Virus record (IMG/VR): IMGVR_UViG_3300034073_000873 | Span: 1 to 31,062 of that record | DNA: 31,062 nucleotides | Direction: 5' to 3' (one strand) | Origin: a virus | In this document: positions 1 through 31,062 of the stretch, piece after piece | Numbering within the stretch: the first letter of the stretch is position 1 | Layout of the letters: each line of letters starts with the position of its first letter | The notes under the pieces: model-generated | The model's database searches: none | The model's input: the letters and a program-made list of their open reading frames with translations, nothing else | Told to the model about the DNA's origin: nothing | Translations under genes and position numbers: made by a program

Positions 1-127
1 TTATATTTATGTTTTTAAAAGAGGATAAATCACCGGCTAAGCCAACTAATGATGTGGATAATTTTGCAGCCTCACCAACACCTAATCCCATTGATGTTGC
101 CATGTCACCAAATAATGATGCCATATC
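1..127. repeat. Left copy of 127-bp terminal direct repeat (circular-contig overlap)
   Basis: Bases 1-127 are identical to bases 30936-31062. Both copies begin TTATATTTATG and end GATGCCATATC. The tape measure reading frame continues across the join without a break. An overlap of exactly 127 bases equals a common assembler k-mer size, so this is most likely the closure overlap of a circular assembly rather than a biological terminal repeat. The non-redundant length is then 30935 bp. Confidence 0.93.
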
Positions 128-427
128 CAATGCCGTACCCTCAGCAATACCAAATGATGTCAATGATGTTTTTGCAAAATCTTTCACCAATTGTGATGAT
201 GATTTGAAAGCAACATCAACTTTATTCATTGATTCATTAAAATCAGATGCCATCTTTACTGATGCCGTCCCGGCTGCCAACAATGGGGCCGTCACAAATG
301 TTGACATTGTTTTGCCAATATCAGCCGCTTGTTTAGAAAATGCGACTAATGATTTCTGTGCATCTGATAATGCTGAATTCAAATCGGTGGAATCACCGGT
401 TATTCGTACTTTTAGTTCCTCTGCCAT
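1..427 (-). CDS. Tail tape measure protein, N-terminal part (continues at 31062)
   Basis: This is the 5' part of the tape measure gene that the linear map cuts in two. It starts at the ATG at 427-425 and reads MAEELKVRITGDSTDLNSAL onward without a stop to the left edge. Through the 127-bp overlap it runs into the coding region at 29209-31062. The gap between the two start positions is 303 bases (101 codons), so the frames agree and the joined protein is 717 residues. The first 60 residues, a small beta segment followed by helix with KSLVAFSKQAADIGKTMS, resemble the start of TP901-type tape measure proteins. The gene lies just downstream of the frameshifted tail chaperones, the usual place for this gene. 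Confidence 0.9.
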   Translation of the reverse strand, partial: MAEELKVRITGDSTDLNSALSDAQKSLVAFSKQAADIGKTMSTFVTAPLLAAGTASVKMASDFNESMNKVDVAFKSSSQLVKDFAKTSLTSFGIAEGTALDMASLFGDMATSMGLGVGEAAKLSTSLVGLAGDLSSFKNINI

Positions 428-437
428 AATGTAAAGT

Positions 438-471
438 TAAAAAAAAAGCCAACCTATAATTTAGATTGACT
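438..471 (-). terminator. Hairpin with U-tract between tail chaperone and tape measure genes
   Basis: On the minus strand AGTCAATCT (471-463) pairs with AGGTTGGCT (455-447) over nine positions, two of them G-U, and is followed by nine T residues (446-438). The chaperone stop codon TAG (456-454) lies at the loop/stem edge. It looks like an intrinsic terminator or an attenuator that would lower tape measure expression relative to upstream genes. Confidence 0.6.
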
Positions 472-759
472 TTTTTCAATTTGTTTTAAAAATGCCTCGA
501 ATTGTTCCGGTGTTGATTTCGGTTTGCCTTTCTCCAAATACACATCCTGTGGCAACGGGAATAATTTATCAGGTGAAATTATTTGTGATTTTTTGGTGGC
601 ATTCGAATTTACAATCATCGTGGAAATAAATCGTGTCATTTCCCAATTCAAGTTTACATTTACACTCCAACTCTCCCCCAACAACGCATTTTCTTTCCAA
701 GTATTACGCCAAAACTGATCCGGTGGAATACCTGCCTGACCGATATAAAAATCAAGCAT
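454..759 (-). CDS. Tail assembly chaperone, -1 frame extension (T-like part of a G/GT pair)
   Basis: This 101-codon frame starts with an internal ATG, but the same frame is open back to position 792. There it meets the slippery heptamer inside the preceding gene. A -1 shift would give a 235-residue fusion: 123 residues of the upstream protein followed by PKADQPLTWDR and then MLDFYIGQAGIPPDQF. The known model is lambda gpG/gpGT and its many analogues, where the minor frameshift product binds tail tube and tape measure proteins. The position directly before the tape measure gene fits. Independent translation from the ATG at 759 cannot be excluded. It ends in a Lys/Ser-rich tail. Confidence 0.75.
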   Translation of the reverse strand: MLDFYIGQAGIPPDQFWRNTWKENALLGESWSVNVNLNWEMTRFISTMIVNSNATKKSQIISPDKLFPLPQDVYLEKGKPKSTPEQFEAFLKQIEKSQSKL

Positions 760-770
760 TCGATCCCACG

Positions 771-1160
771 TTAGGGGTTGATCTGCTTTGGGTTTTTTGT
801 CGATTTTTCAACGTTTCTACGTACACCGGCATTTAGGTCATTGCCCAAAATTCTTGATTCCATTAAGGTGTTCACCAATAATGTCAATGAATCCGGTGTC
901 ATATCCTCCATCCACGATCCTACCTGAAAAACATTGTAATCAATAGGATTTCCGTTTTCTTGATCATATGCCAAAATCCCTGCATATACTAATGCACGCA
1001 TTGTGTTCAATGAAATACCTGATGAAAATACCTTGTCAATTTCTGAAATTTTGTGACCGCTTGCATCCTCAAATGCAACCCAAAAATTCATGCTGAAATG
1101 TAGTGTGCGATCTTTACCGCCAATATTTAATTGACAATAACCACGTTTGCGATTTTCCAT
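771..1160 (-). CDS. Tail assembly chaperone (G-like)
   Basis: A 129-residue protein lying between the tail tube genes and the tape measure gene, the standard locus of tail assembly chaperones. It begins MENRKRGYCQLNIGGKDRTL, a beta-rich start followed by a helical region (residues about 25-100), typical of small chaperones with a DUF-type tail chaperone fold. The end of the gene carries A AAA AAC in the reading frame (798-792), and the -1 frame is open beyond it. The unshifted product ends shortly after, with NPKQINP. A terminator hairpin lies upstream, between it and the tail tube gene. Function is inferred from position and the frameshift architecture, not from a recognised motif. Confidence 0.75.
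   Translation of the reverse strand: MENRKRGYCQLNIGGKDRTLHFSMNFWVAFEDASGHKISEIDKVFSSGISLNTMRALVYAGILAYDQENGNPIDYNVFQVGSWMEDMTPDSLTLLVNTLMESRILGNDLNAGVRRNVEKSTKNPKQINP
792..798 (-). promoter_or_regulatory. Programmed -1 ribosomal frameshift site A AAA AAC
   Basis: The minus strand reads A AAA AAC with AAA (797-795) and AAC (794-792) as zero-frame codons, the classic X XXY YYZ form. After a -1 slip the ribosome reads CCC AAA GCA and stays open for 112 residues to the stop at 454. The site lies six codons before the zero-frame stop. No strong downstream stem is obvious by eye; a weak CCC/GGG pairing exists a few bases on. Confidence 0.8.
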
Positions 1161-1186
1161 TGTGTTTGATTAGGTGTTTAAACTTT

Positions 1187-1216
1187 AAAACCCGGCACCA
1201 TTTTGCTGATGCCGGG
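1187..1216 (-). terminator. Intrinsic terminator after the second tail tube gene
   Basis: CCCGGCA (1216-1210) pairs with TGCCGGG (1197-1191), seven perfect G/C-rich pairs with a 12-base loop, followed by TTTT (1190-1187) on the minus strand. It stands between the abundant tail tube gene and the low-abundance chaperone gene, where attenuation of transcription would be useful. Confidence 0.8.
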
Positions 1217-1239
1217 AGTATATTTTTGCAATCAACAAA

Positions 1240-1650
1240 TTATGCGTTTGTTGATTTTACGATTGCCCCTGTCAATGTGATTGAACCTGAGAATGTCACC
1301 GCTGCTTCCATCTCTGCTGATTGCTCGATTGATGCAATGTAACCCTCTGCTGTGTAAACCGTATCACCTGATGCAGCCGTACCGAATACACACGTGATGA
1401 TTGTACGATTTAAAACGAAATCAACTAATTCCTCAGCATTTGCAGCCGATGCGTAGTTTACTAAACCATCAAATGAAATTTCACCTGAACGTAAACCGCT
1501 GATTCCCTCAGACCAACCGCCTGAATCCTTTGTTGTTGCATCTGCAATGTCTTGTGAAATTGACAATGTGCATGATGTTGTGTGTGCAATGGCCGTCCCT
1601 TCAACTTTGATCAATAGGTTCGTGCCGTTAAATACTCCCGATGTTGCCAT
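1240..1650 (-). CDS. Major tail tube protein (second paralogue)
   Basis: A 136-residue beta-rich protein of the TP901-1/phage_tail_2 type of major tail protein. It opens MATSGVFNGTNLLIKVEGTA and contains the block TKDSGGWSEGISGLRSGEIS followed by FDGLVNY. The neighbour at 1703-2152 has a clearly related block at the same position, so the two are tandem paralogues. Tail tube subunits of this type stack as hexameric rings around the tape measure. It is followed by a strong terminator and preceded by its own possible -7 element (1684-1691). These suggest separate, high-level expression. It is probably the main tube subunit, because it is the more compact of the two. Confidence 0.8.
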   Translation of the reverse strand: MATSGVFNGTNLLIKVEGTAIAHTTSCTLSISQDIADATTKDSGGWSEGISGLRSGEISFDGLVNYASAANAEELVDFVLNRTIITCVFGTAASGDTVYTAEGYIASIEQSAEMEAAVTFSGSITLTGAIVKSTNA

Positions 1651-1683
1651 ATTTTTGTTTAATTTTTATGCTCTTATTTTATG

Positions 1684-1691
1684 CAAATATA
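1684..1691 (-). promoter_or_regulatory. Possible Bacteroidota -7 element TATATTTG
   Basis: TATATTTG matches TAnnTTTG and lies 33 bases upstream of the start of the second tail tube gene, in a 52-bp gap. A good -33 TTTG at the usual spacing is not evident, so this is only a candidate. Confidence 0.4.
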
Positions 1692-1702
1692 TTCAAAATC
1701 AA

Positions 1703-2152
1703 TTATACATTTTGCCATTGAATATTTAAGTTTTCCCAATTGGTAAACACCTGATTCCATATCAATCGTGCATCGGTATAAATACGGCCCGAAATCTTAA
1801 AATCAACCGAATACGTTGAAACGTTTTCCATCTGTGAAACCTGCTCAACGTTTTGGATGTACCCTAAACCATAATAAAACATCCCGGCCGTTTGGAATAC
1901 CCATTGAACCTGTGCACGTGTAATTATTCTTTCAACAAATTGATTGTAATTAACTGAATCAGAATAATCAATCAAACCATCAGCCGTGAATGATGCCGAT
2001 CGTTTACCGGCCAAAACTTCTTTCCAACCTTGCGAATCTTTATTGGTAAATTCGGCCATATCCATTTGCAAAGACATTGTGGCGGACTTTGAATGCCCTA
2101 ATGCCACATCGCCTTCATACAAAACAACATTTGTGCCGTTTACTAATGCCAT
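1703..2152 (-). CDS. Tail tube protein paralogue (first copy)
   Basis: A 149-residue protein that parallels the next gene along its whole length: MALVNGTNVVLYEGDVALGH versus MATSGVFNGTNLLIKVEGTA, TNKDSQGWKEVLAGKRSASF versus TKDSGGWSEGISGLRSGEIS, and a shared GYI-x(2)-(V/I)EQ segment late in both. It has an extra C-terminal stretch rich in Trp and Asn (IWNQVFTNWENLNIQWQNV). It starts in a TAATG overlap with the gene before it, so the two are probably translationally coupled. It may be a second tube subunit, a tube initiator or a decorated tube variant. The sequence does not say which. Confidence 0.75.
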   Translation of the reverse strand: MALVNGTNVVLYEGDVALGHSKSATMSLQMDMAEFTNKDSQGWKEVLAGKRSASFTADGLIDYSDSVNYNQFVERIITRAQVQWVFQTAGMFYYGLGYIQNVEQVSQMENVSTYSVDFKISGRIYTDARLIWNQVFTNWENLNIQWQNV

Positions 2153-2490
2153 TAAACCGCAGGTGATTCAATTTCCGTCAATAAGGGTTCCGGTGTTAGT
2201 TCCGGTGGAACCGGTGGAACGTAATCGCCTGTTATGGTCAAATTTAATTGCTGTGCAACCCAATCCCACGCATAATTGTCCGCCTGCCATTGCTCATATG
2301 CCTCACCTACCATTGACAAATTGCCCTGTGCAACCTGTGAACCAATTGTCTGATCTGCATTTTCAGCACTCAATGAATAATAAAACGTTGCGGATGTTCC
2401 CAACGTTACATTTACCGCATATGCGTTCAAAATTTTGGCCTCTTTTACCTGACCATTGTCCCAAATTGAAACCGGTTGAATAGTTTTCAT
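2152..2490 (-). CDS. Hypothetical tail-region protein
   Basis: A 112-residue acidic protein starting MKTIQPVSIWDNGQVKEAKI. It has a beta-rich first half (residues 1-60), a Trp-rich helical part (residues about 67-90, YEQWQADNYAWDWVAQQLNL) and a Pro/Glu-rich C-terminus (VPPVPPELTPEPL). No motif is recognised. It shares its stop codon with the start of the next gene (TAATG). Position among tail genes suggests a virion or assembly role. The shape (a short beta domain plus a proline-rich end) would fit a tail or fibre-associated protein, but that is a guess. Confidence 0.7.
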   Translation of the reverse strand: MKTIQPVSIWDNGQVKEAKILNAYAVNVTLGTSATFYYSLSAENADQTIGSQVAQGNLSMVGEAYEQWQADNYAWDWVAQQLNLTITGDYVPPVPPELTPEPLLTEIESPAV

Positions 2491-2493
2491 ATA

Positions 2494-2889
2494 TTATAGT
2501 TCTATTTCTTCTTCAATGTTTGTAAACTCAACACCCTCAACCCAATCTTTCAGGAATCCAAATTCTTCTAATCCATCCGGATTGATTACCTGAATTAATT
2601 CAAAATCAACCTCAGTCAAATTTAATGCCTTTGATTTTTCAGTCAATTTTTTCAATCCATCTTTTGTGTACGAATAGCCTCCATTTTCTTTCAAAATTAG
2701 ATTGCCATCTTTATCAACTGATGCATTGTCCAAACGAAATTCCTCTGCCTGTTCCTCGTATTTATCCAAATATGGCTTTAATTTCTCGTTAATTTTAGCC
2801 AATTTCTTTTGTGCCTTTGTCTTTTGATCACCGGCAAAATGGCTCAATACACGTGACAAAACAATGATTTCTGCGTACTTCTTTTTCAT
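2494..2889 (-). CDS. Hypothetical helical protein in the tail region
   Basis: A 131-residue protein from the ATG at 2889 (MKKKYAEIIVLSRVLSHFAG). A longer frame to 2919 would begin with TTG and would start upstream of the transcription start predicted from the TATATTTG at 2924-2917, so 2889 is preferred. Residues about 20-65 are strongly helical and charged (QKTKAQKKLAKINEKLKPYL, DKYEEQAEEF), probably a coiled coil. A beta-type segment DKDGNLILKENGGYSYTKDG follows, then an acidic end. No known family is recognised. Its position just after the tail fibre and before the tail tube genes suggests a virion-assembly role. Confidence 0.75.
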   Translation of the reverse strand: MKKKYAEIIVLSRVLSHFAGDQKTKAQKKLAKINEKLKPYLDKYEEQAEEFRLDNASVDKDGNLILKENGGYSYTKDGLKKLTEKSKALNLTEVDFELIQVINPDGLEEFGFLKDWVEGVEFTNIEEEIEL

Positions 2890-2916
2890 TTTATGTTGAT
2901 TTGGTTGTTTAATATG

Positions 2917-2924
2917 CAAATATA
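2917..2924 (-). promoter_or_regulatory. Possible Bacteroidota -7 element TATATTTG
   Basis: TATATTTG fits TAnnTTTG and lies 27 bases upstream of the ATG at 2889. A -33 element at standard distance is not clear. If active it would give a leader of about 20 bases. Confidence 0.35.
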
Positions 2925-2928
2925 CAGA

Positions 2929-3372
2929 TTATGGACAATACGTTGAACCACTTACAATTTGAATTGATCCGTTGTATCCGGATGGAATATTTGTTTGTGG
3001 GCCTTGTGATGTTCCATTATAATAGTAAAATGATGGTGTAATACCTGGCAAAACGTAACGTTGTCCAATGCCTAATGTTGGGGCAATACGTGTCCACGCT
3101 GCTGCTCCACCACCACAGGATGTCAATTGATAATATGTGTATGTAACGGCTACCAATTGGCTTTTTACCACCAATTCATTGTTTGGAACACCTGATAATG
3201 GTGCTGATTGAATTTCAATATATGATTGAATTAATTCCTTTCGCACGCAACGGCTTGCAGATTCCCCTGATGGTGGCATCGGCAATAATTGTAGAAAATA
3301 TCCATTATTGCAGGCATTTATTAAACTATCCCACGAACACGTTTGATTGGATGCCACATTTATCCATTGCAT
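2929..3372 (-). CDS. Hypothetical tail fibre-associated protein
   Basis: A 147-residue protein that starts one base after the tail fibre gene ends. It opens MQWINVASNQTCSWDSLINA and contains five cysteines (TCSW, NACNN, SRCV, TSCGGG and the C-terminal TYCP). It is rich in Gly, Ser, Tyr and Asn in its second half (PSFYYYNGTSQGPQTNIPSG), as in receptor-binding or fibre tip domains. No enzymatic motif is visible. Tight linkage to the fibre gene suggests it is a fibre accessory or tip protein. Family membership is not recognised. Confidence 0.7.
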   Translation of the reverse strand: MQWINVASNQTCSWDSLINACNNGYFLQLLPMPPSGESASRCVRKELIQSYIEIQSAPLSGVPNNELVVKSQLVAVTYTYYQLTSCGGGAAAWTRIAPTLGIGQRYVLPGITPSFYYYNGTSQGPQTNIPSGYNGSIQIVSGSTYCP

Positions 3373-3373
3373 A

Positions 3374-6300
3374 CTAATTCAGGTTTAATTGTTTTTCTAA
3401 TTCTGCAACCCTTTTTTCTAATCGTGCAATTTTAGCCGTGTGAACTTCACGATATGATAATGTCAAAAATCCGTCTTTTCCCTTTGTAACTGCATATGGC
3501 ATTAATTTTTCGGCATCTTGTGCGAAATATCCCAATTCAATTTTGCCATTCTTTTCGTACAATTTAGCTTCTAAATTTTCAATTCCATCAACAATATGAT
3601 TATGTTCAATTATTTTTTTTAGGCGAAAATCTGATGATTCAAAAAATGCTGTGGCTGTGACTGATGAACTAAATGTTGCTGCACCTGATGTCGCAAGTAA
3701 AAAAGCCGTTACATCTCCCCTATCAATATGAAAGGTTCCATTTGTATTTGCCTGAATATCCCAAAATGTATTTGTTGATGAAACCAATCGCATAATTACA
3801 TTATTTGTCGTGTTTTCAATATTCATTGATTGAACACCACCCGAATTATACAATTTCAAAGCATCAGTAGAACCACCATTTACATATAATTTCCATCCTG
3901 AATCGGTTGTGGTTCCAATTAATACTTTACCATTATTTTGAGATAAAATTACATTTGTTCCATCTCCCCATCCAATAGAAATGTTTTTATATTGACCCGT
4001 TCCATAATCATATGCATTAAGGCCAAATAATGACGATCCGTCCGAATACAAATATGTGGCTGCCCTACTTCCTGAAGGTGCAATACCAATTCCATCTTGA
4101 AATGTTGCTGACATCCACGATCCTAATGCACCATTTGTTCCAACTTGTAATTTATTGTTTTGAGATGTTGTGCCAATTCCTAGATTTCCATACTGATTCA
4201 AATGCATTTGATTTGTACTTGCCACTCCACCCCAATATAATCCACCACCATTTGCATATGTTGCTATGTATCCCGATGAACCAATTGTTTTAATTACAAT
4301 GGAATTTGCAAATTGCATTGCAGCATCATTTGTAATACGAATAACTTCGGTATTATTTGTTTTAAATATAAGAGGATGATTTGAAGCTACATTTATAATT
4401 CCGGCAGGTGACCAATTACCTAAGGCATATGTTGTTGATAAAAACATATTAACAGCCTCGTTACCTGATGAAATGTTTATATCAGCAAAATTATATGTAG
4501 ATGATCCATCTCCTTGCGTAGATAATGTGTTTTGAACTGTAAATCTAGGGAATGCGCTACCACTACCACTATTTGAACTTTTACTAATTCTTAAATTATC
4601 ACTAAATCTGCCTGTACCATTTACATCAAATTTATAACCTGAATCCGTTGTTGTACCAACTAATACATTGCCATTTTGTAAAACCGAAAACACATCTGTT
4701 CCTGCTCCATTACCTCCATTCATTACAGTAAATCTACCACCACTTCCTGTACTAATTCCTGCTGAAACATAACCTGCACGTGATGCGTGAGAATGTCCAT
4801 ACATTACTAATGAGCCACCGTAACCTGCCGATCCGCCACCTGCTTGTAAATTATATGAACCTGCAAATAATTGATCAGAATCAACAATATTATATACTGA
4901 TGATGTGCCGCTTGGAGTAATTAAATACCTTGTTGCTTTTATAGAATTTACAAAAATTGCGGCACCTGTTGTGGCAAATGTTAAAACAGATATATCACTA
5001 CGATCAATTTGAAATGTGCCATCCGTATTTGCTTGTAAATCCCAAAATGCGTTTGTTGTTGATGTGAATCTTGCAATTGCGTTGTTTGTTGAATTATATA
5101 AATTTAAGGACAAAACAGCCGCAGCATTTGATACAGAAATACCTCCGGCTGCACCCGCATTTACTTCTAATTTATATGATGATTCTGTTGTCGTACCTAT
5201 ATGAATTTTTGAATTTAATTCATAAATAATACTATTGCTAATTCCACTTCCTGATGTCCATTTTGGCAAATAGTTTGTTGATCCTGATCCTGTGACTAAT
5301 CCTGATAATGTTGAAACCGATCCATCAGCCATCAAATACTGACTTGATGTGCCCCCCGATTTGATAAATGATGCGGATGTCAATGTTCCTGTATTTATCG
5401 CATTGCCTGATGGTGTTATTTGGAATTTTGTTGCACCGGCTGTTTGATCATAAATATAAAAATACCCTGAATCAACAAATAATGTGTAATCAGGATTATT
5501 GTCTGTATCGGTGAAATATAACTTTGGTGCAATTCCGCTGATTGTCATATCCCCTGTAAATACAGGGTTGGCCGCATCCGCTTTCAATGCAAGTTTTGCC
5601 AACACCGCATTTGAATTTGGATATTCCGTGTCACTAGCCAATAAATTTGACACCATTTTATCCAAACGTTGGTATGTACTTGCGGCCGTTGTAATCAACA
5701 AATAATTGGCCAATGATGCTGATGTCACATATGTGCTTGAATCAATTGATCCGTCTGCTTTCAAAAATTGTGTTGCCGTACCGCCTGATTTTGCGATGGT
5801 TCCCACAATCAAATCACCTGCAATGGTTGTCACACCTGATGAATTAATCACGAAACGTGTTGCACCGGCCGTTTGGTCGTATATTCTAAAAAATCCGCCA
5901 TCTGCCCCGATAAAATAATCAGGGTTTTGATCCGTGTCTGTGAAATACAATTTAGGTTCTGCCCCCGAAATGGTCATGTATCCTGTAAACACCGGATTCA
6001 ATGCATCTGCTTTTAGTGCTAATGCGTTGATTACTGCGTTTGAATTTGGGTATTCTGTTGCACTTGCAAGCAAATTGGACACCATTTTGTCCAATCTTTG
6101 GTATGTTGATGCCGCATCCGTTGTGGTCAAATACGTTGAATTATCGTATGAAATCGTTGTACCTGATGCCTTTACAAACCCGGTGCCATCCAATTGTGCC
6201 TGTGGTGTGTATCCTAATGCAGATGCGATGCTCTTATTTTCCCAATATCCATTTGCCAAATCATAAAATAAACCATGATTATTTGCAGGATCGGCAATGT

Positions 6301-7405
6301 AAACATCCTGAATCATTGACATTTTAGGCATAATATGTGGCCTTACCATCAATGTGCCCTGCGTTGCGTGAACACGTACAACTGCCGCAACCTCAATTTT
6401 GGCATTTGGTGCAATTGGTTGTGTTTCTGTTAATAAACCATCTGTGGCATTTGCTGAATCAAAATACAACACAGAACCCAATGTGAATGCTGTGGTGTCT
6501 AGGTTTCTAACCTTACCTAAAATTGTCACATATCCGAAATCGTTATTTGCAAAATCCTGCGTTGAAACACCGATAAAATATTGAGGATTTGCGTTGATTG
6601 TTGCCGGATCTGCCAAAGACATCAACAGGTGATCGCCTTCAACACCTGCAAACATTACTGCTTTTCCATTACCAATCGCCCCTGATGCTTTGCCATAAAA
6701 ATGTAATTCCTGCCCGGCCTGTAAAACCACATCATTCAACAATCCCATGTCAAACGTTCCATCAATTGGATTCCACACAATTTCACCCACATCTGTGCTG
6801 TGCGTTGTGTCTGTGTCAATTGCCAAATATTCGGCACTCAATGAAAATTCACCTAAATCAACATTTGCTGTTGCCCCTGTATATGGCACAAATCCTGTCA
6901 ATGTTGGGAATGTAGCCAATGAACCATCACCACGAATGTATTGTGAAATCGTACCTGTTGGATTGTTGAATTTGGCATTTAAGGCATTTTGCAAATCTGT
7001 TTGATTGCTTAATGTGCCTGAAATATTACCCCACACGGCCGATGTGCCATCAATTGTCCACGATCTGTTTGCACTCAAATCATAGGTCGTGCCATTGATT
7101 GTCAATGTTCGTGTTGTCGGAACCGGTGTGTAACCTAATGCCGAAATTATTTGTGAACTTGTAATGCCGGTCAAATAGGTATTTGAATCCAATGATCCGT
7201 CCGCTTTTAAAAACTGCGTGGCTAAACCATTAGTGACCTTGTATTTGTTTGCTCTTAAAAAACCTTGTGAATCGATGAAAACATTTGAACCACCGCCAAA
7301 ACCATCTGTTATTTGCTTTTCGCTTGCTGTGAGGATGTCATTGTCGATTGTTTTCAACAATGCTTTGTATGTTTCCGCTACTAATTGACCGGTTAATGAT
7401 GCCAT
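3374..7405 (-). CDS. Tail fibre protein with C-terminal S74 intramolecular chaperone
   Basis: A 1343-residue fibre protein, the largest in the genome. The start is ATG at 7405. Much of it is Gly/Ser/Thr/Asn-rich repeats such as KADGS-(L/I/V), ALGYTP and GTTTDSGYK, typical of trimeric beta fibres. The last 89 residues (about 1255-1343) form a peptidase S74 domain. They contain ESSDFRLKK (candidate nucleophile Ser about 1258), LGYFAQDAEKLMP and LTLSYREV, and end in a short coiled coil (IARLEKRVAELEKQL). In this family the chaperone trimerises the fibre and then cuts itself off. Two pairs of internal duplications are visible (see repeat entries). The part encoded at about 3600-5300 looks more AT-rich than the N-terminal part, hinting at module exchange. 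It probably determines host range. Confidence 0.9.
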   Translation of the reverse strand: MASLTGQLVAETYKALLKTIDNDILTASEKQITDGFGGGSNVFIDSQGFLRANKYKVTNGLATQFLKADGSLDSNTYLTGITSSQIISALGYTPVPTTRTLTINGTTYDLSANRSWTIDGTSAVWGNISGTLSNQTDLQNALNAKFNNPTGTISQYIRGDGSLATFPTLTGFVPYTGATANVDLGEFSLSAEYLAIDTDTTHSTDVGEIVWNPIDGTFDMGLLNDVVLQAGQELHFYGKASGAIGNGKAVMFAGVEGDHLLMSLADPATINANPQYFIGVSTQDFANNDFGYVTILGKVRNLDTTAFTLGSVLYFDSANATDGLLTETQPIAPNAKIEVAAVVRVHATQGTLMVRPHIMPKMSMIQDVYIADPANNHGLFYDLANGYWENKSIASALGYTPQAQLDGTGFVKASGTTISYDNSTYLTTTDAASTYQRLDKMVSNLLASATEYPNSNAVINALALKADALNPVFTGYMTISGAEPKLYFTDTDQNPDYFIGADGGFFRIYDQTAGATRFVINSSGVTTIAGDLIVGTIAKSGGTATQFLKADGSIDSSTYVTSASLANYLLITTAASTYQRLDKMVSNLLASDTEYPNSNAVLAKLALKADAANPVFTGDMTISGIAPKLYFTDTDNNPDYTLFVDSGYFYIYDQTAGATKFQITPSGNAINTGTLTSASFIKSGGTSSQYLMADGSVSTLSGLVTGSGSTNYLPKWTSGSGISNSIIYELNSKIHIGTTTESSYKLEVNAGAAGGISVSNAAAVLSLNLYNSTNNAIARFTSTTNAFWDLQANTDGTFQIDRSDISVLTFATTGAAIFVNSIKATRYLITPSGTSSVYNIVDSDQLFAGSYNLQAGGGSAGYGGSLVMYGHSHASRAGYVSAGISTGSGGRFTVMNGGNGAGTDVFSVLQNGNVLVGTTTDSGYKFDVNGTGRFSDNLRISKSSNSGSGSAFPRFTVQNTLSTQGDGSSTYNFADINISSGNEAVNMFLSTTYALGNWSPAGIINVASNHPLIFKTNNTEVIRITNDAAMQFANSIVIKTIGSSGYIATYANGGGLYWGGVASTNQMHLNQYGNLGIGTTSQNNKLQVGTNGALGSWMSATFQDGIGIAPSGSRAATYLYSDGSSLFGLNAYDYGTGQYKNISIGWGDGTNVILSQNNGKVLIGTTTDSGWKLYVNGGSTDALKLYNSGGVQSMNIENTTNNVIMRLVSSTNTFWDIQANTNGTFHIDRGDVTAFLLATSGAATFSSSVTATAFFESSDFRLKKIIEHNHIVDGIENLEAKLYEKNGKIELGYFAQDAEKLMPYAVTKGKDGFLTLSYREVHTAKIARLEKRVAELEKQLNLN
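3640..3930 (-). repeat. Fibre module repeat A, copy 2
   Basis: It encodes VLIGTTTDSGWKLYVNGG through TNTFWDIQANTNGTFHIDRG. The copy at 4915-5210 has the same order with many identities (TTTESSYKLEVNAG, TNAFWDLQANTDGTFQIDRS). A third, shorter match to the first part (VLVGTTTDSGYKFDVNGTG) lies near 4590-4680. Confidence 0.7.
4915..5210 (-). repeat. Fibre module repeat A, copy 1
   Basis: Partner of the segment at 3640-3930 inside the tail fibre gene. The shared order is GTTT-(D/E)-S, K-L-x-VN, NN-x-I-x-R, FWD-(I/L)-QAN and G-A-A-x-F. The copies lie about 1.3 kb apart, so recombination between them could remove or add a fibre module. Confidence 0.7.
5406..5695 (-). repeat. Fibre module repeat B, copy 2
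   Basis: It encodes AASTYQRLDKMVSNLLAS, EYPNSNAV, LALKADAANPVFTG, PKLYFTDTDNNPDY and IYDQTAGATKF. The same blocks occur in order in the copy about 430 bases upstream. Confidence 0.8.
5832..6124 (-). repeat. Fibre module repeat B, copy 1
   Basis: A segment of roughly 290 bases nearly identical at protein level to 5406-5695: AASTYQRLDKMVSNLLAS, EYPNSNAV, PKLYFTDTDQNPDY, IYDQTAGATRF. It is a recent tandem duplication of a fibre module. The differences cluster in short loops (for example YFIGADGGFF versus YTLFVDSGYF). Confidence 0.8.
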
Positions 7406-7431
7406 TTTCTACCTGCTTATTTTAATGCAAG

Positions 7432-7881
7432 TTAAAAAATAATCAGCCTTGTTTTATAGAACACGTAACCGATAATGATGACTGATTCAAAAAAGATGGT
7501 GATTATGGCCCATGATGGCACCACATTTTTAATCACTTCTTTGTTCGAAATCTGAACATTGTCCGATTTTGATGATTGGTATTTAGATTTGTAAACAGAT
7601 TCGATTGAATCAATGTCAATTTTGGCCTCAATTCTGCCACGTGTTGAACGCAATGTGATTGTACCTTGTGGTATTACAAATTTGGAATAAAATGCCGTTA
7701 AAATGCCCGCAGAATCGCACGGATTTTCGATGATAATTGAATCACGGATTGCCTGCGTTTTATATATAACATCTGATGTGTGGATCGTATCATATTTAAC
7801 AATCGTGCTTTCTTTGATGATGGTTTTTGTTGGTTTGCAACTTGCAAACAGGATAATTGCGATGATTAGGAATTTTTTCAT
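7432..7881 (-). CDS. Candidate unimolecular spanin (lipoprotein with C-terminal membrane anchor)
   Basis: 149 residues from the ATG at 7881 (the longer frame begins at a TTG). Residues 1-15, MKKFLIIAIILFASC, form a lipoprotein signal with Cys15 as the likely lipidation site. A polar middle part of about 100 residues follows. Residues about 123-146 (PSWAIITIFFESVIIIGYVF) form a hydrophobic C-terminal segment. An outer-membrane lipid anchor and an inner-membrane helix on one chain is the architecture of u-spanins such as T1 gp11, which fuse the two membranes in the last step of lysis. The gene lies directly after the endolysin gene. No sequence similarity to known spanins can be claimed. A plain lipoprotein of other function is the alternative. 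Confidence 0.6.
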   Translation of the reverse strand: MKKFLIIAIILFASCKPTKTIIKESTIVKYDTIHTSDVIYKTQAIRDSIIIENPCDSAGILTAFYSKFVIPQGTITLRSTRGRIEAKIDIDSIESVYKSKYQSSKSDNVQISNKEVIKNVVPSWAIITIFFESVIIIGYVFYKTRLIIF

Positions 7882-7957
7882 TTTTATATTATTTAACATA
7901 TAATGTTGGTTATATTTTACATTATACCCACATTTTGGCAATAATGATGAATATATC

Positions 7958-8446
7958 CTACAAAATCACGTACCCCTGTGAATCGGTTTTCTTTGCGTTT
8001 TTCAATGCTAACACATCCGAAATCTTTTTACCGAATGTTTTTTCAAAATGTGGTGCATCAGGGAATTTTTTCCAATCACCACCCCATTCCCATCCGTACT
8101 TTTTAAATATGGCCACAACCTCCATCCAATCCGCTTTGCCATCACCATCGAAATCCTTTTTGACATCCCATGATGCCGATGCACCATCAATCAAAACAAT
8201 GTCCAAAGCAAGGCCGTAATTATGGAATGAATACCCACCTTTTGCGTTAGTAACTTTGGCACCCGGTTTTGTTCTGCCAATGGCATACAAATCATCTTGT
8301 TCTTTAAATGTCCGCAATGTGTATGTAAATCGACAAAATGCCTTCCCTCTTAATGCTCCACAAATTTCATCATAAATGGTTGCAACCTCAGCACGCAATT
8401 TAGGGTGCATCAATTGAATCCGTTCCAATGTCTTTGGGTCTTTCAT
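7958..8446 (-). CDS. Endolysin, M15 L-Ala-D-Glu-type peptidase with EF-hand loop
   Basis: A 162-residue protein of the T5-endolysin-like M15 peptidase family. Zinc ligands fit His75 (SFHNYGLALD), Asp82 and His133 (PDAPHFE). The upstream part R-x-(5)-DDLYAIGRTKPG is also typical. Between the ligands, residues 98-109 (DFDGDGKADWME) form a perfect 12-position EF-hand loop with acidic residues at 1, 3, 5, 9 and 12 and Gly at 6, suggesting Ca2+ binding. T5 endolysin is known to depend on calcium. There is no signal peptide, so a holin is needed. The start ATG overlaps the stop of the upstream membrane protein gene (ATGA type), and the spanin candidate follows, giving a compact lysis cassette. Confidence 0.9.
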   Translation of the reverse strand: MKDPKTLERIQLMHPKLRAEVATIYDEICGALRGKAFCRFTYTLRTFKEQDDLYAIGRTKPGAKVTNAKGGYSFHNYGLALDIVLIDGASASWDVKKDFDGDGKADWMEVVAIFKKYGWEWGGDWKKFPDAPHFEKTFGKKISDVLALKNAKKTDSQGYVIL

Positions 8447-8733
8447 TATTCCTGATCGGCTTTCTTTTTTACAGGTTTGCCGTGTTTCAAATTATGGTTT
8501 TCCTCTCTTAGATTCTCAATTTCAACCGTTAATTCATCCACTTTTTTGCTTAATTGGTCAACCTTCGCCTCCAACTTTTCATTCATTGCCGTTACCATGT
8601 CAATCACACGTTGGGAATTTTCTAATTGTATTGTACTGATGTCGGCATTTTCCTTTCGCTTTCCTAAGATCCACGAAATTAATGCTGTGATTGTTGATGA
8701 TGCTAGGCCAATAATGGCATCCCTTGTTTCCAT
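8446..8733 (-). CDS. Small membrane protein with coiled coil, candidate holin
   Basis: 95 residues. Residues about 6-24 (AIIGLASSTITALISWILG) form one membrane helix, followed by the positive cluster KRKE. A long coiled coil (about 38-85: VTAMNEKLEAKVDQLSKKVD, ELTVEIENLREENHNL) and a Lys-rich end follow. It is sandwiched without gaps between the tail terminator gene and the endolysin gene, with the endolysin start overlapping its stop. Position and topology suggest a holin or another lysis-control protein. The long cytoplasmic coiled coil is unusual for a holin, so the call is tentative. Confidence 0.6.
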   Translation of the reverse strand: METRDAIIGLASSTITALISWILGKRKENADISTIQLENSQRVIDMVTAMNEKLEAKVDQLSKKVDELTVEIENLREENHNLKHGKPVKKKADQE

Positions 8734-9174
8734 TTATGCTGTTTGTTCGATTTTATTGCTTATTTCAACTATGCCACGAAAATACGTGTGATCACGTTCA
8801 TCATCCACAATATACGGTGATGACTTCTTTACGCAGGTAAATACATTGAATCCATCCGCAGATAAATCAAAGTAACCATTTGAACGTGTTCTGATTAATT
8901 CTAAAATTCTATTGATTGCCTGATTGGCTGTCAATTCTCCACCCGAATCCGATGCAAAACGTGTCACCACTTCGATTCGTGTGATTGTTTCTGTGATATA
9001 CGATGTCTGATTAAAATCTGTTTCATCTGATGAAACGGAATAAACTAAAATGTATGGAAACGATGCCGATGATGGAACCCGGTTATAAACACCAAATGTC
9101 ACACCATCAATCACCACGTTATTTGTCAAACGTGTAATGATCGCCTTGCGGATAAATTGAATCGGTTCTAACAT
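8734..9174 (-). CDS. Tail terminator / tail completion protein (DUF3168-like)
   Basis: A 146-residue protein at the end of the connector gene run, where the tail terminator is usually encoded. It starts MLEPIQFIRKAIITRLTNNV and has the pattern of this family: an N-terminal helix, a loop VYNRVPSSASFPYILVYSVS (Pro-Tyr in the middle), a helix ANQAINRILELIR and a C-terminal beta hairpin with YFRGIVEI. In the known family it forms a hexameric ring that caps the tail tube and joins it to the head. Its start overlaps the stop of the gp10-like gene by one base (TAATG). Confidence 0.8.
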   Translation of the reverse strand: MLEPIQFIRKAIITRLTNNVVIDGVTFGVYNRVPSSASFPYILVYSVSSDETDFNQTSYITETITRIEVVTRFASDSGGELTANQAINRILELIRTRSNGYFDLSADGFNVFTCVKKSSPYIVDDERDHTYFRGIVEISNKIEQTA

Positions 9175-9617
9175 TATTTAGTTAATTTTTTTAATTTTTG
9201 GTACAATCGTACATTAAGTAAACGTAATTCTGTGCGAATAGCAGGGAAAAAGAATGGTCGGGCATACATTGCCTGTTTCTTGATTCCTTTGCCCTTAAAT
9301 TGTGCCGCATAACTCGCAGGGAATCCGGCCTCTTGTAAAAACTTTAATGTGACACCACGACCTGTCCCAAATTCAACATATGGGGCATATGGTGCACGTG
9401 AAAAAACAACCACAGAATTTTCGTTTTGCCTCTCGAATCCGGTTTGATTTCTCAAATTACCTGTATCGTGTGGGGCCGTAGATTTCATTCTACCAACCAT
9501 CTGCATTGCTGTTGTGGTCAATTCGTTTGACAATTCCTGTTTAGAGAATTTTGCCAATTGATCCATCCGCCTACGCAGATCATCCATTTGTTTCGAATCA
9601 ACCCTGATTTTTATCAT
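9174..9617 (-). CDS. HK97 gp10-like neck / tail component
   Basis: 147 residues of the HK97 gp10 family. The diagnostic region is MVGRMKSTAPHDTGNLRNQT (residues about 40-60), then VVVFSRAPYAPYVEFGTGRG, and near the end a patch ARPFFFPAI. The family acts at the head-tail joining complex. The N-terminus MIKIRVDSKQMDDLRRRMDQ is helical. It overlaps both neighbours by one base and belongs to the gp6-gp16-gp10-terminator run, an order conserved in siphophages. Confidence 0.9.
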   Translation of the reverse strand: MIKIRVDSKQMDDLRRRMDQLAKFSKQELSNELTTTAMQMVGRMKSTAPHDTGNLRNQTGFERQNENSVVVFSRAPYAPYVEFGTGRGVTLKFLQEAGFPASYAAQFKGKGIKKQAMYARPFFFPAIRTELRLLNVRLYQKLKKLTK

Positions 9618-9961
9618 TACCCCTCAATTTTGGTGGCTGTCATTTTCACCCAAAAATTCTCAAACGTTTGAAATCCTGAATTAATGCGATACAATGCCGA
9701 AAATCCCTCAACTTGCAACACATCCTCATTGGCAATCAAATCGGCTGTTTCCTTTCTGATTGTAATCTCAATTTCGGTTGATTTTAATCTGATGCCCATA
9801 CGTTCATCAATATCACCCTTTGTTTCTTGCACACGGCACCACACGGTGTCAATTGTCACATATCCGCCCGGTGTAGTCCCACCATATCCATCATCGGATT
9901 TGGCCATCCTTTTAATCAGGATGCGTTGTTTTAAAATTGATGCCGTGTTGTTTGTTGCCAT
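9617..9961 (-). CDS. Head-tail adaptor / head closure protein (SPP1 gp16-like)
   Basis: 114 residues. The sequence LKQRILIKRMAKSDDGYGGT followed by DTVWCRVQETKGDIDE is the signature of the phage head-tail joining protein family (SPP1 gp16 / HK97 gp7 type). This is a small beta barrel that closes the connector below the gp6-like ring. The final strand NFWVKMTATKIEG also fits. It overlaps the gp6-like gene and the gp10-like gene by one base each. Confidence 0.88.
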   Translation of the reverse strand: MATNNTASILKQRILIKRMAKSDDGYGGTTPGGYVTIDTVWCRVQETKGDIDERMGIRLKSTEIEITIRKETADLIANEDVLQVEGFSALYRINSGFQTFENFWVKMTATKIEG

Positions 9962-10470
9962 TAGATAAATACCGCTTTTATGCCATCCAATAATTTTGCC
10001 GATGCACTCGGAACCTCATTCACGGTCATGCCGGTCACGAAATCCGTGCGATTGTCGTAATAGGTCGAAACCATCATCAACAATGCCTGTTTCAATAGGC
10101 CATCACTCATTCCCTCTGTTGTGAAATCGATTTTGATATTTACCGCAGCCGGCTCAATCTCCACCATCGGATCACCTAACCCAAAAACAGAAAATGAAAC
10201 CGCAATATCTTTCACCGTAACTGCATCAACGGATGCCACCGGGCCGAATGGAACATCAATAAAACCTGTTGTTGATTCATCAAGGTAATAGGTGCGTTCC
10301 TTTGCGATAATGTCCCGGCTCATGTAGTTTTCTGCTGCTGTGTGTGCCGCTTCAATCATCAAATCAATCAACAAATCATCTGCCGTTGTGTCGATTCTGA
10401 TGTAATTTTTTGCATCTGTTCGTGAAATGATTGGAACACCAATCACATCATTAATCTTGATCTGCCGCAT
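9961..10470 (-). CDS. Head-tail connector protein (gp6-like)
   Basis: 169 residues of the gp6/gp15-type head-tail connector family. The N-terminal half has a helical core ISRTDAKNYIRIDTTADDLL, IDLMIEAAHTAAENYMSRDI, the typical bundle that docks on the portal. It is followed by YYLDESTTGFIDVPFGPVAS, the beta part characteristic of the family. The C-terminal helix LKQALLMMVSTYYDNRTDFV ends in a segment with the residues NEVPSASAKLLDGIK. It overlaps the stop of the upstream small gene by 20 bases and the next gene by one base. Confidence 0.88.
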   Translation of the reverse strand: MRQIKINDVIGVPIISRTDAKNYIRIDTTADDLLIDLMIEAAHTAAENYMSRDIIAKERTYYLDESTTGFIDVPFGPVASVDAVTVKDIAVSFSVFGLGDPMVEIEPAAVNIKIDFTTEGMSDGLLKQALLMMVSTYYDNRTDFVTGMTVNEVPSASAKLLDGIKAVFI

Positions 10471-10702
10471 CCTTTTTTGCTTTGTTGCCCTTTGTCTTAT
10501 AAACTATTTTTTCCTCCTTTGTTTCAACCTCTACGGCCTCCACAATTGGTGCAATAACTTCGGGCTGATCCTCAACCTTTGTGCCAAAATTATTTGCCAA
10601 ATAATGTCTTTCAACATCAGCCGAAACCGTTACGATTTCACCGGCTCTGTGGTATCCTGTTTTATTATCGAATACCGTTTTTCTCATTAAAACTTTGCCC
10701 AT
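10451..10702 (-). CDS. Small hypothetical protein between capsid and connector genes
   Basis: 83 residues from the ATG at 10702 (MGKVLMRKTVFDNKTGYHRA). The longer frame starts at a TTG inside the terminator hairpin and is rejected. The first 45 residues contain a compact beta-type region (MRKTVFDNKTGYHRAGEIVT). The rest is low-complexity Glu/Val/Lys (VEAVEVETKEEKIVYKTKGN) and ends in a Lys-rich tail. A gene of this size and place is common in HK97-like phages, where it may be a head decoration or connector accessory protein. No family is recognised. Confidence 0.65.
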   Translation of the reverse strand: MGKVLMRKTVFDNKTGYHRAGEIVTVSADVERHYLANNFGTKVEDQPEVIAPIVEAVEVETKEEKIVYKTKGNKAKKDAADQD

Positions 10703-10721
10703 TATTGTGCTATTTTTTGAA

Positions 10722-10729
10722 CAAATATA
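10722..10729 (-). promoter_or_regulatory. Possible Bacteroidota -7 element TATATTTG
   Basis: TATATTTG lies just after the capsid terminator and 19 bases before the ATG at 10702. It would restart transcription for the connector genes. The -33 region would fall inside the terminator hairpin, and no perfect TTTG is seen at the standard distance. Confidence 0.4.
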
Positions 10730-10730
10730 A

Positions 10731-10767
10731 AAAGAAAAGCCACCCAATATTTAGGTGGCTTTCTTTT
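10731..10767 (-). terminator. Intrinsic terminator after the major capsid gene
   Basis: GAAAGCCACC (10763-10754) pairs with GGTGGCTTTTC (10744-10734) on the minus strand, about nine to ten pairs, followed by TTT. The hairpin also has a T tract in the other direction. It stands 21 bases after the capsid stop. Confidence 0.85.
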
Positions 10768-10787
10768 AATTTGGAATTGTATTAAAA

Positions 10788-11984
10788 CTAAACTCCGATT
10801 GCAGCGATATCTGTTGCAAATGTACCCTTAACGATTGCTAATGGTGCGTAGTTAGTCAATGCAATACGCTCTTGTAAACGAACGGTAACGAAACCATCAC
10901 GAACGTTTGTTCCATCCTCACGGAAGAATTCAAGAGATAAGTTTTCACGGATCCACATTTGTGTTCCTAAACCGAAATTACCTACCAAGTAAGTTCCTGC
11001 CGTTACCGCTGTGTTGATTACAACCGGTACCCCTAAGAATTGTGGCTGTAAACCTGCATAAACCTGATCTTTCAAATACTCATTTGTTGTTGACTTCAAC
11101 AATAAGATTTTTGCAAAATCTGTTGGGTTAACCATGATGTAATCCGGGCGATAATTAACCAATGCTAATTGATTGATTGCAACCGTTAACACATCAAATT
11201 GGTTTGCTGCTGTGATTGAATCTGCAAAATCGCCTGCTGCGAATGCTGTCGATCCTGATGTCACGATACCTGAAATGTTTGGTGCCGTTCCGTTACCATA
11301 AAGCAATTGAGCATCCTCAACCGTTAATAATTTTTCAGGTGCACGTGCTGCTAAATATGATGTTAATTGTGCTGTATCAGCCAACATTTCCTCAGAAATA
11401 CGGAAATATGTTCCAACTTTCTGAACGTTTGCATCGTATGCCGTTAAATCGAAATCTGATTCAGGCAATGTTGAACCTTGTGCTGTTGCTGCTGCACCGT
11501 TGTCATATGCTGATTCACGTACGTAACGTACAACCTCTGCGTTTGTAGAACCTTGTGCTAACAATTGGCGAACGTGTACCGGACGCGTTGGATCGTACTT
11601 GATACCCGGAACGTATTGTGCCGGAATAACTTCACCTGTGAAATTAGCCGCAACGGTCATATCACCTGCCTTGATTTCAAATTTAGCTGAACGGCTTGAT
11701 CCGTTGATTAAATTCTCTAAACCACCTTTTGTGATACCTTCAACCAAAGATTGCTTGAATGATTGTGCGTTTGCACCTGTTGCTGTTTTCTTTGCTGCAA
11801 CCTCTGCTGCATCAATACGGCTGTGAACCTCTGAAAACTTAGCTTCTAAGTTTTTGATTTCGGATTTTAATAATTCATCCGCTTTTCCTGTTGCTGATGC
11901 AACTGCTTGCCCTTCTGCTTTCGCAATACGGCTGTCAATAGCTGAATTTAATTCATCTAATTGCTTTTTGATTTCTTCTGTCAT
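10788..11984 (-). CDS. Major capsid protein (HK97 fold)
   Basis: 398 residues of the HK97-type phage capsid family. Residues 1-75 are a helical coiled coil (MTEEIKKQLDELNSAIDSRI; LKSEIKNLEAKFSEVHSRID), the delta domain that acts as scaffold and is cut by the prohead protease. The core follows: FTGEVIPAQYVPGIKYDPTR, VGTYFRISEEMLADTAQLTS, LAARAPEKLLTVEDAQLLYG-NG, then RPDYIMVNPTDFAKILLLKS and FFREDGTNVRDGFVTVRLQE. These are standard HK97 capsid positions. It follows the protease gene with almost no gap and ends before a strong terminator, as expected for the most abundant protein. Confidence 0.95.
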   Translation of the reverse strand: MTEEIKKQLDELNSAIDSRIAKAEGQAVASATGKADELLKSEIKNLEAKFSEVHSRIDAAEVAAKKTATGANAQSFKQSLVEGITKGGLENLINGSSRSAKFEIKAGDMTVAANFTGEVIPAQYVPGIKYDPTRPVHVRQLLAQGSTNAEVVRYVRESAYDNGAAATAQGSTLPESDFDLTAYDANVQKVGTYFRISEEMLADTAQLTSYLAARAPEKLLTVEDAQLLYGNGTAPNISGIVTSGSTAFAAGDFADSITAANQFDVLTVAINQLALVNYRPDYIMVNPTDFAKILLLKSTTNEYLKDQVYAGLQPQFLGVPVVINTAVTAGTYLVGNFGLGTQMWIRENLSLEFFREDGTNVRDGFVTVRLQERIALTNYAPLAIVKGTFATDIAAIGV

Positions 11985-11985
11985 C

Positions 11986-12669
11986 TTACTTTGACTTTAT
12001 TTGATTATTTAGATATGAAAATATTTCGGAAATATCCATCTGTTTAACTTCCGGCACGGTGGCAATTTCTGCCGGCCGTGTGGTTACATCAATAAACAAT
12101 GATTTCAATTTCATCAACTCACTCTCAATTGCGTACCCTAATTCATCGGATACGTTTTCTTTCTTGATCATCTTTGCCAATACATCAAAACGTTTTGCCA
12201 ATAATTCCTGATCAATTTCACCTTTTGCATCGGTGATTAATGCCATTGGATTTGCGGCCAATGTAACGCACGAAATTTCGTACAATTTTACTTCTTTTAA
12301 TTCACGAACACCATCAGCACGATACGATTTTACAATTGGCATAATACCAACTGAATTTTCAGAAATCACACCATTTTTCATCAACAACAAAATGTCCTCG
12401 CCCATTCGTGTTTTCGGGATTTCAGCAACAAAATACAACCCTTTTGCATCTTCACGCAATTCTGTGAATTTACCTAATGGCTGATCAATTCTGTGTTGGT
12501 TGCAATACCTTACACGTGAACCATTTTCAGATAATGTTTTTGTATATGCCCCTTGCAAAATGATGTCATTGTCTGAATCAATATTGCCAAAAATTGAACC
12601 ATATCCGGACACGATGCCGTTTGCCTCATCAATGTCATCAATCCCAATGGATGTTTGTTTGTAAATCAT
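11986..12669 (-). CDS. Prohead maturation protease (HK97 family)
   Basis: 227 residues from the ATG at 12669 (MIYKQTSIGIDDIDEANGIV). The longer frame begins at a TTG within the promoter and is rejected. Motifs match the HK97 prohead protease: VSGYGSIFGNIDSDNDIILQ, the His in YCNQHRIDQPLGKF (His59 from this start) and the Ser in GVISENSVGIMP (Ser106), followed by LKEVKLYEISCVTLAANP. His and Ser are the catalytic pair of this herpes-protease-like fold. It cuts the capsid delta domain and itself. Its promoter carries the dyad element at 12685-12715. The C-terminal 70 residues are helical and variable. Confidence 0.93.
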   Translation of the reverse strand: MIYKQTSIGIDDIDEANGIVSGYGSIFGNIDSDNDIILQGAYTKTLSENGSRVRYCNQHRIDQPLGKFTELREDAKGLYFVAEIPKTRMGEDILLLMKNGVISENSVGIMPIVKSYRADGVRELKEVKLYEISCVTLAANPMALITDAKGEIDQELLAKRFDVLAKMIKKENVSDELGYAIESELMKLKSLFIDVTTRPAEIATVPEVKQMDISEIFSYLNNQIKSK

Positions 12670-12684
12670 AACCTTTCTTTTGCC

Positions 12685-12715
12685 CAAAATTAGTCAAATT
12701 GCTAATTAGAAAACC
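12685..12715 (-). promoter_or_regulatory. Promoter with dyad operator AATTAG-N8-CTAATT (copy A)
   Basis: The minus strand carries TAATTTTG (TAnnTTTG, 12692-12685) 15 bases before the protease ATG. Overlapping it is a perfect inverted repeat AATTAG-N8-CTAATT. The same arrangement occurs only once more, at 27127-27158, with 27 of about 31 positions alike and the same distance to the start codon. This is best read as a regulated promoter. Confidence 0.65.
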
Positions 12716-12732
12716 TGTTGTAAAAATTAATT

Positions 12733-13791
12733 TTAACCGCCTAAATTTTCACCCTCAATGATTGCACCTGTTGCCCCTGTGATTATTTCAGCACTATTGA
12801 TTGCATCAACGATGGTTGCCTGTGCAATGCCAAATCCTAAATCTGTAATTGGTGCACCAATTGTGTTTGCTCCAACCTTTGGCAATACAATCATTGAACA
12901 ACGGCAATTAATCACATTGCTTGCTGATCCATTAGGATCGCCCGGCCTTTGTAATGATTCACCACCAACTGAAAATTTGCTATTAAATGGAACTACCTGA
13001 TTATTTGCTGCCTGATGTGCCGGCCTTACTCTTGCATCGTATCCTGATTTCCAAGTTTTGGTCATATCAGCCCCCGGGAACAGATTCAATGCCGCTTGTT
13101 CGGTTGCATAATTGGCTGCATTCGTTGCCTCAGTCCTTACAATTCTGCGTGCCTGATAATCGGCTAAATAATCAAATTTTTGTCGCAACATTTTGGCCTG
13201 AACCTTTTCACCGGCTGACATAAATATCGGATCGGACATGAATTGACGGATTGTATTTGTCAATGTTGCCTGTGCTGTTGCCGATACTAACGTGACACGT
13301 TGGCCTGCCACCTGATTCCCCATAAAGGCAAATGCGTTGGCCCAAATGGATTGCATATTACCTGCATCGGCTTTCGGTAAATATTTCTGCACGTTTTTTG
13401 AATACCAATTTGCAAATTGCAAACCGATTTTGGAATACATCCCTTCGTACATTCCAACATATTTGTTGTCTTGAAAAAATCCCTGTGCTGATGCCGATGT
13501 CATGGCCTTAACCCTTAAAAATAGGTCAATAACATCATTGTATTCCGCCTTGTAAAACTCCGTAAAATCCCTGATTGATGTGCGTTCGGCTTTGGTCAAT
13601 TCCTTTTCGAACTCATCCGGCCAATTGTCTGTTGATTGTGCCTTTTCCTCTTTCGGTGGATTAAATAGATTGCTACACACCGCCACACGTTGATCAATAG
13701 TGCCAAAATCATTGACAATATTAGGATCAACAACACAACGGGCCATGAAATCATTTTGGCTTTCGCCATTATTAGGATTCGGTAATGGCAT
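12733..13791 (-). CDS. Head morphogenesis protein (Mu gpF / SPP1 gp7-like)
   Basis: 352 residues. The MuF-type domain is at about residues 180-310: LRQKFDYLADYQARRIVRTE, ATNAANYATEQAAL, then TKTWKSGYDARVRPAHQAAN and VINCRCSMIVLPK with the two conserved cysteines. Proteins of this family are injected or bind the portal and act in capsid assembly. The N-terminal 60 residues (MPLPNPNNGESQNDFMARCV) resemble a short motif seen in other phage head proteins, with two Cys (RCVVD, VAVCSN). It overlaps the portal gene end by 20 bases, supporting co-translation. Confidence 0.88.
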   Translation of the reverse strand: MPLPNPNNGESQNDFMARCVVDPNIVNDFGTIDQRVAVCSNLFNPPKEEKAQSTDNWPDEFEKELTKAERTSIRDFTEFYKAEYNDVIDLFLRVKAMTSASAQGFFQDNKYVGMYEGMYSKIGLQFANWYSKNVQKYLPKADAGNMQSIWANAFAFMGNQVAGQRVTLVSATAQATLTNTIRQFMSDPIFMSAGEKVQAKMLRQKFDYLADYQARRIVRTEATNAANYATEQAALNLFPGADMTKTWKSGYDARVRPAHQAANNQVVPFNSKFSVGGESLQRPGDPNGSASNVINCRCSMIVLPKVGANTIGAPITDLGFGIAQATIVDAINSAEIITGATGAIIEGENLGG

Positions 13792-15502
13792 CTATTTCCT
13801 TTATTTTCTTGATTGCCCAATCAACACCCTCAGTTCCGCCCCACAAATTCCATGCAACATACCCTGCATCTTTCCATGGTGTTTCCTTATATTCATCTGC
13901 AATCGTTGCGTTTTGGCGATTGCGATTGAATTGTGCCATTCTGCTTACAATGTCACGGCTGATTTCATCACGGTTTGCCAATTGTCTTGCACGTGTCCAA
14001 CCAATTTCGGTGCCTCCACGAATTTCATCCGGGTATTCCTGTTTCCAATCCAACATCTTTTGTGCATTCAATGATGCTTTCTTTGGATAGTCATCGTACA
14101 TCTCATTTGATTCCGCCTTTGTTGAATACTGAATATTCAACGACTTTGGATTCTCTAACGATGGCAAAGATGGATTCTGTGCCATTAAATTGGCCGGAAT
14201 GAAATAATCATCCATAAATGGATTTTCTGTGTCCATTGCGTAATTCATTGCATCACGTTTTTCGTTTGGTGTAACCCACCACGCAGATGCTAATTGATTG
14301 ACCAATTTGTCAACCTCTTCTTGCATCTCGCTGATGGCTGTGAAATCAAAGTCAATGAAATATTCATCCCCTTTGCCATATTTTGGTGCCAACCAACGAT
14401 TCAATTCATCACGAATTTTGATCAATTCAGGAATCACCGCATTTTGATAAAGGGCCTTTTTGGCTTCCTTCATGTTGTTGTATGTCGATGAATCCGTGTT
14501 GTTTAACAACTGAACCGGGATATTGTAGATATTACATAAATCCTTAATGGTTCCATTGTATTGCTCAATCAATGACAAATCTGATGCTGATAATCCAAAA
14601 TTAACCCATGACAAATCCTTTGGTGTGATAATCACATCACCTGCATTTGATGCCCCCTGATAATTTTTTCTGAATTTGTCTTTTAATGCCTGTGCTTGCA
14701 CCTCAGTCAAATTGCCATCCTTTGAAATCAACATACCACGTGATGTTTGATTCTGCAAATATTTTAATCCGGTTGTTACGGCTTCATTGTTGGCCGATAA
14801 AACACGCAGGCCGGCACGCAAAGGTGATTGGCCATATAGGTTTGAACCGCTGCTGTCGTAATCCGGATTAAAATCTTTAATGTGGCAAATCAATTCGGGT
14901 GCCACCTCAATCATTGAATTGTATTGAATTTTGTATCCTGCCACCGGTTGCATCACACCACCTGAAACGATTTCAACCAATTGTGATGGCAATGAATATA
15001 ATTCCGTGAATTTACCTTGATTTGGCCCTGTATCCGGCCCGATGCCGTATATGTATCTGTTTCCGGTTAATTTACCGAATGCAACTATTTCACCCAACCA
15101 TGCCGAAAACGATTGTTCCGGATTTGGTCGCTTTAATAGTGCCTCTAATTCTGAATCCTTAACTTCCTCAAATGCTCTTTTGCGTAATATATTGGCTTTG
15201 TACATTGCATTCCCATCCATCACACCGGATGTCATTGCCTTGTATTGCTTTGCTGATCCCTCATTTGTAACCCTGTAAACGGTCATCGGGATTGTTGTCG
15301 CTGACTTAACAATCAGGTTAATAATTGAATAAATCGTTGCATTTCGTTGGTATCCATCACGAATATAGGTGACATCATTATCCTCATTCATGATGATGTT
15401 AGTACCTAGCCACGTGTAAATCAAATTATTGTATGCCGGATTTGTTCCTGTGGTCAATGCTTTGGCAATGGTCTGCCGGAATGTATCAATCAATGATGCC
15501 AT
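13772..15502 (-). CDS. Portal protein (HK97 family) with C-terminal extension
   Basis: 576 residues. Residues about 30-440 match HK97-type portals: YTWLGTNIIMNEDNDVTYIR, LLKRPNPEQSFSAWLGEIVA with LTGNRYIYGIG, QYNGTIKDLCNIYNIPVQLL and ELIKIRDELNRWLAPKYG. The dodecameric portal is the DNA channel and terminase docking site. Residues 474-576 form an additional domain: KASLNAQKMLDWKQEYPDEI, RGGTEIGWTRARQLANRDEI, SRDIVSRMAQFNRNR and DAGYVAWNLWGGTEGVDWA. This resembles a small helical module that I remember from other phage head proteins, usually not on the portal. The start ATG at 15502 has no Shine-Dalgarno. Confidence 0.92.
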   Translation of the reverse strand: MASLIDTFRQTIAKALTTGTNPAYNNLIYTWLGTNIIMNEDNDVTYIRDGYQRNATIYSIINLIVKSATTIPMTVYRVTNEGSAKQYKAMTSGVMDGNAMYKANILRKRAFEEVKDSELEALLKRPNPEQSFSAWLGEIVAFGKLTGNRYIYGIGPDTGPNQGKFTELYSLPSQLVEIVSGGVMQPVAGYKIQYNSMIEVAPELICHIKDFNPDYDSSGSNLYGQSPLRAGLRVLSANNEAVTTGLKYLQNQTSRGMLISKDGNLTEVQAQALKDKFRKNYQGASNAGDVIITPKDLSWVNFGLSASDLSLIEQYNGTIKDLCNIYNIPVQLLNNTDSSTYNNMKEAKKALYQNAVIPELIKIRDELNRWLAPKYGKGDEYFIDFDFTAISEMQEEVDKLVNQLASAWWVTPNEKRDAMNYAMDTENPFMDDYFIPANLMAQNPSLPSLENPKSLNIQYSTKAESNEMYDDYPKKASLNAQKMLDWKQEYPDEIRGGTEIGWTRARQLANRDEISRDIVSRMAQFNRNRQNATIADEYKETPWKDAGYVAWNLWGGTEGVDWAIKKIKEIDAITES

Positions 15503-15536
15503 CTGTATTGCTTATTTTTTTCTCAAAAATAACCAA

Positions 15537-16895
15537 TTAAACAACATAAAAAGCAGGTGTAATTAAATTACGTTCAATCGAATATGATGTAATATCAATA
15601 TGCTCATCATGCTTTGCATTTGGAAATGTTGAAACCTGCTGTAAAAATGCTTCATTCCAATTATCTTTTACTAAAAAAACCCTACCTCCTTCAATAAATG
15701 GCGATGATGCTCTTGCTCTTTCGATTTTTGAATACTTCACGAAATTTGTGCTTAGTTCGCATACATTTAATTTTGTTTCCCTTAAAAGTAATTGTGCCAA
15801 TGATTTTCCTGATGCTTTCGGCTCAATTAAAACCATGCTAATTTCAACTCCAACACCTGCAATAAAACTTGAAATAAAATTTTTCAAATCAGGCATTTCA
15901 AGATATTTATCTATTGATTTTAAAATATATAAATTTCCATCGTGACTTCCTGAAATCTGAATACCTGTTGGATCATTTTTTGTGTCTTTTGTGTATGCAC
16001 CATCAATATACATTTCCCAATTAATTTGCGGAGGCAATTCAGATTCATTTATTAAATTAAACCAATCTTTTTTCCATTCGCCCCCTTCTTGTGGCGCAGG
16101 TTCTTGCATATATTGCCCGGCAAATGTATATCTGCTTGCCTGCCTAATTGCTTCAAGTTCTGAAAATGAATGTTTATTTGGCCACAATGGTTCGTTATTC
16201 TCATTTAATGCAGGCAATTTTAAATGTGTCCATTCCTCGCCACTTCCATTTTCAAGTAAAAACCCTGTCATGTCATTTTCATGTAATCTTTGCATTATGA
16301 CAATAATCGGCACATCTCGGTCGTTTACACGTGATCTAATTGTGGTATTATAACGATTGTTAATGAACTTTCTTTTAATATCTGATCCTGCATCATCCGG
16401 CTTTAATGGGTCATCTATTATTATTGCACCACCTGATCCTGCACCAAAACCTGTTATTGCCCCACCTGATGAAGTAGCATAAACACCACCACCATTTTCT
16501 GTGTACCATTTTTTTTGGCCTTGTGTATCTTTTTTTAAGTTTATTGGCCAAACATCTTGAAATGCTTTACTTTGAATGTAATCCCTTGTTAATGCTGAAT
16601 TGTCTAATGCAAGGGCATCCGAATAAGATAAATGAATAAATTTTGATGCAGGATTTTTTGCTATTGACCAAGCAATGAACATTTTTACCGCAATTTCGGT
16701 TTTACCATATCTAGGTGGGATATTAATAATTAATCGTTTTATTTCTCCACGATTAACGGCTTCTAATGTTTCAGCTAATTGAACATGAAATGGCGCAACC
16801 TCAAATTTTAAACCGGTATTTTCTTTAAACATATACCTAGTAAAAAACAACAAAGATTGTTCACATTTATCACGAATAATTTGGTTAATACTCAT
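15537..16895 (-). CDS. Terminase large subunit (ATPase-nuclease)
   Basis: 452 residues. The ATPase part has a Walker A-like PPRYGKTE (60-67), the segment FIHLSYSDALALDNSALTRD (86-105), Walker B GAIIIDDP (156-163) and IVIMQRLHENDMTG (198-211). The nuclease part has acidic residues at Asp298 (YIDGAYTKDTKNDPTG), Glu358 (VLIEPKASGKSLAQLL), and Asp430/Asp434 (KHDEHIDIT), the RNase H-like set. It packages DNA at the portal. It overlaps the small subunit gene by 11 bases. The gene is visibly more AT-rich than the portal gene after it (for example 17 G+C in 16681-16740 against 27 in 15421-15480), which may mark a separate origin. Confidence 0.95.
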   Translation of the reverse strand: MSINQIIRDKCEQSLLFFTRYMFKENTGLKFEVAPFHVQLAETLEAVNRGEIKRLIINIPPRYGKTEIAVKMFIAWSIAKNPASKFIHLSYSDALALDNSALTRDYIQSKAFQDVWPINLKKDTQGQKKWYTENGGGVYATSSGGAITGFGAGSGGAIIIDDPLKPDDAGSDIKRKFINNRYNTTIRSRVNDRDVPIIVIMQRLHENDMTGFLLENGSGEEWTHLKLPALNENNEPLWPNKHSFSELEAIRQASRYTFAGQYMQEPAPQEGGEWKKDWFNLINESELPPQINWEMYIDGAYTKDTKNDPTGIQISGSHDGNLYILKSIDKYLEMPDLKNFISSFIAGVGVEISMVLIEPKASGKSLAQLLLRETKLNVCELSTNFVKYSKIERARASSPFIEGGRVFLVKDNWNEAFLQQVSTFPNAKHDEHIDITSYSIERNLITPAFYVV

Positions 16896-17274
16896 TTTCT
16901 AAAATCTCTTGAATCCGTAATTTTGATTCATCAGATATTTTTGATTCAATTCCATTGATTGACCCATCATGTACAACCTCCGTGCGTTCTACGTAGCCAC
17001 GTTTCTTGCCTTTGGTCTTTAAATAAAATATTGTGGCCGTTGTGTTGCCATCTTTGATTTGTCTGTGCAACTGCGATTCGGCAAAATCCAATGTCATGTC
17101 GGCCAATGCCTCCACCGCTTCACGATATTCCGGATCCTTTTGCATCCACTCATAATGCACCGATCTAGGGATGTCCGTTGCCTTTGATGCTGTTGTCACA
17201 ATGCCCAATGATTTTTCAAGGGCATCCAACATCCGTTTTTTATTCAACTTTGTCACACGTGCATTCACCGCCAT
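16885..17274 (-). CDS. Terminase small subunit
   Basis: 129 residues. Residues about 10-50 form a helix-turn-helix (MLDALEKSLGIVTTASKATD, IPRSVHYEWMQKDPEYREAV), followed by LADMTLDFAESQLHRQIKDG, TTATIFYLKTKGKKRGYVER. This combination is typical of phage small terminases that recognise the packaging site. It lies between the ParB-like gene and the large subunit and overlaps the latter by 11 bases. The packaging site may be in or near this gene or the preceding gap. No cos or pac sequence is identifiable by eye. Confidence 0.85.
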   Translation of the reverse strand: MAVNARVTKLNKKRMLDALEKSLGIVTTASKATDIPRSVHYEWMQKDPEYREAVEALADMTLDFAESQLHRQIKDGNTTATIFYLKTKGKKRGYVERTEVVHDGSINGIESKISDESKLRIQEILENEY

Positions 17275-17277
17275 ATT

Positions 17278-17811
17278 CTATTTTTTTAGTCTGCAATTTA
17301 AACCATTTTCAATGAAATGATTGTATGCCATTTGCCTTTGTTCCTCCGATTCAAAAACCACCTCAATGATAAATTGATCCTTTGGATCGGCTGTATTATC
17401 AACAGGCAATTCAAATCCCAATTCCTTATAAACCGGCAAATCAACACCCCATTCTGTCAAATCATCCATCTCCCATTGATTGGCTAACATATCCCAATCC
17501 CATTCCCCAAATCCGGCATTATCAACAATGATAAAACGTTTCTGTTGTTCGGCTGTCAATGCTGATGCTTTAATAATAGGCACACGCTTTAATCCGGCTT
17601 CAATACAAGCACGCAAACGCATATTACCACCCAATACAATCATATTATCATCAACAACGATGGGCCGTAATTGTAGCATCTCAGGGAACTCCTTAATGGA
17701 TTGCACCAATTTTTTGAATTTGTCATCCTTAATCAATCTCGGATTGTTTGGATGTGGAATTACCAATTTGATGTTTACTTCTTCAATCATTTGTTTATCA
17801 TTTTTAGCCAT
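17278..17811 (-). CDS. ParB/Spo0J-like N-terminal domain protein
   Basis: 177 residues from the ATG at 17811 (MAKNDKQMIEEVNIKLVIPH). The longer frame starts at a TTG. Residues about 10-90 form a ParB-N domain: IPHPNNPRLIKDDKFKKLVQ, LRPIVVDDNMIVLGGNMRLR with the box GGNMRLRAC (61-69). There is no C-terminal HTH of partition ParB. Instead comes an acidic Trp-rich region (FGEWDWDMLANQWEMDDLTE) and a last segment FIIEVVFESEEQRQMAYNHF. Such proteins are common beside phage terminases. The ParB-N fold binds CTP or has nuclease activity in relatives. A packaging-linked role is inferred from position only. Confidence 0.85.
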   Translation of the reverse strand: MAKNDKQMIEEVNIKLVIPHPNNPRLIKDDKFKKLVQSIKEFPEMLQLRPIVVDDNMIVLGGNMRLRACIEAGLKRVPIIKASALTAEQQKRFIIVDNAGFGEWDWDMLANQWEMDDLTEWGVDLPVYKELGFELPVDNTADPKDQFIIEVVFESEEQRQMAYNHFIENGLNCRLKK

Positions 17812-17937
17812 TTTTGAATGACAAAGTATTTTATTGTTCAAATATTAACAATAAAAATTGCCGTCTTTCCGTGCTGTCATATTATTTCTATACCCCCCAT
17901 TGAAACAATAAAACATTGAGCATTTCTGCTATTTGCG

Positions 17938-18079
17938 TAGTCAGGACAGGATTCGAACCTGTAATTTGCTAATCGTTGTGAGCCTATATAGCATTCATCT
18001 CACCGCTTCTACGACTGCGTATACCAATGCTTTTTTATTGCTTGCAACCAATAATAGGCATATATTCCGCCACCTGACT
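17938..18079 (-). tRNA. Atypical tRNA-like gene, 142 nt, expanded D and anticodon loops
   Basis: The 5' AGTCAGG (18079-18073) pairs perfectly with the 3' CCTGACT (17945-17939), followed by A as discriminator and no encoded CCA. The T arm is perfect: ACAGG-TTCGAAT-CCTGT. Positions 8-9 are TG and the D stem GCG/CGC has three pairs, as in tRNA-Leu. The D loop starts GGAAT and ends TTGGTATA, matching the Leu consensus but split by about 36 extra bases that fold on themselves (ATGC/GCAT and TTATTG/CAATAA). GTCGT pairs with ACGAT as a possible anticodon stem, but the loop between them is 34 bases and contains a GTGAG/CTCAC hairpin. An alternative loop CTCACAA would give anticodon CAC. The variable region is only about 9 bases. 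Amino acid identity and function are unclear. Confidence 0.55.
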
Positions 18080-18098
18080 ATTTCAATCTGTTTTTTTC

Positions 18099-18116
18099 AT
18101 CAAATATCAATTTGAT
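18099..18116. promoter_or_regulatory. Perfect inverted repeat ATCAAAT-N4-ATTTGAT
   Basis: An 18-bp dyad with 7-bp arms lies 20 bases upstream of the tRNA-like element. On the minus strand the centre reads GATATTTG, one base off TAnnTTTG, so it may be an operator over a promoter. The rest of the 18117-18187 gap shows nothing recognisable. Confidence 0.45.
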
Positions 18117-18187
18117 CATTACCAATATAAACACGCATTCAATGCCTCCAACCCACCATGCCATTGTGACCAAATGATTCTGATCCA

Positions 18188-18433
18188 TTACCCTTTAAAT
18201 TTAGATAGTTCCCGATTAATATACCACAAGGATTTTTCCAAGTCCTGTTTTTTATTACCCTTCTTTTCTGCCCTTAAAATATATTTGATTGCGTTTCCTA
18301 AATTGAAACCTAATTCGAATGATTCGATTACATCAATTGCCTCAATGCCTCCATCAGATGCATAATGTTGCGGATGATCCACCATTTCACGGCTGTCATT
18401 TTCCTTGATGAATTGATCAGGAACATTTCTCAT
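18188..18433 (-). CDS. DUF3310 family protein
   Basis: 81 residues that match the DUF3310 pattern almost end to end: MVDHPQHYASDGGIEAIDVI (17-36), then FNLGNAIKYILRAEKKGNKK and DLEKSLWYINREL. This family is widespread in phages near nucleotide metabolism and replication genes. Its biochemical role is not established. It is the last early gene before the tRNA-like gap and packaging genes, with about 74 bases of AT-rich gap upstream. Confidence 0.85.
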   Translation of the reverse strand: MRNVPDQFIKENDSREMVDHPQHYASDGGIEAIDVIESFELGFNLGNAIKYILRAEKKGNKKQDLEKSLWYINRELSKFKG

Positions 18434-18507
18434 ATTATATTGATTAGGTAAATATTTGTGCTTTTGATCCGGCAGTTATTCATCACCCAACTGCGATGTA
18501 AATTTAA

Positions 18508-18894
18508 TTAATCTTTCCATAGGTTTGACATTGGTTTTTCCCAACAATCAATCCCATAAGATTTTAGCAAAATATTAATCTGTGTATTCAATGAATCTTT
18601 CTTTGTTTGATCCATCTGATCCATTTCCATTCCAAGCATGAAAAATGACTCCATTGCCGTGCAAGCATTTTGGAAAGTATCCAATGCATCAGGCAATTCC
18701 GGATCATCGTTTCTGTTTGGTGGAAATAATACGGCCATTGTCTTTTCCAACTCCCTAACCATTTGTTTTGTGACCATTTTCACGGCATGTTTGTTTGCCG
18801 GATGGCCGTGCCACGATCCATCAATAAAATCCAACATATTTTGGCACAATGCGAAAAATGTTAATAATCTGATTTTGTCTTTTGTCGTTTTCAT
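18508..18894 (-). CDS. Hypothetical helical protein
   Basis: 128 residues, start ATG at 18894 (MKTTKDKIRLLTFFALCQNM). The protein is mostly helical: residues 7-25 hydrophobic, then DGSWHGHPANKHAVKMVTKQ, and a second helical part FQNACTAMESFFMLGMEMDQ with many Met. It ends DCWEKPMSNLWKD. There is no membrane segment of full length, no signal peptide and no family I recognise. Position in the string of small early genes suggests a host-interaction or replication-accessory role. Confidence 0.7.
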   Translation of the reverse strand: MKTTKDKIRLLTFFALCQNMLDFIDGSWHGHPANKHAVKMVTKQMVRELEKTMAVLFPPNRNDDPELPDALDTFQNACTAMESFFMLGMEMDQMDQTKKDSLNTQINILLKSYGIDCWEKPMSNLWKD

Positions 18895-18939
18895 CGGTTT
18901 GTTTTTTTGTTAATACCGGCCCTATATTGCCTTGTATTT

Positions 18940-19131
18940 TCATCGGTTTTGGATATCTAGTAAATCTTTCGGGAATTTGTATGGATCAATGCAAAGGTCA
19001 ATTTTGATGATCTTATGGAATATCATTATTTCCTGTATATCCTCAATTATTTCCAATGCATCCTCTCGTGTTATGCCATCAGAACATTTTATGTCACCAT
19101 GCACAAATATGTGTTCATCGCTGTATGTCAT
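18940..19131 (-). CDS. Small hypothetical protein
   Basis: 63 residues, acidic, starting MTYSDEHIFVHGDIKCSDGI. It has one predicted helix (REDALEIIEDIQEIMIFHKI) and a C-terminal part with DLCIDPYKFPKDLLDI. No motif is recognised. The start lies 17 bases inside the end of the upstream gene, an overlap usual for real neighbouring phage genes. Confidence 0.6.
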   Translation of the reverse strand: MTYSDEHIFVHGDIKCSDGITREDALEIIEDIQEIMIFHKIIKIDLCIDPYKFPKDLLDIQNR

Positions 19132-19342
19132 TGTAAAACATTTTTAGGTTTCTAACACGATTATAAACAACACGTTTTTCTCTTTCTGATCCGTGCATCA
19201 GCCGGGCCACACACGTTTCCAAGAATAATTTTGGATTGTGGATTAATTCCCATGCATTCACACGGATTGGTTCCGTGCTGAAATTAGGATCTGCAATTCT
19301 TTCATTGGCCCAATCGATGGCCTTTTGTCTATTTATATTCAT
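19115..19342 (-). CDS. Small hypothetical protein
   Basis: 75 residues from the ATG at 19342 (MNINRQKAIDWANERIADPN). The longer frame begins with TTG. This start overlaps the stop of a 48-codon gene upstream as ATGA, supporting it. The protein is basic and helical, with ELIHNPKLFLETCVARLMHG and a C-terminal REKRVVYNRVRNLKMFYNDI rich in Arg. It may bind nucleic acid, but no family is evident. Confidence 0.65.
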   Translation of the reverse strand: MNINRQKAIDWANERIADPNFSTEPIRVNAWELIHNPKLFLETCVARLMHGSEREKRVVYNRVRNLKMFYNDIQR

Positions 19343-19485
19343 AGGTTTTTCCAAAATTTTATTTGTATGGTGTACATTAACCAACTAATTGAAATTGATG
19401 TAATTCTTGTTCCATATGCCTTACAAAGTGTAATTGCAGGCAATATTTCAAATAAATGTTCCATTTTACAAAATTCTAATTTCAT
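19339..19485 (-). CDS. 48-residue hypothetical protein linked by ATGA on both sides
   Basis: This short frame fills the 97-base hole between the VRR-NUC gene and the next gene exactly. Its ATG (19485-19483) overlaps the TGA of the nuclease gene, and its TGA (19341-19339) overlaps the ATG of the following gene. Such double ATGA coupling is unlikely by chance. The protein begins MKLEFCKMEHLFEILPAITL, has a middle part CKAYGTRITSISISWLMYTI that may form a membrane or amphipathic helix, and ends FWKNL. Function unknown. Confidence 0.6.
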   Translation of the reverse strand: MKLEFCKMEHLFEILPAITLCKAYGTRITSISISWLMYTIQIKFWKNL

Positions 19486-19907
19486 CGTATTGTCATTTGT
19501 GATTCAAGTTTCCCATCTGTATATCCATCCCTGTATGCTTTCATTAATTTATCCTGTTCGATAAATTTCTGAGATTCGTAATATTTTAATTTCTCAATCA
19601 ACTCATCCTTTGATCGAACAATGATGTATTCATATCCGCAATCCCTTGCTTTCTGCTCGAAAACCTTTTGGTTTGGTTGCTGTGAATTGCCCTTAATTTT
19701 GACCTCCACAAATAAGCCGTGAAAGGTTGAATTTGGTAAAAGGATTAACATATCAGCCACACCGGCTTTGACTCCCTCAGCCTTTAATTTGGCCCCAACT
19801 GCTTTGGAACGTAGTGCACCATTAGGGATTGCAAAAAACGTGTAATTGTTTGAATCCAAATATGTTGCCAATACCGTTTGCAATCTGTGTTCGTGTTCGT
19901 TTCTCAT
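19482..19907 (-). CDS. VRR-NUC domain nuclease
   Basis: 141 residues with a VRR-NUC (PD-(D/E)XK-type) core: EHEHRLQTVLATYLDSNNYT (4-23), AIPNGALRSKAVGAKLKAEG (26-45), Asp52 in VKAGVADMLIL, and the ExK pair Glu68/Lys70 in HGLFVEVKIKG. It is followed by QQPNQKVFEQKARDCGYEYI. In phages, members act on branched DNA or in host DNA breakdown. The remaining 40 residues are helical. It is flanked by ATGA overlaps on both sides (19907-19904 and 19485-19482), so it belongs to a tightly coupled operon. Confidence 0.88.
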   Translation of the reverse strand: MRNEHEHRLQTVLATYLDSNNYTFFAIPNGALRSKAVGAKLKAEGVKAGVADMLILLPNSTFHGLFVEVKIKGNSQQPNQKVFEQKARDCGYEYIIVRSKDELIEKLKYYESQKFIEQDKLMKAYRDGYTDGKLESQMTIR

Positions 19908-20128
19908 TGTAAATAGGTTTCGTTGTAATATTCCTCAGCATCCAATGTGATTGTATTTTCTCCCCTTTCAAATGCTTTTTTTATTTGATGTTTTTCAATT
20001 GCTTTTGCTTTTGCCCACAATGATATTCTCTGTTTGTGATATTCTTTAAATGTTTTAAATTTCGATATATCATTATTTAGTTTTGATAGTTCAGTTTCAA
20101 TCCACTCGATTGCTGTTTGATTTTCCAT
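19904..20128 (-). CDS. Small helical hypothetical protein
   Basis: 74 residues: MENQTAIEWIETELSKLNND, a run of charged helix with KFKTFKEYHKQRISLWAKAK, then EKHQIKKAFERGENTITLDA and EEYYNETYLQ. The ending DAEEYYNETY is one I associate with small proteins of Bacteroidota phages, of unknown role. It overlaps the upstream gene by 32 bases and the nuclease gene by four (ATGA). Confidence 0.7.
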   Translation of the reverse strand: MENQTAIEWIETELSKLNNDISKFKTFKEYHKQRISLWAKAKAIEKHQIKKAFERGENTITLDAEEYYNETYLQ

Positions 20129-20336
20129 TATCGTTTTCGTTTAAAATCATTTCAATAAATTTATTTGCCATTAATTTATCATCAATAGTAAATTTTCTAT
20201 CATAAAACGGATCTGTTAAAAAACTTGCCATTATTGCAATCCTTTCTGATTTTGAATAAGCTTCACCGTTTAATGGATGCCTAAAATCTTTCATAGATAA
20301 ATATTTTGATAAAATAAACTGCATATTATCCGTCAT
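20097..20336 (-). CDS. Small hypothetical protein
   Basis: 79 residues, starting MTDNMQFILSKYLSMKDFRH, then PLNGEAYSKSERIAIMASFL, and an acidic Asn-rich end. Mostly helical, no recognised family. Its start ATG shares a base with the end of the upstream membrane protein gene, and its end overlaps the next gene by 32 bases. Confidence 0.65.
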   Translation of the reverse strand: MTDNMQFILSKYLSMKDFRHPLNGEAYSKSERIAIMASFLTDPFYDRKFTIDDKLMANKFIEMILNENDNGKSNSNRVD

Positions 20337-20563
20337 TATCGTTTTGTTTTAATTTGAACTAATCCTCTGCTTTCATCGAAATAAACCATTTCAAAATCAT
20401 CAATTGGTTTGAACGTATCCATCATAAATGCCTGACTAACTTCCGAACGTTTGGCTATTGCTTGTTTTTTTCCACCATTCTTTGATTTTCTGACCTGATT
20501 AATAATAATTAATACAATGCATCCAATCAATAAAATTCCTGCTTTTAAAATCATCTTTTTCAT
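20336..20563 (-). CDS. Small single-pass membrane protein
   Basis: 75 residues. Residues about 5-24 (ILKAGILLIGCIVLIIINQV) form a membrane helix, followed by a strongly basic stretch RKSKNGGKKQAIAKRSE, so the bulk should be cytoplasmic. The C-terminal part has a beta-type end FEMVYFDESRGLVQIKTKR. Function unknown. Early expression and topology would suit an inner-membrane host-takeover or exclusion factor, but nothing in the sequence proves that. Confidence 0.65.
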   Translation of the reverse strand: MKKMILKAGILLIGCIVLIIINQVRKSKNGGKKQAIAKRSEVSQAFMMDTFKPIDDFEMVYFDESRGLVQIKTKR

Positions 20564-20570
20564 ATGTCCG

Positions 20571-20822
20571 TTATTGGTTTAAATTAATATAAAAAATACC
20601 TGTGGCAATTAATGGCGAATTGACTAATAATACACCATTCAATAATTCTTCACCTTTTGTGTTCGTTTCCAATTTGAATAATTTGTCAAATTCAGGATGA
20701 TTTTTTAACAAATGGAAATCATAAGAATTAACAGAAAGTCTGCAAATTCTGCTTTTATATTCTCCTAACACATTAAAAAGGTGTTTCATTTTTTCTAACA
20801 ATTGCGTTTGATCGCTTTCCAT
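20571..20822 (-). CDS. Small hypothetical protein
   Basis: 83 residues: MESDQTQLLEKMKHLFNVLG, then EYKSRICRLSVNSYDFHLLK and a C-terminal hydrophobic beta region GVLLVNSPLIATGIFYINLN. No recognised motif. It follows the Cro-like gene by three bases and precedes the membrane protein gene by seven. Confidence 0.6.
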   Translation of the reverse strand: MESDQTQLLEKMKHLFNVLGEYKSRICRLSVNSYDFHLLKNHPEFDKLFKLETNTKGEELLNGVLLVNSPLIATGIFYINLNQ

Positions 20823-20825
20823 AAT

Positions 20826-21032
20826 TTACTTGATTATCTGATTAGCATCAATGTCCAACATTTTACAAATCCTCAATGCCGTGATAAGATTTGGCACCAT
20901 TTTGCCACCTATCCAATTGCACACCGATGAATGTGTGCTGTCAATCTCATCGGCTAATTCCTGCCGGCTCATATTCTTTTGCTCTAATGCTTTCAGCACC
21001 AATGTGCCAAATTCTGTTTCCTCTGCTTTCAT
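20826..21032 (-). CDS. Cro/CI-type HTH regulator (XRE family)
   Basis: 68 residues forming one HTH_3 domain. The region FGTLVLKALEQKNMSRQELA, DEIDSTHSSVCNWIGGKMVP is a standard five-helix XRE fold with the recognition helix at about residues 31-40 (STHSSVCNWI), and TALRICKMLDIDANQII completes it. There is no oligomerisation or cleavage domain, so it resembles Cro rather than a CI repressor. It is the only clear transcription factor in the genome and so a candidate for binding the dyad at 12685 and 27127. It lies three bases after the replication partner gene. Confidence 0.85.
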   Translation of the reverse strand: MKAEETEFGTLVLKALEQKNMSRQELADEIDSTHSSVCNWIGGKMVPNLITALRICKMLDIDANQIIK

Positions 21033-21035
21033 AGT

Positions 21036-21782
21036 TTAAATAATTTCTCCGTTTTCGTTTAATGTCATGTCCATATCAGCCAATTGATGGCAAAACAATT
21101 TGTATGCCTCCGCTTTGCATCCTGCTTTCCACAATTCAAAGTCATTATATTTGGGCCGTAATCGTTTCGATATTTCAACACGATCTGATTCGGGGCATTT
21201 CCAAATTTCGTATTGTACTAAATAATCATACAGGTGTGCCAATCCACCGGCTGTCCATTCGAATTTTTGCCCTGTTTGATCTGCCAATTTTATTCTTTTA
21301 ACGTATGAATTAACATTTGCAATGGCCAATGCTTTTAATTCATCATCCGTTGGAACCGGTTTAATAATTTCGGGTTCGGGCTTTTTTACATTCTTTGTTT
21401 CCTGCCTTGCATATTCGATGTATGCATTCATTATCCTGCCAAAGTATTCACATGAAAAATTCTCATAACATTTGCAATCAGTATTCAATTTCCCTGCAAC
21501 TGCCATTTCAAATGCAATGGCTATTTCTTCCGGTGTTTGGTTGCCATAATTTGATTTGATAAATGCTAACAAAACATATTTTTCTTCATCTGTCGGCATA
21601 TTTGATCCACGCAAACCAACCATAAGCATTGCCAAACGCAAAACCTGTTTTATTTCCTCATCTGTTCTATTTCTAATATTAATTGCACTTTGTGCTTTAA
21701 TAATTTGATTTGCAGATCCTTTAAAAATTTCTGAGGGCAGCCATCCTTGCGGCACTTGTTCCAAGTTTTGTTTCTGAATCAT
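21036..21782 (-). CDS. Putative replication accessory protein (partner of the initiator)
   Basis: 248 residues from the ATG at 21782 (MIQKQNLEQVPQGWLPSEIF). A longer frame begins at a TTG. The start lies 62 bases inside the end of the initiator gene, so the two are coupled. Residues about 35-130 form a helical domain (TDEEIKQVLRLAMLMVGLRG; EEIAIAFEMAVAGKLNTDCK; YFGRIMNAYIEYARQE), followed by a Pro/Glu linker KKPEPEIIKPVPTDDELKAL and a second helical region with FEWTAGGLAHLYDYLVQYEI. Gene pairs in this order in phages usually encode an initiator and a helicase loader. No Walker motif is present, so an ATP-dependent loader is unlikely. Function is inferred. Confidence 0.65.
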   Translation of the reverse strand: MIQKQNLEQVPQGWLPSEIFKGSANQIIKAQSAINIRNRTDEEIKQVLRLAMLMVGLRGSNMPTDEEKYVLLAFIKSNYGNQTPEEIAIAFEMAVAGKLNTDCKCYENFSCEYFGRIMNAYIEYARQETKNVKKPEPEIIKPVPTDDELKALAIANVNSYVKRIKLADQTGQKFEWTAGGLAHLYDYLVQYEIWKCPESDRVEISKRLRPKYNDFELWKAGCKAEAYKLFCHQLADMDMTLNENGEII

Positions 21783-22389
21783 TTTTGTTGAATTTATTTT
21801 TGTTTGCCATCCATGTGCTAATGCGTCTTTCAATATTAAAAAACTTTTGATCCTCCCATCTTAGTTTTCCATTTTTTTGATTTGATTCTGTCCAATATTC
21901 AAAGAATGATTCATATTGGTCACCTAATAAATATGAATGCGAATCAATAAAATTTCGAAAATCGTTTTTCTTATTTTCTATAATTGATTTAATAGATTCT
22001 TTATTAGTGGATTCTTGTTTAGTATTATTTGATGGTTTTCCTGATGTAGGAAATTCCTCCATAGGATTTCCTAATGTTAGGTTTTCCGCCGTAGGATTTC
22101 CGACCTTAGGATTCTCAAATAGGATATATTCAACTTCCCAAAACCCCTTTGAATTTTGATACCTTCTTCTTGCTAGGTATCCATTTTCTTCTAATTCTTG
22201 CAAAGATGATTTAACACTAGGCAAACCCTCCCTTAATAATCGGCTAATTTTTTCCGCACTAAATTCCCAATTTTCAGGTTTTGATTGAATAAAGGCATAC
22301 ATACCTTTTGATTTTAGAGAAATTAAATTGTCATTCAATAACTCATTTGGCACCGTTGCGTACCTGCTTGCAATTTTTAATTTTGCCAT
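21721..22389 (-). CDS. Replication initiator (winged-helix replisome organiser, lambda O-like role)
   Basis: 222 residues. Residues 1-100 form a winged helix: RYATVPNELLNDNLISLKSK, GMYAFIQSKPENWEFSAEKI, then REGLPSVKSSLQELEENGYL and ARRRYQNSKGFWEVEYILFE, the standard N-terminus of phage replication initiators. Residues about 95-130 are a repetitive linker (NPKVGNPTAENLTLGNP). The C-terminal part contains FFEYWTESNQKNGKLRWEDQ and RRISTWM, typical of replisome organisers. The linker codons form about six iterons at 22033-22126. Origins inside the initiator gene are known in lambda (O) and many phages. A structured leader with a terminator lies directly before the ATG. Confidence 0.85.
   Translation of the reverse strand: MAKLKIASRYATVPNELLNDNLISLKSKGMYAFIQSKPENWEFSAEKISRLLREGLPSVKSSLQELEENGYLARRRYQNSKGFWEVEYILFENPKVGNPTAENLTLGNPMEEFPTSGKPSNNTKQESTNKESIKSIIENKKNDFRNFIDSHSYLLGDQYESFFEYWTESNQKNGKLRWEDQKFFNIERRISTWMANKNKFNKNDSETKLGTSAARMAALRNF
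22033..22126. repeat. Iteron array, candidate replication origin
   Basis: On the plus strand the motif TAGG-(A/T)-TTTCC or a close variant starts at 22047, 22062, 22078, 22092, 22107 and 22120, with a seventh weaker TGGTTTTCC at 22033. Spacing is 13 to 16 bases, about 15 on average. Two copies are identical (TAGGATTTCC). The array lies within the linker-coding part of the initiator gene. Confidence 0.7.
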
Positions 22390-22395
22390 TTTGAA

Positions 22396-22434
22396 AATAA
22401 AAAAGCCGGCTGTGTGAGAGAACAGACCGGCTTT
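22396..22434 (-). terminator. Terminator hairpin in the leader of the initiator gene
   Basis: On the minus strand AAAGCCGG (22434-22427) pairs with CCGGCTTT (22409-22402), and after a bulge CTGT pairs with ACAG, closing an 8-base loop TCTCTCAC. A run of six T follows. It ends seven bases before the initiator ATG, so readthrough is needed to express replication genes from upstream. Confidence 0.85.
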
Positions 22435-22487
22435 GTGGTTTTTAAACCCAATTAATCACCGAAAGACTCTCACCCCTTTCGCTGATT
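22399..22487 (-). ncRNA. Candidate structured leader/sRNA with complementary loops
   Basis: Between a TATATTTG promoter element and the terminator lies a transcript of about 90 bases. It opens with a hairpin: ATCA-G-CGAAAG (22486-22476) pairs with CTTTCG-G-TGAT (22465-22455), with loop GGGTGAGAGT. The terminator loop is TCTCTCAC. GTGAGAG of the first loop is complementary to CTCTCAC of the second, so a 7-bp kissing interaction is possible. A single-stranded linker of about 20 bases joins them. It may be an attenuator of the initiator gene, a free small RNA, or both. Confidence 0.6.
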
Positions 22488-22493
22488 ACATTA

Positions 22494-22501
22494 CAAATAT
22501 A
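22494..22501 (-). promoter_or_regulatory. -7 element TATATTTG of the leader RNA
   Basis: TATATTTG fits TAnnTTTG. A start about seven bases downstream would fall at about 22487, exactly at the base of the first leader hairpin. A TTG 27 bases upstream is too far for a standard -33 box, so the upstream element is weak or different. Confidence 0.5.
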
Positions 22502-22507
22502 ATGCTT

Positions 22508-22783
22508 TCACATTAATATCACACCCTTCAACGGCTTAAATTTAAACAGGTTTCCATATTGTGGGTGTTCTAATACAAATTTTCTTGCGTAATGTGGTGC
22601 CATATTATTGTTCACCTTGAATGGATCATTGTTTGATCGGAATGAATATTCAAAACGCATTTGCTCAAAAATGTACTTTGAACCAATCTGTCTGCGACCT
22701 TCTTTTGCCATCCTGATTGCAATCATTTTGTACAACTCATAGATGTGCTTGTTGCTTTGGTCGTATTGCTGAAAATTTACCAT
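22508..22783 (-). CDS. Conserved phage hypothetical protein
   Basis: 91 residues with the pattern NKHIYELYKMIAIRMAKEGR, KYIFEQMRFEYSFRSNNDPF, KVNNNMAPHYARKFVLEHPQ. I recognise this arrangement (IYELF..A, I-x-E-x-(I/M)-R-(W/F)-E, K-(I/V)-NN-N-x-(A/T)-PxYAR) from many small phage and prophage proteins of unknown function. It is all-helical and basic. It precedes the leader RNA of the initiator gene and overlaps the end of a 53-codon frame upstream. Confidence 0.8.
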   Translation of the reverse strand: MVNFQQYDQSNKHIYELYKMIAIRMAKEGRRQIGSKYIFEQMRFEYSFRSNNDPFKVNNNMAPHYARKFVLEHPQYGNLFKFKPLKGVILM

Positions 22784-22898
22784 GATTATGTGATTTTGGG
22801 TGAATTAAATTCAATTTTGCGTAATTACATTGTAATTCCTTTGCGATATGCGACCAAACTTGATTGAACGTATATCCTAACTCATTTGTTTTTGCCAT
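22737..22898 (-). CDS. Possible 53-residue protein
   Basis: A short frame from ATG at 22898 to TGA at 22739-22737. It starts 17 bases inside the end of the preceding 36-codon frame and runs 47 bases into the next gene. The protein begins MAKTNELGYTFNQVWSHIAK, continues ELQCNYAKLNLIHPKSHNHG and ends basic (KFSAIRPKQQAHL). No family is recognised. It fills an otherwise empty stretch of about 200 bases, which supports it modestly. Confidence 0.4.
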   Translation of the reverse strand: MAKTNELGYTFNQVWSHIAKELQCNYAKLNLIHPKSHNHGKFSAIRPKQQAHL

Positions 22899-22992
22899 CT
22901 TTTACCATGTTTAAAATTGCCCCTAATATCGTAAAAAACATTTGGGCACAAGTCCAATAAAAAACCAAATTTATTTTGTCATCAATGCTCAT
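22882..22992 (-). CDS. 36-residue single-pass membrane protein
   Basis: The ATG (22992-22990) overlaps the TGA of the upstream gene as ATGA, good evidence of translational coupling. The protein starts MSIDDKINLVFYWTCAQMFF and continues with a hydrophobic part TILGAILNMV before a basic end KDGKNK, so residues about 9-29 form one membrane helix. Function unknown. Confidence 0.5.
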   Translation of the reverse strand: MSIDDKINLVFYWTCAQMFFTILGAILNMVKDGKNK

Positions 22993-23411
22993 TTTAAATA
23001 GGGGTTTTTGGTTGTCATATATTTCCAACATTGGTGATCTCCTTCAATCATGTTTGGACTTGCAATATAAGGGCCATCAGTTTCATTAATATCATATTCT
23101 AAAAACATTGAAACCCCCCAATTAAAATCATCATCATCTCTAACCCAAACAACATCACCACGTTGTGGCAAAATTTCCGGTCTTTCTTGTGAAAATCCAT
23201 CTAATTGGTATTGATTAAATGATAAAGTAGGTTTAAAGGAATTTCTATTTTGATTGTCATAAAGTGATCCATCTTCACAATAATAAACAATCGTTCCTGT
23301 ATCAAATAAAACTTCAAAATATCTACTTAAATTATTTAAGTTCTTAATTTCACCCCATCCTAACATGGCATCATATACCCTGTCGCCTTTTTTAAATATT
23401 GTATCCATCAT
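22989..23411 (-). CDS. Hypothetical protein with two small beta domains
   Basis: 140 residues starting MMDTIFKKGDRVYDAMLGWG. The opening KGDRVYDAMLGWGEIKNL and the later QRGDVVWVRDDDDFNWGVSM look like two SH3/Tudor-type strands, each beginning with a GD-x-V turn. FEVLFDTGTIVYYCEDGSLY lies between. It ends with DGPYIASPNMIEGDHQCWKY. I associate such GD-x-V-x(2)-(R/D)D repeats with small Bacteroidota phage proteins of unknown role. ATGA overlaps join it to the genes on both sides. Confidence 0.75.
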   Translation of the reverse strand: MMDTIFKKGDRVYDAMLGWGEIKNLNNLSRYFEVLFDTGTIVYYCEDGSLYDNQNRNSFKPTLSFNQYQLDGFSQERPEILPQRGDVVWVRDDDDFNWGVSMFLEYDINETDGPYIASPNMIEGDHQCWKYMTTKNPYLK

Positions 23412-23677
23412 TTCTTTACATATCTAATTATTGACATAATAGGTATTCCAATCAATCTGCGTTCCGGATCGGGATGTTTAAAAAACAATGTCCGATTCCC
23501 ATCTGTTGCGTGATCCAATGTGGATTTCAAAAATAAAACCTGATTCCCCAATCGGTATTCAAGTTCATACACGGCCCCAATTTCGACATCTCTGTGCTTT
23601 AAATTTGCCGTTGCAACGGAATATATTGCCTTCAATTCTCCGTGCCTTGTGGTGTAACTATCAACGATTTTTCTCAT
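23408..23677 (-). CDS. Small beta-rich hypothetical protein
   Basis: 89 residues from the ATG at 23677 (MRKIVDSYTTRHGELKAIYS). The open frame extends to 23683 only by a TTG codon. It contains HRDVEIGAVYELEYRLGNQV and LFLKSTLDHATDGNRTLFFK, alternating beta strands without a recognised motif. It starts two bases after the SSB-like gene ends and is coupled to the next gene by ATGA. It probably accompanies DNA metabolism genes. Confidence 0.7.
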   Translation of the reverse strand: MRKIVDSYTTRHGELKAIYSVATANLKHRDVEIGAVYELEYRLGNQVLFLKSTLDHATDGNRTLFFKHPDPERRLIGIPIMSIIRYVKK

Positions 23678-23679
23678 GA

Positions 23680-23991
23680 TCAAAATGGTAACTCGCTTGA
23701 TTCATCAATTGGATTAACTTCACTTTGGATAGGCTGTGCCGGTGCTGATTGTGCCGGTTGATCCAAAATTTTCAACAATTTAAAATTCCCGATAATTGGC
23801 AAATTTACTCCTGCCTCACGTTCTTCCTTTGTCGTGTTCTGCTTTACGAATCCATTGTTTTGATATTGATCAGGTGTATCTGTCAAAACACCTGTGATGT
23901 CCAAATATCTAGCCCCTGTTTTTTGGCTGTGAAAAACTCTGTTTTCATCGATTTTTGAAAGGTCAATTTTAATGCTTACTAAACGTGCCAT
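23680..23991 (-). CDS. Small SSB-like protein (acidic C-terminal tip)
   Basis: 103 residues. The N-terminal 75 residues are a compact beta domain (MARLVSIKIDLSKIDENRVF, YLDITGVLTDTPDQYQNNGF, LPIIGNFKLLKIL). A flexible linker PAQSAPAQPIQSEVNP follows, then the acidic-hydrophobic tip IDESSELPF. A disordered linker ending in D/E residues and PF is the hallmark by which single-stranded DNA-binding proteins recruit partners. It lies two genes after the ERF protein and before replication genes, the place expected for a phage SSB. The core does not show the classic bacterial SSB motifs, so it may be a divergent OB fold. Confidence 0.65.
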   Translation of the reverse strand: MARLVSIKIDLSKIDENRVFHSQKTGARYLDITGVLTDTPDQYQNNGFVKQNTTKEEREAGVNLPIIGNFKLLKILDQPAQSAPAQPIQSEVNPIDESSELPF

Positions 23992-24011
23992 TTGTTATTT
24001 ATTTAGATTGT

Positions 24012-24476
24012 TTATTTAATTACTTTTTTGATTGTGGTTGTGGATGTCTTTGATGGTGGATAAAAATCCATCAATTCGCCTGTTTCCTCATCCAATGTGG
24101 AAGTCTTTGATTTCAATGCTTTGCAGAATGCCTCCACCTCTTTTTGTTTCTCTTTTAGTCGATCAATTTCAAATTGCAACTTGCACCATGTTTCGGTTTC
24201 TGAATAATCGTATTTGGGTGCTGCCTCCATTTCTGAAAAGTCCACACCAAATGCTGATAATTTGCCATCCTTATGTTTGCGTAAATCAGCAAATAAATGC
24301 TCTTTAAGGTGTTTGTCCATTTCGGCTGATAATAACGTGAATTTTGCCAATTGTGCCGCCAATTTCACGGTATCTATTGCATCTGCGTTGGCCATAAATG
24401 ATTCAGCCATTTGTGCAATCTCTTTTTTGCTTAAATCTAGGATTTGGCCATCAACGGCCATCAATTCGTTTTTCAT
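24012..24476 (-). CDS. Helical hypothetical protein of the recombination module
   Basis: 154 residues starting MKNELMAVDGQILDLSKKEI. Almost entirely helical: AQMAESFMANADAIDTVKLA, AQLAKFTLLSAEMDKHLKEH, then a short beta region KLSAFGVDFSEMEAAPKYDY, and another coiled coil LQFEIDRLKEKQKEVEAFCK. It ends SKTSTTTIKKVIK. It lies 11 bases after the ERF gene and before the SSB-like gene. Coiled-coil genes at this place include Gam-like nuclease inhibitors and ERF accessory factors. I cannot assign one from the sequence. Confidence 0.7.
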   Translation of the reverse strand: MKNELMAVDGQILDLSKKEIAQMAESFMANADAIDTVKLAAQLAKFTLLSAEMDKHLKEHLFADLRKHKDGKLSAFGVDFSEMEAAPKYDYSETETWCKLQFEIDRLKEKQKEVEAFCKALKSKTSTLDEETGELMDFYPPSKTSTTTIKKVIK

Positions 24477-24487
24477 AGGTTATTTGA

Positions 24488-25099
24488 TTATTTGGTTGAT
24501 AATTCTGCTTTTCTGTGGTTTATTAATTGTATAATTTCTTTGTTTGCTTGTGCCTCATCGGTTAATTCATCCCACAACTCTTTTAATTGCTCAACATTTT
24601 GCATTTCTTTCACCTTTTTTATTAATGATGCAAATTGAATGTCAAAATTTGATGGTTCCGGCATTCCTGTTTTGGCCTGTGGCTTTGATTCCTGCGATTT
24701 GCCTTGATCATTTGTTGCATCTGAATCCTTTGTATCATCAATAGCAAATAATCCGTTTAATGCGTACTTTCTTGCGTAACTAGATGCGGCCCCTGTAATC
24801 TGCGATCCATCCATTCCCTTTTTGGTTTCTTCTTCACGTGCCAATCCAATTGAACTAAATATTTCTCTACCATTTGTCAATTCTGCAACCGATTTGATGT
24901 ACCAACGGCCATCAGCAAATATTAAATCATCTGTCAATGTAATTGAAAATCCCATTGGATTCACAACTTTTTTGACTGCCTCCAAAATGTCTTCGGCTGA
25001 TCTGTAATGATATTTACCAAATGAATTGAATTGCCCTTTGGGTGCTTTTAATTTTGCCTGTATTTCGGCTAATGGATTACTTGATTTTTCCTGATTCAT
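24488..25099 (-). CDS. erf: ERF superfamily single-strand annealing protein
   Basis: 203 residues. The N-terminal domain has LAEIQAKLKAPKGQFNSFGK, YHYRSAEDILEAVKKVVNPM, then the hallmark DGSQITGAASSYARKYALNG (97-116) followed by LFAIDDTKDSDA. These are the signature positions of P22 Erf and its relatives, which anneal homologous single strands in phage recombination and circularisation. The last 60 residues are a helical tail (FASLIKKVKEMQNVEQLKEL). The start is ATG at 25099. It overlaps the upstream small gene by 23 bases. Partners are probably the SSB-like protein and the helical protein downstream. Confidence 0.92.
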   Translation of the reverse strand: MNQEKSSNPLAEIQAKLKAPKGQFNSFGKYHYRSAEDILEAVKKVVNPMGFSITLTDDLIFADGRWYIKSVAELTNGREIFSSIGLAREEETKKGMDGSQITGAASSYARKYALNGLFAIDDTKDSDATNDQGKSQESKPQAKTGMPEPSNFDIQFASLIKKVKEMQNVEQLKELWDELTDEAQANKEIIQLINHRKAELSTK

Positions 25100-25283
25100 C
25101 GTATAATTGTTTTGAAATTCGGTTGATTGATTCCCACATTAGTGGATAGTTTAATTTTCTTGAAATGGCCATTTGCACATTGTGCGATTCCCATTTGTCT
25201 TTGCGTGGTGGCTGAATTCCTCTATTGTTTAAATCCTCAGCCACCAACCTGTGCAATTCACCTGCGTTAATTTTAACCCTCAT
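25077..25283 (-). CDS. Small basic hypothetical protein
   Basis: 68 residues: MRVKINAGELHRLVAEDLNN, then RGIQPPRKDKWESHNVQMAI and SRKLNYPLMWESINRISKQL. Helical and basic, perhaps nucleic-acid binding, no known family. Its end overlaps the ERF gene by 23 bases and its start overlaps the upstream gene by 11. Confidence 0.65.
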   Translation of the reverse strand: MRVKINAGELHRLVAEDLNNRGIQPPRKDKWESHNVQMAISRKLNYPLMWESINRISKQLYDESGKIK

Positions 25284-25479
25284 ATCTTTTCTCTAAATTC
25301 TTTTTATATTTCTGTTCCAACATATCCTGCATGGAATCAAATTCCTCCATGCCGATTTCTTTGCCACCATTATTGGTCAATTCGTTTTGGATAAATTTTC
25401 CAAGTTCATCCGTGCTGTCGAATGATTTGGTCACGGTGTAATATCCTGCGTGATCTTTGAATGTGATTTTATAAACCAT
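25273..25479 (-). CDS. Small hypothetical protein
   Basis: 68 residues from the ATG at 25479 (MVYKITFKDHAGYYTVTKSF). An upstream ATG at 25527 in the same frame would add 16 residues but overlaps the better-supported membrane ORF, so the shorter form is preferred. The protein has a beta-hairpin start followed by an acidic helix (DSTDELGKFIQNELTNNGGK; FDSMQDMLEQKYKKNLEKRY). No family recognised. Confidence 0.6.
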   Translation of the reverse strand: MVYKITFKDHAGYYTVTKSFDSTDELGKFIQNELTNNGGKEIGMEEFDSMQDMLEQKYKKNLEKRYEG

Positions 25480-25490
25480 TGCCGTAGTGA

Positions 25491-25601
25491 TTAAATGTTT
25501 CCAACTATGTACATGATTTTCACACATATTGCAACGGCTGTTAAAACGATAACTAAACCTGCAATGTCATTTTTGTCGATTGTTTTTAATAGATTCCACA
25601 T
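25491..25601 (-). CDS. 36-residue membrane protein
   Basis: A frame from ATG at 25601 to TAA at 25493-25491: MWNLLKTIDKNDIAGLVIVL followed by TAVAICVKIMYIVGNI. Residues about 12-34 are one hydrophobic helix. It fills the gap between two early genes and ends 11 bases before the next ATG. The length and topology resemble the 36-residue protein at 22882-22992, but the sequences are not clearly related. Confidence 0.5.
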   Translation of the reverse strand: MWNLLKTIDKNDIAGLVIVLTAVAICVKIMYIVGNI

Positions 25602-25646
25602 ATTGTTGTTGTTTAAAAGATTGCCAGGAATCCGCCCGGCTCGGTG

Positions 25647-25790
25647 TTATTTTTTTAAAAAAATTTTTACTAATTGGTTGCAATAATTTGAATCTTTGCA
25701 AATTTCTGTTTGCGTTATTGATTCGATGTATTTTGATAATTGATTTTTTGTCATCAATTCAATTTGCGATATTTTGATTTTAGTTACCAT
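25647..25790 (-). CDS. Small hypothetical protein
   Basis: 47 residues from the ATG at 25790, which overlaps the TAA of the upstream gene by 11 bases. The protein reads MVTKIKISQIELMTKNQLSK, then YIESITQTEICKDSNYCNQL and a basic end VKIFLKK. Mostly helical. The longer open frame to 25850 uses a TTG start and is not preferred. Confidence 0.5.
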   Translation of the reverse strand: MVTKIKISQIELMTKNQLSKYIESITQTEICKDSNYCNQLVKIFLKK

Positions 25791-25944
25791 ATCCATCAGG
25801 TGTTGCATCTGTGATTTTATAAGAATAATTTTTAGAATAATTAGATGCAATGTTCTTATAATTTGAATTCCAACGATCAGCCATGATTTGCAAATGTGCA
25901 GGTAATTGAATTTTGTTTTGCGTTTTGTTATTTGTCTTTTTCAT
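25780..25944 (-). CDS. First early gene, small Asn/Lys-rich protein
   Basis: 54 residues from the ATG at 25944 (MKKTNNKTQNKIQLPAHLQI). The frame continues upstream only through a TTG inside the promoter. It is rich in Asn, Lys and Ser (MADRWNSNYKNIASNYSKNY) and ends DATPDGYGN. It is the first gene after the best promoter in the genome, with a leader of about 15 bases. Unknown function. Immediate-early position suggests host takeover or regulation. Confidence 0.6.
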   Translation of the reverse strand: MKKTNNKTQNKIQLPAHLQIMADRWNSNYKNIASNYSKNYSYKITDATPDGYGN

Positions 25945-25964
25945 ATTGTTGTTGTTTGTTGATG

Positions 25965-25995
25965 TAAAGGTACAACCATTTTTAACAATTGCAAA
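25965..25995 (-). promoter_or_regulatory. Early promoter, Bacteroidota type
   Basis: TTTG (25995-25992), exactly 19 bases, then TACCTTTA (25972-25965), one base off TAnnTTTG. This is the spacing known for the primary sigma factor of Bacteroides and Flavobacterium. It drives the string of early genes from 25944 downward and lies after the 26046-26090 terminator. Confidence 0.7.
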
Positions 25996-26045
25996 CAATT
26001 TCAAACAAAAAATATCAAAAAAAATATTAATTATTTATTTAACGG

Positions 26046-26090
26046 TCATAAAAAAGGGCAAATCCATCAGAAATGCCCTTTTTGCTCAAC
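26046..26090 (-). terminator. Intrinsic terminator after the metallophosphoesterase gene
   Basis: AAAAAGGGCA (26083-26074) pairs with TGCCCTTTTT (26060-26051) with a 13-base loop; T-rich on both sides, so it may work in both directions. It separates the metallophosphoesterase unit from the early operon. Confidence 0.85.
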
Positions 26091-26128
26091 AACTATATGA
26101 ATCAAAACCTTAATCTTTCAATGCAATA

Positions 26129-27112
26129 TTACACAATTTTTCCATCTTTTATCATAATGTTTTCAACCTTTGATTTGCCATCTGTGATCGTTACAACCGC
26201 AAAACCGTTATTGTGCTGTGCAAATGGGTAATATTTAGGCGATAATTGTGTCAAACATCCTGTGGAATATGTATGGATATATCGTTTAAATCCATCCTTT
26301 TTGATTGTGTTTGTGGTTCTGTGAACGTGACCAATCAACGTATTACAGAACGTTTTGTTGAACGTGCTTTGCGATGGGTTCATTCCACCTGCCATCAATT
26401 CGTGTCCGTGACATACCAACAAATCACCCATTTCCATGCCCTGCCAATCAGGAACAAATTTGATGTCTAATACATCCATCCGAAAAAACTTATCAAATTG
26501 CATTTCGTGCAATTGGGCAAATTCCTCTGCCTGTTCATTCAAATATCGTTGATACCTGTTTTCGTGGTTCCCTGCCTTGAAATAAATCGGAATTGTTGGG
26601 AATATACCACGCAAGGTTTGCAAAAAATTACGGCACATGTCTATTTCCTTTGGAAAATCCCTCAAATCCTTTTCCTTTTCGTGCCGGCTGATGCTGTAAA
26701 AATCAAATGTGTCGCCATTTAGATACAGGCAATCAATGTTTCTTTCTTTTAACTCCTTAATGGCACACACCACGGCTTCAACTGAATGGAACGGAACGTG
26801 TATGTCGGACAATACACCAATGACCTTTAAATGATCCGGCAATCGGTCTGATGTGTATTCCTTCCCAATGGATGTTTCAATACCGAAATTCTCTAATTCA
26901 AAAAATGTCGTGGATTCAATCTGTGCCTTTGGTAAATTTTTCAATTGTGCCTCATTACGTTCACGGATCAAAATATTGTGCTTTCTCATTGTTTTACGCA
27001 ACAATTCAGCGGTTTGGTATCCGTAGGTTTGGTAATAGGTTTCTGAAAAGGTTTTTAAGTTTAATGGCGATGAATAAAAATGATCTCTGATTTGATCGTG
27101 TTTTAGTCCCAT
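26129..27112 (-). CDS. Calcineurin-like metallophosphoesterase with N-terminal HTH-like region
   Basis: 327 residues from the ATG at 27112 (MGLKHDQIRDHFYSSPLNLK). The longer frame begins at a TTG inside the promoter. All five metallophosphoesterase motifs are present: SDIHVPFH (Asp103, His105), NGDTFDF (Asp134), GNHENR (Asn182, His183), CHGHE (His235) and GHVH (His262, His264). The first 50 residues look like a helix-turn-helix (LKTFSETYYQTYGYQTAELL). Phage members of this fold include DNA exonuclease-like and nucleotide phosphatases; the substrate cannot be read from sequence. It stands alone between two terminators with its own dyad promoter. Confidence 0.88.
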   Translation of the reverse strand: MGLKHDQIRDHFYSSPLNLKTFSETYYQTYGYQTAELLRKTMRKHNILIRERNEAQLKNLPKAQIESTTFFELENFGIETSIGKEYTSDRLPDHLKVIGVLSDIHVPFHSVEAVVCAIKELKERNIDCLYLNGDTFDFYSISRHEKEKDLRDFPKEIDMCRNFLQTLRGIFPTIPIYFKAGNHENRYQRYLNEQAEEFAQLHEMQFDKFFRMDVLDIKFVPDWQGMEMGDLLVCHGHELMAGGMNPSQSTFNKTFCNTLIGHVHRTTNTIKKDGFKRYIHTYSTGCLTQLSPKYYPFAQHNNGFAVVTITDGKSKVENIMIKDGKIV

Positions 27113-27126
27113 GAATAGTTTTTTTT

Positions 27127-27158
27127 CAAAATTAGTCAATTAACTAATTAGCAAAACC
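27127..27158 (-). promoter_or_regulatory. Promoter with dyad operator AATTAG-N8-CTAATT (copy B)
   Basis: TAATTTTG (27134-27127) lies 14 bases before the metallophosphoesterase ATG, inside a perfect dyad AATTAG-N8-CTAATT. It shares CAAAATTAGTCAA, CTAATTAG and AAAACC in order with the element before the prohead protease gene (plus-strand wording). Confidence 0.65.
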
Positions 27159-27167
27159 GACAAATAA

Positions 27168-27200
27168 AACAAAAATGGCCGTAGATTATTCCACGACCAT
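27168..27200 (-). terminator. Intrinsic terminator after the tail hub gene
   Basis: ATGGTCGT (27200-27193) pairs with ACGGCCAT (27182-27175), eight pairs with one G-U, 10-base loop, followed by TTTTTGTTTTATTTG. It ends the late transcript. Confidence 0.8.
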
Positions 27201-27219
27201 TCTGCATTCACCCTAATCA

Positions 27220-27251
27220 ACATCCGATGCACTCAAAGAATGCACGGATGT
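27220..27251 (-). other. Strong hairpin between the tail hub gene and its terminator
   Basis: ACATCCG/CGGATGT plus TGCA/TGCA around a 9-base loop, with one bulged base. There is no T run. A second possible pairing, TGCATTC (27203-27209) with GAATGCA (27238-27244), excludes it. The rest of the 27201-27277 gap has no gene. Confidence 0.5.
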
Positions 27252-27277
27252 GCACTACCAAACCTATGAAAAACAAA

Positions 27278-29206
27278 TTATTCCTGATATGATACCCTGT
27301 AATTGCTTGCCACATCCGTGTAATTATTCGGGATATGAAATTGGCAGGTGTATATATTTGATTTTAATTGAACACGGATTGAATCAACAATAGCCGAATC
27401 TGTTTCGGTTAGTGTGTCAAATTTGATCCATAATTTGTGGGCCATTGACATCACACCAAAATCATCCATGTTGTACAAATCGCCTTCATATTGCATGGAA
27501 TATTGCCTAAAATCGTTTAATCTTTGCTGTGTGACTATCTGCTCTAAAAACAAACCATTGACATCCTGTGCACGTTTAAATGAATTATTATCCGTGAATG
27601 CACCCGAAAATACAACTGAATCAACATCTGCCTGAACCACATCTTTGTGCTCCATTACATCTGATGTCACAAATGTGCCTGACTGCTCACGAATAAAATA
27701 TGCCTCTTTGTACACATTTTGTTCTTTGTCAATATTACGTACGGCACAATTGTCCAAATACACACCTGTGTACAATCCTGTTGCATCAATGTATGGCAAT
27801 GCAAATCCCAATTCAATTTGACCGGGTTCCGGTGCCTCTTTTGCCGTAAATTTAAACGATTCAAATGTGCCTGCCCCAACAACTGCAACTTCATTCCAAA
27901 TTATTGATGCAGATGTTCCCCACGTTTTGTTTGTTTCACTCCAATATTGGTAAACACCCGGTGCATATTCAATTCGCAAATACCATGGCAATCTGTTATC
28001 GCTTCCCCCTTTGTCAATATTAACCGAAAACAATACCTGATATTGATTGCCTTTCACGGCATTTCCTGCCCCTGTGGTGAACAATTTTGTCTGATATACT
28101 CCCAATGCACTTGTGCCTGTGAATTTGATCGCCTTACGGCCTGCAAATGCGTTTGGCTCAAATGTTCCAACGGCACCGAATGTGGTATCCCAATTTTCGT
28201 ACCCAAATTCAAACGATGCATTCAGATTCAAATCAACCTGTTGTTGTGAAATATCCACAATTTCCTGATATTTTTTGACCGGTCTGCGTGGTGTTCTGAA
28301 TAGGTTTTGGCCAATCGGTTGCATATTTGTCGGCACCACTTTCAACATATTTGTTGTCACGGCTGTTTGTGCCACTCCTGATGCATTATAAATCCAATAT
28401 TTGATGTCCTCTGATCCGCCATTTAAAAACCCTTGTTTGGCTGTTAATATCCCGGAACCAACATATGTGCCTGCCTGAATGCCTGCAATGATTCGTTGAT
28501 CACCATACGATGAATTGTTCACAATATACCAACGGCCAAACGATTGAAACAAACGGCAATTGAATCCCATCAGGATTGAACGCAATGTCATTTTTGCATC
28601 GTTTATGATATAATAATCGTGATAAAATCCGACCTTTTTGATTGTCACCTGATCAAACACGTTTTTCCACTCCGAATCGGTTGCGATTCTTAAATCATTG
28701 CTGATGTAAATGTCATAATCCAATGATAAATTAGCCAATGCATTCCACATAAATTGCCATAATGTGGCATTATCTGTGCCAACTGCAGGCATCCACGTAT
28801 CAAATCCATCCAATTGCCCCAAATTGTCTGTGGCTGTAATTGACAATGAATATGGTGTGGAAACCAATGCTTGTGAATAAAGATCGTTTACAACCCAACC
28901 TGACCAATATGTGTCCCAATTGCCGGCCGATGATTCGTAATAAATCACCACTTTGTATTCACGTTCATCGTACAAATAAAAGTCATCATAGGTCACATCA
29001 TCTGTCACCAATAAATTCAACGTGCACAACGATCCAATCAATGGTTCGTACAAATCCTCCTCCGCTTTCCATTCGATTTCAACCGGCTCACCTGAACCAA
29101 CCATTGGCAAAACGGCACCTGAATATCCGTTTTTGAAAATCTCAACTTTTCGTTTGTTGCCTTTAATATCAGCAAATTCCAAACGATATTTCACACCGTA
29201 TGCCAT
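27278..29206 (-). CDS. Tail hub / distal tail protein with carbohydrate-binding-like domain
   Basis: 642 residues directly after the tape measure gene (two bases apart), the place of Dit/Tal-type hub proteins. The N-terminus MAYGVKYRLEFADIKGNKRK with KVEIFKNGYSGAVLPMVGSG, EPVEIEWKAEEDLYEPLIGS is the pattern of tail hub proteins in Bacteroidota siphophages. Residues about 330-490 (LNASFEFGYENWDTTFGAVG, AFAGRKAIKFTGTSALGVYQ, YTGVYLDNCAVRNI) look like a galactose-binding/CBM jelly roll: an N-x-(S)-FE-x-G start, a W and a closing D-N-x-A/V-x-(V/I). It may touch surface glycans. The C-terminus (QYSMQYEGDLYNMDDFGVMS) returns to hub-like sequence. It is followed by a terminator. Confidence 0.75.
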   Translation of the reverse strand: MAYGVKYRLEFADIKGNKRKVEIFKNGYSGAVLPMVGSGEPVEIEWKAEEDLYEPLIGSLCTLNLLVTDDVTYDDFYLYDEREYKVVIYYESSAGNWDTYWSGWVVNDLYSQALVSTPYSLSITATDNLGQLDGFDTWMPAVGTDNATLWQFMWNALANLSLDYDIYISNDLRIATDSEWKNVFDQVTIKKVGFYHDYYIINDAKMTLRSILMGFNCRLFQSFGRWYIVNNSSYGDQRIIAGIQAGTYVGSGILTAKQGFLNGGSEDIKYWIYNASGVAQTAVTTNMLKVVPTNMQPIGQNLFRTPRRPVKKYQEIVDISQQQVDLNLNASFEFGYENWDTTFGAVGTFEPNAFAGRKAIKFTGTSALGVYQTKLFTTGAGNAVKGNQYQVLFSVNIDKGGSDNRLPWYLRIEYAPGVYQYWSETNKTWGTSASIIWNEVAVVGAGTFESFKFTAKEAPEPGQIELGFALPYIDATGLYTGVYLDNCAVRNIDKEQNVYKEAYFIREQSGTFVTSDVMEHKDVVQADVDSVVFSGAFTDNNSFKRAQDVNGLFLEQIVTQQRLNDFRQYSMQYEGDLYNMDDFGVMSMAHKLWIKFDTLTETDSAIVDSIRVQLKSNIYTCQFHIPNNYTDVASNYRVSYQE

Positions 29207-29208
29207 AT

Positions 29209-31062
29209 TTATCCTATTCTATTTCTTTGCTTTTCTGCTCTTTGTAATGCCACCACCAAATCCTGACCTCTCAACACAAATTCGCCTGTCATTGGGCCAC
29301 CGCCTCCGCCATTGCCTTGATCCAACATTCCCTGCAATTTACTTAATGGTGCAATTACTTCCGGATTTGATTTTGCACCCGGATATTCACCCATTAAACC
29401 CATTGTTGGGCCGGATACGATACCACCCGCAGCAAATTTTGGAATCGCTGCAAATGCTGATAATACACCACCAATTGCCGTTGCAATAAATGCCGGTGTG
29501 GTAAATATGGCTGCCGGCCCGGTTGCTGCTCCCGATTGTGTTGCACCTGCAATCGCACTTGACATTGCTGATGCCTGATTCATGATTATTTGCTGAATAA
29601 TCATTGATCCTAATTTTACCAATGTTTGCAACATTACCTGTGCAAAACCTTGAAATCCTGTTGATGCCAATCCCATTGATTGGATAATTGAATCACCTAA
29701 TGCTGTAAATGCCTGCCCTGTTTGATCGGCCACCATTTGACCAACTGCCATGATACTATTGTATTTTTCAGCTAATATATCTAATTGTGCTTGTTGTGTT
29801 TGTACTGATGTTGTGATTGCGGCATCCATTACCGCCAAAGGTGATTTGACTTTACCTTCTAAACCTTCAAACCCCTGAAAACTTACATTTTTTATGGCAT
29901 CTTGTATCCCACCCAATTTCATTGCATTAAAGAATTTGAACAAATCCATTAATTCAATTTTAGATTTGTCCACCTCTTTATTCAATGAGATCATTGAATT
30001 TCTGATGCCTAATACATCATCACTTAATTTTTTAGCCTTACCGCCACCTTCACCAATAGCACCTAATCCTAAATTTGCACCATTATCACCCCCTGTTGCT
30101 TTCGATTCTTTATCTAGTTTTGATAATAATGCCCTGTTTTGTTGTAATTGTTTTACTTGTTGTGCAATCTGTGCATCAATTGCCCCAACCGACACCCCCT
30201 GTGCGGCATTCATACCTGTAACAGGTGCCTGTGCTGCTGATTTTTGCTTTTTAAGTAATTCTATGGATGCATAAATTTGCTTATTTTTTTCACGAATAGC
30301 ATTTGCATCTTTTTGCTCTTGTTCTGTTAGCTTATTATCAGGTTTTAATGCTTTTGCATAATCATATGCTGATTTTGCTGCCACACCTAGCAATGTTGCT
30401 AATCCTGCTATTCCACTAGCTGTTTTTAAGGTCAAATTGAATTTAACCGCTGCGGCTGTCATTAAATTAAAACCTTCAATGACTTTTGGAACAATTGTAC
30501 CTACTAAAAACAACAATGGGCCTGTTGCTGTTGCAATTCCTGCCAATGCGACAATAAATGTTTTTGTGCCTTCACTTGAATTTGAAAACCCTGCAATCAT
30601 TTCATTTAATGAACTCACAATTGATGTGACCGCAGGCAACATTATCTGTCCCATTTGAGCACTTAATTGTTTCATGCCTTCGCCAAACATACGCATTTGG
30701 TTTGCGGCTCCATCATTAGTTCTTGCAAAATCACCTTGTGCATTTTTGGTGGCTGACATCACATAATTATAACGCAACAACACTTTTTCAGCCTGTGTCA
30801 TTGTATCATATTGCTTTGTCATCCCTTGTGACAATGCATATGCTTTTACATTGGCTTCGGTCATCACAATGCCTAACCGCTTCAATGATTCGGTTTCGCC
30901 TGTAAAAATTCCGTTCAATGCCGTTGTGGCTTCCTTTATATTTATGTTTTTAAAAGAGGATAAATCACCGGCTAAGCCAACTAATGATGTGGATAATTTT
31001 GCAGCCTCACCAACACCTAATCCCATTGATGTTGCCATGTCACCAAATAATGATGCCATATC
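29209..31062 (-). CDS. Tail tape measure protein, main part (begins at 427)
   Basis: The C-terminal 616 residues and more of the 717-residue tape measure protein. Its first 101 residues are encoded at 427-125 after closing the circle. Typical features are an Ala/Gly/Met-rich helical body (MASLFGDMATSMGLGVGEAA; KNAQGDFARTNDGAANQMRM), hydrophobic segments at about 269-294 (TFIVALAGIATATGPLLFLV) and 317-329 of the full protein, and a late glycine motif AAGGIVSGPTMGLMGEYPGA followed by NPEVIAPLSKLQGML. By the common rule of about 0.15 nm per residue the tail would be near 100 nm; this is an estimate. The ATG at 31059 is an internal Met and not the real start. Confidence 0.93.
   Translation of the reverse strand, partial: DMASLFGDMATSMGLGVGEAAKLSTSLVGLAGDLSSFKNINIKEATTALNGIFTGETESLKRLGIVMTEANVKAYALSQGMTKQYDTMTQAEKVLLRYNYVMSATKNAQGDFARTNDGAANQMRMFGEGMKQLSAQMGQIMLPAVTSIVSSLNEMIAGFSNSSEGTKTFIVALAGIATATGPLLFLVGTIVPKVIEGFNLMTAAAVKFNLTLKTASGIAGLATLLGVAAKSAYDYAKALKPDNKLTEQEQKDANAIREKNKQIYASIELLKKQKSAAQAPVTGMNAAQGVSVGAIDAQIAQQVKQLQQNRALLSKLDKESKATGGDNGANLGLGAIGEGGGKAKKLSDDVLGIRNSMISLNKEVDKSKIELMDLFKFFNAMKLGGIQDAIKNVSFQGFEGLEGKVKSPLAVMDAAITTSVQTQQAQLDILAEKYNSIMAVGQMVADQTGQAFTALGDSIIQSMGLASTGFQGFAQVMLQTLVKLGSMIIQQIIMNQASAMSSAIAGATQSGAATGPAAIFTTPAFIATAIGGVLSAFAAIPKFAAGGIVSGPTMGLMGEYPGAKSNPEVIAPLSKLQGMLDQGNGGGGGPMTGEFVLRGQDLVVALQRAEKQRNRIG
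30936..31062. repeat. Right copy of 127-bp terminal direct repeat
   Basis: Identical to bases 1-127. It marks the closure of the circular map inside the tape measure gene. Confidence 0.93.

Follow-up and report, generated by a model that had tools for sequence, protein, structure and literature searches.

A phage element built on a tRNA frame, putative member of an apparently undescribed family of RNAs with exchangeable domains

The 142-nt element described here is probably an accessory gene of its phage that encodes a member of a family of tRNA-chassis RNAs, in which a tRNA frame would present exchangeable effector domains. Sequence comparison indicates that this family of phage RNAs is large and apparently undescribed: the same tRNA frame was recovered in 340 distinct sequences from 219 collected loci, nearly all of them uncultivated phage contigs, and no description of the family was found in the open-access papers searched. 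The window, i.e. the whole stretch of DNA that was analysed, is a 31,062-bp IMG/VR virus record, and the element is encoded on its minus strand (18079-17938). It has the AGTCAGG-type frame and the variable middle of the family, and lies at a site common to other members.

The element in the window and its genomic setting

Read from 5' to 3', the element has the arrangement AGTCAGG-TG-GCGGAA-(38-nt insert)-TGGTATACGC-(54-nt middle)-ACAGG-TTCGAAT-CCTGT-CCTGACT-A-C (Table 1). An earlier note, made from the sequence alone, had reported a perfect acceptor stem, a canonical T arm and a D arm of the tRNA-Leu type, and all three are borne out; the D arm in question, TGGCGGAAT, is present in 198 of 275 family members. 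An anticodon stem of 5 bp with a 7-nt loop containing U33 is absent, the loop at this place being 34 nt long.

Table 1. Coordinates of the element, its parts and the neighbouring genes in the window
Feature	Position	Strand	Remarks
ParB-like gene, downstream	17278..17841	-	PHROG ParB-like partition protein; start 17811 or 17841
Discriminator A73 and encoded C74	17937..17938	-	A73 in 300/338 and C74 in 331/338 family members
Whole tRNA-chassis element, acceptor to discriminator A73	17938..18079	-	142 nt; same-site relatives L350, L351
Acceptor stem, 3' strand CCTGACT	17939..17945	-	
T arm ACAGG-TTCGAAT-CCTGT	17946..17962	-	
Variable domain (middle) in place of the anticodon arm	17963..18016	-	54 nt, ending in U48
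Middle, outer helix GTCGT/ACGAT	18011-18015 / 17972-17976	-	closes 34-nt loop
Middle, inner helix GTGAG/CTCAC	17999-18003 / 17978-17982	-	within 34-nt loop
D stem, 3' strand CGC	18017..18019	-	pairs with 18068-18070
D-loop insert between A15 and G18G19	18027..18064	-	38 nt; unrelated inserts at same place in other members
D stem, 5' strand GCG, then G13 A14 A15	18068..18070	-	tRNA-Leu-type D arm
Acceptor stem, 5' strand AGTCAGG	18073..18079	-	7/7 pairs with 17939-17945; commonest acceptor in family
Small gene, upstream	18188..18433	-	PHROG 'nucleotide kinase'

The interior of the element corresponds only in part to its earlier description. The D-loop insert is present, but its proposed autonomous folding is not beyond chance (z = -0.01 against shuffles); likewise, the GTGAG/CTCAC hairpin does lie at the anticodon site, but the middle that contains it does not fold beyond chance either (z = +0.72 against shuffles). 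With the tRNA core enforced, the element reached -32.6 kcal/mol versus -33.0 +/- 3.6 when the inserts were shuffled, and RNAfold without constraint preferred a different interior fold (-36.6). The pairing probabilities in the unconstrained ensemble were ~1 for the acceptor and T arm and ~0 for the interior tRNA-like helices. The acceptor and T arms are nevertheless beyond chance, because hundreds of other contigs have this frame as well. The frame of the window copy is thus certain, while its interior fold is not established. Since both inserts fold no better than shuffles and no relative of the middle was found among the 340 family members, structure in this exact copy is proposed by analogy.

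The ARAGORN check suggested earlier gave nothing: the program recognized no tRNA in the element, either with default settings or with introns allowed, and lower thresholds with introns and tmRNA mode yielded only spurious low-score calls. The Rfam tRNA model (RF00005) scored 15.9 bits in the window (gathering threshold 29), and many relatives reached 31-49 bits with large insertions. A 60-aa ORF (..QDRIRTCN..) runs antisense to the element (window 17933-18115, plus strand) and looks like a spurious tRNA-antisense translation.

The element lies in a 346-nt gap (17842-18187), the longest between minus-strand ORFs of the window, in agreement with the gene-poor position noted previously. Also encoded in the window are a terminase, portal, major head and tape-measure proteins, together with an annealing protein of the Erf-like type. 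The proposed comparison of the same gap in relatives gave a divided answer, as pairing of the acceptor, D and T arms is conserved, whereas the interior differs. L350 has the flanks of the window (97.6% identity over 164 nt on one side) around an element of 84 nt. In L351, the same flanks enclose two elements, the first of which carries a different D-loop insert. Both loci have acceptor and T arm in common with the window element, but not its middle. Further versions with differing interiors were found nearby in the close relatives L044, L050, L066 and L084. At the same site, the element is missing from L046, L048, L051, L052, L069, L070, L073 and L074, and the gene in the window is therefore accessory. 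The spacer between the two elements of L351 (about 6125-6248) includes a T-arm-like stretch, GTCGAGTTCAAATC, perhaps a relic of a third element.

In a search for a dedicated partner gene, every neighbour family was confined to 25 or fewer of the 219 loci, and the commonest of these families were genes of relatives of the window phage. The longest antisense matches of middles to their own contigs showed no excess (10.27 versus 10.06 nt). The genomic context thus lends no support to a particular function.

The tRNA frame is kept across a large phage RNA family

Two search patterns were used, an exact 16-mer covering the acceptor and D arm and a second one in which the acceptor was left free, and each matched at least 120 contigs, viral ones in the former case. 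Family members are mostly about 70-145 nt long and have a 7-bp acceptor stem and a 5-bp T arm with a TTCRANY loop. AGTCAGG/CCTGACT is the prevailing acceptor, but there are others with full compensation, AGTCCTG/CAGGACT and TACCGGG/CCCGGTA among them. Membership of the later set required an AGTCAGG-like acceptor, U8 and at least four of five T-stem pairs, so the frequencies of that acceptor type and of U8 are not evidence; the T stem was perfect in 328 of the 338 members of this preselected set. The tertiary core of tRNA is present too, with A14 in 320/338, G18G19 in 91% and an R15-Y48 pair, in addition to the U8 imposed by the search. In particular, the Levitt pair 15-48 was A-U in 294 members, A-C in 11, G-C in 8 and G-U in one of the 338, a covariation (Fisher p = 3e-10, an optimistic value because related members are not independent) which supports the L-shape of tRNA beyond mere hairpins.

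Within a subfamily of 12 sequences with a common middle, 97.8% of the cells were paired and eight pairs had changed on both sides, compared with 2.0 in shuffles (0/500), whereas slid structures gave less than 40% pairing. Taken together, these comparisons show that selection maintains the frame, consisting of acceptor stem, D arm, T arm and Levitt pair, as an RNA with a tRNA fold.

The highest copy numbers in whole-record searches were 12 (in 27.5 kb), 11 (in 62 kb) and 10 (in 94 kb). In virus records all copies were on one strand, and the reversed-pattern control gave 0 matches. Chassis elements often adjoin canonical tRNAs; the arrays L379 and L380 have many of these with ordinary, diverse acceptors, whereas the surrounding chassis RNAs have one acceptor and one T stem. 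N73-C74 is the usual end of both kinds of gene, suggesting that their 3' ends are processed in the same way. A complete-looking tRNA-Lys(UUU) with the AGTCAGG acceptor and ACAGG T stem of the family (L177:13032-13101) may connect decoding tRNAs with chassis RNAs. GOLLD RNA (Rfam RF02032) was detected on two contigs with chassis elements and tRNAs (L158:1477-1884, 299 bits, and L383:1866-2283, 262 bits), and its linker region might house chassis RNAs.

No family member was found in INPHARED (50,697 GenBank phages) or in plasmids, and 394 of 395 sampled Bacteroidota genomes had none, the single positive being a MAG contig already known. Among GTDB contigs, only five MAG contigs had members; two of the five are labelled Chitinophagaceae, an uncertain host assignment.

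Variable domains are replaced between near-identical phages

The middle is hypervariable, yet structured within clusters, as shown by the comparison of predicted pairs. Clustering of the middles gave 249 groups, of which 196 are singletons, and the consensus structures of 35 clusters contained 45 doubly compensated cells versus 11.9 +/- 3.6 when alignment columns were shuffled. The proportion of double changes among the variable cells (0.42 versus 0.17 shuffled) is the fairer measure, because column shuffling also destroys neighbour effects. The folding z-scores of middles were only modestly shifted (-0.71 versus -0.37), and a closing helix directly after the D stem was not enriched family-wide (0.195 versus 0.180). 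A second T-arm-like hairpin was observed inside some middles (L151:484, L379:2089-2177 and L381:500-598; e.g. CCCGTTCGAGTCGGG), reminiscent of fragments captured from other tRNAs.

Phages with 90-100% identical flanks often have unrelated middles at the same site, and the middle therefore behaves as a cassette. The second elements of L215 (position 4669) and L343 (position 4593) have identical 150-nt flanks and follow an identical first element, whereas their middles are unrelated and differ in length. Unrelated middles make up the majority of the same-site pairs across contigs (n = 40). In turn, of 176 pairs with a middle in common, 157 are set in non-homologous flanks. The D-loop inserts represent a second site, between A15 and G18: module A was combined with three different middles (L356, L357, L359) and module B with three other ones (L151, L261, L383), while some of these middles were also found without a D insert. 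Taken together, the comparisons of middles, inserts and flanks show that D-loop inserts recombine independently, that domains and insertion sites are uncoupled, and that domains have been replaced between near-identical phages.

Constant ends around a variable centre, a site occupied or empty among close relatives and shared middles in unrelated flanks would also be expected of a mobile DNA element of the MITE type, in which the resemblance of the terminal inverted repeats to an acceptor stem would be incidental. This reading is improbable: the conservation obeys tRNA rules in the T arm, T loop, A14, R15-Y48 and C74, compensatory changes included, and the centre changes at one site while both flanks and the arms stay. 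It is quite improbable that the swapped middles are assembly chimeras formed at the repeated constant arms. All sequences are metagenomic and the constant arms of about 25 nt are repeated within genomes, but middles recur with compensatory changes in independent metagenomes, and the idiosyncratic arm variant TTCTGACT is preserved across the L215/L343 swap. Repeats of about 25 nt are usually resolved by assemblers.

The view that the window element is a tRNA-Leu in decay, or a tRNA-Leu pseudogene, within a gene-poor gap agrees with the negative ARAGORN result, the Rfam score below threshold and the chance-level folding of the inserts, the last of which leaves the earlier argument from paired inserts unsupported by the window alone. 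The doubt about simple decay was justified on other grounds, since the frame, with compensated stems and the covarying Levitt pair, is kept in hundreds of relatives; the acceptor and T arm are moreover perfect and one phage has up to 12 copies. Decay is very unlikely and was rejected for the compensatory changes.

The location of the inserts in tRNA loops and the existence of tRNAs with anticodon-loop introns speak for a decoding tRNA that introns interrupt at these two loops, the intron option of the earlier note. This fits poorly and is scarcely tenable: removal of the middle leaves no canonical anticodon arm, because the sequence beside the D stem or T arm provides none, and such arms occur at a near-chance rate across the family (6/338 versus 3.2 expected). 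The intron search of ARAGORN was negative, no known ribozyme of Rfam matched in the loci scanned, and the inserts are, as already noted before, below the size of group I or II introns. Finally, a tmRNA-like RNA, with a short reading frame replacing the anticodon arm, is hardly credible, for although the acceptor and T arm are kept and the extra domain is positioned as in tmRNA, open frames are not enriched in the middles (0.587 versus 0.632 shuffled), 5% of the parsed middles are no longer than 23 nt, a true D stem is kept and the tmRNA search of ARAGORN was negative.

A possible role and comparison with known systems

Returning to the tRNA-chassis reading, we lean towards the broader view that the tRNA frame is a general-purpose chassis for hundreds of swappable RNA effector domains, with two independent docking sites, the anticodon position and the D loop, and exchange via the conserved arms, and that it forms a modular arsenal, probably in an arms race with host defence. 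The RNA would be co-transcribed with adjacent genes or tRNAs. Its two ends would be matured by host RNase P and by the 3' processing of tRNAs, including completion of CCA, and the tRNA elbow would make it stable, the frame presenting the exchangeable effector. It may be charged with leucine, given the Leu-type D arm and A73 and the general view that bacterial LeuRS does not recognize the anticodon, and it would have no decoding ability. The probable route of exchange would be homologous recombination within the short constant arms, mediated for instance by an annealing protein of the Erf-like type of the window. As to what the domains do, our leading guess, a speculative one, is a decoy or inhibitor role against host defence factors. 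Such a role would account for the hypervariability, multiplicity and rapid swapping of the domains and would be a modified version of the mimic or decoy option of the earlier note. An abundant phage RNA family would have been missed or miscalled by a standard tRNA finder, and no member of it was found in a large collection of isolated phages. Its hypervariable swapped domains resemble specificity determinants, so that each module offers a hypothesis about an RNA capable of binding or blocking some host factor.

Like canonical phage tRNA-Leu, the chassis RNAs have the D arm TGGCGGAAT..GG..GACGC, the T arm, the elbow contacts, A73 and an encoded C74, the last as in neighbouring phage tRNAs; they differ from it in lacking an anticodon arm and a class II variable arm, in having D-loop inserts and in the one acceptor and T stem common to many chassis RNAs of one phage. 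The tRNA-like structures of plant RNA viruses, which are 3' ends of genomic RNA, also mimic tRNA ends, whereas the chassis RNAs are separate genes in dsDNA phages. With tmRNA (SsrA) they share a tRNA-like end and a large extra domain replacing the anticodon arm, but they have a D stem and no reading-frame signal, and are multi-copy, phage-borne and equipped with many unrelated domains. GOLLD and ROOL are likewise structured RNAs of phages whose function is unknown, and they lie close to tRNA islands (PMC12286853), a setting similar to that of the chassis RNAs and, for GOLLD, shared with them on two contigs here; they are, however, large and conserved in architecture, and the tRNA frame is not their conserved part. 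Finally, in the engineered tRNA scaffold, a tRNA frame carries and protects a foreign RNA (PMC3753655). The chassis RNAs, too, would carry a foreign RNA on a protective tRNA frame, differing from the scaffold in being natural and evolving and in having a second, D-loop site and cassette exchange, and the chassis frame would thus be its natural counterpart.
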